Positions 1 through 64,000 of a stretch of 64,000 nt of DNA are shown here, piece by piece. Position 1 is the stretch's first letter. Each line of letters opens with the position of its first letter. The notes beneath the pieces were generated by a model. That model was not told where the DNA came from and searched no databases. It worked only from the letters and a program-made list of their open reading frames with translations. A program made the translations under genes and the position numbers. The stretch is from Candidatus Cloacimonadota bacterium (GTDB lineage: Bacteria; Cloacimonadota; Cloacimonadia; Cloacimonadales; TCS61). The stretch covers positions 62,001 to 126,000 of the forward strand of contig JAIPIH010000002.1 in the NCBI GenBank assembly GCA_021734835.1, read 5' to 3'.

Positions 1-596
1 ATTGAAATAGAATCCTTTTTACAAATAGTATTTAAACTTTCAATTATTGCAGGAATCGGGATTCTTTTAAAATCAAAGCGTTGACAGCGTGAGATAATTG
101 TTGGGATCACTTTATGCGGTTCAGTTGTTGCAAAAATAAAAATTACGTTCTTAGGAGGTTCTTCTAAGGTTTTGAGAAGTGCATTAAAAGCATTTTTAGA
201 AAGCATGTGTACTTCATCGATGATATATATTTTATTTCGAGAGTTTGAAGGGGAATACATGAGTTCTTTCTGAAGATCACGAATATCCTCTACACCCGTA
301 TTAGATGCACCATCAATTTCAATTACATCCGAGGATACACCTTGCGTGATATCCATGCAATTTTGACATTTATTGCAAGGAGTAATGGTTGGTCCTTCCG
401 TTAAACAATTCAAACTTTTAGCAAAAATTCTTGCTAATGATGTTTTGCCAACTCCTCGCGGACCAGTAAATAAGTAGGATTGAGCAATTCTATCCATCTC
501 AATCGTATTCTTAAGAATATTTGTGATATGGTCTTGCGCATAAACTTCATCAAAAGTTTGCGGTCTATATTTTCTTGCTAAAATTAAATATGCCAT
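1..596 (-). CDS. dnaX: DNA polymerase III subunit gamma/tau, N-terminal part (runs off the left edge)
   Basis: Reverse-strand translation from ATG at 596 reads MAYLILARKYRPQTFDEVYAQDHITNILKNTI...SYLFTGPRGVGKTSLARIFAKSLNC...CNKCQNC...EIDGASNTGVEDIRDL...IYIIDEVHMLSKNAFNALLKTLEEPP; Walker A, zinc-binding Cys and Walker B typical of DnaX. Not in the ORF track because it is open at the edge. Confidence 0.95.
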   Translation of the reverse strand, partial: MAYLILARKYRPQTFDEVYAQDHITNILKNTIEMDRIAQSYLFTGPRGVGKTSLARIFAKSLNCLTEGPTITPCNKCQNCMDITQGVSSDVIEIDGASNTGVEDIRDLQKELMYSPSNSRNKIYIIDEVHMLSKNAFNALLKTLEEPPKNVIFIFATTEPHKVIPTIISRCQRFDFKRIPIPAIIESLNTICKKDSIS

Positions 597-758
597 CCAT
601 TCCTCATCTTTTTAGTATTTTTGGACTTTCTTTGATCGCTGATATTTGTCAATCAAAAATCTCAGCTGATTTTGATATAAAATATTCTAATATTTAAGAT
701 AATATAAAAGACTTTTTTCTTGACTCCGAACATTGGTTTTTTTTCTTAATATCTATGT

Positions 759-845
759 GCAGAAGTGGCGGAATTGGTAGACGCGCTAGGTTCAGGGTCT
801 AGTGGGCAATAGCCTGTAGGGGTTCAAATCCCCTCTTCTGCACCA
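759..845 (+). tRNA. tRNA-Leu (anticodon CAG), CCA encoded
   Basis: GCAGAAG...CTTCTGC acceptor stem, CTAGG-TTCAGGG-TCTAG anticodon arm, long variable arm, GGGGTTCAAATCCCC T-arm, terminal ACCA. Confidence 0.95.
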
Positions 846-867
846 AACTTACAATCACAGGGCACAT

Positions 868-1431
868 TTACAAGAAGAGCAAATGCTGAATTAGAATTTT
901 TATACCTATTCCGATCAAGATCAATCCACCGAGTAATTCGATTTTATTTTCAAATAAGGAACCGAATTTCCCTCCCAGATAAACACCACCAAGTGATACA
1001 AAAAAAGTTACAAGACCAATGATCAGTACAGGTTTGATAATTTCAACTTGGAGGATTGAAAAACTCAAGCCCACTGCAAGTGCATCAATGCTTGTTGCAA
1101 TTGCTAAAATTAAAACAGTATTCAGATTATTAGGATCACATTTTTTTTCTGCTTCTTTAATCATGATTGATTCATAGATCATTTTACTACCAATAAAAAC
1201 CAATAACCCAAAGGCAATCCAATGATCAAAGGTTTCGATATAGCTTTTGAAACTGGAGCCGGCAAACCAACCGATTACTGGCATCAAAGCTTGAAATCCA
1301 CCAAAAAATATGGCGACTCTGAAAGCTGGTCTTACCTTGAAACAACGCAATGTTACACCGCTGGTTATCGATACTGCGAAGGCGTCCAGAGCCAAGCCCA
1401 GTGCGATTATTAATATTGTAATATTATCCAT
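868..1431 (-). CDS. mntP: Putative manganese efflux pump MntP
   Basis: 187 aa multi-TM protein; ALGLALDAFAVSITSG and ATSIDALAVGLSFS repeated motifs of the MntP family. Confidence 0.85.
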   Translation of the reverse strand: MDNITILIIALGLALDAFAVSITSGVTLRCFKVRPAFRVAIFFGGFQALMPVIGWFAGSSFKSYIETFDHWIAFGLLVFIGSKMIYESIMIKEAEKKCDPNNLNTVLILAIATSIDALAVGLSFSILQVEIIKPVLIIGLVTFFVSLGGVYLGGKFGSLFENKIELLGGLILIGIGIKILIQHLLFL

Positions 1432-1441
1432 TATTAATTAA

Positions 1442-3922
1442 TTATTTTATTACAATACTTACTAATTTATCAGGAACAACGATCATCTTCACGATATTTT
1501 TACCCTCAATCGATTTCTTTACATTTTCCACTTCTAAAGCAGATTTTTTTATATCTTCAGTAGTTGCATCAGCAGAAACCTTTATTTTACCGCGTATTTT
1601 ACCCATTATCTGAATTGCATAAGTTATCTTATCTTTAACGAGAAAATCTTCGTTGAACTGAGCTGTGCCTGAATCGTGGAGAAGTCTATCATTACCAATG
1701 AGAATCCAAAGTTCCTCGCTTAAATGTGGAGCAAAAACATACATTAAATGAGGAATCGCAACACAGCTTTCCGCAAAAACTGCTTTTTCGAAATCATTCA
1801 ACTTTTCAACATCTTTTACGGCATAGACATTGTTCAGATGTTCCATTACCGCAGCAATTGCAGTATTGAACTGTAATCTGTTTTCAATATCATTGAGTGT
1901 TTTCTTAATAGTAAAATGAGTGCTGTAGCGTAGTTTTTTAATTTCTCCCTTCAGTTTGTTATCATCACTGGCAGCATCTTTATAGGTTTTGATCAATTCA
2001 AGATTTTTTGCAAATAAATGCCAGATTCTATTGAGAAATCTGAATGCACCCTTCACACCTTCATCACTCCATTCAACATCCTTTTCCGGAGGAGATGCAA
2101 ACAGCATGAAAACACGTACAGTATCAGCTCCATAGCGGTCTACAATGTACTGCGGGTCAACAACATTCCCTTTTGATTTGCTCATTTTAGCACCATCTTT
2201 CGTGACCATGCCCTGCGTTAGTAATCTGGCAAATGGTTCGTTGGAATTTACCAATTTTAAGTCGCGCATAAATTTATGAAAAAAACGAGCATACATCAAA
2301 TGCATAACAGCATGTTCGATACCACCAATGTATTGATCTACAGGTAGCCACTTAACAGCTAGTTCCTGACTGAAAGGTAAGGTGTCATTTTTGGGATCAA
2401 CATAACGCGCAAAATACCAGGAACTATCTACGAAAGTATCCATTGTGTCAGTTTCTCTTCTAGCCGACTTCCCGCATTGAGGGCATTTTACATTAACCCA
2501 CTCTTCTACAGAAAGAAGCGGGTTTTGACGTGTTTTACCCAATTCAACGTTTTCCGGTAGTTTTATAGGAAGATCTTCATCAGGGACAAGTACAGTTCCA
2601 CAATCATCACAATATATTATCGGAATTGGATTACCCCAATATCTCTGACGAGATACACCCCAGTCTCTCAATCTATAAGTAATAGTTTCTTTACCCATTT
2701 TATTCTCAAACATCCATTTGGAGATAGTTTTCAGAGATTTTTGGCTATCCATTCCGTCAAATTTACCAGAATTGACTAAAAATCCGGGTTCGACATAAGC
2801 ATCTGCCATTTCTTCAAGTATGAGATCACCGGATTTATTTTGAATAACCAGTTTCATAGGAATATTATACTTTTTAGCAAATTCAAAATCCCTTTGATCG
2901 TGAGCCGGAACTGCCATCACAGCTCCCGTTCCATAATCCATCAACACGTAGTTAGTGATCCAGATCTGAATTCTTTCATTATTTACCGGGTTTGCAGCAT
3001 ATTTTCCAGTAAAAAATCCTTCTTTTATTGTATCTTCGGCGGTCCTGGTTATTGAGTCTTCATTCAATACTTTATCACAGAATCTATGCATCTTGGAATC
3101 CTCAGATTCTGCTTTCAAAAATTCTATTATTATCGGATGTTCTGGAGGCAATGCCATAAAAGTACACCCAAAGATCGTATCAGGTCGCGTTGTAAAAACT
3201 TTTATTAATTGTTCAGAATTTTCCAGTTTGAACCAGATTTCAGTTCCTTGACTTTTCCCGATCCAATTAGTCTGCATAGTTTTAACGCGTTCCGGCCAAT
3301 CAATAACTCCGCTGAAATCAAGCAATTCTTCAGCGTATTCAGTGATCTTAAAAAACCATTGTTCAAGTTCCTTTTGATGTACTTCACTTTCGCAGCGCCA
3401 GCATTTTCCATTTTCAACTTGTTCATTAGCAAGGACAGTCTGACACTCTGAACACCAATTCTGAAAAGAAGTTTTCTTATAAGCTAAACCTTTTTCAAAC
3501 ATTCTTTTAAAAAACCACTGTCCCCATTTGTAATATTCAGGATGACAGGTACTGACTTCGCGTTCCCAATCAAATCCAAAACCCATCATATCAAATTGTT
3601 TTCTCATAACTTTGATATTTTCATCTGTCGTAATTCTTGGATGTGAATGATGTTGAATCGCAAAGTTTTCCGCCGGCATTCCAAAAGAGTCATAACCCAT
3701 TGGCTGCATTACATTAAAACCTTGCATCATTTTATAACGCGTAATTGCATCTGCTATAGAATAATTCGAAACATGTCCCATATGAAGAGCACCGGAAGGA
3801 TAGGGGAACATCGAAAGGACATAATAATTTTTCTTTTCTGTATCGTCTTCAGCATTGAAGATCTTTTTTTTCTGCCAGATATTCTGCCATTTTTTTTCTA
3901 TTTTTTCAAAAGGATATTCCAT
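1442..3922 (-). CDS. leuS: Leucyl-tRNA synthetase
   Basis: 826 aa; FPYPSGALHMGHVSNYSIAD (HIGH motif), editing domain, KMSKSKGNVVDP. Confidence 0.98.
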   Translation of the reverse strand: MEYPFEKIEKKWQNIWQKKKIFNAEDDTEKKNYYVLSMFPYPSGALHMGHVSNYSIADAITRYKMMQGFNVMQPMGYDSFGMPAENFAIQHHSHPRITTDENIKVMRKQFDMMGFGFDWEREVSTCHPEYYKWGQWFFKRMFEKGLAYKKTSFQNWCSECQTVLANEQVENGKCWRCESEVHQKELEQWFFKITEYAEELLDFSGVIDWPERVKTMQTNWIGKSQGTEIWFKLENSEQLIKVFTTRPDTIFGCTFMALPPEHPIIIEFLKAESEDSKMHRFCDKVLNEDSITRTAEDTIKEGFFTGKYAANPVNNERIQIWITNYVLMDYGTGAVMAVPAHDQRDFEFAKKYNIPMKLVIQNKSGDLILEEMADAYVEPGFLVNSGKFDGMDSQKSLKTISKWMFENKMGKETITYRLRDWGVSRQRYWGNPIPIIYCDDCGTVLVPDEDLPIKLPENVELGKTRQNPLLSVEEWVNVKCPQCGKSARRETDTMDTFVDSSWYFARYVDPKNDTLPFSQELAVKWLPVDQYIGGIEHAVMHLMYARFFHKFMRDLKLVNSNEPFARLLTQGMVTKDGAKMSKSKGNVVDPQYIVDRYGADTVRVFMLFASPPEKDVEWSDEGVKGAFRFLNRIWHLFAKNLELIKTYKDAASDDNKLKGEIKKLRYSTHFTIKKTLNDIENRLQFNTAIAAVMEHLNNVYAVKDVEKLNDFEKAVFAESCVAIPHLMYVFAPHLSEELWILIGNDRLLHDSGTAQFNEDFLVKDKITYAIQIMGKIRGKIKVSADATTEDIKKSALEVENVKKSIEGKNIVKMIVVPDKLVSIVIK

Positions 3923-3968
3923 ATATGTTAACTCCTGATTATTTTTTATTTGGTTTTTTAGAATTGTA

Positions 3969-4046
3969 TTATTTCCCCAAATAGGGGAGTAAAAGGAGAA
4001 GACAATTAAGAACTTCTTTGATCTGCATTTGTTTACCGTATTTCAT
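3969..4046 (-). CDS. Putative leucine-rich leader peptide upstream of leuS (MKYGKQMQIKEVLNCLLLLLPYLGK)
   Basis: ATG at 4046 preceded by AGGAG (complement of 4056-4060); 25 codons, 7 Leu including 5 consecutive (CTT CTC CTT TTA CTC), stop TAA at 3969; stop lies 46 nt before the leuS ATG. Confidence 0.6.
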   Translation of the reverse strand: MKYGKQMQIKEVLNCLLLLLPYLGK

Positions 4047-4198
4047 TAACAATCTCTCCTTATTAATTCTAAAGCAAATTTTGTATTACAAGACATTTGG
4101 TCAATTATATTTTATTGAGATCCTTTTTTTATTAACTTTTCACTTGCAAAATAAATGCAGATGTAAATATTTTATCAGTTGATTATAAGGAGGTAAAA

Positions 4199-4405
4199 AT
4201 GAATCTTATAGAGTATTTTAACAATAGAATAAAGGAGTACTTCACTATTTGGGATATAAAATTAGCTCAAGTAGCAGCTTTCTTGTTTTTTATAGTTATC
4301 ATTAAGTTGATCCCAGAGATCATTACACTTGATTATTGGGTTTATATTTTAGGCGCTGCTATAGCAGCAATCAGACCAATGTACATAAAGTTCATTAAGA
4401 AATAG
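4199..4405 (+). CDS. Small membrane protein of unknown function
   Basis: 68 aa ORF with AAGGAGG upstream of ATG and two hydrophobic stretches (VAAFLFFIVIIKLI, WVYILGAAIAAI). Confidence 0.6.
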   Translation: MNLIEYFNNRIKEYFTIWDIKLAQVAAFLFFIVIIKLIPEIITLDYWVYILGAAIAAIRPMYIKFIKK

Positions 4406-4414
4406 GAAAAGATC

Positions 4415-5668
4415 ATAGAATACGATTTAGTTGTTATCGGCGGTGGAGCGGCTGGAATGATGGCTGCAGGAATTGCGGCCCAGAATGGAAAAAAAGTTAC
4501 TCTGCTCGAAAAAAATCCAATTCTTGGCAAAAAGCTGTTGATAACAGGAAAAGGTCGATGTAATATTACAAATTACTGTGACGTAAATGATTTAGTTCAA
4601 TCTATAACAGTTAATGGGAAGTTCCTTATCAATTCCTTGTATGCTTTTTCCAGTTATGATGTGATCAGATTTTTTAATGAATTAGGGCTCGAAACAAAAG
4701 TTGAAAGAGGTAATAGAGTTTTTCCGGTTTCTGATAAAGCTAAAGATGTTGTTAAAATACTGATCAAATTTATCAACAAATTTAAAGTGGAAATTAGACA
4801 AGCAGAAGTTATTTCTGTTCTGAAATTCGGAAATCTTTTTGCCGCAAAATTGCGAAACGGAGAAGTTATCCGAGCAAAGAATTTAGTGATCGCAACAGGA
4901 GGAAAATCTTATCCAAGGACTGGTTCAACTGGAGATGGATATCGATTTGCTCAAGATTTTGGTCATAGGGTAACAGACTTCAAACCTTCACTTGTACCAA
5001 TATCCGCACAAAGTATAATTCCTATACAAGGTGAAACAGCTTCTAGAAGATGCAATGTAAAAGATCTGGCGGAACTCACTCTAAAAAATGTTTCGATCAT
5101 GATCAGAGATACTCGAGATAAAATTATTTTTGAAGATTTTGGGGAGATGAACTTTACTAATTTTGGAGTGGACGGACCGATCATCCTATCTGCTTCTTCT
5201 CACATCAGAAAAATAAAAGATTATAAACTAATTATTGATCTTAAACCTGCTTTATCAATAGAAAAACTTGATAAAAGATTACAACGTGATTTTATTAAAA
5301 ACTCGAATAAACAATTTAAAAGTGTATTGAAAAATCTACTTCCAAACAAATTGATACCTGTGATCCAAAATATTTCGGGAATTCCGTCAGATAAGGTTAT
5401 CCAGCAGATCACAGCTCAGGAAAGGCAAAATCTTATAATTGCACTAAAACAACTAACAATAAAATTAATTAAATTCCGTCCCATATCAGAATCTATCATT
5501 ACTTCGGGCGGTGTTGATATAAAACAGATAGATCCCAAGACAATGGAATCGAAGCTGGTTCCGGGATTGTACTTTGTAGGTGAAGTATTGAATTGTGACG
5601 GTTACACCGGCGGCTTTAATCTGCAGATCGCCTGGAGTAGCGGTTACGCAGCTGGAATAAGCTGTTAA
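4415..5668 (+). CDS. BaiN/HI0933-family NAD(P)/FAD-dependent oxidoreductase; probable start at ATA 4415 (ORF track starts at internal ATG 4457)
   Basis: In-frame upstream translation EYDLVVIGGGAAGMMAA restores the Rossmann GxGxxG that the ATG-4457 start truncates; C-terminus GLYFVGEVLNCDGYTGGFNLQIAWSSGYAAG is characteristic of HI0933-like proteins. Confidence 0.85.
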   Translation: MEYDLVVIGGGAAGMMAAGIAAQNGKKVTLLEKNPILGKKLLITGKGRCNITNYCDVNDLVQSITVNGKFLINSLYAFSSYDVIRFFNELGLETKVERGNRVFPVSDKAKDVVKILIKFINKFKVEIRQAEVISVLKFGNLFAAKLRNGEVIRAKNLVIATGGKSYPRTGSTGDGYRFAQDFGHRVTDFKPSLVPISAQSIIPIQGETASRRCNVKDLAELTLKNVSIMIRDTRDKIIFEDFGEMNFTNFGVDGPIILSASSHIRKIKDYKLIIDLKPALSIEKLDKRLQRDFIKNSNKQFKSVLKNLLPNKLIPVIQNISGIPSDKVIQQITAQERQNLIIALKQLTIKLIKFRPISESIITSGGVDIKQIDPKTMESKLVPGLYFVGEVLNCDGYTGGFNLQIAWSSGYAAGISC

Positions 5669-7534
5669 TCAATAAACAAAGACCACGCCGCTGGTAGGGA
5701 AGACCCATTCATTTTTAGCAGTACTGATGGATATTTGATGATCCGTTTTAACTAATTTAGGGAATTTGCTCTTACCAGAAAAGATCGGAACTGCTTCTAT
5801 ATTAACAATATTACTCTCAAATGAAATATCTACGCCTTGCGTCATTTCAATAATGTAAACGGATAATTGATGAGAATTTTTCGGATAATAGGTTTTAGTT
5901 GAGATCGAAAAATTTACTTCTTTTCCCATAAGCTCTTTAAGTTTAGGATGATAGCATTTTATCTCAATACTGCCGTCAGAGATCTTCATTTCATTGTATA
6001 ACTCAAGATCATTGATTTTCACGGAAGTTACAGAAAAAAACATTTTTTTTAAATCAATTTTGTTATCCAAGAGCCAACGATATTCGACATCATTTCGCAG
6101 GAAATATTTCTCCAGATCTTTCTCTGTTTTGGCACAGGCTACTATAAAGTGATCATTCTGAAGCTTTTTAGAAAAGGAGAGCTCAGTAGAAGTTAAATAA
6201 TAATCTGTAAATTCATTAGAATCCTCAAATTTTATTGAATGTTTGAAGTTTTTTCTATAGTGGATATCTTTATCTTTTTCAGCGAACATTCTTTTTAATA
6301 TATCTTCGTGAACTAAGCTGGCGATCTCTTTACTTTGCAGCCTCTGTTCGATAGCAGTCTCAATGATATCCCCAAGCTTTTTATCCGAAAGATCCTTAGG
6401 CATAAATTCACGGCGTAAGAGCGGTGAAGAATCAATTATTTTGCCATTTTGCGTATAATATCTTTTTGCTCTTCTTCCTATTTGAGAAACAAGTTCATAA
6501 CTAAGTCCGCCGAATAAATCAGTTAAATTTTCTGCTGTAATATCGTCGTGAGAATCTCCTAACATTGTGACAACATCGCCTACTTGGGGATCTGATATTT
6601 GTGAGATATCGAGTGCTGTCATATCCATACTTACTTTCCCAATTACTTTGCAAATGGAATTACGGAGTACTGCTATTCCCTTATTAGACAGCAGAAAATC
6701 ATAACCATCAGCATAGCCAACTGGTAAAATTGCATATTTTATTGTTTTAGGAGCAATAAATGTTTGATTATAACCAATTGAATCACCTTTTTGTGCTGTT
6801 TTGATCTGAGTTATGCGAGTTTTAAATGTCATAACAGGTTTCAGTTTTATTTTATCTTTCAGCGGTTTGTTGGAATAAATTCCGTAGGTTAATAATCCTA
6901 ATCTTACAAGATTTGTATAATTATCTGGGGAAAATATGACTCCACTGCTGTTTGCGATGTGGATGTACTTAGGTTTTTCATCTAATTTTGAAACAATTTT
7001 ATGAAATCTATCTGCTTGTAATTCAGTAAAAGCTATATCATTCTCAGCAGAAGCAAAATGTGAAAAAATACCTTCTATCTCAAGATTTGTTAATCTTCGG
7101 ATCTCTTTTATTTTTGACAAAGCATTTTGATAATAAAAACCACTTCTTCCCATGCCTGTATCAATATTCAAGTGGATTTTGTTTTTTCCCTTTTTATTCA
7201 TTGCTCTGGCAAAATCCATAGAAGAAACTGTAGGAATAAGGTCATACTGTAAAATTTGATCAATTTCACTGTTTAATGATGGCGACAGAATTATTATAGG
7301 AATTGATATTCCTTGATATCGCAATAGAATTCCTTCCTGCAAGTTAGCAACTCCCAAAGATACTGCACCACACTCTATCGCTTTTTTGGCAATTTGAAAA
7401 GCTCCATGACCATAGGCATCAGCTTTAACAATTTGCATAAAATTCGTTTGCGGACTGAAGAATTTTTTTAGTTGTTCAATATTATGTTGATAATTCCCCA
7501 GATCGATTTCTGTCCAACTTCTATCATCATTCAT
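5669..7534 (-). CDS. alr: Alanine racemase with a C-terminal extension of about 250 aa
   Basis: N-terminal part WTEIDLGNYQHNIEQLKKF...VKADAYGHGAFQIAK, GYADGYDFLLSN, RLGLLTYGIYSN, VSMDMTALDIS typical of Alr; the ORF continues to 621 aa where Alr is usually about 370. Confidence 0.92.
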   Translation of the reverse strand: MNDDRSWTEIDLGNYQHNIEQLKKFFSPQTNFMQIVKADAYGHGAFQIAKKAIECGAVSLGVANLQEGILLRYQGISIPIIILSPSLNSEIDQILQYDLIPTVSSMDFARAMNKKGKNKIHLNIDTGMGRSGFYYQNALSKIKEIRRLTNLEIEGIFSHFASAENDIAFTELQADRFHKIVSKLDEKPKYIHIANSSGVIFSPDNYTNLVRLGLLTYGIYSNKPLKDKIKLKPVMTFKTRITQIKTAQKGDSIGYNQTFIAPKTIKYAILPVGYADGYDFLLSNKGIAVLRNSICKVIGKVSMDMTALDISQISDPQVGDVVTMLGDSHDDITAENLTDLFGGLSYELVSQIGRRAKRYYTQNGKIIDSSPLLRREFMPKDLSDKKLGDIIETAIEQRLQSKEIASLVHEDILKRMFAEKDKDIHYRKNFKHSIKFEDSNEFTDYYLTSTELSFSKKLQNDHFIVACAKTEKDLEKYFLRNDVEYRWLLDNKIDLKKMFFSVTSVKINDLELYNEMKISDGSIEIKCYHPKLKELMGKEVNFSISTKTYYPKNSHQLSVYIIEMTQGVDISFESNIVNIEAVPIFSGKSKFPKLVKTDHQISISTAKNEWVFPTSGVVFVY

Positions 7535-7552
7535 TAATTAACCTCATCTTTA

Positions 7553-8911
7553 TCAAAAGAATTTTGCTGCAAGGTCTGCCAGGGCAGAACGTTCGCCTTT
7601 AGTTAAGGTGACATGTCCTACAATCTTTTCCTTCTTCAGCTTTTCCACTGCAATACTCAATCCGTTACTTTCTGAATCAAGATATGGAATATCGATCTGA
7701 TAAGGATCTCCTGTCAATACTATTTTAGTGCCCTCGCCAGCTCTTGTTATAATAGTTTTCATTTCATGAGGAGTGAGATTTTGAGCTTCATCAACAATTA
7801 TGTATTGGTCGGGAAGGCTTCTACCTCTGATATATGTAAGTGGTTCTAACTCAATAAATCCGAAATCAAGATAATCGTTGAGTCCCGGTTGTTTCTTACC
7901 AAATATTTTACCATTTTCATTATCAGTCTGTTCATTTCTGTTTGTTAGTAAAATTTCCATATTATCAAAAATCGGCTGCATCCAGGGATTAAATTTATCT
8001 GATTTTGAGCCCGGTAAATACCCGATATCTTTTCCAAGAGGTGATACCGGACGTGAAACGATCAAACGCGAATAATTATTCTTTTCTACAACTTGTTCCA
8101 GACCCGCAGCAAGAGCGATCAGTGTTTTCCCAGTACCGGCTTTTCCTAACATACTTACCAATTTAACTTCCGGATCAAGAAGCAGATCGAAGGACATTTT
8201 TTGTTCAATATTACGAGCTTTGATACCAAACAACTCCTGATCTTGATAGTATTTAAGAGGATGTATTTCATTTGTCTCAACAGAATATCTAGCAACAAGT
8301 CCGCCCTCATCATCTTCATTCTTACAAAATAGAACAAATTGATTTGGATATATCTCTCCAAACTCATTTTTCATGCATTTTTCTTTCTTAAATTTTTTTA
8401 ATGTTGAATTATCTACAATAATTTTCAGATAACCCATATAGAGTTCCGAAAAATTTATTTTATCAGTTTCAAAATTAGTTGCTTTTAAACCTACAGCATC
8501 AGCTTTGATCCTCACGTTAGCATCTTTAGAAACTAAGATCACATTCTTATCCACTTCTTTATTCCGAATATAAAGAGCGGTTCCAATAATGAGATTATCA
8601 TTAGTATCTGTTATTAAAATTTCATTAGTAGTATCAGATATCTTTCTGCTGAGAACTACTTGGATAATACTTCCTTTTTCAGTTTTTACGCCATCTCTCA
8701 AACTGCCTTGTTTTCTCAGATCATCTAAATAACGACCTATTTGTCTGGCATTCCTGCCTTTTTCATCAACACCTTTTTTGAAATTATCGACTTCCTCGAT
8801 CACCGTAATTGGAATTACAACAGTATTTTTGCCGAAAGTGAAAATTGCGTGCGGATCGTGAATAAGTACATTTGTATCCAAAACATAGATATTATTCTTG
8901 GTTTTATTCAC
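7553..8911 (-). CDS. PIN domain-PhoH family ATPase (YlaK/PhoH2-like)
   Basis: N-terminal PIN domain (YVLDTNVLIHDPHAIF), C-terminal PhoH ATPase (GKAGTGKTLIALAAGLEQ, FIELEPLTYIRGRSLPDQYIIVDEAQNLTPHEMKTIITRAGEGTKIVLTGDPYQID). Confidence 0.92.
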   Translation of the reverse strand: MNKTKNNIYVLDTNVLIHDPHAIFTFGKNTVVIPITVIEEVDNFKKGVDEKGRNARQIGRYLDDLRKQGSLRDGVKTEKGSIIQVVLSRKISDTTNEILITDTNDNLIIGTALYIRNKEVDKNVILVSKDANVRIKADAVGLKATNFETDKINFSELYMGYLKIIVDNSTLKKFKKEKCMKNEFGEIYPNQFVLFCKNEDDEGGLVARYSVETNEIHPLKYYQDQELFGIKARNIEQKMSFDLLLDPEVKLVSMLGKAGTGKTLIALAAGLEQVVEKNNYSRLIVSRPVSPLGKDIGYLPGSKSDKFNPWMQPIFDNMEILLTNRNEQTDNENGKIFGKKQPGLNDYLDFGFIELEPLTYIRGRSLPDQYIIVDEAQNLTPHEMKTIITRAGEGTKIVLTGDPYQIDIPYLDSESNGLSIAVEKLKKEKIVGHVTLTKGERSALADLAAKFF

Positions 8912-9137
8912 AATTAATCCTCCTTTATTACTTATGTTTTCTTAAAATATCTTCAGTTAAATGTCAAATAAAATCAGTTTTAAAAAGCATTTTAAGCAAG
9001 TTTTTAATGGTTTAAGGCAAAATTAAATTCAAACTTCTAACTATTCACTGAACTCTATAAAATCTTAGAAAAATCTTGCTTTTTAAGAAAGGGAATTTTT
9101 ACTGACAATCATTAATTTATCTAATTGGAGAAAATAT

Positions 9138-9572
9138 ATGGGTATAAGAAGAAAGGGGAGAGAAATAGCAATCCAAACGCTTTATTCCCTGGAGTTTTCG
9201 GATTTTGATATTCATCAGGTTCAGGAAAAGGAAATTAAAAATATTCTGAAGAATGTTGCAGCAGATACAGACATCCAGCCCGATAACAATATTTATGATT
9301 TTGCTTTTGAAATAGTTAATGGTGTTATCCAAAACATCGATCCTATAGATGTGCAAATAAAAGCTCGTTCCATAAACTGGTCTTTTGAAAGGATAGCTAA
9401 ACTGGATCTCGGTATTATCAGAGTTGCAACTTATGAGCTGGTTTTCACAGAGACAGCACCTGCCATCATCATGAATGAGGCTATTGAAATAGCTAAGAAA
9501 TATTGCTCCGAAAGTTCAGGGAAATTTATCAATGGTGTTCTCAATGCAATTAAAGAAGCGATTAGTAAATGA
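9138..9572 (+). CDS. nusB: Transcription antitermination factor NusB
   Basis: 144 aa; RRKGREIAIQTLYSLEFSD...WSFERIAKLDLGIIRVATYELVFTETAPAIIMNEAIEIAKKYCSESSGKFINGVLNAI. Confidence 0.95.
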   Translation: MGIRRKGREIAIQTLYSLEFSDFDIHQVQEKEIKNILKNVAADTDIQPDNNIYDFAFEIVNGVIQNIDPIDVQIKARSINWSFERIAKLDLGIIRVATYELVFTETAPAIIMNEAIEIAKKYCSESSGKFINGVLNAIKEAISK

Positions 9573-10474
9573 ATAAACTTCTTAAATGTAGTGTTGGCGT
9601 TATAGTCTATAATGAAGCTGCCAATATCGGGAAGTTACTTGAGGCTCTGATTACTCAGAAAACCGAATTAACGGAGATTGAAGAGATCATTGTTGTATCC
9701 AGTGCTTGTACAGACCGAACAGACGAGATCGTTCAGCAGTATGCAGAAAAAGAAAGCAAGATCAAATTAATTACAGAGAAAGAAAGAGGTGGAAAATCTT
9801 CCGCAATTAACAAATTTATTAAAGCAGCTAGAACAGACCTTCTGATTATAGAGAGTGGAGATACAATCCCTGCAGAAGATACTGTAGAAAAGTTGATCAG
9901 ACCATTCCAAGATAGCAGAATTGGAATTACTGGCGGCCGACCTTCGCCCGAAAATGATCCTCGATCTTTTATAGGGTACAGTGTCTGTCTTCTCTGGAAT
10001 CTACATCATCAAATGGCCTTGATCTTTCCAAAATTAGGTGAAATGGTGGCTTTTAGAAAGATCTTTCGAGCAATACCATCTGAAAGCGCAGTTGATGAAG
10101 CAAGTATTGAAGCGATCATGAAGCAAGAGGGATTCCTTATAAAATACATTCCTGATGCAATCGTATATAATAAAGGACCTGATAATCTACCTGATTTTGT
10201 TAAACAAAGAAGGCGCATTCAAGCAGGTCATTTGTGGCTTAAAAAAAATAATGATTATTCAGTTGCCTCACAGGATAAAGGACTATTACTGAAAATTGCT
10301 ATAGAAGAGTTTAAAAAAGATAAAAAAAAAATATTTTTTCTATTTGGAACTGCCATAGTAGAAATGTTCAGTCGTTTTCTCGGCTGGTATGATTGTAAAA
10401 TTCTAAAGAAAAATCCCTTTAAATGGGATATTGCCAATTCTACTAAAAACCTAGAAAAGGAAGTTGTTAAATAA
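9569..10474 (+). CDS. Glycosyltransferase family 2
   Basis: VGVIVYNEAANIGKLLEALITQ...EIIVVSSACTDRTDEIVQQYAEKESKIKLI; GT-A fold signatures. Confidence 0.85.
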   Translation: MNKLLKCSVGVIVYNEAANIGKLLEALITQKTELTEIEEIIVVSSACTDRTDEIVQQYAEKESKIKLITEKERGGKSSAINKFIKAARTDLLIIESGDTIPAEDTVEKLIRPFQDSRIGITGGRPSPENDPRSFIGYSVCLLWNLHHQMALIFPKLGEMVAFRKIFRAIPSESAVDEASIEAIMKQEGFLIKYIPDAIVYNKGPDNLPDFVKQRRRIQAGHLWLKKNNDYSVASQDKGLLLKIAIEEFKKDKKKIFFLFGTAIVEMFSRFLGWYDCKILKKNPFKWDIANSTKNLEKEVVK

Positions 10475-11556
10475 TGTTTAAATTGATACCTAGAATATTG
10501 ATATATAAATTGTTTTATTGGTTTGGTTTTCCACGTATCATGCCGATGAATTATACTTTTAGCTTATTGTACACTTGTAACTCTCGCTGCCAGACCTGTA
10601 ATATTTGGAAAAAAAAATCGGAAGATCTAACGGTTTCAGAATATAAACTCATCTTCATGAAGATCGGGAAAAATCCATATTGGGCAACTCTAAGTGGCGG
10701 CGAACCGTTTATCCGAAAAGATATAGTTGAAATTTGTCATGAATTGTACAGATATTGCAAACCAGCAATCATTAACATCCCTTCTAACGGTCTTCTTACT
10801 GATAAAATAGTTTCTGATGTTGTAAAAATCGCAGCTATTTGCTCAAAAAGTCAGCTGATTATCAATTTGTCGATCGATGGGATAGGGGAACAACATAATA
10901 AAATTCGTGGAGTAAAGGGTAATTATATTAAAGTAATTTCCACATTTAACAAATTGAAAGCGCTTAATATCAAGAATCTGACAATTGGTATTCACACAGT
11001 AGTTTCTAAATTGAATGTTAAGAGTTTTCCAGCTATTTCAAATGAGCTGATCAATATGGAACCAGATTCTTACATAACTGAAATTGCAGAGCAACGAGTT
11101 GAGTTGGATACTATGGAAAGCGACATTACACCAGATATCATTTCATATTGTTCTTCAATAGATTATCTGATACATCGCTTAAAAAACGGCAAATTCAAGG
11201 GTATGAAAAAAATTACACAAGCCTTCCGTATAGAGTATTATAATCTTGTGAAAAAAATATTGAGGGATAAAACTCAAGTGATCCCATGTTATGCCGGTGT
11301 AGCATCTGCTCAGATCTCTCCGGATGGTGAGGTTTGGTCGTGCTGCATCAAAGCAGGATCAATGGGAAATTTACGTGATCACGATTACAACTTTAAAAGG
11401 ATTTTTAATTCTGCTAAAATGAAAAAAGAAAGAAGATCTATCAAAAATTATGAATGTCATTGTCCTTTGGCTAATGCATCCTACACAAATATGTTGATGC
11501 ACTTCCCAACACTTTCTAGAGTTTTTTATCGCAGCTTTATAAAATGGTGGTGCTAA
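10474..11556 (+). CDS. Radical SAM protein with SPASM-like C-terminus
   Basis: LYTCNSRCQTCNIW (CxxxCxxC), LSGGEPFIRKD, C-terminal Cys cluster CYAGVASAQISPDGEVWSCC...CHCPLAN. Start overlaps the upstream stop (TAATG). Confidence 0.85.
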   Translation: MFKLIPRILIYKLFYWFGFPRIMPMNYTFSLLYTCNSRCQTCNIWKKKSEDLTVSEYKLIFMKIGKNPYWATLSGGEPFIRKDIVEICHELYRYCKPAIINIPSNGLLTDKIVSDVVKIAAICSKSQLIINLSIDGIGEQHNKIRGVKGNYIKVISTFNKLKALNIKNLTIGIHTVVSKLNVKSFPAISNELINMEPDSYITEIAEQRVELDTMESDITPDIISYCSSIDYLIHRLKNGKFKGMKKITQAFRIEYYNLVKKILRDKTQVIPCYAGVASAQISPDGEVWSCCIKAGSMGNLRDHDYNFKRIFNSAKMKKERRSIKNYECHCPLANASYTNMLMHFPTLSRVFYRSFIKWWC

Positions 11557-11601
11557 TTTTAAATGAAAAAAAATGCTATTTATTATTTTGAGAGTTAATT
11601 A

Positions 11602-12138
11602 ATGCCAATAAAGAAAGAAACCTATGTGAATATCAATTATTGCGTGGAATGTGGAAGTAAGCTTGAACTGGTTACTGATCAAGAAGGAAGGGTACGGCCC
11701 AAGTGTAAAAACTGTGGCTGGACATTTTATAAAAATCCTATTCCTGCCTCTGCCTGTGTGATTATGAATGATAAGCAGGAAATTGTTATTGTAAAAAGAA
11801 AATTTGCACCAAATGCCGGGGAATGGGCTTTACCCAGTGGTTATGTGGAAATCGATCAGACTCCGGAAGAATGTGCAATATCTGAAATGAAAGAAGAAAC
11901 AGGACTCACGGGTGAGGCAGTTATTCAATTAGGATATCATACCGACAAATCTCCGATATATGAGAAAGTTATATCATTTGGTTTTTTGATGAAGATCAAG
12001 GGCGGTAAGCTTTTAGCTGGTGATGATGCAGCTGAAGCATGTTTTGTCACCTTCGATGATTTACCCGAAATAGCATTCCCATCACATATTAAATTTATTA
12101 ATATTGTAAAAGCTTTATATTTGGAAGAAAAAAATTAA
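11602..12138 (+). CDS. NUDIX hydrolase with N-terminal zinc ribbon
   Basis: YCVECGSKLE...RPKCKNCGW zinc ribbon, then Nudix box GYVEIDQTPEECAISEMKEETGL. Confidence 0.9.
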   Translation: MPIKKETYVNINYCVECGSKLELVTDQEGRVRPKCKNCGWTFYKNPIPASACVIMNDKQEIVIVKRKFAPNAGEWALPSGYVEIDQTPEECAISEMKEETGLTGEAVIQLGYHTDKSPIYEKVISFGFLMKIKGGKLLAGDDAAEACFVTFDDLPEIAFPSHIKFINIVKALYLEEKN

Positions 12139-12189
12139 TTATTGATAAAACTAATTTATTTATTAATATTGAGATAGAAAGGAATAAAA

Positions 12190-14859
12190 ATGGAAATAAA
12201 CAAAAGTTATGAACCAAATAAAATAGAAAAGAAATGGTACAAGAATAGTTTGGAAAAAGGTTACTTCAAACCTAAAATAGATAAAACTAAAAAACCTTTT
12301 ACAATAATTATACCACCACCCAATGTAACAGGTATACTGCACATGGGTCACGTCTTGAATAATACTCTTCAGGATGTGATGATACGCTATAAAAGAATGA
12401 CCGGTGTTCCTACATTATGGATTCCGGGCGTTGATCACGCTGGTATAGCAACCCAGAATGTGGTTGAAAAACAACTGGCAAATGAAGGAAAAACCAGGCA
12501 TGACATTGGCCGGGAAAAGCTGGTAGATATGATCTGGGATTGGAAAAATGAAAAAGGCGGCAGAATTGTAGAGCAACTAAAACAACTTGGCTGTTCCTGC
12601 GATTGGTCGCGTCAAAGATTTACAATGGACGAAGGACTTTCCAATGCTGTTAAAGAAGTTTTTATCAAATTATATGAGAAAGGACTGATCTACAAAGGAA
12701 AACGCATCATCAATTGGTGTCCTCGTTGTGTAACAGCACTGGCAAATGATGAGGTTGATCACGAAGATGAACATGGGCATCTCTGGAATATGAAATATCC
12801 CATCAAAGACAGTAAAGGCTATGTTATTGTTACTACGACAAGACCTGAGACAATGCTGGGCGACACAGCTGTTGCTGTTCATCCGGATGATGAACGTTAT
12901 AAAGATATTATTGGTAAATCAGTTATACTTCCATTTGTTGAAAGAGAGATTCCTATCATTGCTGATGAGTATGTAGAAAGAGATTTTGGAAGTGGTTGTG
13001 TTAAGATCACACCGGCTCATGATCCGAACGATTTTGAAATCGGACAAAGGCATCAATTAGAACAAATTATCGTAATGGATGAACATGGAATCATGAATAA
13101 AAAAGCCGGAGAAGAGTTTGCAGGACTAAGCAGATTTGAATGCAGAGATAAAATAATTGAAAAACTAAAAGAAAAAGGTCTTTTGGGAGAAATTGATCCT
13201 CACGATCATGCAGTTGGACACTGTTACAGATGCGAAACTATCATTGAACCTTATCTCTCCGATCAGTGGTTTGTAAAGATGGAGCCTTTGGCAAAACCGG
13301 CGATCGATGCAGTTAAAGACGGCAGGATCAAATTCCAACCAGAGAGATGGACAAAAGTCTATTATCATTGGATGGAAAATGTACGCGATTGGTGCATTTC
13401 CCGTCAGATCTGGTGGGGTCATAGAATTCCCGCTTATTATTGCAATAAATGTAGAACAATCACAGTAGCCAAAGAAATGCCTGATAAATGCAGTAATTGT
13501 GGCAGCACGAAATTTACACAGGACGAAGATGTTTTAGATACATGGTTTTCCAGTTGGTTATGGCCATTTTCCACTATGGGCTGGCCGGAAGAAACCGAAG
13601 ACCTGGAATTTTTTCTTCCCACTGATTTACTGATCACCGCACCAGGTATTATTTACCTGTGGGTTGCCCGGATGATCATGGCAACTTTAGAATTCATGGA
13701 TGAAATTCCGTTTAAAACGGTTCTGTTGCATGGAATGGTTTTGGATGAACAAGGTAGAAAAATGAGTAAATCATTAGGTAACTCTCCTGATCCAATTCAC
13801 ATTATTGAAGAATTTGGCGCAGATGCTCTAAGATTCAGCATGATTTACAACACACCCAAAGGCGCTGATAGTTATTACTCAAATACAATTTTGGATACCG
13901 GCAGAAATTTCGCTAATAAAATCTGGAATGCTTACCGCTTTATTATGATGAATGTTGAGAAAATTGATCCGATTCCTGAATCTGTGATTTTGCGCGGAGT
14001 TGAAGGACTGAAACTGGAACTCGCTGATAAGTGGATCTACAGCCGCCTGAATGAAGTGATCATTCTGGCAACAAAGCATTATGAAGACTTGAGATTAAAT
14101 GATGCAGCTAATATTCTAATGGATTTTATCTGGAAGGACTTTTGCAACTGGTATTTAGAACTTTCCAAAGATAGAATTTACAACCAGATTGAGCCGGGAG
14201 GTCAATTAACTGCAAAATATGTGTTACTGGATATTTTCCAAACTTCGATGCGGCTTTTACAACCGATTATGCCTTTTATCACTCAAGAGATCTGGAACGG
14301 GATCAAAAATTATTTTCCATTGGAAGAAGAAGCGCTTGTTATTGCTGCTTTCCCCAAAGTTAATAATAGTCTTATCAATAATAAGATAGATAGCGACATG
14401 AAAATAATTCAGGAAACCATCACTGCAATAAGAACCCTTCGTAAACAGGTAAATCTTGCACCTAAAGTTGAAATATCAGTAGCAATTAAAGTTGGTTCAG
14501 AAGAGCAGATCAAGCTGTTAAGAGCGTATGAAAATTATTTCCAGAAATTAGCTAAAGTTGTTAAACTTAAAGCAGGTACAGTTCTACAGAAGCCTTCATC
14601 TTCAATTGCTGCTGTCGTACAGAATATGGAAGTTTACTTACCATTAAAGGGCTTGATAGATCTTAAAGCCGAAAGAGCTAAATTGCAGAAACAGATTGAT
14701 AAACTGCTATCTGAATTAAATAAGATCAAGGCAAAACTTGATAATCCAAAATTCATGGCAAATGCTCCGGATTCGATTGTGATAAAAGAAAAAGAAAAAC
14801 ATCATGAGATAAAAACGAAATATGATATTACTGTCTTGCTATTAGAAGGACTAAAATAG
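12190..14859 (+). CDS. valS: Valyl-tRNA synthetase
   Basis: 889 aa; PPPNVTGILHMGHVLNNTLQD, KMSKSLGNSPDP, C-terminal coiled coil. Confidence 0.98.
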   Translation: MEINKSYEPNKIEKKWYKNSLEKGYFKPKIDKTKKPFTIIIPPPNVTGILHMGHVLNNTLQDVMIRYKRMTGVPTLWIPGVDHAGIATQNVVEKQLANEGKTRHDIGREKLVDMIWDWKNEKGGRIVEQLKQLGCSCDWSRQRFTMDEGLSNAVKEVFIKLYEKGLIYKGKRIINWCPRCVTALANDEVDHEDEHGHLWNMKYPIKDSKGYVIVTTTRPETMLGDTAVAVHPDDERYKDIIGKSVILPFVEREIPIIADEYVERDFGSGCVKITPAHDPNDFEIGQRHQLEQIIVMDEHGIMNKKAGEEFAGLSRFECRDKIIEKLKEKGLLGEIDPHDHAVGHCYRCETIIEPYLSDQWFVKMEPLAKPAIDAVKDGRIKFQPERWTKVYYHWMENVRDWCISRQIWWGHRIPAYYCNKCRTITVAKEMPDKCSNCGSTKFTQDEDVLDTWFSSWLWPFSTMGWPEETEDLEFFLPTDLLITAPGIIYLWVARMIMATLEFMDEIPFKTVLLHGMVLDEQGRKMSKSLGNSPDPIHIIEEFGADALRFSMIYNTPKGADSYYSNTILDTGRNFANKIWNAYRFIMMNVEKIDPIPESVILRGVEGLKLELADKWIYSRLNEVIILATKHYEDLRLNDAANILMDFIWKDFCNWYLELSKDRIYNQIEPGGQLTAKYVLLDIFQTSMRLLQPIMPFITQEIWNGIKNYFPLEEEALVIAAFPKVNNSLINNKIDSDMKIIQETITAIRTLRKQVNLAPKVEISVAIKVGSEEQIKLLRAYENYFQKLAKVVKLKAGTVLQKPSSSIAAVVQNMEVYLPLKGLIDLKAERAKLQKQIDKLLSELNKIKAKLDNPKFMANAPDSIVIKEKEKHHEIKTKYDITVLLLEGLK

Positions 14860-14867
14860 GAGGTTAT

Positions 14868-15389
14868 ATGTTCAATGAGAAGAAGAGTAATGAAAAATCT
14901 GCAGAATCAGCTGTTATTGATGAGCAGTCACAAGTAGTGATTGACGATCCTAAGAGAAAGAAATTTTATGAAAAACTCAGGAAAAAGATCCAGAAATTAG
15001 CCGTTTCTAAAGGTGGAGAAAAAGCCGGTGCTTTCACAAAATACATTTTAGCTTTACCTGATTTCTTTGTTTTGTTATGTAGATTAGCTGTTGATAAACG
15101 AGTCAGTAAAAATCAAAAATTCTTAGTAGCCGGGATTATTGCCTACGTGATCTCACCAATTGACATAATTCCAGATTTTATTCCTTTTATTGGTTACGTC
15201 GATGATCTTGTATTGGTTGTTTTTGGCTTAAACATCATCTTGAATGAATTGGATAAAGCGATAGTTCTTGAACATTGGAGCGGAGATGAGGACGTTCTGA
15301 AACTTCTCCAGAAGATCACCTATATTGCTGAAAATTTCCTTGATAAAAATATACTCAAAAAAATCAAAAACTGGTTCAGAAATTTCTAA
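14868..15389 (+). CDS. DUF1232 (YkvA-like) membrane protein
   Basis: FLVAGIIAYVISPIDIIPDFIPFIGYVDDLVLVVFGLN is the DUF1232 signature. Confidence 0.85.
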   Translation: MFNEKKSNEKSAESAVIDEQSQVVIDDPKRKKFYEKLRKKIQKLAVSKGGEKAGAFTKYILALPDFFVLLCRLAVDKRVSKNQKFLVAGIIAYVISPIDIIPDFIPFIGYVDDLVLVVFGLNIILNELDKAIVLEHWSGDEDVLKLLQKITYIAENFLDKNILKKIKNWFRNF

Positions 15390-15396
15390 AGCTAAA

Positions 15397-15999
15397 ATGA
15401 AATTACTGTTAGCAACTCGTAATGAAGACAAGGTTAAGGAAATCAAAGATATTCTTGCTGAATTAGAGCTAGAAATTATCTCTGTTTCCCGATTTTCTGA
15501 AATACCAGAAGTCGTTGAGGACAGAGATACTCTCAAAGGAAATGCGATAAAAAAAGCTAAGGAATGCTCTGAATATTCCAATCTGCTTACAATTGCTGAT
15601 GATACAGGCTTGTTTGTTGATTCATTGAACGGAAAGCCGGGTGTTTATTCTGCCCGTTATGCAGGTGAAAATTGTTCCTACAAAGATAATCGATTAAAAA
15701 TGCTGCGGGTTATGAGTAATATCTCAGTTAGAAGTGCACAGTTCAGAACTGTATGTGCTCTCGTCTCTCCAGATGGATTAATAGCTGTTACAGAAGGAAT
15801 TGTTGAAGGTATAATTACTGAGAAAGAGTATGGTGATAATGGCTTCGGTTACGATGCAATTTTTAGAGCGAATGAAACAGGAAAAACCTTTGGTGAAATG
15901 ACAGATAAAGAAAAAAAATCTTTTAGTCATCGGAGTAGGGCATTAAAAAAGATGATCCCAATTATCAAAAATTATATGAGGAGAAAAGATGAAAGTTAA
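15397..15999 (+). CDS. rdgB: XTP/dITP diphosphatase (RdgB/HAM1 family)
   Basis: MKLLLATRNEDKVKEIKDIL...ADDTGLFVDSLNGKPGVYSARYAGE...GFGYDAIFRANETGKTFGEMTDKEKKSFSHRSRA; start moved to internal Met at 15397 (track start 15325 overlaps the upstream gene). Confidence 0.93.
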   Translation: MKLLLATRNEDKVKEIKDILAELELEIISVSRFSEIPEVVEDRDTLKGNAIKKAKECSEYSNLLTIADDTGLFVDSLNGKPGVYSARYAGENCSYKDNRLKMLRVMSNISVRSAQFRTVCALVSPDGLIAVTEGIVEGIITEKEYGDNGFGYDAIFRANETGKTFGEMTDKEKKSFSHRSRALKKMIPIIKNYMRRKDES

Positions 16000-17344
16000 T
16001 CCACAGATTTTCAGACAATATGATATACGCGGCGTTGTTGATAAAGACCTTAACGAAGATATTCTGTATCAAATCGGAAAGGGATATGGGACTTATATGC
16101 GGAGACAAAACGTGAAAACTGTCAGTATTGGCGGAGATGCTCGTTTAAGTACACCCTCATATAAAAAAGCAATTTGTAAGGGTTTGAACGAAACTGGTAT
16201 AAACGCAATTGATATCGGGATTGTAGCTACTCCTGTCCTCTATTTTTCAATTTGGAAACTGCAGACAGATGGTGGTGTAATGATCACAGCCAGTCATAAT
16301 CCGGCAGAATATAACGGGATAAAATTGAATAAAGGTTTACAGAGTGTTTATGGAGAACAAATACAAGCAATTCTGAAACTCATACAGAACAAAGACTTTG
16401 ATTCCGGGAAAGGTACAACCACAACAAATAGTGAAATGGATGAGTTATACAAAGATTACATCATCAAAGGCATCACGATTGAACGACCTGTTAAGGTTAT
16501 TGTTGATGGTGGAAATGGAGTCGGCGGCCCTTATTTACCGGAAATTTTAAGAAAACTGGGTTGTGAAGTTACAGAAATGTACTGCGATCCGGATGGTAGA
16601 TTCCCCAATCATCATCCAGATCCGACAATTGAAAAGAATTTAACCGATCTTATTAAAGTTGTAAAAAGTAGTAAGGCAGAGGTTGGACTGGGATTAGACG
16701 GAGATGCAGACAGGATTGGAGTAGTTGATGAAAACGGAAAAATGCTGTTTGGCGATCAAATTCTGAATATCATAGCTAGGGATTTTTTAAAAGCGAATCC
16801 TGGAGAGAAGATCATTGGTGATGTAAAATGTTCAAAGAATTTATTTGACGATATAAAAAATCACGGCGGTATCCCGATGATGTATAAGACCGGTCATGCA
16901 AACATAAAGAGTAAGATGCAAGAAGAAGGACTGCTATTAAGCGGAGAGATGAGCGGACATATTTTCTTAAAAGATCGTTTTTTAGGATTTGATGATGCAA
17001 TTTATGTAGCAGCAAGATTTGTTGAGATCATGAGTAAAACCACCATGCCTGTAAGTCAATTTTTAGCGGATCAGCCAAAAATGTATAACACGCCTGAAAT
17101 ACATTACGAAAGTACAGATGATGATAAGTTCGGACATGTCGCCCGGGTTCGAGATTCCTTTATTGCAGAAGGATATGATGTGAATGATATTGATGGAATG
17201 CGAATAACTTTTAAGGACGGTTGGGGTTTATGCCGCGCCTCCAATACAACTCCGGTCTTGGTTTTACGCTTTGAAGCAGAGACTGAAAAGCGGTTACAAG
17301 AAATTCAAAAATTGATTGAGGATAGAATTGAAAAGATGAAATAA
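15989..17344 (+). CDS. Phosphomannomutase/phosphoglucomutase
   Basis: FRQYDIRGVVDKDL, MITASHNPAEYNGIKL, LGLDGDADRIGVVDENG, SGEMSGHIF. Confidence 0.93.
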   Translation: MKVNPQIFRQYDIRGVVDKDLNEDILYQIGKGYGTYMRRQNVKTVSIGGDARLSTPSYKKAICKGLNETGINAIDIGIVATPVLYFSIWKLQTDGGVMITASHNPAEYNGIKLNKGLQSVYGEQIQAILKLIQNKDFDSGKGTTTTNSEMDELYKDYIIKGITIERPVKVIVDGGNGVGGPYLPEILRKLGCEVTEMYCDPDGRFPNHHPDPTIEKNLTDLIKVVKSSKAEVGLGLDGDADRIGVVDENGKMLFGDQILNIIARDFLKANPGEKIIGDVKCSKNLFDDIKNHGGIPMMYKTGHANIKSKMQEEGLLLSGEMSGHIFLKDRFLGFDDAIYVAARFVEIMSKTTMPVSQFLADQPKMYNTPEIHYESTDDDKFGHVARVRDSFIAEGYDVNDIDGMRITFKDGWGLCRASNTTPVLVLRFEAETEKRLQEIQKLIEDRIEKMK

Positions 17345-17519
17345 AATTATTTTTCAAATTGATCTTTGAGAATTTATTGCACAGAGTACTTTGTCAGAGT
17401 TACATCTGCTACTCATATATAATAAGATCAAGTCAGGCATTTCTGAAGAGTGTTTAGATCACTTCTTGTATCATTTTCCAAGTTACAAGTAAATTTTAAT
17501 TTTTCATAAGGAGCTAAAA

Positions 17520-18272
17520 TTGAATTGGGATGATTTTGCACCATATTACGATTGGGAATTTGAATTGATCTGTACCAAACAAAAAGAAGATGTGGAACTA
17601 TGGACAGCAATGGCAGAAAGATTCGGTGCTCCTATTTTAGACTTATGCTGCGGGAGCGGAAGGATAACAACTGCATTAGCACTGAGAGGTTACAATATTA
17701 CTGCAGTTGATAATTCACCTGAGATGCTGAATATCCTGAAAAACAAACAGCTAAAAAAAGTTAAAACAATTGTTGCTGATATTAAGGATTTCAATTTAAA
17801 GAATCAATTCCAGTTAGCTATTATAAGCTATTCTTCTTTTCAGCAGTTATTAACTTTGAATGATCAAATAGCATGTCTTGATAATATCAGTAAACATTTG
17901 ATAGAAGGTGGAATTTTAGCTATGGATATTAATCCTCGCATTTGTGAAGGAGATGATATATTGAAGAAGACTCCGGTCTTTACTGGCGATTACCCACTCA
18001 ATAATTCTACTGTTACAATGTTTACTTCCCATAAAATTGATAGAGTTAATCAAATAAAACACTGGCAGGATGAGTATCTTGAGATAACTAAATCCGGTGA
18101 AGAAAAGAGAACTAATATATACACATCTTTAAAGGAATGCAGCTTAGATCTTATGCAACTTTTATTTGATAAGTGTAATTTTGAGATTATTAATATTTAT
18201 GGAGATTTCAAGCAGGGAAAGCTTACAGCAGATTCTGAAAATATTATCTATGTTGCCAGGAAGAAAAGGTAA
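17520..18272 (+). CDS. Class I SAM-dependent methyltransferase (TTG start)
   Basis: DFAPYYDWEF, PILDLCCGSGRITTALALRGYNITAVDNSPEML; AAGGAG upstream of TTG. Confidence 0.85.
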   Translation: MNWDDFAPYYDWEFELICTKQKEDVELWTAMAERFGAPILDLCCGSGRITTALALRGYNITAVDNSPEMLNILKNKQLKKVKTIVADIKDFNLKNQFQLAIISYSSFQQLLTLNDQIACLDNISKHLIEGGILAMDINPRICEGDDILKKTPVFTGDYPLNNSTVTMFTSHKIDRVNQIKHWQDEYLEITKSGEEKRTNIYTSLKECSLDLMQLLFDKCNFEIINIYGDFKQGKLTADSENIIYVARKKR

Positions 18273-18277
18273 TTCAT

Positions 18278-18643
18278 TTATCTGGTAATTAAAATATCTT
18301 CCTTATTTTTGCTGAGTATAATTATAGCTACTTCTCGCGGAATACAAATGATCGGGAATTGAGTATTCCATCCCTGTTTCACGCAATACTGATTTTTACA
18401 AGTGGATGCTTTCATTCTAACTTTGCCGTCTTTTATCTCAACAATTATGCCTTCATCCACAAAAATGGTTTTATCTTTATTAAGTGAAAGTACGTTAACT
18501 AATTTATTCCTGTAATTGATCTTAACCTGTCTCCCAGAAATATTTTGTTTTATGAACACAACTATCAATAAAGCAATTATAAGCAGAAAGATGATCAAAA
18601 TAGCATCAGCTGGTGTAATGATCTTACGAATGTTACGGATCAT
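18278..18643 (-). CDS. NusG domain II-containing small membrane-anchored protein
   Basis: 121 aa; single N-terminal TM, VEIKDGKVRMKASTCKNQYCVKQGW...IICIPREVAIII typical of the NusG_II family. Confidence 0.75.
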   Translation of the reverse strand: MIRNIRKIITPADAILIIFLLIIALLIVVFIKQNISGRQVKINYRNKLVNVLSLNKDKTIFVDEGIIVEIKDGKVRMKASTCKNQYCVKQGWNTQFPIICIPREVAIIILSKNKEDILITR

Positions 18644-19614
18644 TCAAATTGTCCGTAGATAATATGACCGCAGGAATTACAGTTTCCCTTAACAATATCA
18701 ATTTTCAAGGGATAATCCCGTTGAATAACAACATGACCGCAGTTTGGACAGATAGTGTTTATATCTGTCAAAATATTCCCCAGATAAACATATTTCAATT
18801 TATTTTCAGCTATCTTCTTGGCAAAATTCAATTTAGATATTGGAGTTGGCTGATTTTTCATTTTAAAAGTAGGATAATAGCGTGAAAAATGCAGCGGAAG
18901 CTGAGGATCAACTTCTGCAACAAAATTCACCAGGTCATTAATTTGCTTCTCAGAATCATTTTCACCTGTAACGAGTAAATTTGTTATTTCAACATGACAT
19001 TCTTTTGAAGCAGTTTTAATAGTAGCTAGAACAGGCTCAAGAGAACCTTTACAAATTGTTCTGTAAAACTTATTATCATAAGCTTTTAGGTCAATGTTCA
19101 TAGCATCAATGTAGGGGAGAAGCATTTGTAATGGTTTCGGATTAATATACCCATTAGTTACTAGAACAGTTTTTATACCATTTTGCTGAAGGAGTTTTGC
19201 AGAGTCTAAAACAAATTCAAACCATGTGGTCGGTTCTGTGTAAGTAAATGCTACATAGCTGCTTAAGTGTGATCTGCAAAGTTCAACTAATTTTCCAGGA
19301 GTGATATCTTTGGTGGGAACGCTATATTGACTTGATTGGTAATTTTGACAAAAATCACAGGCGAAGTTACATGAATTAGGACCAATAGAAAGAATATTCT
19401 CACCAGGGAAAAAATGATACAGAGGTTTCTTCTCAATGGGATCTATACTCAGAGAAATTGTCTTACCATAATTTAAAGTATTTAAAATTCCTTCGATATT
19501 TTTCCGAGCTCGGCAAAGACCGCTTTGTCCTTTTGATAATATGCAGTTATGAGGACAAAGCTCACATTTTACTTTGCGTTCTGCTAATTTTGTGTAAAAT
19601 AATGCTTCATTCAT
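18640..19614 (-). CDS. amrS: AmmeMemoRadiSam system radical SAM enzyme
   Basis: CELCPHNCILSKGQSGLCRARKN, SIDPIEKKPLYHFFPG, SIGPNSCNFACDFCQNYQSSQ. Confidence 0.9.
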   Translation of the reverse strand: MNEALFYTKLAERKVKCELCPHNCILSKGQSGLCRARKNIEGILNTLNYGKTISLSIDPIEKKPLYHFFPGENILSIGPNSCNFACDFCQNYQSSQYSVPTKDITPGKLVELCRSHLSSYVAFTYTEPTTWFEFVLDSAKLLQQNGIKTVLVTNGYINPKPLQMLLPYIDAMNIDLKAYDNKFYRTICKGSLEPVLATIKTASKECHVEITNLLVTGENDSEKQINDLVNFVAEVDPQLPLHFSRYYPTFKMKNQPTPISKLNFAKKIAENKLKYVYLGNILTDINTICPNCGHVVIQRDYPLKIDIVKGNCNSCGHIIYGQFE

Positions 19615-19618
19615 AATT

Positions 19619-20830
19619 TTAACCTAAAAATTTGTCTAATATGTTCAAATTCAGTTTCAAACTATCAGAATTTAACTTCAATGTGTTTTTAGCATTTACT
19701 CCGAGTTCACTCCTCAATTCCTTTTTTTCGTATAAATTCATTATATCATTTGCCAGATTTTTACTTTCGGATACAATAATACCCTTATTTTCTAACAGTC
19801 TGTCAACGGAATCACTACAAGAATGATGATATTTTCCAATGATAGTTGGAATTTTATAAAAAGCAGGCTCGAGAGGATTGTGTCCCCCAAAATCATAGAA
19901 ACTACCGCCGACTATTGCAATATCAGAAAGTGCATACAGCATATTTAAAATACCCATCTCATCAACCAGTAGAATTTCCTCCGGTACACCCAGATTGGAA
20001 TAAAAGTGATAATCAAAATCTTTAAAAATATTGCAAACTTGCGGTATTCTGTGAAGATGCCGTGGTACTATTATTATCTTCAGTTTACTAATTTTAGCTT
20101 TGAGGGCTTTAAATACTTCTTTAAACAGCTTTTCTTCTCCCGGACGACTAGAACCCCAGATTATGATAAAATCATCCTCAGAATAGCCTATTTCCAACCG
20201 TAGTGTTTGCTTGTCGAACTCGGGTAAAGCAATACAAAATTTAAGATTATGAGTATTAACAACGTTTTTGAATTTCAAACCTAAAAATCTTCGTTTATCT
20301 TTTTCAGATTGCGCATTAACTGCAACAACAGCTTTCCAGACAGGTTTCCAGAAAAAACGTAAATTCCTATATTTAGGAAATGAATTATCCGATAAACGAG
20401 CATTTACTATAACTACTGGAACGTGCTTCTGTCTCGCCATATATAGCATATTAGGCCAAAATTCTGTTTCTACTAAAATGATCAATTCGGGATTTATCGA
20501 TTCAAAGAATCTTTTCTGAATAAATCCAACATCAAGTGGAAACAGGCTGGCAGCGAGTTTATGGCTTATACTTTTTGCTGCTTTGAATCCAGTTGTCGTC
20601 ATAGTAGTAATGATATAATTTTTAAGTGGATACTTTTGCAATATTTGATTAATAAGGGGTTTAACAGCGTTAACTTCACCTACCGAGGCGGCGTGGATCC
20701 AGATACATTTATCAAAATTGAAACTTAATGACCCGACCCTTTGTTTTCCATGTTTCCCTTTGAATATCAAGCGAATTATTGGATAGCTCAATCTAACCAA
20801 TAAAGCAGTAACAAAGCGATATATTACCAT
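19619..20830 (-). CDS. waaA: 3-deoxy-D-manno-octulosonic acid (Kdo) transferase
   Basis: WIHAASVGEVNAVKPLINQI, LVETEFWPNML, VGGSFYDFGGHNPLEPAFYKIPTIIGKY. Confidence 0.92.
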   Translation of the reverse strand: MVIYRFVTALLVRLSYPIIRLIFKGKHGKQRVGSLSFNFDKCIWIHAASVGEVNAVKPLINQILQKYPLKNYIITTMTTTGFKAAKSISHKLAASLFPLDVGFIQKRFFESINPELIILVETEFWPNMLYMARQKHVPVVIVNARLSDNSFPKYRNLRFFWKPVWKAVVAVNAQSEKDKRRFLGLKFKNVVNTHNLKFCIALPEFDKQTLRLEIGYSEDDFIIIWGSSRPGEEKLFKEVFKALKAKISKLKIIIVPRHLHRIPQVCNIFKDFDYHFYSNLGVPEEILLVDEMGILNMLYALSDIAIVGGSFYDFGGHNPLEPAFYKIPTIIGKYHHSCSDSVDRLLENKGIIVSESKNLANDIMNLYEKKELRSELGVNAKNTLKLNSDSLKLNLNILDKFLG

Positions 20831-20860
20831 AATTGACCTTTTAGTTGGATCTTAAATTCT

Positions 20861-22942
20861 TTAATTGATGAGCTGAAAATATATATCATCGTCAACTTTG
20901 CTTAACATTAAGTTCAGTTTATCAGTCAAATTATAAATTTTCCCTTTCCGCTTACCGATGAGGCGGTAAAGATGAGGATAATACTCATAATGATCATCTT
21001 TCATTGAAGATATTTCAATAATTCCTGTTACCGGATATCTGTCCAGTTCAACGATGATGATATTATTTCTAATTCCGATGATGATTGCCGTGAATTCCTC
21101 GCCTAAATGCTTTTTCATAAATATCATTTTATTTTTCATGTCGACTTCTCTTTCTGATTCATCGGCTATCATCTCTCTTTTCGAAGCATTATCTGCAAGA
21201 TTGAAAAGATCAGCTGTGGAGAAGGGAGAACTAGCTGCAGCTAATTTTTTCTTAATTAGGTTATGTATAACAAGATCAGATATTCTGCGGATCGGTGATG
21301 TGAAATGAGTGTAATGTTCCATCCCAAGTCCAAAATGCCCTAAATTATCAACAGAATATTTTGCCTTCTTCAAACTTCTGAGGATCTTTCTATCAAAAAC
21401 TCTATGAAAATTGTCATTTGGCAGCGCTGCTAGTAATTTTTGTAAAATTGTGTTTTTGTTTGGAAACATCTCCATCTTAACATCATAAACAGCAAGTTCA
21501 TCTTTTAATTTTATTAGCATCTCCTCATCCGGTTGTTCATGAATTCGGTAAATGGATTTTCCTGAGGATAATTCTCCTGCTATAAATTCATTTGCAGCCA
21601 GCATGAAGTTTTCTATCATTTTATGAGAATCCGTTTCCTGACTTCTTTGCAGATCGGTGACATGTCCTTCATCATCGAATATGAACACTGTTTCAGGAAT
21701 ATTTAACTGAAGATAACCGTGGCTGATCCTGGCTTTCTTGAGGGATGCGGATAAAATCCGCATCTTTTTTAGAGTGTTTTCCATTTCAGCTTCGAATTTA
21801 ATATTACCTTCAAAAAAATCATCTATCTCTTCATAATTGAACCTTGCATCTGAACAAATAATGCTATTGTAAACTTTTTGAGCTTTGATCTTATGATCAC
21901 TGCTGAAGCTAGTTTCTACAGTAACAGTTAACTTATCTTCAGCTGGCCGTAAACTGCAAATTTTATTGGAGATTTTTTCAGGAAGCATCGGGATGACTCG
22001 TTTCGGGAAGTAATAACTATTCCCACGTTCCGCTGCTTCTTTGAATAAATTACTGTTAATTTTAATATAATGGGATACATCAGCAATATGAACGAACAGC
22101 TTAAAACCATCGTCATCTTCGATCAAAGAAATTGCATCATCGAAATCTTTAGCAGATTCGGGATCAATAGTGAAAGTCAAAAGATCTCTGAGATCTTTAC
22201 GCCGGGAAATTTCATATTCAGATATTTCCTCATTTATGCTCTGAAGTTCTGTGATAACTTCCGAAGGAAATTCCAGGGGTAAATTATATTGCTTTAAAAC
22301 GCCAAGAACTTCCACGTCAGGATTACCAGCTTTCCCTAAAATTTCAACTATATCACCTGCCGGCAATTTGAACAATTCTCTGTTTCCCCAATTTGTAATT
22401 TTTAATACTACTTTTTCACCTTCCCGGGCATTATTTAGGCCGTTGACAACGAAATTTGTATGAATTCTTGAATTGTCAGGTACAATGTAATATTTCCAGT
22501 TATATTGTTGGAGACTTCCGATAATTATCTCGTTAACTCGTTTGACTATTTCAGTGATAATTCCATATTTTTTACCATTGCGCTGATATTTTATTTCTAA
22601 TTTTACGATATCATTGTGATAAGCATTCAAGGTATCTTCTGAAGATATAAAAATATCGTCCGGATCGGCTTTAACAAAAGCATAAGATTTGTTTTTGGCT
22701 AATGTAGTGGCATCGAATATACCACTGATGATTTTTGTTTTGCCTGATTTTACAGCTGAATATTTGCGATTGTGTAAATTGAGCTTACCCTTGTTTACTA
22801 ATTGAAAAAGTGTATCAAGCAGATCTTTATGCAGGTGCTTATTAAGTCTTATAGCATGTGCTATATCTTTTACTCTAAAACGTTTAGGGCTATTATCTTC
22901 AAGTAATTTAAGGATTTTGTTCTCTAATTTTTTATCATACAT
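20861..22942 (-). CDS. rnr: Ribonuclease R (RNase II/VacB family)
   Basis: TIDPESAKDFDDAISL, ADVSHYIK, YRIHEQPDEEML, GHFGLGMEHYTHFTSPIRRISDLVIHNLI, S1-like C-terminus. Confidence 0.95.
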   Translation of the reverse strand: MYDKKLENKILKLLEDNSPKRFRVKDIAHAIRLNKHLHKDLLDTLFQLVNKGKLNLHNRKYSAVKSGKTKIISGIFDATTLAKNKSYAFVKADPDDIFISSEDTLNAYHNDIVKLEIKYQRNGKKYGIITEIVKRVNEIIIGSLQQYNWKYYIVPDNSRIHTNFVVNGLNNAREGEKVVLKITNWGNRELFKLPAGDIVEILGKAGNPDVEVLGVLKQYNLPLEFPSEVITELQSINEEISEYEISRRKDLRDLLTFTIDPESAKDFDDAISLIEDDDGFKLFVHIADVSHYIKINSNLFKEAAERGNSYYFPKRVIPMLPEKISNKICSLRPAEDKLTVTVETSFSSDHKIKAQKVYNSIICSDARFNYEEIDDFFEGNIKFEAEMENTLKKMRILSASLKKARISHGYLQLNIPETVFIFDDEGHVTDLQRSQETDSHKMIENFMLAANEFIAGELSSGKSIYRIHEQPDEEMLIKLKDELAVYDVKMEMFPNKNTILQKLLAALPNDNFHRVFDRKILRSLKKAKYSVDNLGHFGLGMEHYTHFTSPIRRISDLVIHNLIKKKLAAASSPFSTADLFNLADNASKREMIADESEREVDMKNKMIFMKKHLGEEFTAIIIGIRNNIIIVELDRYPVTGIIEISSMKDDHYEYYPHLYRLIGKRKGKIYNLTDKLNLMLSKVDDDIYFQLIN

Positions 22943-22945
22943 AGT

Positions 22946-23395
22946 TTAAACTCTATTTCCTATCTTATCTTCCAGGATCTTCAGCAAATCTTCTTTTTCA
23001 CTTTGTTTTTTGGAAAATCTTAAGGATTGACCTCGAAACGGATCTAACCTGCGAGGCATTTTGAAAGTACTTAACATTACGCCTTTTTTATCAAGGTAAA
23101 AACATCCGAAATGTGAATATTGACGCTCTGCTTTAATTACCCAGTAATGAATAACGATCTTATCTTCAAAAAGTTCATAGCTGGTAGGAATAAAATATGT
23201 TATTAAACTAAGTAGAAATAAGCCCATTCCCAAAAAGAAGAACAACGGCATACCCCAGTTGATCACAGTTATTTTCCAAAGCAGTAAACTTATCAGCAAC
23301 AGAAATATGCAAAGCAGAATAGAGCTGACCGGATAGTCCCGGAAAGGATAGGAAAGCCATTGTAATCTTGGCTGATCATCTGACATTTTGAACAA
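22946..23395 (-). CDS. Hypothetical membrane protein (two TM, PH-like)
   Basis: 149 aa with two adjacent hydrophobic segments; overlaps the upstream YicC gene start-to-stop. Confidence 0.6.
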   Translation of the reverse strand: MFKMSDDQPRLQWLSYPFRDYPVSSILLCIFLLLISLLLWKITVINWGMPLFFFLGMGLFLLSLITYFIPTSYELFEDKIVIHYWVIKAERQYSHFGCFYLDKKGVMLSTFKMPRRLDPFRGQSLRFSKKQSEKEDLLKILEDKIGNRV

Positions 23396-24248
23396 TCTCC
23401 CTACATTTTTCTATTTCTTCTTTAATAAAAATCACATCATTAAGAACTTCGGTAGAATTAAATTTTGAGCCTATTGTGTTGATCTCTCGATGCATTTCCT
23501 GAAGTATGAAATTCAATTTTTTACCAACATCATTCCTAATTTTCATTAAACTATTGAATTTATTGATATGATCTTCCAGCCTTATAATTTCTTCTGTAAT
23601 ATCAGCTTTTTCGACATAGATGGCTGTTTCAGTTAACATTTTCTTATGATCTTCCTCCGAGATCATATCTCCAATCAAGTTTTTAACATTTTTCTTCAAT
23701 TTGGAGAATACTTTCTTTTTATATTTCGGAAATTGCTTTTTGATCTTTTTCAAGGCAGCTACCATTGAAGCAGATGATGATAAACAAAAGGTTTTCATGG
23801 AATCACCTTCAGTTTCTGACATTTTTTGATGTTCTGAAATTGCTTCATCCAGAGTTTGAAAAATAATTTTGCTTAGATTTTCTTCCTCAACATCGTTAGC
23901 TGTGCTAATTATACCATTTTCTGAAAGTAACTTAGCAAAGGGGAGAGGTTGATCTGTTCCAACCATATTCTTCGCTTTTTTATAAAGATCCCAATAAATT
24001 TTTATCAATTCTTCATTAAGTTCCAGGTTTGGAATTTCCAGCAAATTTAAGTGGATATAGAGATCAACTTTTCCGCGAGTAATTACTTGTTGGATCCGCT
24101 TTGATAATGCTGACTCTAAAAAAAATAATAGCGAAGGTTGCTTGATCCTGATATCAAGAAAACGACTGTTAACTGATTTAACTTCAATCTCAAGATCAAA
24201 GCTTTTATCACTGTATTTTGCCCGTCCGTATCCTGTCATACTTTTCAT
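23376..24248 (-). CDS. YicC/YloC family endoribonuclease
   Basis: MKSMTGYGRAKYSDKSFDLEIEVKSVNSRFLDI...VGKKLNFILQEMHREINTIGSKFNS. Confidence 0.93.
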   Translation of the reverse strand: MKSMTGYGRAKYSDKSFDLEIEVKSVNSRFLDIRIKQPSLLFFLESALSKRIQQVITRGKVDLYIHLNLLEIPNLELNEELIKIYWDLYKKAKNMVGTDQPLPFAKLLSENGIISTANDVEEENLSKIIFQTLDEAISEHQKMSETEGDSMKTFCLSSSASMVAALKKIKKQFPKYKKKVFSKLKKNVKNLIGDMISEEDHKKMLTETAIYVEKADITEEIIRLEDHINKFNSLMKIRNDVGKKLNFILQEMHREINTIGSKFNSTEVLNDVIFIKEEIEKCREIVQNVR

Positions 24249-24334
24249 TCTCTACCTCGAAATATTTATGTTATCAAATTATTAACTTTAAAATTATAAT
24301 GCAAGAAGTAATTGTAATAAAGATAAAAATAATT

Positions 24335-24720
24335 CTAATTCATTGTATTTCTAGTTATTTTTTCATCTGATGTTTCTTTTGCGGTTCTTACCGGATTTGT
24401 TTTTTTTTCGGCTAAAATTGCTCTAATACTGCTATTGTGTGATTTGGGGATGTTTCCTAAGTCTCTTTTTCTTTTTTCGGCTCTTAGAATCGATTTTTGC
24501 TGTTTTCCCTCATAAGTAGTTCAACTCGTTGTTTTTTTTATCTTGTTAAATGGTTTTCAAGCATATTCTGGAATTTCCGATCATCATTAATACTAAAATA
24601 GAAGGTTTTGTTATAACTATCAGTTATTTGATCCTTAAGGCTTTGTAATTGCAGAGCGATTGTGTTTTCTAATCTGCTTTCATTTTATTCACTTCAGTTT
24701 ATAATTTTTCCATACGACTA
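24335..24720 (-). pseudogene. Decayed coding region, family not identifiable
   Basis: Two neighbouring protein-like segments in different reverse frames: NESRLENTIALQLQSLKDQITDSYNKTFYFSINDDRKFQNMLENHLTR* and, downstream, TTYEGKQQKSILRAEKRKRDLGNIPKSHNSSIRAILAEKKTNPVRTAKETSDEKITRNTMN*. Confidence 0.35.
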
Positions 24721-25228
24721 TCACACCTAATACAATTTAAGGAATAAGACCTCTGAAAACAAATTTGCGAGAACTTAACAAACACGATTAATATCAAACT
24801 CTGCATAACACATTATTATACAACAGATTACACTAAAACATATAAGTTTACATAATATATATTATCACACGTAAGAAATGCGATGTTTTTGTGAGATTCA
24901 TTCTTGGTTTATTGCCTCTACTTCATTATAAATGATATGTAGTGATAAAACTCAGCTTAACAATTTTGGTATCTTAGATCGTGTTAGTTTATTAATGAAG
25001 TACAAAATATTTAATAAGATCGTAAAACGCTGTAAAAAAATTAATTTGATAAAAAGATCAACCAATCAAAACCTAAATGCGATGAGATTTACATGAAAAG
25101 TAATGAATGTACATTCGGGAAATGATAAAAGCCGTTAAAATTGAAATATGGGACTCTGAAATAGATTTGAACGATGATAATGTCTTGCACTAGATATACA
25201 TAGAGCAATATGATATTTTTTTATTAAA

Positions 25229-26527
25229 TTAAACGATCTTTCCTTTTAATGTCCACCCCACAGCATCAATTATTTTAACCTTAACGAATTTACTGATGAG
25301 ATTTTTTGATCCGGGAAATACTGTAATTTTAAAATCTCTACTTTTTCCGGACATTTCCAAATCTGATTTTTTACTGACCTGCTCTACATAGATCTCTTTT
25401 ATCTTACCGATCTGCTGTTTATACTTTGCTGTAGTAATTTCCTGCTGAAGTTCAATAAGTTTTTGCAGTCTTGCTAGTCGAATATCTTCTGGAACCTGAT
25501 CTTCGAAATCTGCCGCTTTGGTCCCTGATCGGGAGGAATATTTAAAAGTAAAAGCGTAATCAAATTGTATTTCTTTCATTAGATCATAAGTTCTTTGGAA
25601 TTGCTCTTCAGTTTCACCTGGAAAACCGGCAATAACGTCTGTAGTTATAGCTATATCCGGCATTGCTTGTCTTAATTTGTTTATAATATCCAAAAAATGC
25701 TGCGCGGTATATCCACGATTCATTTTCTTTAAAATTTCATCATCTCCACTTTGCATAGCTAAATGAAGATGTTCACATATCTTATCAGAAGTTGACATCA
25801 CCTTGATGACTTCATCTGAAAGATCCTTAGGATGGGAAGTGACAAATCTTATTCGCTCAATTGTATTTATCTGATTTGCTTGTCGTAACAGTTCTGCGAA
25901 ATTTACATTTTTATAATTATATGAGTTTACATTTTGGCCTAAGAGTGTGATATCCTTAAACCCTTTTTTACCGATATTTGTAATTTCATTTATTATATCT
26001 TTGATCGGTCTACTTCGCTCTCTACCTCGGGTATAAGGCACTATACAGTACGAACAAAAGTTATTGCAGCCTCTCATGATCGTAACAAAAGCATTATATT
26101 TTCCCTTATGGATAGGATAGATATCTTTATATATTTCTTCATCATTTAGAGTGGTATTACAAACAAAGTCGCTTTGTTCGTCAAGTTCAGCTATAATTTG
26201 CGGAAGCCTGGCATATTGATCTACACCAAGAACAAAATCAATATTGGAATTGATATTTGATAAGTTATTACCCAGTCGTTGTGCCATACACCCCAGTACA
26301 CCGATTTTTAAATTTTTCTTGAATTTTTTTCGGTTCATTTCATTTGTAATTCTTCCCAATACCCTATCTTCTGCATGTTGACGTACAGAGCAAGTATTAA
26401 AAAGGATTACATCAGCTAGTTCAATATCTTTCACTATAGTAAATTTATTTTCTTTTAAAATGGAAGACACAAGTTCGCTGTCAGCAACATTCATTTGGCA
26501 ACCATAAGTTTCGATATAAACATTCAT
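25229..26527 (-). CDS. miaB: tRNA-2-methylthio-N6-dimethylallyladenosine synthase
   Basis: YIETYGCQMNVADSE, FNTCSVRQHAEDRV, IMRGCNNFCSYCIVPYTRGRERSRP, C-terminal TRAM. Confidence 0.96.
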   Translation of the reverse strand: MNVYIETYGCQMNVADSELVSSILKENKFTIVKDIELADVILFNTCSVRQHAEDRVLGRITNEMNRKKFKKNLKIGVLGCMAQRLGNNLSNINSNIDFVLGVDQYARLPQIIAELDEQSDFVCNTTLNDEEIYKDIYPIHKGKYNAFVTIMRGCNNFCSYCIVPYTRGRERSRPIKDIINEITNIGKKGFKDITLLGQNVNSYNYKNVNFAELLRQANQINTIERIRFVTSHPKDLSDEVIKVMSTSDKICEHLHLAMQSGDDEILKKMNRGYTAQHFLDIINKLRQAMPDIAITTDVIAGFPGETEEQFQRTYDLMKEIQFDYAFTFKYSSRSGTKAADFEDQVPEDIRLARLQKLIELQQEITTAKYKQQIGKIKEIYVEQVSKKSDLEMSGKSRDFKITVFPGSKNLISKFVKVKIIDAVGWTLKGKIV

Positions 26528-26540
26528 TTATTAGTCTTCC

Positions 26541-28406
26541 TTATACTTTTCTATTTCTATCACCCAGCAATACTATATCACGCAGAGCTTCAACATTTTT
26601 TGCTTTCAGCCATTTATTCTCAAAATTAACATTTTGAACGATCTGTGCAATTGCTGCTAGTGTTTGTAAATGGAAATTTCTTTCGTCCTTGGTACCAACT
26701 ATGACAAATACTATCTGCACTTTTGGAGCTTCTTTTGAAAAATAAATACCTTCTCGGCAGCGTGCTAACAGAATGGAGAACTTTTTATTTCCTGAGATTA
26801 TCAGGTGAGGAATAGCAAGGTTTTCCGTTATCACAGTAGAGCTTTCATCTTCCCTATCCAACAAGGAAGTATAAAAATTATCTTCTTTTGTATCAAGTGA
26901 AGCTGATAGGTTCTCAGCAACCTTATGGAAAAAGTCCTCCTTTGTGGTGCTCTTTTTAATATCCAAAATAATCGCTTTTTCTATTAGCTTATCAAATCTA
27001 TCTTTCTGAATATTATCACGTTCTCTAATTATTTCCTTTAATTCACTTTCTAATTTAGAAGTATCAAGATCCTTTGCTTTGATACGGTTTATCAATTGTA
27101 ATAGAGCAGATTCTTTGTTGGTGCGGATCCTACCGTAAAAAAAGAACCAGATAACACTGAAAGCAGCAAAAGCAGCTGTTATGATAAGCGTGTTTTTCCC
27201 CATCTCAACGATTATGAAAATATAAGCTATAATAGCAAATATCTGAAGCCAGGGATAAAGTGGTGATTTAAATTTCGGACGATAATTTTGAATTCCGCTT
27301 TCACGCATGATTATTGTTGAAATGTTAATAAATAAAAAAAGCAATAACATCATTGTAGAAGCTGTCTTAACCAGAGTTTCCAGAGGCAGAAAAATAACAG
27401 CTATCATGAATATACTTGTAAATATTAAAGAATTTACGGGTGTTTTAAGTTTATAGTTAATTGTAGAAAAGAATTTCGGTAAAAGCTGATCTTTACTCAT
27501 AGCAAGCGGATTTCTCGAAGCAGCCATAATTCCGGCATTAGCAGTTGAAAAAAATGCAAGCAAAGCAGCAACTGCAAGAATATACCTTCCTGGATTGCCC
27601 ATTATTACATGCGCTCCATCACTTATTGGTGTTAAGGTATAGTTCCCAACTTCACTAATTAACAACTTATTGCCTAAAATGCCGACTGTAACAAATACAA
27701 CCAGGAAATAGAGGATCGTTACAGTTAAAAAGGCTAAGATCATACCCTGAGGAATAGTTTTGGAAGGATTTTTTACTTCTTCTGCCACACTGGCGATTTT
27801 AGTTAATCCTCCAAACGAGATAAATATCATCCCTGCAGTCGTAAAGAGAGTTCTCAGATCACCTTTCATAAAGACATCAAAGTTTTTGTTATCGACAACC
27901 GGAATTCCTCGAATAACATAAAAAATGAGGATTGCAAATAGAAAGACGACCATCAAAACCTGTATTGTACCTGCATGTTTTGTACTTATAATATTCAATA
28001 TTGTAAAAAAAATACAAAATCCTGTAGCGATTAGTTTTATATGTAGCATCGAAATGTCCGGAAAGACAAAAGTAGCAAAAGCTCCAATCCCGATCAGAGC
28101 AAAAGCACTTTTGAACGCTAAAGAAAACCAGGATGTTAATCCTGCTAAAGTTCCAAAATTAGCTCCCATACTGCGGAAAATAAAGAAATATGACCCTCCG
28201 GCTTTGGGCATGGCAGTTGCAAGTTCAGCTTGACTAAGCATGCTTGGTATTACAAGTAATCCTGCCAGTAAATAAGCTATTACTATTGCCGGACCTGAGT
28301 TAAAATATGCCAGACCAGGTAGAATAAAAAGTCCGGAACTGATCATAGCACCAGCCGCTATACTAAAAACTGAGATCAGACCAAGTTCTTTCTTTAGCTT
28401 ACTCAT
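26541..28406 (-). CDS. APC-family permease with C-terminal PTS EIIA type-2-like domain
   Basis: N-terminal GLISVFSIAAGAMISSGLFILPG (APC); C-terminal region ATKEDFFHKVAENL..YTSLLDREDESSTVITENLAIPHLIISGNKKFSILLARCREGIYF resembles PtsN/EIIA-fru. Confidence 0.85.
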   Translation of the reverse strand: MSKLKKELGLISVFSIAAGAMISSGLFILPGLAYFNSGPAIVIAYLLAGLLVIPSMLSQAELATAMPKAGGSYFFIFRSMGANFGTLAGLTSWFSLAFKSAFALIGIGAFATFVFPDISMLHIKLIATGFCIFFTILNIISTKHAGTIQVLMVVFLFAILIFYVIRGIPVVDNKNFDVFMKGDLRTLFTTAGMIFISFGGLTKIASVAEEVKNPSKTIPQGMILAFLTVTILYFLVVFVTVGILGNKLLISEVGNYTLTPISDGAHVIMGNPGRYILAVAALLAFFSTANAGIMAASRNPLAMSKDQLLPKFFSTINYKLKTPVNSLIFTSIFMIAVIFLPLETLVKTASTMMLLLFLFINISTIIMRESGIQNYRPKFKSPLYPWLQIFAIIAYIFIIVEMGKNTLIITAAFAAFSVIWFFFYGRIRTNKESALLQLINRIKAKDLDTSKLESELKEIIRERDNIQKDRFDKLIEKAIILDIKKSTTKEDFFHKVAENLSASLDTKEDNFYTSLLDREDESSTVITENLAIPHLIISGNKKFSILLARCREGIYFSKEAPKVQIVFVIVGTKDERNFHLQTLAAIAQIVQNVNFENKWLKAKNVEALRDIVLLGDRNRKV

Positions 28407-28407
28407 T

Positions 28408-29622
28408 TTATTTTAAGGCATCCAATTTTGCTACAATAATCTTGTTCCGGCCATCAGATTTTCCTTTATACATAGCCCTAACAGCGTTCTTCAGAAGATC
28501 GTTAACGGAAAGTTCTTCAGTATTGTAATTGGCAATACCAATTGTAACAGTTAAGGCTATTTGCTTATCTTTATATGTTATGGGGAATTTAGCGATCTGT
28601 TGTTTTATCAGTTTTGCTACGTGCAAAGCACCAATGGCATCAGTTTGCGGCAGCAGAATTACAAACTCTTCTCCCCCGTATCTACTTACAACGTCTTGCT
28701 TCCTGATCAAATTATTTATTAAATTTGAAATTTGCTTCAAAACAAAATCACCACAATCATAATTGTGATTTTTATTAATACAATTGAAATTATCCAGATC
28801 GATCAGCATAATGGAAAATTCTTCCTTAGATCTTTCAAATTTAGACTTCTCATATTCGAGCTTCTCTGTAAGTGCTCTTTTATTGGGTAGCTGAGTGAGA
28901 GGGTCAGTTCTAATAACCTCGAATAATTTTTTATTGGATTCACTTAGTTCAGCCTTTGCTTTTATCATATCTGTTATATTAATGGAGAAATTATATAGTT
29001 TGGGTTTATTAAAGACATTTTCATATTTATGGAAGCTGGATAACATATGCAATACTGATTTATTCTTATGCAAGTAAGTGATTTCACCGTATGGGATTTC
29101 CACATCACTATCATAACATTTATCTACATTAGCTCGGAATTGATCAAAATCAGCATTCGGGATCAGTAGATCTTCTACTTTTTTCCCAATAACATCTTTA
29201 CTCAAATACCCTAAGACCTTCTCACATTGATAATTCCAAGAGGAGATGCTATGATCTCTATCAATAGAATACACGGCAATGTAAGGTATGTTATAGATCA
29301 GTTTCTCTAGTTTATCTTCATATTGATGCAGTTGGTGATCAAGATTTTGCCAATTCTCAACATCTTCCTTATATTCCAGAAACCGGCGATAGATAAATAT
29401 TATTAAGCCTACAGTGAGTAAAAAGAAAATGATCAATAACTCTATCACTAATTTATAATTGAAAAATCCAAAGCTCTTCAGGATGTGGTCAGAGACGATA
29501 AATACTTTTAATAAAGCAAAACAAATTATTATAATTGTAACTAAAATAGCAACATCCACCGGAACTCGTTTATGAGTTCTTATAGTGCCTTTACGGCTGT
29601 CTTTTAGAAACGTGATATTCAT
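28408..29622 (-). CDS. Membrane-anchored PAS-GGDEF diguanylate cyclase
   Basis: Two N-terminal TM, PAS-like domain (YSIDRDHSISSWNYQCEKVLGYLSKDVIGK), RTDPLTQLPNKRAL, intact RYGGEEFVILLP. Confidence 0.9.
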   Translation of the reverse strand: MNITFLKDSRKGTIRTHKRVPVDVAILVTIIIICFALLKVFIVSDHILKSFGFFNYKLVIELLIIFFLLTVGLIIFIYRRFLEYKEDVENWQNLDHQLHQYEDKLEKLIYNIPYIAVYSIDRDHSISSWNYQCEKVLGYLSKDVIGKKVEDLLIPNADFDQFRANVDKCYDSDVEIPYGEITYLHKNKSVLHMLSSFHKYENVFNKPKLYNFSINITDMIKAKAELSESNKKLFEVIRTDPLTQLPNKRALTEKLEYEKSKFERSKEEFSIMLIDLDNFNCINKNHNYDCGDFVLKQISNLINNLIRKQDVVSRYGGEEFVILLPQTDAIGALHVAKLIKQQIAKFPITYKDKQIALTVTIGIANYNTEELSVNDLLKNAVRAMYKGKSDGRNKIIVAKLDALK

Positions 29623-29685
29623 TATCTTATACTCCGAGGAAGTGTTGAATTTTCAAATTAGTTCCTAATACGTAAAATGTAAATT

Positions 29686-31713
29686 TCAGGATATCTCACT
29701 TCCTTCCTTGATATTTTTATCAGGATGTAACAATGCCAACTCATTATCACCTTGAACAGCTAAGATCATCGCCTCAGAATCAACTCCCATAACTTTACAT
29801 GGTTTTAGATTAACTAACAGCGGTACTGTTTTTCCAACGATATCTTCCGGAGCATAATCTTTTGCTATGCCGGCAACAACAGAGCGTTCTTCATTTCCAA
29901 TGCTAATCGTCAAATGCAGAAGTTTATTCGATTTTTTAATTTTTTCAGCAGATAATATTTTTGCAATTTTAATTTCGAGCTTGGCAAAATCTTGGAATTC
30001 AATTTCTGGTTTATGACAATTATTCTTATTCAGTTTTTTTTTGTTCTTCTGCAGGATTTCAAGTTGTTGTTTAACTTCCTTTTCCTCGATCTTTCTAAAT
30101 AATCTTTGAACATTGTTCATGGAATAGACAAATGATTCTTTGGTTATATTAGCCCAAACAATCGTTTCTGGAATACCTATCATATCATGTAATATTTCCA
30201 TACTTTTAGGTATGATCGGTGATGCCACGATAGTTAAAACACGAAGAATTTCGAAACAAATGTAAAGAGTCTCGGAAGCTTCTGACTTTTTCACTTTAAC
30301 CTTTTTCCACGGTTCAGATTCATCAAAGTACTTATTTCCAATTCTGGCGATATCCATAAATTGTTTTGTCGCTTTGCGTACTTGATAATGCGAATAGGAT
30401 ATTTTGATTTCAGCTGCAAGTTTATATACTTCCTTCAGGGTTTCTTGAGAAAGTTCAGAAAGTTTAACCGGCCGTTCAATTATACCATCGTAATGTTTAT
30501 TACAAAAAACACAAGTTCTGTTCGCCAGATTCCCTAAGACATTATTTAACTCACTATTTACACGTTTGCGGAAATCTTCCCAACTGAAATCACTATCTTT
30601 TGTCTCAGGAGCATTGGCTGCAAGAACATACCTGAGATATTCTCCTTCAAAATATTTTAAGTAATCTTCTACCCAGACCGTCCAGTTACGGCTTGTAGAC
30701 ATCTTTTCGCCTTCTAAATTCAGATACTCATTCGCCGGTACATCGTGTGGTAGGATAAAACCCTCTTTTTGTTTGGAAAGCATTGCCGGCCAAATAATTG
30801 TATGAAATGGAATGTTATCCTTTCCCAGGAAATGGATCATTTTTGTGTTTTGATCCAGCCAATAATCTTTCCATTTCTCAGGCTCATCTCTTTTTTCTGC
30901 CCATTCTTTTGTGGAAGAAAGATAGCCTATTGGAGCATCAAACCAGACATATAGAACTTTACCTTGTGTATTTTCCAACGGGATCGGTACTCCCCAATCT
31001 AGATCACGTGTGATACCACGTTCCTGTAAGCCTTCATTCAGCCAGCCAAGAACAAAATTTTTCACATTATCTTTCCAATAAGTTTTTGTAGCCAGCCACT
31101 CCCGCAATTCCTCTTCAAACTTAGGTAATTCAAGATACCAATGAACAGTACTTTTGATTATCGGTTTTTCGCCGGAAAGTTTACTTTTAGGCTCGATCAG
31201 TTCCATCGCATCGAGCAATTTCCCGCAGCTATCGCATTGATCTCCCCTAGCCCCAGCTGAATTACAATAAGGGCAATTACCTTCTACATATCTATCAGAG
31301 AGAAACCTCATGAGCTTTTCATCATAAAATTGCTTCAAATTCTTTTTTCTTAAATAACCTGCATTAAGAAGATTTAAAAAAAAATCCTGAGAATCTTTTA
31401 TATGATTTGGATGTGATGTGCCGGAGAAATTATCTAGTTGAATATTCAGCCCCTCCAGATCTGTCCTCATACTCCGATTGAATTTATCAACGATCTTCTG
31501 CGGAGATATCCCTTCCTCTTCTGCTTTGAGTGAAATTGGTGTTCCAAAATCATCTGTTCCGCCAATGTATAAAACATCGTTTCCCAGCAATTTCTGAAAT
31601 CTGACAAAAATATCTGCATTCAGATATGAACCGACTATATGTCCAATATGTAGTTTGCCGTTTGCGTAGGTGAGCGCACTGGTCACTAAGTACTTTTCCA
31701 AATTATTCTCCAT
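29686..31713 (-). CDS. metG: Methionyl-tRNA synthetase with C-terminal tRNA-binding domain
   Basis: TSALTYANGKLHIGHIVGSYLNADIFVRF, CPYCNSAGARGDQCDSCG, GEKMSTSRNW, EMAP-like C-terminal domain. Confidence 0.97.
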   Translation of the reverse strand: MENNLEKYLVTSALTYANGKLHIGHIVGSYLNADIFVRFQKLLGNDVLYIGGTDDFGTPISLKAEEEGISPQKIVDKFNRSMRTDLEGLNIQLDNFSGTSHPNHIKDSQDFFLNLLNAGYLRKKNLKQFYDEKLMRFLSDRYVEGNCPYCNSAGARGDQCDSCGKLLDAMELIEPKSKLSGEKPIIKSTVHWYLELPKFEEELREWLATKTYWKDNVKNFVLGWLNEGLQERGITRDLDWGVPIPLENTQGKVLYVWFDAPIGYLSSTKEWAEKRDEPEKWKDYWLDQNTKMIHFLGKDNIPFHTIIWPAMLSKQKEGFILPHDVPANEYLNLEGEKMSTSRNWTVWVEDYLKYFEGEYLRYVLAANAPETKDSDFSWEDFRKRVNSELNNVLGNLANRTCVFCNKHYDGIIERPVKLSELSQETLKEVYKLAAEIKISYSHYQVRKATKQFMDIARIGNKYFDESEPWKKVKVKKSEASETLYICFEILRVLTIVASPIIPKSMEILHDMIGIPETIVWANITKESFVYSMNNVQRLFRKIEEKEVKQQLEILQKNKKKLNKNNCHKPEIEFQDFAKLEIKIAKILSAEKIKKSNKLLHLTISIGNEERSVVAGIAKDYAPEDIVGKTVPLLVNLKPCKVMGVDSEAMILAVQGDNELALLHPDKNIKEGSEIS

Positions 31714-31792
31714 CTACTTTAATTATTTTTATCTTCAAACTTAATTAAATTAATAATGTCAAGTGATAATAAAATTGCCTATTAAATTCTAA

Positions 31793-31823
31793 ACAAAAAA
31801 AACCTCCCAAGGTCTGGAAGGTT
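31793..31823 (-). terminator. Rho-independent terminator downstream of the S41 protease
   Basis: Reverse strand AACCTTCC-AGACCTT-GGGAGGTTTTTTTT, 8-bp stem (one G-U) plus T-run, 17 nt after the stop codon. Confidence 0.85.
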
Positions 31824-31839
31824 TCATAAAGTTGTCTAT

Positions 31840-33489
31840 TTATTCCAGTTTCTTCTTCTTTTCCCGGTTATGTTCCTCAGCATATCTGAACATATCGGCC
31901 AATGATCTGTATTTATCAAATATTTTAATAGTTTCTTGCAACTGGAAATCTTCTTCAATAAGGATTTTATAAAGCTCAATATCTCCAAATTTTCTTCCGA
32001 TTATATTGCTGTTCAATTCATTTGTAATCCAGCTGTAGATACTGTCAACTTCTGCTTGTTCAAAGCTGATATTCTCACTTTTAGCGTATTCCAGGAAATC
32101 TTGAATTTCTTGCTCAGAACATCTGAAATCGAGTTCAACATCTTCTTCATGATCTACCAAGTAATCAACAGAATAATTGAAGAAAGCATTTTTTCTCCTT
32201 AATTCTACACCAAGGTCGGAAAGTTTGTTTTGTTCTATTTCAATGTCGGGTGTGATCCCACCTCCCCCATACACGACTCTTCCTTTACTGGTATAATAAA
32301 TATCCTCATGATTTTTTTCTTCTGCTGCTTCATGCAGCTCTTTGATCTCTTCAGTAGAGATATCACCGTTTCTTACTCGCTCGTCTTTTAAGAGTTTATC
32401 ATTGATGTCTTTATGAATACATCTACCTGAATTAATATAATATTTTGCTGTAGTGATCTTGATGCCATTACCATCTGACAACGGGAATAATCTTTGCACA
32501 GATCCCTTGCCAAAAGAAGGTTGTCCTACAATCAATCCGCGATCCCAATCCTGTAAAGAACCGGCAAATATTTCCGAGGCACTGGCGGAACCGTTATTGA
32601 TAAGAACGATCACCGGATAATCATCTCTTATCCTGTTAAATCTTGTAAGGTATTTTTCATTTGTTTGAGGAGCTCTGCCTTTTGTAAATACAACGAGCTT
32701 ACCTTTTCCGACAAATTCATTGACAGTGTTAATAGCTTCACGCAGCAATCCACCGGGATTGAACCTTAAGTCAATGATGAGACCTCTGATACCTTCAGCT
32801 TCAAGTTCATCCAATTTTTCACGCAGATCGGTTGTAGTATTGGCATTGAATTGTCTTATCCGTAGATATCCTACTCCATTATCTAATTTGAATGAATAAG
32901 GTATGCTGTGAATTTTGATTATCTCTCGGACAATCTCAAATTCAAGTTCATTTTTAACTCCCGGTCTTATTATTGATATCATTACTTTTGTTCCAGGTTC
33001 TCCACGCATCAATTTGATAGATTCATCTGTATTTAAACCAACCACACTAACACCATCAACCTTAGAGATTTTATCACCTGCCAGAATTCCCAACCTGTAA
33101 GCCGGAGTACCTTCTATCGGTGCAACAACTGTTATATAGTCACCCTTTTTATCAATTGAGATTCCAAGTCCACCGAATTCTCCCTTTGTATCTGTACTAA
33201 ATTTCTCAAATTCATCCGGTGTAAAATAATATGTGTGGGGATCAACCTCATCTAGCATTCCTTTGATAGCAGAATCTATTAGTTTATCAACATCTAACTC
33301 TTCAACATAATTCTGTCTGAGATTAAAAAGTGCTTCGCTAAACAATTTAAGTTTTTTATAGACGTTTGCATCTCCGGAATTCGATGCATCTGCATTTGCA
33401 AAGTTAAAAAGTAAAGCACCTATTATTATCCACCCAATTATACTAGCGGAAAATAAAATTTTACTCATTTTATTTAGTTTATTTTTCAT
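31840..33489 (-). CDS. S41 family C-terminal processing peptidase (CtpA-like)
   Basis: Signal/TM, PDZ (GGLGISIDKKGDYITVVAPIEGTPAYRLGILAGDKI), IIDLRFNPGGLL, VLINNGSASASEIFAGSLQD, GKGSVQ. Confidence 0.95.
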   Translation of the reverse strand: MKNKLNKMSKILFSASIIGWIIIGALLFNFANADASNSGDANVYKKLKLFSEALFNLRQNYVEELDVDKLIDSAIKGMLDEVDPHTYYFTPDEFEKFSTDTKGEFGGLGISIDKKGDYITVVAPIEGTPAYRLGILAGDKISKVDGVSVVGLNTDESIKLMRGEPGTKVMISIIRPGVKNELEFEIVREIIKIHSIPYSFKLDNGVGYLRIRQFNANTTTDLREKLDELEAEGIRGLIIDLRFNPGGLLREAINTVNEFVGKGKLVVFTKGRAPQTNEKYLTRFNRIRDDYPVIVLINNGSASASEIFAGSLQDWDRGLIVGQPSFGKGSVQRLFPLSDGNGIKITTAKYYINSGRCIHKDINDKLLKDERVRNGDISTEEIKELHEAAEEKNHEDIYYTSKGRVVYGGGGITPDIEIEQNKLSDLGVELRRKNAFFNYSVDYLVDHEEDVELDFRCSEQEIQDFLEYAKSENISFEQAEVDSIYSWITNELNSNIIGRKFGDIELYKILIEEDFQLQETIKIFDKYRSLADMFRYAEEHNREKKKKLE

Positions 33490-34109
33490 TATTCTATCTC
33501 CTTATCTATAATATTAATCACAGCCTGATAAATTTGTTCGATACTTTTATTACCATCCAGCACTCTAAATCTAGCTGGTTCCTTTTTAGCAAGAACTAAA
33601 AATCCATCTCTAACTTTCTTATGAAACAAAAGCGATTCTTGTTCCAATCTGTCAGCTTTATTTTCTAATATTCTTGATAATCCTATTTCCTCATTTAAGT
33701 CAATAAGGAAAGTGATATCAGGAACTAATCCAAAAGTAGCATATCTCCTAATTGTGTCAATAAGCTTTCCGTCAATCTTTCTGGCAGCTCCTTGATAAGC
33801 AAAGGTCGAATCATAATATCTATCAGAGATGACGATTTTACCTTTTTGTAATTCAGGGATAATCCATTCACCCGTATGCTGGCTTCTGGCAGCCATATAT
33901 AAAAGAACTTCAGTCTGGGGAAGCATCTCCTTATTATCAATAGAAAGCAACACTTCCCTAATTGTTTCAGATATTTTCGGACCGCCTGGTTCTCTTGTTA
34001 AAAAAACCTGTTTCCCGATTTTTTCTAAATGATCTTTTAACATTTTAGCTTGCGTAGATTTTCCGCAGCCCTCAATGCCTTCAAATGTGATAAAAATTCC
34101 TTTTTTCAT
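33489..34109 (-). CDS. tmk: Thymidylate kinase
   Basis: FITFEGIEGCGKSTQAKMLKDHL, TREPGGPKISE, SDRYYDSTFAYQGAAR. Confidence 0.96.
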   Translation of the reverse strand: MKKGIFITFEGIEGCGKSTQAKMLKDHLEKIGKQVFLTREPGGPKISETIREVLLSIDNKEMLPQTEVLLYMAARSQHTGEWIIPELQKGKIVISDRYYDSTFAYQGAARKIDGKLIDTIRRYATFGLVPDITFLIDLNEEIGLSRILENKADRLEQESLLFHKKVRDGFLVLAKKEPARFRVLDGNKSIEQIYQAVINIIDKEIE

Positions 34110-34117
34110 TTTAATTC

Positions 34118-34567
34118 CTAATGTGTAATATTTTGAAAATCAGCTGCAAATATCATGGCGTCTTCAACCGGAGATATATAATAAGAATTTCTAGTTCCCA
34201 AATACTTAAATCCCAGATTTTTGTAGAAAGAAATTGCGGCTAGATTAGATTCTCTTACCTCTAAAAAAAACTTGTAACATTTCTCATTCAGCAATTTACT
34301 GATCAGAAAATTGATCAAGCATGAGCCATAACCTTTTCGCTGAAATTCTGGGAGAACTGCTATATTGGTGATATCAAATTGGTCATAGATCATCCAGCCG
34401 CAAATGTAAGCCATTATTTGATTTTTACTCATCATTACATAAGCATATCTATTCTCTATCTCCTCGATGAACATTTCTTCATTCCACATATTTGTGAAAA
34501 CTTTCTCTTCGATTTTCATAATCTCTGGCAAGTGTTTTTTTTGCATTTCCTTGATTGTAATATCCAT
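34118..34567 (-). CDS. rimI: Ribosomal protein S18-alanine N-acetyltransferase-like GNAT
   Basis: ITNIAVLPEFQRKGYGSCLINFLI..FLEVRESNLAAISFYKNLGFKYLGTRNSYY. Confidence 0.88.
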   Translation of the reverse strand: MDITIKEMQKKHLPEIMKIEEKVFTNMWNEEMFIEEIENRYAYVMMSKNQIMAYICGWMIYDQFDITNIAVLPEFQRKGYGSCLINFLISKLLNEKCYKFFLEVRESNLAAISFYKNLGFKYLGTRNSYYISPVEDAMIFAADFQNITH

Positions 34568-36036
34568 TAATAATATAATTTTTGACCCGGATAGATCATT
34601 ATAATGCCGTTTCGGACATTAAGATTATTATTTTTAATCAGAGTTGTTTGAGAAACCCCTAATTCCAAAGAGATAGAGCCAACAGTTTCTCCCTTTTTTA
34701 CCAAATGATATTTATCAGTTTTTTTTATGGCTGAGCTTGAAACATCTCCGTAGAGCCTTAATTTTTGCCCTGGATGAATAGTACTTGATCTTAAATTATT
34801 TAAAAGTTTGATGCTATTAACTGTGGTTTTATATTTCCGAGCAATATTATAAAGATTATCTCCCGATTTTACAATATGATAAGTAATAAAACCGTCATTT
34901 TCATTCATAAATTGGTTTTCAATATTAGCAAGCAATTGAAGATCTTTATCTTCCCCGTCCGGGATAAGGACCAAATATTCACCGGGCGGTAGTACTACAT
35001 TATTAACAGCAGAATATTTTATCCGATTTCTTTGATAGATTTTAATCCAGGGATTTAACTCCAGGATCTTACCAATTGATGTTCCCTGAGCTTTTGCCCA
35101 TTCATCAATCTTATAGTGCCCCTTTAGTTTGATTAACTTTAGCTGTCGATCCTGCAGGATCGGAGCTTTTCTTTCAAAATATTTTCCAAATATTTCCTTT
35201 TCATTTTCAAATATCATTTTTATAGCAGCTGCCCGCCAAACATATTTATGTGTTTCATCAACTCTCATTAACAGATCGAAGAAATCGTGAGCATCCTGTT
35301 CCCGCACTACTTTTGAGATGCTTCCAACTCCGGCGTTATAAGAACAAAAAGTTAGTAACCAGTCATCAGTATTGCCTTTCTGAAGATAATTTCTGGCGTT
35401 TAACAAATATTTTGCTGCGGCCGGAGTAGCCAGAAACACATTTCTACGTTCATCAATAAAGGAGTTTATCCGTAACCCATATCCTGTTGCAGTTTTTGGC
35501 ATGAACTGCCATATTCCTAAAGCTCCTACTGAAGATCCTGCCATTGGATTTAATCTACTCTCTGCAATTGCTAAATACTTTACGTCTAATGGAATTCCAA
35601 ATTCTGTAAAAACGGAATCAAAATAAGCGAAATATTCTCCGCTTCTGGGGATAAATTTATGAGCAACTCTAAGTTCCTGCTGAAAAATTTTCTCGAACTT
35701 ATCGTAGATCCTGTCATTTGTAAGATCGAATCTTCTCTCTGAAAATATCATGGAATCTGGGATGACGAAATCCTTATTGACCGCCACTCTGCTGTTAGCT
35801 GCTTCCAGGGCATATTGCAGAGAATCGATCTGATAATATAGTTCTTCGTTTTTGATCATCAATGTATCAATTATAATATTACGATTAATTATTTCCTGCT
35901 GTAGAGAATCAAAATATATTGTTTCATAATTAACTAATTGTTGCTTTCCAGGTTGATCAATCTCGGTTCTATCTGTTATTGTACAACTTATAAATGAGCT
36001 GACCAAAACTAAGAGAAACATATATTTTAGTTGCAT
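34567..36036 (-). CDS. Lytic transglycosylase with LysM domains (MltD-like)
   Basis: Lipoprotein-like N-terminus, SLT domain (IAESRLNPMAGSSVGALGIWQFMPKTATGYGLRI), two C-terminal LysM repeats (YHIVKSGDNLYNIARKYKTT; YHLVKKGETVGSISLELGVS). Confidence 0.93.
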   Translation of the reverse strand: MQLKYMFLLVLVSSFISCTITDRTEIDQPGKQQLVNYETIYFDSLQQEIINRNIIIDTLMIKNEELYYQIDSLQYALEAANSRVAVNKDFVIPDSMIFSERRFDLTNDRIYDKFEKIFQQELRVAHKFIPRSGEYFAYFDSVFTEFGIPLDVKYLAIAESRLNPMAGSSVGALGIWQFMPKTATGYGLRINSFIDERRNVFLATPAAAKYLLNARNYLQKGNTDDWLLTFCSYNAGVGSISKVVREQDAHDFFDLLMRVDETHKYVWRAAAIKMIFENEKEIFGKYFERKAPILQDRQLKLIKLKGHYKIDEWAKAQGTSIGKILELNPWIKIYQRNRIKYSAVNNVVLPPGEYLVLIPDGEDKDLQLLANIENQFMNENDGFITYHIVKSGDNLYNIARKYKTTVNSIKLLNNLRSSTIHPGQKLRLYGDVSSSAIKKTDKYHLVKKGETVGSISLELGVSQTTLIKNNNLNVRNGIIMIYPGQKLYY

Positions 36037-37130
36037 TAATCGGTATCCATCATACGGGGTTTATAAATCTCTTTAAAATAAGCTGCATATTCTCCAGAGT
36101 TGATCTCTTCAATCCAATCCAGATGATTCTTGTACCACGATATTACTTGCTCTAAACCTGTTTCGAAATCAATTTGTGGTTCCCAATTCAATTGTTTTCT
36201 AATCTTAGATGAATCAACAGAATATCTTATATCATGCCCCTGGCGGTCAAGGACATAAGAGATTAGATCATTCTTTAGATCTAATTTCTGCAGGATATGT
36301 TCCACCAGATCAATATTTCTCCATTTATTGCCAGTACCTACATTATATATTTCACCCGATTTCCCATCTTGCATGATTGTATCGATCGCTCTGCAATGAT
36401 CTTCTACATGAATCCATTCCCGAACATTTATTCCGTTACCGTAAACCGGGATTTCTTTATTTTGCAAAGCATTTGTAATAATAATTGGAATGAATTTTTC
36501 AGGAAATTGATAAGGTCCGAAATTGTTGCATGCTCTCACGATATTAACCCGCTGCCCATAGGTCTGATAGGCAACTCTCAATAAAAGATCTGCTGAAGCT
36601 TTACTGGCAGCATAAGGATTATTAGGTGCTAAACTGCCTTCCTCACCAACATTGCAGTTCTCTTGGATTGAACCATAGACTTCATCTGTTGATATCTGAA
36701 CGAATTTTTGTACTTTATATTCTCTGGAATAATTCAACATGATCTGCGTACCCAGTACATTTGTCTCTAAAAATATATTTGGATTAATAATACTTTTATC
36801 TACATGTGATTCTGCTGCAAAATGAACTACAAAATCGGGATTGAACTGTTCAAAAGTAGTTTTCACATCTTTGGGATCAGAAACGTTACCTTTTACAAAA
36901 ACATAATTATTATTGTCTTCCAGCGTAGTGAGATTGTTCAGATTTCCCGAGTAGGTTAATTTATCAAAGTTGATCACCTTGAAATTTGGATATTTGTTTA
37001 TAAGATGTCGGATAAAATTAGAGCCTATAAAACCTGCGCCTCCTGTTACCAGAATTATCTTATTATCTTCTTGTAAATTTGTTTTACCATTAAAGAAATT
37101 AATTTCTTTTTCTATGTTATTCTTTTCCAT
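36036..37130 (-). CDS. rfbB: dTDP-glucose 4,6-dehydratase
   Basis: ILVTGGAGFIGSNFIRHL, FAAESHVDKSI, QISTDEVYGS, NPYAASKASADLL, NNFGPYQFPEKFIPI. Confidence 0.94.
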   Translation of the reverse strand: MEKNNIEKEINFFNGKTNLQEDNKIILVTGGAGFIGSNFIRHLINKYPNFKVINFDKLTYSGNLNNLTTLEDNNNYVFVKGNVSDPKDVKTTFEQFNPDFVVHFAAESHVDKSIINPNIFLETNVLGTQIMLNYSREYKVQKFVQISTDEVYGSIQENCNVGEEGSLAPNNPYAASKASADLLLRVAYQTYGQRVNIVRACNNFGPYQFPEKFIPIIITNALQNKEIPVYGNGINVREWIHVEDHCRAIDTIMQDGKSGEIYNVGTGNKWRNIDLVEHILQKLDLKNDLISYVLDRQGHDIRYSVDSSKIRKQLNWEPQIDFETGLEQVISWYKNHLDWIEEINSGEYAAYFKEIYKPRMMDTD

Positions 37131-37138
37131 AAATTTAC

Positions 37139-37927
37139 CTATTGAATTAAATACAAAATTATAAAATAGACCGGAGCAGCAAATAAAATACTATCGAATC
37201 TGTCCAAAAGACCGCCATGCCCCGGCAGGAAGTCGGAGCTGTCTTTTATGCCTGCATCTCGTTTTAAAATTGATTCAAACAGATCACCAAGTTGACCAAA
37301 AATTCCACCGGAAATTGCAACCGCAAGTGCTTGATAAATTGTCAGATCAAAAAAATATATAAATAAATACATGACTGCAAAAGCAGCAATGATACCCGCA
37401 ATAAAGCCTTCTAAAGATTTATTTGGACTTGCTCGGAATATTCCTTTATGTTTCCCAAAGTGATTTCCTATAAAATATGCAGCTGTATCAGTGACCCAAA
37501 TTGTAATCAGTAATCCAAAAATCAGATTTTTCCCATTGTTTAACAACCTAATATGATATAAACTGCTGAATAAAACTGCAGTGTAAAATATAGAGAACAA
37601 GGCTGCAGAGCTTCTGGCAAGTGCATTCTCTAGGTTATCTCTAAAAATATCGATTGTAATGATGATGAGAATTGAGAGCATGAGTGCAGCAAAAAGGATT
37701 ATTGGAGTAAAATAGATTGAGGAAAAAAAAACCAACAACGCGAGAATGAGAATGAACCTTGGCAGGAATGTTCCTTTATTTCTGAATATCTCCCTCAATT
37801 CAAATATCATTTGGAAAACGATCAAAGCCAAAAAAGAGGCTAAAGGAACGCCTCCAATTGTAAATAATATTATGATCAGAGGTATAAAAATAATTGCGAT
37901 CAATACCCTTTTTAATAAAGCCATCAA
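37139..37927 (-). CDS. cdsA: Phosphatidate cytidylyltransferase
   Basis: Multi-TM; SPNKSLEGFIAGIIAA, GQLGDLFESILKRDAGIKDSSDFLPGHGGLLDRFDSILFAAP. Confidence 0.94.
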   Translation of the reverse strand: MMALLKRVLIAIIFIPLIIILFTIGGVPLASFLALIVFQMIFELREIFRNKGTFLPRFILILALLVFFSSIYFTPIILFAALMLSILIIITIDIFRDNLENALARSSAALFSIFYTAVLFSSLYHIRLLNNGKNLIFGLLITIWVTDTAAYFIGNHFGKHKGIFRASPNKSLEGFIAGIIAAFAVMYLFIYFFDLTIYQALAVAISGGIFGQLGDLFESILKRDAGIKDSSDFLPGHGGLLDRFDSILFAAPVYFIILYLIQ

Positions 37928-38664
37928 TTCTCCCCTCGGCTGCCGTATCTTCTTTTCCTGTTTTGAAAATCCAATATGGATCGAATAAACTCTTCGCGGC
38001 TAAAATCAGGCCACATAGTCTTAGTGAACCAAAATTCTGAATAAGCACTTTGCCAGATCAAAAAGTTGGAAAGTCTTTCTTCACCGCTTGTCCTGATTAT
38101 CAAATCAGGATCAGGCATTTTTGCAGTATAGAGATAATTACTGAGAAGTTCGTCGTCAATTTTAGAAGTTATTTTTCCAGATTGAATATCCTCAATGATC
38201 AGATTGAAAGCATCGACAAGTTCTCTACGTCCACCATAATTCATAGCAACATTGAGATGCAGTCCTGTATTGATCCAACTTTTTTGGCAGGTTTCTAAAA
38301 CCTTTTTATGATAATTTTTCGCTAGCTCTTCCTTGCTGCCGATAAATCTAATATTCACATTATTTTTAATTAATTCATCTATCTCTTTAACTAGAGAATC
38401 CACTATCAGTTTCAAAAGATAAGATACCTCAGTATTTGAACGTCGCCAGTTTTCCGTTGAAAACGCATAAACAGTGAGATATGGAAGACCGATCTCAACT
38501 GCAGTTTCAACGATGCTTCTTACGGTTTTGACACCTTCTTTATGTCCATTGACCCTTTTTGTTTTGTGCAGATCTGCCCAACGTCCATTACCATCCATAA
38601 TAATGGCAATATGCTTCGGCATTCGTTCCTTATCTAATTTATGGATTAATTGTTTATATTCCAT
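37924..38664 (-). CDS. uppS: Isoprenyl transferase (undecaprenyl diphosphate synthase)
   Basis: PKHIAIIMDGNGRWA, GHKEGVKTVRSIVETA, YAFSTENWRR, PDPDLIIRTSGEERLSNFLIWQSAYSE. Confidence 0.95.
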   Translation of the reverse strand: MEYKQLIHKLDKERMPKHIAIIMDGNGRWADLHKTKRVNGHKEGVKTVRSIVETAVEIGLPYLTVYAFSTENWRRSNTEVSYLLKLIVDSLVKEIDELIKNNVNIRFIGSKEELAKNYHKKVLETCQKSWINTGLHLNVAMNYGGRRELVDAFNLIIEDIQSGKITSKIDDELLSNYLYTAKMPDPDLIIRTSGEERLSNFLIWQSAYSEFWFTKTMWPDFSREEFIRSILDFQNRKRRYGSRGEN

Positions 38665-38668
38665 AATT

Positions 38669-39782
38669 TTAACTTCTTTTTTGTGCTGCTATTTTTTTTA
38701 AGAAAGCATCCATGAAATCATCAAGATCACCATCCATAACTGCTGAGATGTTCCCGGTTTCATGATCCGTTCTGTGATCTTTTACCATTTGGTAGGGATG
38801 GAAAACATAAGATCTGATCTGGTTTCCCCAGCCGATATCGGTTTTAGTATTTTCATGTTTTTGCCTTTCTTTTTCTCTTTCTTCTTCATAATGCTGATAT
38901 AATTTAGATTTCAAGATCAACATTGCAACTTCACGATTACGTAATTGTGATCTCTCGTTTTGACACTGAACTATTATATTTGTTGGAATATGAGTTATCC
39001 TAACAGCGGAGTCAGTTGTATTTACTCCCTGTCCACCTTTTCCACTAGCACGATAAGTATCAATTCTCAGATCATTTTGATCGATGTCAATCTCGATATC
39101 ATCATCAACCAAGGGATAAACAAAAACCGAAGCAAAAGAAGTTTGTCTTTTACCTTGAGCATTAAAGGGAGAAATCCGCACTAATCTGTGAATCCCTGAT
39201 TCAGTTTTTAAATAGCCGAAAGCATAATCTCCGAGAATTTCCATCGTGACACTTTTTATTCCAGCTTCATCTCCTGCCTGATAATCAACGATTTCGGATT
39301 TATAGTTAGCATTTTCTGCCCATCGAGTGTACATTCTCAACAACATCTCAGCCCAGTCCTGCGATTCCGTGCCGCCGGCGCCGGGATGGATAGTTAAAAT
39401 AGCATTGTTTGAATCAGTTTTCCCATTCAGCAGGAATAGTGCTTCAGTTTTATTTACATATTTTTCTGCTTTTTTAAATACTCTGCCAGCCTCATTTAAA
39501 AGTGATTCGTTCAGATCTTCTTCCAAAAGTAGAATATAAGTTTCCAGATCATCAATAATTGTAGAAAGATGATGATCTTTATCTATTTGATCGTTATATT
39601 TTTTTATTGTTTTAGTGATTTTTGCTGCTTCTCTCTGATCATTCCAAAAATCAGGATCTTTCATCACTTTTTCATATTGTTGTATCTTGCCGCGGAGTTC
39701 ATCGGTGTCAAAGTAACCTCCTGATCTCCGTAATCCGATATACAAGATCTTCACTCTGTTTTGTAAAATCTATTAATTCCAT
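38669..39782 (-). CDS. prfB: Peptide chain release factor 2, programmed +1 frameshift (join of 39782..39711 and 39709..38669, reverse strand)
   Basis: Frame 0 from ATG 39782: MELIDFTKQSEDLVYRITEIRRLL then TGA (39710-39708); +1 frame continues DTDELRGKIQQYEKVMKDPDFW...; AGGAGG TTA CTT TGA C is the canonical RF2 slippery context. HPGAGGTESQDWAEMLLRMY and GKGGQGVNTTDSAVRITH present. Confidence 0.97.
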
Positions 39783-39842
39783 TACTTCTCCTAATCATTT
39801 AAATAATATTATAATACCAGAAAATTAGATTTGAAAATTATA

Positions 39843-41000
39843 TCAATAAAAACTTCCAGGTAATAAATAGCTTTTCACTTCTTCATTATAGTATCTGTCG
39901 GTCATTGTAGCTATAAAATCACGAACTATCTCTGAGTCACGGAACCTATTATGGTAAGATTTTCCTTTCCTGTTCAAAAAATGAACAAAAATTTTTGAAT
40001 TAACATTATTTTCTTTGATATCCTCGATATATTGATCAAAAAGAACTTCCATACTCCGGTCAATCTTTTCTCTGGCTTTTTTCACATTTTTATCAGTATA
40101 TATGCGCTTATAATTGAACTTTTTAAGTTTATGTAAATAATACGAAATCTCTTCATCAAAGGCAACCTGATCTTTATCATAGCTATTTAAAATAACACTT
40201 TTGACTAGCGTATCTATGATTTCGCTGTTCGTATTACCTAAATGTTCAGCGCAATCTTTGGGGATCTCAGATCTTTTCATTATCTTTAATCTGATCGCGT
40301 CTTCTATATCCTGACCGATATAAGCGATTGTATCAGAAATTCTTACAACACAACCCTCTAATGTAGCTGGCATCCATTTTTGCTCAGTACCCTCTTTTCT
40401 CAGCTTAATATAATTTTGGATATCTTCTTCTGTTTTATCTCGCTGCGGAATTAAAATTTGATTATGAACTTCACCATCATGAGAGATAATTCCGTCACGT
40501 ACTTGAAACGTAAGATTTAGTCCTTTTCCTTTTCTGGAAATGTGATCCACAACGTGTAAACTCTGTATATTATGATGAAACTTGCCTATCCCAGCTCGTT
40601 CACAGCTTTTTGATAGTGCTACTTCTCCGTCATGACCAAAAGGGGGATGACCCAGATCGTGGCCAAGAGCAATAGATTCTACCAGTTCCAGATTAAGTCC
40701 CAGCATATTAGCTATAGTACGTGAGATTTGAGATACATAGGTAGTATGTAAACTTCTGTTAGACGTCTCTTCATCAAACATATTAGTAAATGAAAACACC
40801 TGAGTTTTTCCCTGATACCTCCGGTAAGCTCCGGAGTGTAATATCCGATCTCTATCAATAGCAAATTCTGTTCTTACAAAACAGTTATCATCTAGTTCTA
40901 GACGGTGTGCTTGTTGATTTCTACAGGCATATTTGCTATAATGTTCACTTGATCTGACAACAAACTCTTCAAACAATTTTGTAAATCTGTCTTTATTCAT
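39843..41000 (-). CDS. dgt: Deoxyguanosinetriphosphate triphosphohydrolase family protein
   Basis: FAIDRDRILHSGAYRRYQGKTQVF, LGHDLGHPPFGHDGE, ISDTIAYIGQDIEDAI. Confidence 0.93.
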   Translation of the reverse strand: MNKDRFTKLFEEFVVRSSEHYSKYACRNQQAHRLELDDNCFVRTEFAIDRDRILHSGAYRRYQGKTQVFSFTNMFDEETSNRSLHTTYVSQISRTIANMLGLNLELVESIALGHDLGHPPFGHDGEVALSKSCERAGIGKFHHNIQSLHVVDHISRKGKGLNLTFQVRDGIISHDGEVHNQILIPQRDKTEEDIQNYIKLRKEGTEQKWMPATLEGCVVRISDTIAYIGQDIEDAIRLKIMKRSEIPKDCAEHLGNTNSEIIDTLVKSVILNSYDKDQVAFDEEISYYLHKLKKFNYKRIYTDKNVKKAREKIDRSMEVLFDQYIEDIKENNVNSKIFVHFLNRKGKSYHNRFRDSEIVRDFIATMTDRYYNEEVKSYLLPGSFY

Positions 41001-41629
41001 AATCTACTCCGAAATTTCATGAAATAAGGCTCGAAACCTTCTTCTCTTTTCAGTTTTTCAAAATAAGTTTCAATATGATTTTTATCAGGTACTCTTTTAA
41101 ATCCGATCTCATATAAGGCAAAAAAATCCTCCCTGTTACGAAAATGATCTACAATCCATAATGCATATTCTCTGTGATCGGTAACTATGTCAACTAAACC
41201 TCCAGGAACAAGAAGATTTTTCATAGCTGAAACAAAGTTATCCTGAATAATGCGTCTGCGATTATGGCGCTTTTTTGGCCATGGATCGGGATATTGCAAA
41301 TATATTGTTTCTATAGAATTCTCATCAATAAATTTAATTATATTTTCATCAAGAAATATTTTTGCTACCCTCACATTTAGCAGATGTTCTTTAAACAACT
41401 TCCTGAGGAGTGTTTTGAATCTTTTTTCTTTGAGATCAATACCTATAAAATTTATTTGAGGATTTTGTTTAGCGATTTTTATCAAGAACTCTCCCCTACC
41501 GCTACCGATTTCCAGATGTATCGGATTTGAATTCCCAAAAATAGCTGGAAAATCCAGTTTCCTGTCATCTACAAATTCCAATTCGTAGATCTTTCTACTT
41601 TCTACTAAAATACTATTATCTGACATCAT
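40997..41629 (-). CDS. trmB: tRNA (guanine-N7-)-methyltransferase
   Basis: LEIGSGRGEFLIKIAKQNPQINFIGIDLKEKR, LQYPDPWPKKRHNRRRI. Confidence 0.95.
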   Translation of the reverse strand: MMSDNSILVESRKIYELEFVDDRKLDFPAIFGNSNPIHLEIGSGRGEFLIKIAKQNPQINFIGIDLKEKRFKTLLRKLFKEHLLNVRVAKIFLDENIIKFIDENSIETIYLQYPDPWPKKRHNRRRIIQDNFVSAMKNLLVPGGLVDIVTDHREYALWIVDHFRNREDFFALYEIGFKRVPDKNHIETYFEKLKREEGFEPYFMKFRSRL

Positions 41630-41636
41630 ATTGTGT

Positions 41637-41665
41637 TAAATATTTTTTTGATGCCAAAATGTCAA
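41637..41665 (-). promoter_or_regulatory. Candidate sigma70-type promoter for trmB
   Basis: Reverse strand TTGACA - 17 nt - TATTTA, 7 nt before the trmB ATG. Confidence 0.6.
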
Positions 41666-41747
41666 TAAACATGTAGCATACAATTATTTAAACTATTTCC
41701 TTTGACATAATTTATGACTTATTTTTTCTAAACTAAAGAGGTTTTTA

Positions 41748-43586
41748 ATGAAAAAAATTGTATTCTTGGTCATAAATATTGTAGTTTTGACCTGCTTATA
41801 TTCTTTGATCCCGCCCGGTTATTATGATGGTACCGAAGGATTAAGCGGAGATGAATTAAAGTCTGTTTTAAATGATATTATTGATAACCATACAGAATTA
41901 ACTTACTCACAGGTTTGGGATGCTTTAAGAGATACTGATGAAGATCCGGAAAACCCTGAAAATGTAATTTTACTTTATACAGGCTGGTCTGTTACTAATG
42001 CTGGTTATCCTACCTGGAATCGCGAGCATACTTGGGCAAAATCTCATGGCGGTTTTGATAACGATCCTCCCTGCGGAACAGATGTTCATCATTTGCGTCC
42101 TACAGATGTTCAGGTTAACGGCGATCGCGGTAATTTAGATTTTGACTATAGTGATAATCCTTATCCCGCTATTCCTACTTGTTTTTATGACAGTGATTCG
42201 TGGGAACCTCGTGATGAAGTAAAAGGTGATGTAGCCCGGATGATATTCTATATGGCAACTAGATATGAAGGTGAGAACAGTGAGCTGGATCTTGTTGTTG
42301 TAGACGAGGTCAACACAGCTCCTAATCCGGAACATGGTAAACTTTCGACACTTTTGGAATGGAATTCCCTGGATCCTCCCAGCAGCTTTGAAGAAACCAG
42401 AAACGACCGCATTTATACTAACTGGCAGGGGAATAGAAATCCCTTTATTGATCATCCAGAATTCGTCGGGTATATCTGGGGTAATACTAATCCCGAGCTT
42501 ACAGCGGAATTCACAGCAGATATTACAATAGGAACGGCTCCTCTTACTGTTCAATTTACAGATGCATCGTATGGGAGTGATATTATTTCCTGGAATTGGG
42601 ATATGGATGGTGACAACATTAATGATTCAACCTTGCAAAATCCATCATTTACTTATCAAAATACAGGTTTCTTTAATGTAACTTTAACTGTGGAAGATAA
42701 TCTTGGTAACAGCTCTACAATTACAAAAGAAAATTTTATTCATGTAGTTCAATCCGGGATTCCGGAAATTATGCTTAGTGAAAGTTTTGAATCTCTTATT
42801 CCTGAATGGTATCTGATCAGTGAAGCCAGCGATCAGGATTGGACGATAACAGATGAAATCTCCATTTATACTCATCCTTCTACAGTTCCTGACGGCATCT
42901 ATTACGCTTATGCTAATAATTATAATTCAAATGCTCCGGCTAACGACTGGCTGATCACTCCGGTTTTAGATCTTACTGCTTATGATGATCCCTACATTAA
43001 TTTTGTTGCATGGACTAAGTTTTCTGATATTATTCCAGGTTTGGAAATATTAGTATCAGCAAATTATACTGGTGAACCAAATATTGCAGACTGGACAGTT
43101 CTTACGGCCGATCTGCCGGTGCCGGATAGTGGAACTTGGCAGAATTCAGGAGACATTGATCTGAGTGATTTCACAGAAGAGACTATTAATATAGCTTTCC
43201 ATTATACTTCAAGTGGAACAGGAACCAGCACAACAACTGCTTGGGCCGTTGATGATATCACCGTTCTAGGTTACGAGCCTTCATCCGTAGAAGAAAATAA
43301 TCCAAATATCAGTTATTATATGAATGTTTATCCTAATCCTATTTTTAACTCTTCTTCTGTTAAAATGAGTTACAGCATTCCAGCAGGAGCTCAAACTATC
43401 CAAATAAAAATTTACAATATTAAAGGACAAAAAATTAATCAGTTTTCTCCTTCTATAAACAGCCGTTCTATCTTTTGGAATGGAGCTGACTCAGAAAATA
43501 AAATAGTTGGTTCAGGTTTATACTTGATCAATTTAAGTATAGATGGTAAGGTTGTAGCATCAAAAAAATGTGTAATTTTGAATTAA
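41748..43586 (+). CDS. Secreted endonuclease I family nuclease with PKD domain and Por/T9SS-like C-terminal sorting tail
   Basis: Signal peptide; LTYSQVWDALRDTDEDP...WNREHTWAKSHGG...DVHHLRPTDVQVNGDRGNLDFDY (endonuclease I); PKD SWNWDMDGDNINDSTLQNPSFTY; choice-of-anchor-like region; C-terminal VYPNPIFNSSSVKMSYSI...IKIYNIKGQKI...GSGLYLINLSIDGKVVASKKCVI. Confidence 0.92.
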   Translation: MKKIVFLVINIVVLTCLYSLIPPGYYDGTEGLSGDELKSVLNDIIDNHTELTYSQVWDALRDTDEDPENPENVILLYTGWSVTNAGYPTWNREHTWAKSHGGFDNDPPCGTDVHHLRPTDVQVNGDRGNLDFDYSDNPYPAIPTCFYDSDSWEPRDEVKGDVARMIFYMATRYEGENSELDLVVVDEVNTAPNPEHGKLSTLLEWNSLDPPSSFEETRNDRIYTNWQGNRNPFIDHPEFVGYIWGNTNPELTAEFTADITIGTAPLTVQFTDASYGSDIISWNWDMDGDNINDSTLQNPSFTYQNTGFFNVTLTVEDNLGNSSTITKENFIHVVQSGIPEIMLSESFESLIPEWYLISEASDQDWTITDEISIYTHPSTVPDGIYYAYANNYNSNAPANDWLITPVLDLTAYDDPYINFVAWTKFSDIIPGLEILVSANYTGEPNIADWTVLTADLPVPDSGTWQNSGDIDLSDFTEETINIAFHYTSSGTGTSTTTAWAVDDITVLGYEPSSVEENNPNISYYMNVYPNPIFNSSSVKMSYSIPAGAQTIQIKIYNIKGQKINQFSPSINSRSIFWNGADSENKIVGSGLYLINLSIDGKVVASKKCVILN

Positions 43587-43599
43587 AAAGGAAAGTAAA

Positions 43600-45291
43600 A
43601 TGAAAAAAGTTCAGAAATTAACATTAAAGTATGTATTAGAAAACAGTGCTGAGAAATATGCGACAAAACCGTGTGTAAGTTGGGTTGATGGGAAACCGAT
43701 CCGTTACAATGAATTCTATGAGCAAGCAAAAGAACTGCAATTTTTGCTGCAGGAAGAAGGAATAACTAAAGGCGATAAAGTTGCCATTTTAAGCGAAAAT
43801 TCGCCTAATTGGGGAATCGCCTATTTTGCAATCACATCATTTGGAGCAATTGCAGTACCGATTTTACCTGATTTCCGGGAAAATGAAGTACACCATATTT
43901 TAAGGCATTCCAGCAGTAAAGCTATCCTGATCTCCGAAAAACAATATTGCAAAATTGATGATTTTGAAAGTGATGTAATGGTTCTGAGAGTATTAATTGA
44001 TAATTTTGCCATATTACCACCAGAAACAACAATTGCGAAATTGAAAAGTTCTATCTCTAGAAGTACCAGGCCGATAACCAAGCTAACAGACTCTGCCTTA
44101 AAATTTACCGGCTTACGTACTGCTGAAGTTCTGGAAGATGACATTGCCTGTATACTTTATACATCCGGTACAACAGGAAATTCAAAGGGAGTAGTATTAT
44201 CACATAAAAACCTTGTTTTCGATGCTACAGAAGTTTTCGCGATCCAAAATATTGAGTCATCAGACCGGCTTGTTTCTGTTCTGCCTCTTCCTCATACGTA
44301 TGAATGTACACTCGGATTGATAATGCCAATTATGAAGGGAGCATGTATATATTATCTTGATAAATTACCTACAGCCCGAGTTTTATTGCCGGTATTAAAA
44401 AAGATCAAACCAACTATTATGCTTACAGTACCTTTAATTATCGAGAAGATCTTTAAAAACAAGATACAGCCGACTCTTACTTCCAATCCTATTTTTCGTT
44501 CACTCTATAAATTTCCACCAACCAGAAAATTTCTGCATTATTTAGCAGGAAAGAAACTTTATAATACATTTGGCGGGAATCTTCATTTTTTTGGTATTGG
44601 TGGTGCTCTGCTGGCAGCCGATGTAGAAAGATTTTTAAGAGATGCTAAATTCCCTTATGCCATAGGTTACGGCCTTACCGAGACATCTCCATTACTGGCC
44701 GGATGCAATCCGAATTTTACGAAATACCGCTCAACTGGAACCGCTCCTCCAAATATTCAATTACGTATCTTTAATCCTGATCCAAAGACAGGAGAAGGTG
44801 AGATTCAAGCTAAGGGTGATAATGTGATGAGTGGATATTACAAAGATCCGGAACGTACCAAGGAAGTCTTTACTGATGATGGCTGGTTTAAGACGGGAGA
44901 TCTGGGAATATTGAAGAATGATTATCTTTATATCAAAGGGAGATTAAAGAATGTCATTATTGGTCCCAGCGGTACAAATATATACCCGGAAGATATTGAA
45001 TCAGTTATAAACCAACACCATTATGTCTTAGAATCAATTGTTTATGAATATGAGAACCGGATTGTGGCAAGAGTTCATTTGAATTATGAATTAATTGATA
45101 AAGAAAATAAGCATAAAAGGGCAAACGAAAAATTAATGCGCGTATTCATACAACAACTTATCGAAGATGTAAGAAAAATTGTAAACTCACAGGTACCTTC
45201 TTATTCTAATGTCTATAAGATGATCGAACAACTTGAACCTTTTGAAAAGACCCCTACAAAGAAGATCAAAAGGTATTTATATACTGAATGA
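43600..45291 (+). CDS. AMP-dependent (long-chain) acyl-CoA synthetase
   Basis: ILYTSGTTGNSKGVVLSHKN, YGLTETSPLLA, GWFKTGDLGILKNDYLYIKGRLKNVI. Confidence 0.93.
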   Translation: MKKVQKLTLKYVLENSAEKYATKPCVSWVDGKPIRYNEFYEQAKELQFLLQEEGITKGDKVAILSENSPNWGIAYFAITSFGAIAVPILPDFRENEVHHILRHSSSKAILISEKQYCKIDDFESDVMVLRVLIDNFAILPPETTIAKLKSSISRSTRPITKLTDSALKFTGLRTAEVLEDDIACILYTSGTTGNSKGVVLSHKNLVFDATEVFAIQNIESSDRLVSVLPLPHTYECTLGLIMPIMKGACIYYLDKLPTARVLLPVLKKIKPTIMLTVPLIIEKIFKNKIQPTLTSNPIFRSLYKFPPTRKFLHYLAGKKLYNTFGGNLHFFGIGGALLAADVERFLRDAKFPYAIGYGLTETSPLLAGCNPNFTKYRSTGTAPPNIQLRIFNPDPKTGEGEIQAKGDNVMSGYYKDPERTKEVFTDDGWFKTGDLGILKNDYLYIKGRLKNVIIGPSGTNIYPEDIESVINQHHYVLESIVYEYENRIVARVHLNYELIDKENKHKRANEKLMRVFIQQLIEDVRKIVNSQVPSYSNVYKMIEQLEPFEKTPTKKIKRYLYTE

Positions 45292-45307
45292 TTAATATTG
45301 AGATTTG

Positions 45308-45937
45308 CTAATCGATTTTAGTACCAACAAATGGATTGTTCTGCTTTTCCTTTCCAATTGTTGATACAGGACCATGACCGGGCAGTATTTCCAATTTATC
45401 ATCATAAGAGAATATTTTTTTTTCGATAGAATTAATTAAGGTTCTATGATCGCCGCCGCTGAGGTCAGTTCTGCCGATTCCTTTATTAAATAAAGTATCT
45501 CCTGTTACTATAAAGTTTGAGGTCAATATGCAAATTCCCCCTTTTGAATGTCCCGGCGTGTGTATGATCTTTAATTTTTCGGAACCTAAAAAGAGGTCAT
45601 CATTATCCTGTAATAAGATATCTGGCTTAGGTGCAGTGATCGACCAGTCAAAATAGTAACTCAAATTTTTTACAGGATCAGCCAGAGCATCTGCATCTTC
45701 TTTGTGAATACAGATATTAATATCAAAATTATCTTTAACGTATTCAATTCCACCTATATGATCACCATGAGCATGAGTTAAGATCAAATATTTTGGTTTT
45801 AAGTTTCTGATCTCCTGAATAAATTCTTCTGAAGGTGCTGACGGATCTATTACGGCCGCTTCTTTCGTTTTTTCGTCCCAAATAAGATATGTATTTGTCC
45901 CGAAACTTGGTAGTAAGTTAAATATTTTGTATTTCAT
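45308..45937 (-). CDS. MBL-fold metallohydrolase (glyoxalase II-like)
   Basis: LTHAHGDHIGGIEYV, HTPGHSKGGICI, GDTLFNKGIGRTDLSGG, LPGHGPVSTIG. Confidence 0.93.
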   Translation of the reverse strand: MKYKIFNLLPSFGTNTYLIWDEKTKEAAVIDPSAPSEEFIQEIRNLKPKYLILTHAHGDHIGGIEYVKDNFDINICIHKEDADALADPVKNLSYYFDWSITAPKPDILLQDNDDLFLGSEKLKIIHTPGHSKGGICILTSNFIVTGDTLFNKGIGRTDLSGGDHRTLINSIEKKIFSYDDKLEILPGHGPVSTIGKEKQNNPFVGTKID

Positions 45938-45945
45938 TTTTATCC

Positions 45946-46929
45946 TTATATTAAATAATCTGCTACTTTCTTAGCATCCATTTTTTTTACTTTAATATCA
46001 TTATCAAGATTATGATTTTTCCCAAATTGCACAACCGCTTCTGATTGAATCTTAGAATTATACCTGAGTAATATTGAACTTGCCAATGTAATATCATTAT
46101 TCGTCAACTTTTTAGTTGCTTTTAACAATCCAAACGGACCTTTAATATCTTTTGTTTGTAAAACTATTTCATCTTGAGCAAGTTTACTTAATGAGTCATT
46201 CTCAGATTTGTTTCTACCCAATATCAATTTTGTGTTTTTATCCAGTCTTAAATGCCGTCCGACTTTAATCAGCTCTATTGATTCTTTATTGAACATATGA
46301 TGATCCATAAGATCTTTCAATTTTCTGGAAAAGCCAGCATCCGTAAGCAAACAGCCTCCGCCCGGCGAAGGATAATAATGTATTCCGTAAGCCTCAGCAA
46401 GCTGCATCTGTCTTTTTCTGTTTCTTCCCTGAATATCCAACATTTCGTCTTTGATTACCCATCCATCTCGGATCGGCAGAGTATCAGCTATCAATTTCTG
46501 AGATAAGGGTCTTATCAGGAGATCTTTGATCCCGCTTAACATACCAACAGAATTTAAAGCATCTTTGCGCTGACTCATCGGTCTTTGGCCCAGAACTTCA
46601 CCAGAAATAATGAAATCAGCATGATACTTTTCTAGTAATTTACTTGCTTCATAAAACATTAGGCCATGACAATCGATACAAGGATTAAGATTTTTCCCAA
46701 AACCATACTTAGGATTTTGGATCATTTTAAGGTGTGTTTCTGTGATATCATGAACTATCAACTCAAAACCTGCCTTATCCGCTGTCTTCTGAGCCTTTTC
46801 AGTTCCAAAAAAAGGTGTGAGAAAAAACATTGGGAATACTTCGTAACCAAGTTTTTTCATATGAATAACTGCTAAAGTACTATCCAGCCCACCGGAAAAC
46901 AAAGCCAGGCATTTATGTTTTCTTTTCAT
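45946..46929 (-). CDS. PP-loop ATPase related to tRNA 2-thiouridylase (MnmA-like N-terminal domain)
   Basis: ALFSGGLDSTLAVIHMKKLGYEVFPMFFLTPFFG, NPCIDCHGLMFYEA, FIISGEVLGQRPMSQ, YPSPGGGCLLTD. Confidence 0.8.
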   Translation of the reverse strand: MKRKHKCLALFSGGLDSTLAVIHMKKLGYEVFPMFFLTPFFGTEKAQKTADKAGFELIVHDITETHLKMIQNPKYGFGKNLNPCIDCHGLMFYEASKLLEKYHADFIISGEVLGQRPMSQRKDALNSVGMLSGIKDLLIRPLSQKLIADTLPIRDGWVIKDEMLDIQGRNRKRQMQLAEAYGIHYYPSPGGGCLLTDAGFSRKLKDLMDHHMFNKESIELIKVGRHLRLDKNTKLILGRNKSENDSLSKLAQDEIVLQTKDIKGPFGLLKATKKLTNNDITLASSILLRYNSKIQSEAVVQFGKNHNLDNDIKVKKMDAKKVADYLI

Positions 46930-46949
46930 TGATAATATCCTTTTATTTA

Positions 46950-47025
46950 TGGTGCTGGAAGGGGGATTCGAACCCCCGACCTACTGATTACGAATCAGTT
47001 GCGCTACCAGCTGTGCCATCCCAGC
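46950..47025 (-). tRNA. tRNA-Thr (anticodon CGT), CCA encoded
   Basis: Reverse strand GCTGGGATGGCACAGCTGGTAGCGCAACTGATTCGTAATCAGTAGGTCGGGGGTTCGAATCCCCCTTCCAGCACCA; full cloverleaf pairing; loop TTCGTAA. Confidence 0.96.
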
Positions 47026-47046
47026 AACATTTTAATTATTTAAAAT

Positions 47047-47075
47047 TGATAAATATTTAGGTGAAATATGGTCAA
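47047..47075 (-). promoter_or_regulatory. Candidate promoter for tRNA-Thr / downstream PP-loop gene
   Basis: Reverse strand TTGACC - 17 nt - TTATCA about 20 nt upstream of the tRNA 5' end. Confidence 0.35.
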
Positions 47076-47104
47076 GGGGATTTATTACAATCTGTATTTT
47101 ATGA

Positions 47105-48139
47105 TCAGATATTCCGAATTCCTTTGGTAGAAAATGCATTAAGAGTGAGATCTGCAAAATCTTTATTTTTAAATTTATCAATAGCGGCAGCACCGATCAT
47201 GGCAGCATTATCCATACAATATTCCAAAGCTGGGTAGTAAACTTCTATCCCCGTCCTTCTGCTCTGATTAACAATTTCTTTGCGCAATAGACTATTCGCA
47301 GAAACACCGCCGGATACAGTAATGACTTTTATTTTGGCTTTAATGGCATAAGATATCGTTTTGGAAACAAGGCTATCAACAATTGCGGTCTGGATTGAGG
47401 CTGCGATATCTGCTTTATGCTTCTCAATAAACATAGCATCATGTTTTTCCAAGTAATTTCTAACTGATGTTTTCAGTCCGCTGAAACTAAAATCATGATT
47501 ATCTTTTTTATTGAGAGCTCTGGGAAATCGATGGAACTCAGGATCTCCATTTTTAGAAATGTTATCGATCAACGGTCCACCCGGATAACCCAGATCCAGA
47601 AGTTTAGCAACTTTATCAAAAGCCTCACCAGCTGCATCATCGCGGGTTTTTCCAATTACTACAAAATCATTCATTGCTTTAAAATCAACTAATTCAGTAT
47701 GTCCGCCGGAAACAATCAAGGCCAGGTAAGGAGGTTCCAAAAAAGGGTTTCCAATTTTGTTAGCGTAGAGATGACCAAGCATATGATTAACAGCTATCAA
47801 AGGTTTTTTGAGACTAAAAGCCAGACTCTTGGCAAATGAAACTCCAACCAGCAGAGCTCCGATCAGGCCAGGATTAACCGAAACCGCGATCGCATCGATA
47901 TCCTTAAAAGTTAAAGCGGCTTTTTCCAAAGTTGCCTTTGTGAGCTGCATAATATTTTTTAAGTGTAGTCTGGAAGCAAGTTCGGGAACAACACCGCCGA
48001 AATCTTCATGGGTTGTTTGCGATGAAATGAGATTTGCCAGCACTTCATAATTTGAATTGATTACAGAAACCGAAGTGTCATCACATGAGGTTTCAAACGC
48101 TAATATTTTAAAATTCTGTGTTTTTTGAGGATCATTCAT
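47105..48139 (-). CDS. tsaD: tRNA N6-adenosine threonylcarbamoyltransferase
   Basis: ILAFETSCDDTSVSVI, AVNHMLGHLYA, LIVSGGHTELV, TRDDAAGEAFDKVAKLLDLGYPGGP, VSGGVSANSLLR. Confidence 0.97.
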   Translation of the reverse strand: MNDPQKTQNFKILAFETSCDDTSVSVINSNYEVLANLISSQTTHEDFGGVVPELASRLHLKNIMQLTKATLEKAALTFKDIDAIAVSVNPGLIGALLVGVSFAKSLAFSLKKPLIAVNHMLGHLYANKIGNPFLEPPYLALIVSGGHTELVDFKAMNDFVVIGKTRDDAAGEAFDKVAKLLDLGYPGGPLIDNISKNGDPEFHRFPRALNKKDNHDFSFSGLKTSVRNYLEKHDAMFIEKHKADIAASIQTAIVDSLVSKTISYAIKAKIKVITVSGGVSANSLLRKEIVNQSRRTGIEVYYPALEYCMDNAAMIGAAAIDKFKNKDFADLTLNAFSTKGIRNI

Positions 48140-49022
48140 TACGTATGATCTGAATATTTTGAGGAGTGTATTCTAGTATTTTTATTCCAGTAGGAAGTTT
48201 AAACGTAACATTGGTAAAATCTTTATTTAAATTGGAAGTATTCAAAGTAGCCATAATAGAATTTACATTTAGCTCTTCCACAATTTCTTTGGGACCGCTA
48301 ACCATGACAGAAACTTTTTGCGGGATGATCGAGATATTTTTATCTTCAGGATATTTTATGGGAATAAGAGAAATAGTTCTCTGAACAATTTTTGTATTCG
48401 TTATCTCAAATTCTACAACATTCTGCTCTAATTCTATTTTAGCGTCAGGGGATACAAGTTCGATAGTGATCTTGCCGTCAACTATCATTTTATTCGAGAT
48501 TTCTTTAGTTTTTATATGATCAATTTTATTGATCAAAGCCAACGGACCTTTTACTGTAACTTTGCGATTAGGATCCTTGATTTTGTTCTTGATAAAAAAC
48601 TCTTCATCATTAACAGATTTATATTGTACTTCCAAAAGTTTTTGTCTTTCAACCAGTTTATCCATATTAATGTAAAAATCGTCGGGTGTGAGAATTGAAT
48701 TAACCTGCAGCTTAATATTTTCAGAATAGTCCAATTGATCTTCAACCAGATCGATTGGATTTTTACCATACCGGAAATTAGCTGCATCAACTAAAAAGTA
48801 CTTTTTTGAGAGATTAAAGACTAGAATATCCTTTCCTAAAGCAGTTATATTAGCCGTTATGTTCGGTAGACGTGGATAGTCCAATACAAGGTTCTCTGGT
48901 GTGGCTAAAAGTTTCAAAGGTATATTTACATTAATGGTATGCTGTTTGATCAAGATTTGATGAAACCAAAAGAAGATTGCCAATAAAACAACTATCAATT
49001 TTATCCAAATATTGTTTTTCAT
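48132..49022 (-). CDS. YbbR-like domain protein (CdaR-like)
   Basis: 296 aa, N-terminal TM (WIKLIVVLLAIFFWFHQIL), repeated segments like KVTVKGPLALINKIDHIKTKEI and KVSVMVSGPKEIVEELNVNSIMATLNTS. Confidence 0.75.
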   Translation of the reverse strand: MKNNIWIKLIVVLLAIFFWFHQILIKQHTINVNIPLKLLATPENLVLDYPRLPNITANITALGKDILVFNLSKKYFLVDAANFRYGKNPIDLVEDQLDYSENIKLQVNSILTPDDFYINMDKLVERQKLLEVQYKSVNDEEFFIKNKIKDPNRKVTVKGPLALINKIDHIKTKEISNKMIVDGKITIELVSPDAKIELEQNVVEFEITNTKIVQRTISLIPIKYPEDKNISIIPQKVSVMVSGPKEIVEELNVNSIMATLNTSNLNKDFTNVTFKLPTGIKILEYTPQNIQIIRNE

Positions 49023-49032
49023 TTTAGAGCTG

Positions 49033-49851
49033 TCATCTATTTATTATATATGTTAATCTCTCACCCATGGCAGAAACATTCTCATTTTCGTCTCTTACCC
49101 AATCCTCGATAGTTTGCTGCGTCAGCAATACAAAATCTTCTGATTTATCCCGCCGGCTGCGTTGAACGACGATATTTGCTAACTTCTTCATAGAAACCCA
49201 AATTGTTTTTATACGTTTTTCCGAACCTACCGATAGCCATTCACGAATATAAGGAAAAACAAAAATGGGATTCGATCTTGCAACTTGAGTTAAAATGTGC
49301 GTGATCTTCTTTTGAACTTCTATTCTATCATCATCGATCGCCTTGCTGATGAATTCCATTATATAGCCGGGATCGGTCTTGGCTATATTCTCCATACCAT
49401 GAAATGAAAGTGCTCGCTTTTGTGAATTTTCTGATTTGATCCACTCCACGATATTTTCTTTCATGAAATCAGGAAATTCATTCCACATGTCATTGATCAC
49501 ACTCTCTACTTCCCAAGGTACGCTATCGAATGTCTTTTCTAACAACTGGAATAATGTATCAGGATCATTTTTATCAAGTTCGTAAAAAAAGAATAATGCT
49601 GTCGCCCGAACACCATATATCTTGTGTTTTAACATGGGTTTTACCAGTTTTGATACCTTGGCTTTGTTACTGTAATCTGTTAAACTTTTACCCAAGTACT
49701 CACGAATAAAATAGTTAGGTGTTTTAGATACTTTATAAAGTTTCTTTTTTGCTTTCTCAAATTCATCTTTATCCAGGTGAGCAAAGATATTATCTAAAAG
49801 CTCATTCAGTTCTTTACGATCGTCTCCGTCTAATCTGCCAATTTCGTTCAA
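49033..49851 (-). CDS. HEAT-repeat/AlkD-like (DNA alkylation repair family) protein
   Basis: 272 aa all-helical repeats (KLVKPMLKHKIYGVRATALFFFYEL..., SQKRALSFHGMENIAKTDPGYIMEFISKAIDDDRIEVQKKITHILTQVA). Confidence 0.6.
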   Translation of the reverse strand: MNEIGRLDGDDRKELNELLDNIFAHLDKDEFEKAKKKLYKVSKTPNYFIREYLGKSLTDYSNKAKVSKLVKPMLKHKIYGVRATALFFFYELDKNDPDTLFQLLEKTFDSVPWEVESVINDMWNEFPDFMKENIVEWIKSENSQKRALSFHGMENIAKTDPGYIMEFISKAIDDDRIEVQKKITHILTQVARSNPIFVFPYIREWLSVGSEKRIKTIWVSMKKLANIVVQRSRRDKSEDFVLLTQQTIEDWVRDENENVSAMGERLTYIINR

Positions 49852-49992
49852 CTATAGTCTCCTATTAAGCTAAGTAAAAAATTGATATTTTGTGTGCCTA
49901 ACTACAGGCTTGCTAAATGAAATTACTTCACAAAAATAGCTTAACAAAATTAAATTTTCAAGCATTGCTATATAGTCAATGATTTTTTGGAT

Positions 49993-51660
49993 TTAATTTT
50001 TTACTTTCTTTAATTCATTTTTTAATTCAGGGGTAATATTACTGCTATCATCCCTTTTCCAACGATCATCGATTTCTGCACTTACTGGTGAGTTTTCTTT
50101 AATATACTCAACTATTACTTCTCTCAGTCCCTGCTCGTAACGTGTGATCTTAGATTCTGGGATTTTTGTTAATAAAGCTAATCCCGCATTACCCTGTAAC
50201 AAAAAGTCCGATGTTGCTATTTTATATATTTTATCTGACTTCCAGTGTTCGCCCCCAATAATTAACTCAGAGATTCTATTGAAGTCTTCTCTATTTCTGT
50301 TAATAATTACTTTAATCCCGGCAGTTCTCAAGCCGTGCCTGCTGCCTGCAACTCTTGTTTCAATGATATCTTTCAAAAATTTCCCATCAACTTCAATTAA
50401 AACGACCTGATTATCAAACGGCATCACATTGAATACATTGCGATAAGTGATCGGCCCTTTTAGAATTTCATCTCGGATACCGCCTAAGTTGATGAAGGCA
50501 AAATCTGCTTTCGTATATTCCTTCATAGCTTCACAAACAAGGTTACCGATCAGATTTTGAGGACCAGAACCATCACGAGTAATATTTATAGCAGCTTCTC
50601 CGATAATTTCATCCATTCCTTTCTCAGCTATTTTCTGCATTTTCAGGATAGTGTCAGCAATTTCAGGATCGGGCATAAATTCATCTTCAAATAAAGTAAC
50701 CAGAACACCTTCCCGGATAGCTGGAGGCTCAAATCCGGAAATTGTCTTAGTATCTTTATCGATCTTGATCATCACGTGTCCCACATTACTTCCGTAGGCA
50801 TAACCTTGAAAAACAAGAGAATGAGTTAGAGGGTCTTCCCAGGGCTCACCAAAACCTTTATGCATATGACCGCCAAAAAATAGATCTATGCCTTTGACCT
50901 CGTGGGCCAGTTCCTGAGCATCATACCCCCAACGCCGCTCTTCTTTCTTTACTTTTGAATTGGAATAACGGTAATCATAAGTTTCTTGAGGTTCATATGG
51001 TAAACCCATATGACCTAGAACGATCACCAGATCTACACCTTTTTCTCTAACGATATCAACATATTTTTGCAGCTGATCTTTTGCTGATAGGAAATCAACG
51101 CCTTTGATATTATCAGGAAAGCTCATCTGTTCTGTATCAACAGTCGTCACACCTATCACTGCTATGTTTAAACCTAATTTTTCAATTATTTTATATGGCT
51201 GAACATAATCGACTAATTCATTCGTTCCTTTTTTAGCGATATTACAGGAAAGAATTGGGAAATTTGCTCCGGCAATAGTTTTCTTTATAACATCTTCACC
51301 CAGATCAAATTCATGGTTTCCGATTGTCATTAGATCATAACCGATAGCATTCATATATGTGATAACAGAACGCCCTTCACTCATTGTGCCGATCGGATGT
51401 CCCTGAAAAAAGTCACCGGCATCTAGAAGTAAATTATCCCTTTGATCTTTCTTGGCTTTGTTACGAATATCTTTAATGTAAGAAGCTGCGGTACCGCCGC
51501 CACCGAGCATAGGTGGAAAATCAGGATTCATAAACGTGGCAGGATATCTGTCAATACCGCCATGAATATCATTTGTGAACATAATATCAAGAATTAGATC
51601 ATCTCCGAAAAGTAACGACATTGTAAGAAGCAACAATAAAACTAATAATTTATTTCTCAT
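49993..51660 (-). CDS. Secreted bifunctional UDP-sugar hydrolase/5'-nucleotidase family protein
   Basis: Signal peptide; FTNDIHGGIDRYPA, LLDAGDFFQGHPIGTMSEG, TIGNHEFDLGED, VLGHMGLPY, FFGGHMHKGFGEP; C-terminal 5'-nucleotidase domain. Confidence 0.93.
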   Translation of the reverse strand: MRNKLLVLLLLLTMSLLFGDDLILDIMFTNDIHGGIDRYPATFMNPDFPPMLGGGGTAASYIKDIRNKAKKDQRDNLLLDAGDFFQGHPIGTMSEGRSVITYMNAIGYDLMTIGNHEFDLGEDVIKKTIAGANFPILSCNIAKKGTNELVDYVQPYKIIEKLGLNIAVIGVTTVDTEQMSFPDNIKGVDFLSAKDQLQKYVDIVREKGVDLVIVLGHMGLPYEPQETYDYRYSNSKVKKEERRWGYDAQELAHEVKGIDLFFGGHMHKGFGEPWEDPLTHSLVFQGYAYGSNVGHVMIKIDKDTKTISGFEPPAIREGVLVTLFEDEFMPDPEIADTILKMQKIAEKGMDEIIGEAAINITRDGSGPQNLIGNLVCEAMKEYTKADFAFINLGGIRDEILKGPITYRNVFNVMPFDNQVVLIEVDGKFLKDIIETRVAGSRHGLRTAGIKVIINRNREDFNRISELIIGGEHWKSDKIYKIATSDFLLQGNAGLALLTKIPESKITRYEQGLREVIVEYIKENSPVSAEIDDRWKRDDSSNITPELKNELKKVKN

Positions 51661-51666
51661 TATTTT

Positions 51667-53046
51667 TTACCATTTATAGCTGATTGCAGTTTTCAAATTT
51701 ATAAAAGTCTCATTTACAGTATCGGGATTTTCCCAGCTCCGATCCTGCAGATTCAGATAAAAATAATTTTCCCACAGATCTTCAATATCATAATAACTAT
51801 CCATAAAGAGATCTAGAGTTTCATAACTGCGGTTGGCATATTCTAAAGATATATCAAAGACAAAATTATCTAATATTGTGAAACCGGTTCCGGTAGTAAA
51901 AGTAGGCGTAGAAATCTCATCCGCAAAGACAAAGCCGGAATCTGCATGCAATCCGTAAGTAGTTGTGTAGTTAAATCCAAAACGGAAAGGTATAGAATTT
52001 GTTAGACTATGCTCTATTCCGATATAGAAATTAACCGCATCTTTGTACAAAGGATTAGTATCAGACCATTTCACGTATTCAACATCGAAATTCATAACAG
52101 TACGCATTATATTCCTCGGCTGATAAGTAAAACCAACACGGGCATTTAATGGAAGTGTATATTGAGAATATGTCAGAGAATCAAGCGGAGCAGAAGTAGA
52201 ATCAAATTTTGTATAAATAAACACAGCATCCGCAACATCTACCCCATCTCTATTTCCTGTAACATCAAGTTCAACTTTTGGGGTGATGCTAAAGCCAAGA
52301 TCAAAACGGGGAGAAAAGTGAAAATTTGATCCAATCTTAAACCGTATTGCTGAAAAATCTCTGCTTAATGTATTAACAGTATCTTCTAATGTTTCTGATA
52401 CCATATCCTGAGCTTCCGGAGTCCAATAAATACTACGCTCCCAGTCAGAAGTCCCAGTTAGTTTTGCTACTTCCAATCCTAAGGAAGCTTTATCCTGATA
52501 CTTGATCGCTGTTTGGAAAGCAATAGCATTGATCCCGCCGGTGCTTTTGATGGCATTTTGAGCTATTTTAGGAGGATATCCATTATTATCGGAATTTCTA
52601 TTATTCCTAACTTCTTCCTGATAATCTGATTTAAAACTGACCAGAGGTCTGTACTGCATAGAGGCAGCTAATTTCATCTCATCATAGGCAAGTTGATAAT
52701 AAACACCGCCGGCAAAATCTGTAAAAATGTTTACATTACTCACATAAACCGCTTCACCGCTATAGGCATCGAAAGAGTTATACATCGGCAAAGATCTGTT
52801 ATCGGAATTGAAAACAAAACTACCTGTAGTTTGAAAGCCAAAATTATTTGGCAGACTTGTCAAATTCGCGGGATTAACTGCAGAATCCAGAAGCCTAAAG
52901 CCGCCTGCTCCCACAGCTGAACCCATTGCTGCTGAGTAGGGGTCTATGTTCCCAATCATGTTCCCCGTTTCATTTTCCAGCACAGAATATGAATATAAAA
53001 AAGACATTATTGTTATTATGATTATTATAAAAGGTATTTTTTTCAT
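51667..53046 (-). CDS. Outer-membrane beta-barrel protein (FadL/TraF-like)
   Basis: Signal peptide; alternating beta-strand pattern, ends LKTAISYKW; DPYSAAMGSAVGAGGFRLLDSAVNPANLTSL typical of PorV/TraF-like barrels. Confidence 0.65.
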   Translation of the reverse strand: MKKIPFIIIIITIMSFLYSYSVLENETGNMIGNIDPYSAAMGSAVGAGGFRLLDSAVNPANLTSLPNNFGFQTTGSFVFNSDNRSLPMYNSFDAYSGEAVYVSNVNIFTDFAGGVYYQLAYDEMKLAASMQYRPLVSFKSDYQEEVRNNRNSDNNGYPPKIAQNAIKSTGGINAIAFQTAIKYQDKASLGLEVAKLTGTSDWERSIYWTPEAQDMVSETLEDTVNTLSRDFSAIRFKIGSNFHFSPRFDLGFSITPKVELDVTGNRDGVDVADAVFIYTKFDSTSAPLDSLTYSQYTLPLNARVGFTYQPRNIMRTVMNFDVEYVKWSDTNPLYKDAVNFYIGIEHSLTNSIPFRFGFNYTTTYGLHADSGFVFADEISTPTFTTGTGFTILDNFVFDISLEYANRSYETLDLFMDSYYDIEDLWENYFYLNLQDRSWENPDTVNETFINLKTAISYKW

Positions 53047-53069
53047 CTATCCTCCGATTAATTTATTAT

Positions 53070-55682
53070 TTAAAAATTCCAGTCCAACTGCAATCTGATA
53101 ATATTTTCTTTTCTCTCTATCCGTTGGAAATAGTACTCACCGGAATCTGGGATATCATTATAATTCCTGAATTCAATTTCTCTTGTTAAATACTGTTTAT
53201 ATTTGTATTTTAATGATAAATAAACATTATTTGCGATTCTGCTGTGAATATTAAACCAAGTTTTATAGCCTCTGTCGCTATGGTCAAAATCAAGTTCGAT
53301 ATCTTCGAAATCCCAGAAGGAAGCACCATGAGCATACCAGAAGGAAAAAGCCCCGATCACTTTAAGATTTTCATTAAAATTATGAGTGTAATCCAGATAG
53401 ATCATATCACCATCTGTGAGCGTTTGTGATTGTGCCATATCGGGAGCTCCGGGTTCTGCCGGGTTAGAAAGTATCGATAAATAGGGAGGCTGAAGAACAC
53501 GAGCATAAACATAACCAAGCTGTAGTTTATCAAAATTAGAAAGATAGGTAATTAGTTTAAATTCTGTTTCATCTGCTTGGGATTTCCCTCTATCAAGATC
53601 ATCATTATACCTTTTAACCTGATGTTTGTGACGTAATCTGAAACGGAGCTGATGGATAGGTTTGAATTCAAAATTCACTTGTGCCCGTATCCCCTGTCGT
53701 GCATCAGACTTCCTTTCCCAGATATCTAGATAGGCTTGGTTAAGCGTTAGCATTGTATGAAATTGGTATCTGGTTTCAAAATAAAAACCTCTTTCAGCAG
53801 ACGGCTGAGCAGAATTATTATACATATCATTCAATAGCGTGTTATTCAATCCGTAGGTCGTTTTTTCCAAGACTGTATCATCAAAGCGTTCACTTTCGGA
53901 AAAACTGCGCTGATAAGGATTATCAAAGGCCAGATCGTAATCACGATACATAGCCAGCAAATATAAATTATCAAATTGAGTGTAGGAGCTTATTATTAAA
54001 GCACTCGGGTCGTCTCCTATCTTTGCAAGAGATCCTGTTTTCTGTAATTCTGCATATTCACCCTGAAAGGATGTATTATTCAATACCGTTCTCCAGTCAA
54101 ATCCGAGAATTCTTCTATAATTTCTATCTCCGTACAGATCAGATTTAGTTGAGTATAAATTAGAAATTTCATTATCGGTTATTTTCCATTTATCAAAATT
54201 ATTTTCATCACTGAGCAGAAGTGCTTTCAATTCATCTTCTTCCGGAACAACAATTTCCCGATCATAGGTAGCTTCGTAACCAGTTATGCCTAAATGAGTT
54301 CCTATGAAAGGAGAATATTCCAAATGACCACCTATCAGATTCTCCTGTAAAGCATCTAAACGAGGCGCAATTCGGACCTGATTTTGATTGCCGGCATATT
54401 CATTAAAAAACTTCTCTGCTTCTTCCAACTCCTGGTTAGAAAAACGCTTGGTTAAATTAATATAGCCCAGAATATAATCATCATCGTCTAAAACTCCATT
54501 TTCGTTACTGTCGTAAACTACTGCATCCTTTTTATCGGAAGAGATGAAAAAGGCAGCATTCATATTATTTCGTTTCCAATCCAAGGCAACTCCCCGTAAA
54601 GCATATTCCTGAGAGCGGGAGATATCGCCAATAATTCCGGTTATTCTCTTATCAAATCCATATCCGGTTTTTCTGGGACTGAAAGAATCTGTATTCTCCA
54701 TGACCAGTCCTTCACCGAATGTCGCCCGGAAATTACCAGCATAAACTTTTAAAAAATTGTAGCCCTGAAATTCAAAATCATTCTCATAGCCAACGTAAAA
54801 TTTAGCATCCTGCAAAACATTATCCATATCATGATCATCAAGCACAGAAGAGCTTTTAGGATTCTCAAAGATCAGACCGGCTTTCAATTCGTTTCTGTAT
54901 CGCATTCTGATCTTATTCATAATAGAGGCGCGATCTGATTCCATATTAAAATATCCCCAGTAAGATTGACTTTTTTCCCTGGGAGTTATCGGATCAGTTG
55001 AATTAGGCGGATCAAGTCTGATCATTGACTCAGTAAACATATCTTTTTCAGTATCGCCGTAAGGGCTGTCATTATATTTCATCTGATAATCAATATAGAA
55101 ATCTCTGATATCCGGTTGTTCCTGATAATAAACGTAATTCTGGATATTCCTGGCACCGTAGTATGAAATCCCGGGTGATTTACGAAGATCGCGATAACTC
55201 GAGATGGAATCTCCGCGAGTAACTCTGTTCAAAATAGCTGCAGCATCGATTGGAGAAGTATTAGGGAGATTCAGAATATCGGTAAAAGTTAATTTATTTA
55301 CATTCCTGGGTGAGATCAGGTAATCTTCCCAAACATCACTCATCCCTTCTTGTAGTCCTTCGTTGCTGCCCAATCTTTCGATAAGATAATAAATATCATC
55401 ACGACGCTGGGCAGAATCATCCTTTTCGGTATAATGGGAAACTGTAACCAAGTGTTTAAGCCTGTTCATTGTAGCCTGATCGATCGAATTTATTTCTCTC
55501 AGTTGGTAAATACTTTGATAAAAGCTAATATAATATCTGTAATTATAAATATCTTCAGCTTGCTGCTGAGTAATTGGCAGTGTAATCAATTCCTGTAAGG
55601 TTGCTTTATTTAAATCAATTATAGCATGCATTGAGACAAGAATAATCAGAAAAAACAGTGTTATGATCAATTTTTTTAACAT
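53070..55682 (-). CDS. Helix-hairpin-helix protein fused to a large outer-membrane beta-barrel-like region
   Basis: IDLNKATLQELITLPITQQQAEDIYNYRYYI (ComEA-like HhH) followed by about 700 aa beta-rich region ending RLQLDWNF. Confidence 0.7.
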   Translation of the reverse strand: MLKKLIITLFFLIILVSMHAIIDLNKATLQELITLPITQQQAEDIYNYRYYISFYQSIYQLREINSIDQATMNRLKHLVTVSHYTEKDDSAQRRDDIYYLIERLGSNEGLQEGMSDVWEDYLISPRNVNKLTFTDILNLPNTSPIDAAAILNRVTRGDSISSYRDLRKSPGISYYGARNIQNYVYYQEQPDIRDFYIDYQMKYNDSPYGDTEKDMFTESMIRLDPPNSTDPITPREKSQSYWGYFNMESDRASIMNKIRMRYRNELKAGLIFENPKSSSVLDDHDMDNVLQDAKFYVGYENDFEFQGYNFLKVYAGNFRATFGEGLVMENTDSFSPRKTGYGFDKRITGIIGDISRSQEYALRGVALDWKRNNMNAAFFISSDKKDAVVYDSNENGVLDDDDYILGYINLTKRFSNQELEEAEKFFNEYAGNQNQVRIAPRLDALQENLIGGHLEYSPFIGTHLGITGYEATYDREIVVPEEDELKALLLSDENNFDKWKITDNEISNLYSTKSDLYGDRNYRRILGFDWRTVLNNTSFQGEYAELQKTGSLAKIGDDPSALIISSYTQFDNLYLLAMYRDYDLAFDNPYQRSFSESERFDDTVLEKTTYGLNNTLLNDMYNNSAQPSAERGFYFETRYQFHTMLTLNQAYLDIWERKSDARQGIRAQVNFEFKPIHQLRFRLRHKHQVKRYNDDLDRGKSQADETEFKLITYLSNFDKLQLGYVYARVLQPPYLSILSNPAEPGAPDMAQSQTLTDGDMIYLDYTHNFNENLKVIGAFSFWYAHGASFWDFEDIELDFDHSDRGYKTWFNIHSRIANNVYLSLKYKYKQYLTREIEFRNYNDIPDSGEYYFQRIERKENIIRLQLDWNF

Positions 55683-55890
55683 ATTTTATATATCCTCAGA
55701 AAATTTTTAAGGGATTTAATAAACTTTGGTTAATAAAATTTTTAGGTTTTTATTGTAAAGGAATTTTATTAAGTTGTCTCTTTGGAAGATTTTGTTATTT
55801 AGAAAAAAAAGACCGGTAAATTTGAAATAAAAAAGATTTGACAAAGTGAATATTGCTTTAGATTCTGCGCTATAAGTTTTTGGAGGAAAA

Positions 55891-56367
55891 ATGGCAGAAA
55901 ACAATAAAATTGAAAAAACAAAAAAATTCTCTCTGATCGAACTGATCATGGTGATAATGTTAGTTGGTATTGTTTTTACACTTATCATACCTTTAAGAGA
56001 AGACAAATTAAATTTGAAAAAATTAGAGGAAGCAGTTTATAACATGCAGGTGATAGCCAGAGCGGATGTAAAATTTAAAGAAGATCCAGCTAACGGATAT
56101 TATATCTTTGAACATACAGTTGTTAAACTGGATGAGAAAGGCGAATATATCGGAGAAGACCTCTTATTCATCGGAGACGAACTCAAAAAAACTGATGATA
56201 AATTCTTATTTGATTATGCGGTAACAGATACAACGGTTACAGCAACTTCAAATCTGAATTTCGGTAAGAAAGGTGCTTCTATTTATTATTACCTGCCGAA
56301 TGGACCTTGGGGTGTGCGTAACGATAATATTTCTGAAAGTATTTTTGACCCAAACTGGCTCCCATAA
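55891..56367 (+). CDS. Type II/IV pseudopilin-like protein
   Basis: KKFSLIELIMVIMLVGIVFTLIIPL (prepilin-type N-methylation motif) after a short basic leader; GGAGG SD. Confidence 0.75.
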   Translation: MAENNKIEKTKKFSLIELIMVIMLVGIVFTLIIPLREDKLNLKKLEEAVYNMQVIARADVKFKEDPANGYYIFEHTVVKLDEKGEYIGEDLLFIGDELKKTDDKFLFDYAVTDTTVTATSNLNFGKKGASIYYYLPNGPWGVRNDNISESIFDPNWLP

Positions 56368-56381
56368 CTTATTCAGCTTAT

Positions 56382-57992
56382 ATGAATATATTTCATAGCC
56401 TTCAAGATAACAATTTTCTTGAAGGCTTTTTAAATTTACCTGCCTTCTTGATCTCTTATGCTGAGATTCATTATCACTTCAAATTTCTTGTCCCAAAATA
56501 TTATAAAAAAGAACCGGAAATAATTACCGATATACCGATCAGAGTTATCAGGAATAAAGATAGGACAATACCTTTTTTAATTATTGTGAAAGACGCTCAT
56601 TTATACAATATATTAATTCATTCTGTAAAGGTAACACTTGAATTTAAAGCAGGCAGCAGAAACCTGGAGCTTAATATCAACCGAGAAATTAAGGAAAAAT
56701 ACTATTCCCGAATATTTGATCTTGATGTTAGAGATATTGAGCCTGATCAAGTTTTAAAGATCTCAGCTAAACTTGAAGTAAAGATCAACGATAAGATAAA
56801 AATTGTGGTAAATGATAATTATTCTGATATCAATACAGAATTTTATACCACTTTTTACGCCCGGGACAGCTTACCGCTTCCCGTTGATTGGTTTGCTGGT
56901 GAAACACATTATCACAGCATTCATACTGCTGATCAAGTGGAGTTTGGTGCTGATATACCAGCTACAGCTAAGATGGCACAAGCGCTTGGTTTGAACTGGG
57001 TTTTTATAACTGATCACTCTTATGATCTTGATGACAGCCTGGATTCCTATACAGAAAATGATAAAAAACTGCCGATTTGGCTGCAAATGAAAGAAAATGT
57101 AAAAAAGAGTGATAGTGAAACTTTGAGAATGATCGCCGGTGAAGAAGTATCTATTGCCAATGCAAAAGGCAAAAACGTTCACATGGTGGCGGTGGATTAT
57201 AAAAACTTTATTGAAGGTAGAGGCGACAGCGCTGAAAAATGGTTTAGAAATAAACCGCAACGTCATCTTACGGAAATAAGTGAATTACATCAGGAAGATA
57301 ATTTATTCTTCGCAGCTCATCCGATCGATAAAGTTCCATTTTTACAAAAACTTACCTTAAGACGTGGTAACTGGACAGAGCAGGATTATCAGGAGAGCGG
57401 CATAAACATCCTGCAGATAATTAATCGCAGTGATCAAATAAGTTTGAATTCTGCCCTGAATTACTGGAGAAAACTACTTCTCAAGGGAAAAAGATTTTTG
57501 ATCATCGCCGGAAATGATGCTCATGGAAACTTCAATGTGATGCGGCAGATCAAGATACCTTTTCGGAAATTATTTGCTTCCAGGGATCAGGTGTTTGGAA
57601 ACTTCTTTACAGCGTTTAAGTATAAGAACAACTCTCCTGCTGCCGGTATAAAGAACGGAGAAATAATTGTCAGCAACGGTCCATTCCTCTGCTTCCATCT
57701 GCAAACTGAAAAGAAGAACTTTTCTATCGGTTCAATTTTTTCAGGTAAAAATGCCAGGTTAACTTATGAAATCGGGACTACAGCCGAATTTGGTGAGACT
57801 AGGAAGCTAACTTTGATCATAGGTGATTGCAGTAAAGGAACAGAAACTGAAATAATTAATCCCAAAAACAATTTTATAATTGAACTTCCTGAAAATGGTT
57901 ATCTCCGTATGATATTAAATACGGAGAATGACGGAATTGTTATTACTAATCCTATCTGGATTGAGCAAATTTCAGTTGTTACGCAAACTTAA
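56382..57992 (+). CDS. PHP-domain metallohydrolase (CehA/McbA family); true start uncertain (possibly TTG 56448 or further downstream)
   Basis: VDWFAGETHYHSIHTADQVEFGADIPATAKMAQALGLNWVFITDHSYDLDD, FFAAHPID, IIAGNDAHGNFNVMRQI. No SD before ATG 56382 and a terminator hairpin overlaps the first codons. Confidence 0.85.
   Translation: MNIFHSLQDNNFLEGFLNLPAFLISYAEIHYHFKFLVPKYYKKEPEIITDIPIRVIRNKDRTIPFLIIVKDAHLYNILIHSVKVTLEFKAGSRNLELNINREIKEKYYSRIFDLDVRDIEPDQVLKISAKLEVKINDKIKIVVNDNYSDINTEFYTTFYARDSLPLPVDWFAGETHYHSIHTADQVEFGADIPATAKMAQALGLNWVFITDHSYDLDDSLDSYTENDKKLPIWLQMKENVKKSDSETLRMIAGEEVSIANAKGKNVHMVAVDYKNFIEGRGDSAEKWFRNKPQRHLTEISELHQEDNLFFAAHPIDKVPFLQKLTLRRGNWTEQDYQESGINILQIINRSDQISLNSALNYWRKLLLKGKRFLIIAGNDAHGNFNVMRQIKIPFRKLFASRDQVFGNFFTAFKYKNNSPAAGIKNGEIIVSNGPFLCFHLQTEKKNFSIGSIFSGKNARLTYEIGTTAEFGETRKLTLIIGDCSKGTETEIINPKNNFIIELPENGYLRMILNTENDGIVITNPIWIEQISVVTQT
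56397..56431 (+). terminator. Terminator-like perfect hairpin, overlapping the annotated 5' end of the PHP gene
   Basis: AGCCTTCAAGA-TAACAATTT-TCTTGAAGGCT followed by TTTT: 11-bp perfect stem with T-run, 30 nt after the pseudopilin stop. Confidence 0.8.
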
Positions 57993-58766
57993 AATATCTT
58001 CATACAACTCGATAAAATCTTTTTCGGTAAGGGTCTCCCCTCTTCTGGTTAGTTCTATACGGCTTATTGATCCCAGTTCCTGCAGCTTCTCTTTGCATAA
58101 CAGCATCCGTAAATTTCGACGTAACATTTTACGCCTGTTCTGAAATGCAAAACCTACTACTTTCCAAAATAGAGCTTCATCTTCTAAATGAGGTTTATCC
58201 GGTCTTGGTGTTAAAATAACAACTGCTGAATCAACTTTGGGAACAGGATAAAAAAGATGCGGCTTGACCGTGAATCCATATTTTATCCGGAAATTGAACT
58301 GCATCTTGAGCGTAAGTTTGCCGTAATCTTTCGTGCCCGGTTGAGCTGTGATCCTGTCGGCAACTTCTTTCTGTATCATAATAACGATACGTGAAAATGA
58401 GCCGGAAAATTCCGTTACTTTAAATAAAAAAGGCGAAGTGATCTGATACGGCAGATTTGCAACTAACTTCACTTGCTTATCTCTTAGATATTTTGCCCAA
58501 TCAATCTTCAGTATATCCTGATTGATCAAATCTATGCTTGTGCCGAATTTACCAATTAATTTAGAACTCAAATCATTATCAATTTCAAAACAGGTTAACC
58601 TGCCTTTTTGCAGCACTAAACTCTCTGTTAATATCCCTTTTCCCGGACCTATTTCCCAAACTTCTTCATTTTCTGTTAGCTCGGCAAGATCCACTATTTT
58701 AGAAGCAATATTCTTATCTTGCAAAAAATGCTGACCCAATTTCTTCTTCGGTCTAAAAGATTTCAT
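57972..58766 (-). CDS. rsmA: 16S rRNA (adenine1518-N6/adenine1519-N6)-dimethyltransferase
   Basis: FRPKKKLGQHFLQDKNIASKIVDLA, WEIGPGKGILTESLV, LVANLPYQITSPFLFK, NRRKMLRRNLR. Confidence 0.96.
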   Translation of the reverse strand: MKSFRPKKKLGQHFLQDKNIASKIVDLAELTENEEVWEIGPGKGILTESLVLQKGRLTCFEIDNDLSSKLIGKFGTSIDLINQDILKIDWAKYLRDKQVKLVANLPYQITSPFLFKVTEFSGSFSRIVIMIQKEVADRITAQPGTKDYGKLTLKMQFNFRIKYGFTVKPHLFYPVPKVDSAVVILTPRPDKPHLEDEALFWKVVGFAFQNRRKMLRRNLRMLLCKEKLQELGSISRIELTRRGETLTEKDFIELYEDILSLRNN

Positions 58767-59699
58767 CTACATACCTGCTAAGATCGTTTCGATCTTCTGC
58801 CTATCAAATTTGTATTCGGTGTTACAAAAATGGCAATGCACCTTCAGCGTTTCATTTGTTTGAATAGCTTCCTGCAGTTCCGCTCTGGAAAGCAGTTTAA
58901 TGCCCTGCTTGAATTTTTCTTTGGAACAATCACAGCGGTAATCTACTGGTGTTGTCTCTTTTATTTCGTGCGGCATATCCTGCAAAATAAATTTTTTGAT
59001 AAGATCTTCTATACTATAACCCATATCCATCATATCAGTTAAATTGGGGAATCGGGCTAAATTAGCTTCCAAATTGGAAATCACTTCATTTGGAGTTTCC
59101 GGTAAGATCTGGATGATGAATCCTCCGGCTTGTTTGATAGAACCATCGGGCTGGACCATTACTCCCAAACCTACAGGGGAAGGTATTTGCTCTGAATGAA
59201 CAAAATAATAGGTGAGATCTTTAGCAACTGTGGAATATTTTAATTCTACCTGACCGACATAAGGATTTTTAAGACCGAGATCTCTGCTCACCGTCAGCGT
59301 TCCTTTACCAATCGCCTTTTGTATATTGAAGCTGCCTGTCTTCTTATTTAAAGCAAACTCCAGCTCAGGATTCTTAATGTAACCTTTTACAAATCCGTTT
59401 TTCCTGGCGGTTACAATTGCTGCACCGGCCGGTCCGTTGCCGTCTAATCTTAAAGTTAAAATATTTTGCTCTGATCTTAAGTCGTTCGCCATCATCAGAG
59501 CGCCGCAGATCATCCGACCCAGTATTACCGAATTTGTCATTGATAAATGATGGATATCTACAGCTTTCTGCACTGTTACGGTTGCATCGATAGCTTTAAA
59601 ACGTAAGCTTTTATCTTTGGTCATACCTCTGATGATCCTATCCATCTGCTCTCCTCGATCAGCTTTTTGTCCATCTTCCGAATGTTGATTATTTGTCAA
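58767..59699 (-). CDS. hslO: Redox-regulated chaperone Hsp33
   Basis: DRIIRGMTKDKSLRFKAIDATVTVQKA, LTLRLDGNGPAGAAIVTA, C-terminal CDC...CHFC zinc-binding cysteines. Confidence 0.95.
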   Translation of the reverse strand: MTNNQHSEDGQKADRGEQMDRIIRGMTKDKSLRFKAIDATVTVQKAVDIHHLSMTNSVILGRMICGALMMANDLRSEQNILTLRLDGNGPAGAAIVTARKNGFVKGYIKNPELEFALNKKTGSFNIQKAIGKGTLTVSRDLGLKNPYVGQVELKYSTVAKDLTYYFVHSEQIPSPVGLGVMVQPDGSIKQAGGFIIQILPETPNEVISNLEANLARFPNLTDMMDMGYSIEDLIKKFILQDMPHEIKETTPVDYRCDCSKEKFKQGIKLLSRAELQEAIQTNETLKVHCHFCNTEYKFDRQKIETILAGM

Positions 59700-59734
59700 A
59701 TTTTTAAAATAAATAGCACGTTATCAAGGCAGCG

Positions 59735-59774
59735 AACACCCCACGGCTAAAGCCGCACCCCTCTGCCAGAGGGG
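59735..59774 (-). repeat. Two-hairpin palindromic repeat, copy 1 (reverse orientation)
   Basis: Reverse complement CCCCTCT-GGC-AGAGGGG-TG-CGGCTTTAGCCG-T-GGGGTGTT. Confidence 0.85.
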
Positions 59775-59887
59775 AATTTGGTTCTCTGCTGCTCTTCTGC
59801 ATAGAGGAATTCAGGGCTTTCTCTGGTTTTTTTTGAGAGACACGATTATGATGTTCATTCTGCCTTTTCACTTTCTTTCCTTTAATT

Positions 59888-59931
59888 CCCCTCTCTTAGA
59901 GGGGTGGATTTCGTAGAAAGACGGGGTGTTT
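59888..59931 (+). repeat. Two-hairpin palindromic repeat, copy 2 (degenerate second hairpin)
   Basis: CCCCTCT-CTT-AGAGGGG-TGGATTTCGTAGAAAGAC-GGGGTGTTT. Confidence 0.8.
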
Positions 59932-59936
59932 CTGTT

Positions 59937-59983
59937 CCCCTCTCATAGAGGGGTGTCCCGAAGGCTTTCGGGACGGGGTGTTT
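59937..59983 (+). repeat. Two-hairpin palindromic repeat, copy 3
   Basis: CCCCTCT-CAT-AGAGGGG-T-GTCCCGAA-GGCT-TTCGGGAC-GGGGTGTTT; both hairpins perfect. Confidence 0.85.
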
Positions 59984-60002
59984 ATCTCAACTCCCCCAAC
60001 TC

Positions 60003-63000
60003 CTACTCGTCCCGGCGTAGCGCAGCGAAGTCGGACACACTCATCCTCTCATAATCTTCTTTTCTCAAACCAAACTGATTCAGAACATTATCCAACTCAG
60101 GATCGACTATCTTAACCTCTTCATAAGTAAGCTCGTATATTTTGTAAACCATTAGATCGATTTGATCTTCAATACCTTTAGTATTTTCACCATTTTTCTT
60201 TGTTTCAAGAATCAAATTCACAAGTTCTTCGAACAAATATTGTTTGTCAGTTTGTTTAATTGGAATTTTTCCTAAGTAATATTTATCAAAATGCATAGTT
60301 CTGATGGCAGAACAATAAATAAATTTATAGGCATACCATGATATCAATTTTGAATTCAAAATAGATAAAATGTATTGTAGTGAGAAAAATGAATTATATA
60401 TTACAGTATTTTGTACAGTATCAACAGAAAAGATTGATCCTTCAAAATCAACAGAACTTACAAGTAAAACATGTGGGTATGGATTTTCAATATGTGCAAC
60501 CAAATCTTGTGAAATGATTTTTTGATTTTGCATAAAGTTAAATTTTTTTGGATGAGATTCAATCTCTGAATTATCAATATACCCTTTTATACTCCTGATA
60601 TTATATTTTTCTATATCTTTACCACCAATTACTGGGACATTACCAACTGGTTTTAAGTATTTTTGAAGACCAATACCTCGTTTTGTATTTGATATTTCTG
60701 ATAATGGTAGTACATTGGAGATCACTTTAAAGTAAGTATCTAATTCATTTTCACTCACATCACAGATCCAAGCTCTTAGTTGTTTCACAATTTCTTTATT
60801 GATTGTGTTGACTTGATCTATTGTTTTTCCATTAAATTTTAAAGATTTATAAGTCTTAGATTTTATCGAAGAATAAGTGAATGAAACCTGTTCAAGTAAA
60901 ACATCTTCAAAACCTTTTTCCACATCAAGTAAGGATGAAGTCCTGGTCAATAATGCGAGAACCAAGCTGAACCATCTTCCTGAATAAAGCAAAGATTTTG
61001 GTACAATAAGTGTTAATGTTCCGTCTTTTGCTAAATATTTATTTTTACTATAATCAATAAAATACGAGGCTGAATTAGGGTTTTTTGTATCTATCAATTG
61101 TTGTTTTATATACTCTTTTTGAGCTGCTGACATATCCGCACCATACGGGGGATTTGCTATTATAATATCAAACCCATTGCTAATACCAAACATCCAACTG
61201 GGATCAAACCAACCGGAAGCCTTATCTTCAAAAGGATTCCAGCTTATTAGCTTATTGAAATACTTAGAATGGATTTGATGTTCAATTACAATATTATAGA
61301 GTTTCTTTTGAATATCTTTAATCTTATTTTCTAATTGAGCTTTTTTCGATTTATCAAACTCATAAAAATATTGTTCACGAACTTCTTCCATATCGGTCAC
61401 ACACTCTTCATAGGCATGTTTTATAGTCCAATCATCAAGATCAGGTGTTTTCCCTAATCCAATGAGAGTATTGGCTGTTACAAATTTGAATGATAGGTTT
61501 GGTAATGGATGAATATTCCTGTTTGCCTTATTATCAATGATATTTTCATCTACAATGAGAGTAAGGAATAATCGCAGCTTGGAAATTTCTGTAGCAATCG
61601 GTTGGATATCAACTCCGTATATTGCGTTTTGGATAATACCCATTTTGTGCTTGTATTTCCAGTTCTCATTCATCAGTTTATCTTCCAGAGTCTGCCGCAC
61701 CAGTTTATTGGGTATTTTCTCCAATTGTCTAATTACCCATTCAATTGATTCAGGATCAACCTTCTGTAAAATGAGCAGCATTTTTTGTAAAATCCCCATC
61801 GGAAATGCACCTGAACCACAGGCCGGATCAAGCACTTTAATCTCATCTAAAGCATCTATTACAGCAATTTTCTTATCTTTTGGCAGCTCTGTTCCTTCAA
61901 TGTTGTAATCGAGTAATGCCCGAATAGCAGCTTCTTCAATATCTGTTTTTGTGAGAAGATATTGGATCAATGATTCATCGACCATATATTCCACAATAGG
62001 ACGAGGAGTATAATAACTTCCTGTAGCTTTACGAGCAGTATTTCCTGTTTCTGGATTGATCTCTGCCAGTAGGTTTTCGAAGATTCTACCTAACATTTCA
62101 GGATCAACAGACAAATCAATATCAATAGATGTGTTCTCATCGATAGTGAAGTTGTATGTTTCCAATAGGTTGATAAATTCTTCTAACCATTCATCAGGAA
62201 TCACGAGATTGTAAGATGGCTTATATTCTTTCTCCATAGGAGAATATCGATAAAAATCTTCATGTAGATTAGGATCAAACAAACCACCATTAAGAAATGG
62301 TATAAGATCAAATTCAGAATTACGGAAATCATCTCTTCTTTCTTTGATCGGTGTATTCAGTAGTTCAAAGAATAATGGCTCAATTGTTTTATGATAATAA
62401 TCCCTTTCAATTGCATCTGAAGAAAGTATGTTTTCCGGTATTAATGGAATACCGGCATTCGACTTTTTCTTTTTGAGGAACCAGCAGAAAACCAGTCGAC
62501 CAACCAGCCGCACACTGAACTCCTGCATGGTTTGATGATCATTTGTAGCAGGCAGTTTGAGCATGGAAGGAAAATCAAATTCTCTAGCGCCTTGTTTAAC
62601 CTTGCCACCAACCAGTTTATAGAATAACTTTTGAATTCCATGATAGAATTCTTTATTTACAACTTCTATGGAGAATCTGCTTTGCAGATCTTCGAAATCT
62701 TTAATTCTACCTTTTTCAAAGAGGAATTCCTGCGGAGTATGGATTTTGGCTTCTTCTCCTAAGAAGAAAGAGAAACGCTTGGGATTGGAAAATCTATATT
62801 TTACATCTGTACCTTCCAGTTTCAGGTCGAGAGTTATCAGTGAAAATCGATAGTTATTCGAATTATCTGATACAAAGAAGAAAAGTGCTTTGCTGAGACC
62901 ATGTTCTGCCATTAAGCGGAATGCATCACGAGATACACCAATTCGAGGATCATTTTCAGAGGAATGAGCGATTTCGATTATTGCCAGATCTCCCAGAGAT

Positions 63001-63161
63001 TCACAATCGCCAATCCAATAGGCTTGAGGTTTAATATACTTGGATGTGAAATCAATATCAATCTGTTCTCTCCGCAGAGAAAAATCGCTTGGTAAGAACT
63101 GATTCTGCAGGAAATTAATCCAGTCCTCTCTATTGTAATTCGAACTTAAAATATGATCCAT
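60003..63161 (-). CDS. Eco57I-type/Type IIG-like DNA adenine methyltransferase (restriction-modification or defence methylase)
   Basis: 1052 aa; VLDPACGSGAFPMGILQ (motif I), FDIIIANPPYGADMS (NPPY), ENLLAEINPETGNTARKATGSYYTPRPIVEYMVDESL, C-terminal target-recognition-like region. Confidence 0.92.
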   Translation of the reverse strand: MDHILSSNYNREDWINFLQNQFLPSDFSLRREQIDIDFTSKYIKPQAYWIGDCESLGDLAIIEIAHSSENDPRIGVSRDAFRLMAEHGLSKALFFFVSDNSNNYRFSLITLDLKLEGTDVKYRFSNPKRFSFFLGEEAKIHTPQEFLFEKGRIKDFEDLQSRFSIEVVNKEFYHGIQKLFYKLVGGKVKQGAREFDFPSMLKLPATNDHQTMQEFSVRLVGRLVFCWFLKKKKSNAGIPLIPENILSSDAIERDYYHKTIEPLFFELLNTPIKERRDDFRNSEFDLIPFLNGGLFDPNLHEDFYRYSPMEKEYKPSYNLVIPDEWLEEFINLLETYNFTIDENTSIDIDLSVDPEMLGRIFENLLAEINPETGNTARKATGSYYTPRPIVEYMVDESLIQYLLTKTDIEEAAIRALLDYNIEGTELPKDKKIAVIDALDEIKVLDPACGSGAFPMGILQKMLLILQKVDPESIEWVIRQLEKIPNKLVRQTLEDKLMNENWKYKHKMGIIQNAIYGVDIQPIATEISKLRLFLTLIVDENIIDNKANRNIHPLPNLSFKFVTANTLIGLGKTPDLDDWTIKHAYEECVTDMEEVREQYFYEFDKSKKAQLENKIKDIQKKLYNIVIEHQIHSKYFNKLISWNPFEDKASGWFDPSWMFGISNGFDIIIANPPYGADMSAAQKEYIKQQLIDTKNPNSASYFIDYSKNKYLAKDGTLTLIVPKSLLYSGRWFSLVLALLTRTSSLLDVEKGFEDVLLEQVSFTYSSIKSKTYKSLKFNGKTIDQVNTINKEIVKQLRAWICDVSENELDTYFKVISNVLPLSEISNTKRGIGLQKYLKPVGNVPVIGGKDIEKYNIRSIKGYIDNSEIESHPKKFNFMQNQKIISQDLVAHIENPYPHVLLVSSVDFEGSIFSVDTVQNTVIYNSFFSLQYILSILNSKLISWYAYKFIYCSAIRTMHFDKYYLGKIPIKQTDKQYLFEELVNLILETKKNGENTKGIEDQIDLMVYKIYELTYEEVKIVDPELDNVLNQFGLRKEDYERMSVSDFAALRRDE

Positions 63162-63170
63162 GCATGCTCC

Positions 63171-64000
63171 TTATATTAATTCTTCTGATAGTATCAGTGA
63201 CTCGGTTCCTTCATCTATTTTCTTCGCTGCTTTTATGATCTTATCAAGATAGCTGTGTGGAACTTCATTCATTAGTTCTTTTATATCTTTATCAATAGAT
63301 TTTGTATCGATTTTTCGGATAATACTGTAAACACCATCCGGCAGAGAATTAAGCTCTTTACCTACAGTATAAAGATCTTGCAGATAGTCTTTCTTCTTGG
63401 GTACAGCAGTAATCAAAGCTTTTAATTTATTCAGTGTTCGAGCTCGTTTACCTTTGGTAGAAACTTTGGATTTAGATATGTACATATTATCTTTGGCATT
63501 TTGGTAAATCTCATCAAATATATTTGAGACAACATGTGGTTGTTCTGTCAGTTCAGCTTTAAAGAGCTTAAGAGCTTCTTCTGCTGTGATAGCTTCAGAA
63601 TCGGTTTTGCTGATTCCTAACCGGAATGTGAAGTCCTCACCTTTCTTGCCAAATACAAGAACACCTGCTCTGTCTTTTTTTACTGTTCTTCTGGTTCTGC
63701 TTCGATGTTCAATAGCTTTGGCTTTATCGAGCAGTTCCGGTTTACCACTGAGGATATTGTAGTATTCATTTTGATATTCCACGTCCCAGGATTCGCTTTC
63801 CTGAGTTTCTAAAGCTTTGCTGTATTGTTCATGGAAATATGATACCAGTTGTTCTTCATCGGTTAGAACTTGTGTGTCTTCTCCGAGTAGTGTGTCTATC
63901 ATAGCTTTTTTGAGGGTGGAAATCTCTTTTCTTCTGATATGACCTTCGCCAATTTCAGTTGGAAAGTAATTGTAGATATAAAGCTTCTCAAATAGCATTT
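63171..64000 (-). CDS. C-terminal part of a probable SNF2-type helicase (continues past the right edge)
   Basis: Partial ORF; LYIYNYFPTEIGEGHIRRKEISTLKKAMIDTLLGEDTQVLTDEEQL resembles the region after helicase motif VI in SNF2 helicases associated with DNA methylases; Met at 63998 is probably internal. Confidence 0.6.
   Translation of the reverse strand, partial: MLFEKLYIYNYFPTEIGEGHIRRKEISTLKKAMIDTLLGEDTQVLTDEEQLVSYFHEQYSKALETQESESWDVEYQNEYYNILSGKPELLDKAKAIEHRSRTRRTVKKDRAGVLVFGKKGEDFTFRLGISKTDSEAITAEEALKLFKAELTEQPHVVSNIFDEIYQNAKDNMYISKSKVSTKGKRARTLNKLKALITAVPKKKDYLQDLYTVGKELNSLPDGVYSIIRKIDTKSIDKDIKELMNEVPHSYLDKIIKAAKKIDEGTESLILSEELI

Follow-up and report, generated by a model that had tools for sequence, protein, structure and literature searches.

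The leuS locus and its leader

The window, the whole stretch of 64,000 nucleotides analysed here, comes from a Candidatus Cloacimonadota MAG. On its minus strand lies leuS (1442–3922), which encodes a leucyl-tRNA synthetase of 826 residues (TIGR00396, 1073.7 bits); the gene opens with an ATG at 3922, preceded by the Shine-Dalgarno sequence AGGAGTT (minus strand, 3930–3936). A divergent gene begins at 4199 on the plus strand, leaving a gap of 276 bases, and because the upstream neighbours are divergent, the leuS transcript most likely begins inside this gap. A TTGACC on the minus strand (4099–4104), with a -10-like stretch, ACAAAATTTG (minus strand, 4084–4075), located 3′ of it, is the probable -35 box of a promoter for the leader and leuS. 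This hexamer is kept in relatives: 32 of 33 leaders, among them that of the GC-rich f4 genome described below, have it no more than 80 nt 5′ of their start. The divergent gene itself (4199–4405, plus strand) is a hydrophobic ORF of 68 residues which has the gap in common with the putative leuS promoter and which has no Pfam or NCBIfam matches. The window also encodes, on the minus strand, an alanine racemase of 621 residues (5669–7534), of which residues 6–360 match alr; for the other ~260 residues, neither Pfam nor NCBIfam gave a match.

Within the gap, a leader ORF of 25 codons, MKYGKQMQIKEVLNCLLLLLPYLGK, runs on the minus strand from an ATG at 4046 to a TAA ending at 3969, 46 nt upstream of the leuS ATG. 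It is preceded by the Shine-Dalgarno sequence AAGGAG (minus strand, 4056–4061; AGGAG at 4060–4056). Five leucine codons, CTT CTC CTT TTA CTC, occupy 3987–4001 and end in the pair TTA-CTC (3992–3987). The hairpin UCCCC-UAUUU-GGGGA (minus strand, 3974–3988; TCCCC at 3988–3984 and GGGGA at 3978–3974) begins within the last leucine codon, CTC, and overlaps the end of the ORF. Both the leucine-run ORF, with its AGGAG, start codon and distance from leuS, and the hairpin are as the initial annotation described them, and the hairpin has an invariant form in relatives.

Conservation and distribution in Cloacimonadota

The 5′ regions of leuS were gathered across the phylum, in which the family of the window is designated f1. 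The leader is present in 31 of the 32 f1 genomes with a readable leuS 5′ region and, outside f1, in one genome of f4 and one of f8. After removal of duplicates there are 33 distinct leaders; some of the statistics given here are on 34 rows, which include one duplicate. Sampled genomes of f2, f5, f6, f7, f9, f10, f11, f12 and f13 lack the leader. The only readable f1 member without it is G011 (L008/L036), in which leuS sits behind a long, co-oriented gene and no block of TTGACC and leader is visible upstream. In a tree of LeuS, the leader-bearing f1 genomes group together, with one loss inside the group, and the f4 and f8 sequences belong to a neighbouring group. The simplest reading, although not a proven one, would be that of an old element lost several times.

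A covariance model of the motif, built without L025 and L026, matches 30 of the 125 phylum genomes searched, once in each, and the match is located at leuS wherever the neighbouring sequence is readable. In two cases the match lies at a contig end and the leuS behind it is truncated; a further match, in G023, is weak, unconfirmed and without a readable motif. The strict motif pattern has a single occurrence in the window's own genome, at leuS. A search for further leucine-run leaders ahead of leuS, beyond those already collected, recovered L009 and gave one other match, L058. Before ileS, which mostly lies directly behind another gene, no leader is obvious; repeats such as 'cgagattccgctctcga...atcaacatcggaatgttgattta' occur upstream of ileS in L199, L202 and L208, which belong to the genus of the window. 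The biosynthetic gene leuA was considered as a second target of the leader and rejected, being almost absent from f1: it was found (TIGR00973) in one of 40 f1 genomes, G020, a count to be read with the incompleteness of the MAGs and the possible divergence of LeuA in mind. Given this scarcity, most f1 bacteria would depend on external leucine, and they are probably leucine auxotrophs.

Several lines of comparison bear on translation of the leader. Within 115 nt on the 5′ side of the motif, 43 ATGs preceded by a Shine-Dalgarno sequence occur, all of them in the leucine frame and none in the two other frames. An end-to-end reading of the leader is free of stops in the leucine frame in all 34 rows; of the other two frames, one is open throughout in 4 rows and the other in 12. 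Leaders in relatives are 21–33 codons long, and between the sister species L166 and L167 the start codon differs (ATG/GTG) with start function kept. From this comparison we infer that the ORF is translated in the leucine frame. Repeated codons for the cognate amino acid within a translated leader, as expected of an attenuator, are thus present, translation being judged by comparison. The body of the peptide evolves in a near-neutral manner in the close pairs compared, which is expected because sensing would take place at the level of codons.

The most strictly kept part of the coding sequence is the pair TTA-CTC, an invariant YTR-CTC read as Leu-Leu in 33 of 33 leaders; its first codon is TTA in 28, TTG in four and CTG in one, and its second is CTC in all 33. 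CTC is the rarest leucine codon among the genes of the window (7.3%), and its first C is invariant though mostly unpaired. The three codons preceding the pair encode leucine in 26, 17 and 14 of the 33 leaders, so that leucine is common there but dispensable. Proline stands directly 3′ of Leu-Leu in 32 of 33. The exception, L009, has leucine in its place and ends in ...LLLLV, so that the proline is dispensable. The hairpin has the form UCCCC-N4/5-GGGGA in 30 of 33 leaders. That of L009, UCCUC-GUUU-GAGGA, carries a two-sided compensatory change from C-G to U-A, and the stems of L025 (UCCC-UUCG-GGGA) and L026 (CUCCC-CUUG-GGGAG) are shifted. A covariation count on the hairpin alone is uninformative save for L009, the stem being nearly invariant.

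Alignment of relatives had been proposed in the initial annotation as a check on the leader, with the absence of a short leucine-rich ORF counting against it. The 33 distinct leaders settle this point, and the comparison confirms the leucine-run leader upstream of leuS as real, far beyond chance. The reading of the leader as a stalling attenuator has fared well in that the ORF with its leucine codons is conserved and stalling is most likely what these codons serve, but the invariant part consists of YTR-CTC and the hairpin and not of the whole run.

The spacer between leader and leuS ranges from 40 to 227 nt among relatives. In L002, L003, L006 and L009, hairpin-bearing inserts of ~45–170 nt separate the leader hairpin from the leuS Shine-Dalgarno sequence; their sisters have no such inserts, so that the spacer tolerates insertion.

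Pairing partners of the leucine codons

Co-evolution was tested by comparing duplex energies within species with those between species. The strongest partner of the leucine-codon strand is the Shine-Dalgarno region of the leader itself, for which the mean energy is -10.93 kcal/mol with the species' own partner vs -8.29 kcal/mol across species (z -6.9; 0 of 50,000 permutations as good). The signal persists when the two GC-rich genomes are left out (z -6.7) and when each genus is represented by a single leader (30 draws; median z -3.9, p 0.0002), and in a co-evolution map of 12-nt windows it is confined to one antiparallel band. Folding of whole leaders gives this pairing a mean probability of 0.71, and in all but one of the 34 rows the value exceeds 0.4. 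The resulting helix, P1, has AAGGAG (4056–4061) as its 5′ strand, within a predicted 5′ arm at about 4061–4042, and the leucine codons (3987–4001) as its 3′ strand. Because the strongest co-evolving partner is the leader's own Shine-Dalgarno sequence, the leucine codons form an anti-Shine-Dalgarno strand, and it is the start of the leader itself that this strand closes. In L016, L018, L025 and L124, the leucine run is gone and the pairing is kept; the run is therefore partly anti-Shine-Dalgarno sequence, and that part is owed to complementarity with the leader Shine-Dalgarno sequence and not to the coding of leucine.

The initial annotation had located the switch in a pairing of the leucine run with the leuS Shine-Dalgarno sequence. 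Co-evolution between these two is weak (z -2.0, p 0.022; genus-collapsed p 0.06), whereas the leader Shine-Dalgarno sequence is the strong partner. A whole-fold swap test of the same pair gives 0.36 for own and 0.29 for cross combinations (p 0.017; genus p 0.035). It may be that this is a second, competing pairing. Most of it, however, is intrinsic complementarity, and here a caveat already attached to the proposal, that CTCCTT codons are complementary to any Shine-Dalgarno sequence, was well founded. When folding is followed state by state, a ribosome stalled on the leucine codons leaves the leuS Shine-Dalgarno sequence more open than an initiating one does in 25 of 34 rows, but this is so by construction, the leucine strand being blocked, and it counts for little. 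Two further candidates were rejected: masking of the leuS Shine-Dalgarno sequence by codons 4–5 of leuS, where the codon varies (CCT/CCA/CCC) and is unconserved, and a plus-one frameshift from the leader into leuS, for which the frames agree in some relatives only.

Between leader and leuS no intrinsic terminator or U-tract was called, and the absence of a T-run after the hairpin, remarked on from the outset, is borne out. The sequence 3′ of the hairpin is AAATAATACAATTC, and this region is A-rich in all relatives. The co-evolution maps give one strong helix, without a second leader-internal alternative of the kind that a mutually exclusive antiterminator would form. The leader is placed outside the terminator-type attenuator family because the terminator and antiterminator features, when tested, were absent. 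The window contains no T-box (RF00230) or other Rfam family; for the T-box in particular, a search of 371 bases at a lax setting gave no match, and none of the 125 phylum genomes has one, positive controls being detected. The contrast once drawn with T-box control in Gram-positives is hence inapplicable to this host, a member of the Cloacimonadota.

A candidate attenuator without a terminator

The leader is, with good probability, an attenuator of leuS of the leader-peptide type, in which a translating ribosome senses how much charged tRNA-Leu is available and which operates without an intrinsic terminator. With ample Leu-tRNA, the ribosome would clear the leader and both helices would re-form, shutting leader initiation and keeping leuS expression low. 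With scarce Leu-tRNA, it would halt on YTR-CTC and hold P1 and the hairpin open; taking away the anti-Shine-Dalgarno strand, the stalled ribosome would bring leuS expression up. The direction, in which starvation raises leuS, is adopted by analogy with the logic of known aminoacyl-tRNA synthetase leaders. A more specific and tentative version is a terminator-less, self-gating attenuator, in which the leucine codons would be both the sensor and the anti-Shine-Dalgarno strand on the leader's own start. Each ribosome finishing the leader would then close the leader start behind itself, and only a ribosome stalled for want of Leu-tRNA would keep the leader open and leuS on.

Three candidates for the output can be ranked, with low confidence. 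That the leucine-codon strand sets the leuS start free comes first, as a plausible choice that still falls short of even odds; prevention of termination by Rho in the G-poor stretch 3′ of the hairpin comes second, and protection of the mRNA, which is doubtful, third. A finely tuned structure extending from leader to leuS is unlikely, given a spacer that can be as short as 40 or as long as 227 nt and that accommodates inserted hairpins. The second candidate can also be framed as a Rho attenuation of its own, resembling tna or mgtL, in which a stalled ribosome would cover a Rho entry site 3′ of the hairpin and Rho would terminate before leuS once the leader is cleared. This is a possible though rather unlikely account. 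It agrees with the lack of a detected intrinsic terminator, with the presence of rho in 38 of 39 f1 genomes and with the ~25 nt 3′ of the hairpin, which are nearly G-free and enriched in C positions, and it would tolerate variable spacers. However, the spacer as a whole is not enriched in C (13.8% vs 13.3% in AT-rich leaderless relatives), there is no conserved rut, and the G-poor stretch before the Shine-Dalgarno sequence may merely keep that sequence unstructured. Many f1 genomes encode a second, shorter Rho-like protein (about 350–400 aa, about 300–350 bits) beside the full Rho.

The letters of the hairpin stem are almost invariant, beyond the need of a plain hairpin, as might be the case if a protein read this element and the ORF were incidental; autoregulation by LeuRS, as for thrS, would be an example. 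Such an element is improbable, since an incidental ORF accounts neither for the placement of 43 of 43 Shine-Dalgarno-preceded ATGs in the leucine frame nor for YTR changes that are synonymous only, and the stem is compensated by U-A in L009 and shifted in L025 and L026. An unregulated leader gene that raises leuS translation through ribosome reinitiation, a model put forward for leader genes (PMC4833913), would require nothing more than a short ORF directly upstream. It predicts neither conserved leucine codons, specificity for leuS, the hairpin nor closure of the leader Shine-Dalgarno sequence, and with stop-to-start gaps as long as 40–227 nt it is very improbable. Arrest by the nascent peptide, with a ...LLP peptide stalling the ribosome and itself acting as the sensor in the manner of TnaC or SecM, might be read from the proline after Leu-Leu in 32 of 33 leaders and from the stop codon directly after it in several genera (...LLP and stop). 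The nearly neutral leader body, the variable stop position and the ...LLLLV ending of L009 argue against it, and the conservation of the proline is explained by the position of its codon in an arm of the hairpin; this is the least probable of the explanations considered.

Relation to known systems

The ermC and cat leaders are translational attenuators, in which leader translation and masking of a Shine-Dalgarno sequence suffice without a terminator and a drug is sensed. The leuS leader likewise combines a translated leader with Shine-Dalgarno masking and lacks a terminator, but for the leuS Shine-Dalgarno sequence the signal of masking is weak (p 0.02–0.06), and Leu-tRNA is proposed to be sensed in place of a drug. 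The T-box (RF00230) senses tRNA charging upstream of aminoacyl-tRNA synthetase genes, whereas the leuS described here has a translated leader instead. In pheM-pheST of enterobacteria, the leader peptide contains codons of the amino acid of the synthetase, and an intrinsic terminator follows. The leuS leader shares with it the use of codons cognate to the synthetase encoded downstream; it differs in that no intrinsic terminator was found. The name pheST occurs in Seliverstov et al. (2005, PMC1262725).

In a search limited to open-licence papers, no reports on Cloacimonadota leaders were found, and descriptions of regulatory leaders in this phylum seem to be rare or lacking in that literature. 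The leuS leader points to amino-acid-responsive control of an aminoacyl-tRNA synthetase in probable leucine auxotrophs, members of a phylum where no T-boxes were detected. Its anatomy, in which the regulatory codons would be under a second, RNA-level constraint through pairing with the leader's own Shine-Dalgarno sequence, bears on how leaders can work without a terminator. It also calls for caution with other leucine-run leaders, whose CTC and CTT codons may be anti-Shine-Dalgarno sequence.

The closest precedents are actinobacterial. For Streptomyces avermitilis and S. coelicolor, Seliverstov et al. (2005, PMC1262725) predicted classical attenuators in front of leuS, and these resemble the Cloacimonadota leader in having an ORF with leucine codons upstream of leuS and a ribosome-read logic. 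However, they possess an antiterminator and a terminator with poly-U, whereas the leader described here, from another phylum, has no terminator and has its own Shine-Dalgarno sequence closed by the leucine-codon strand. In the LEU element of actinobacterial leuA, a leucine run pairs with the main gene's Shine-Dalgarno sequence to form the base stem of a conserved pseudoknot (PMC1262725). The leucine run of the Cloacimonadota leader is similarly able to pair with a Shine-Dalgarno sequence, but its co-evolving partner is that of the leader itself, and the gene is leuS. Leader-peptide attenuation of leuS has thus already been predicted, in Streptomyces; the terminator-less anatomy with closure of the leader Shine-Dalgarno sequence is a new variant.
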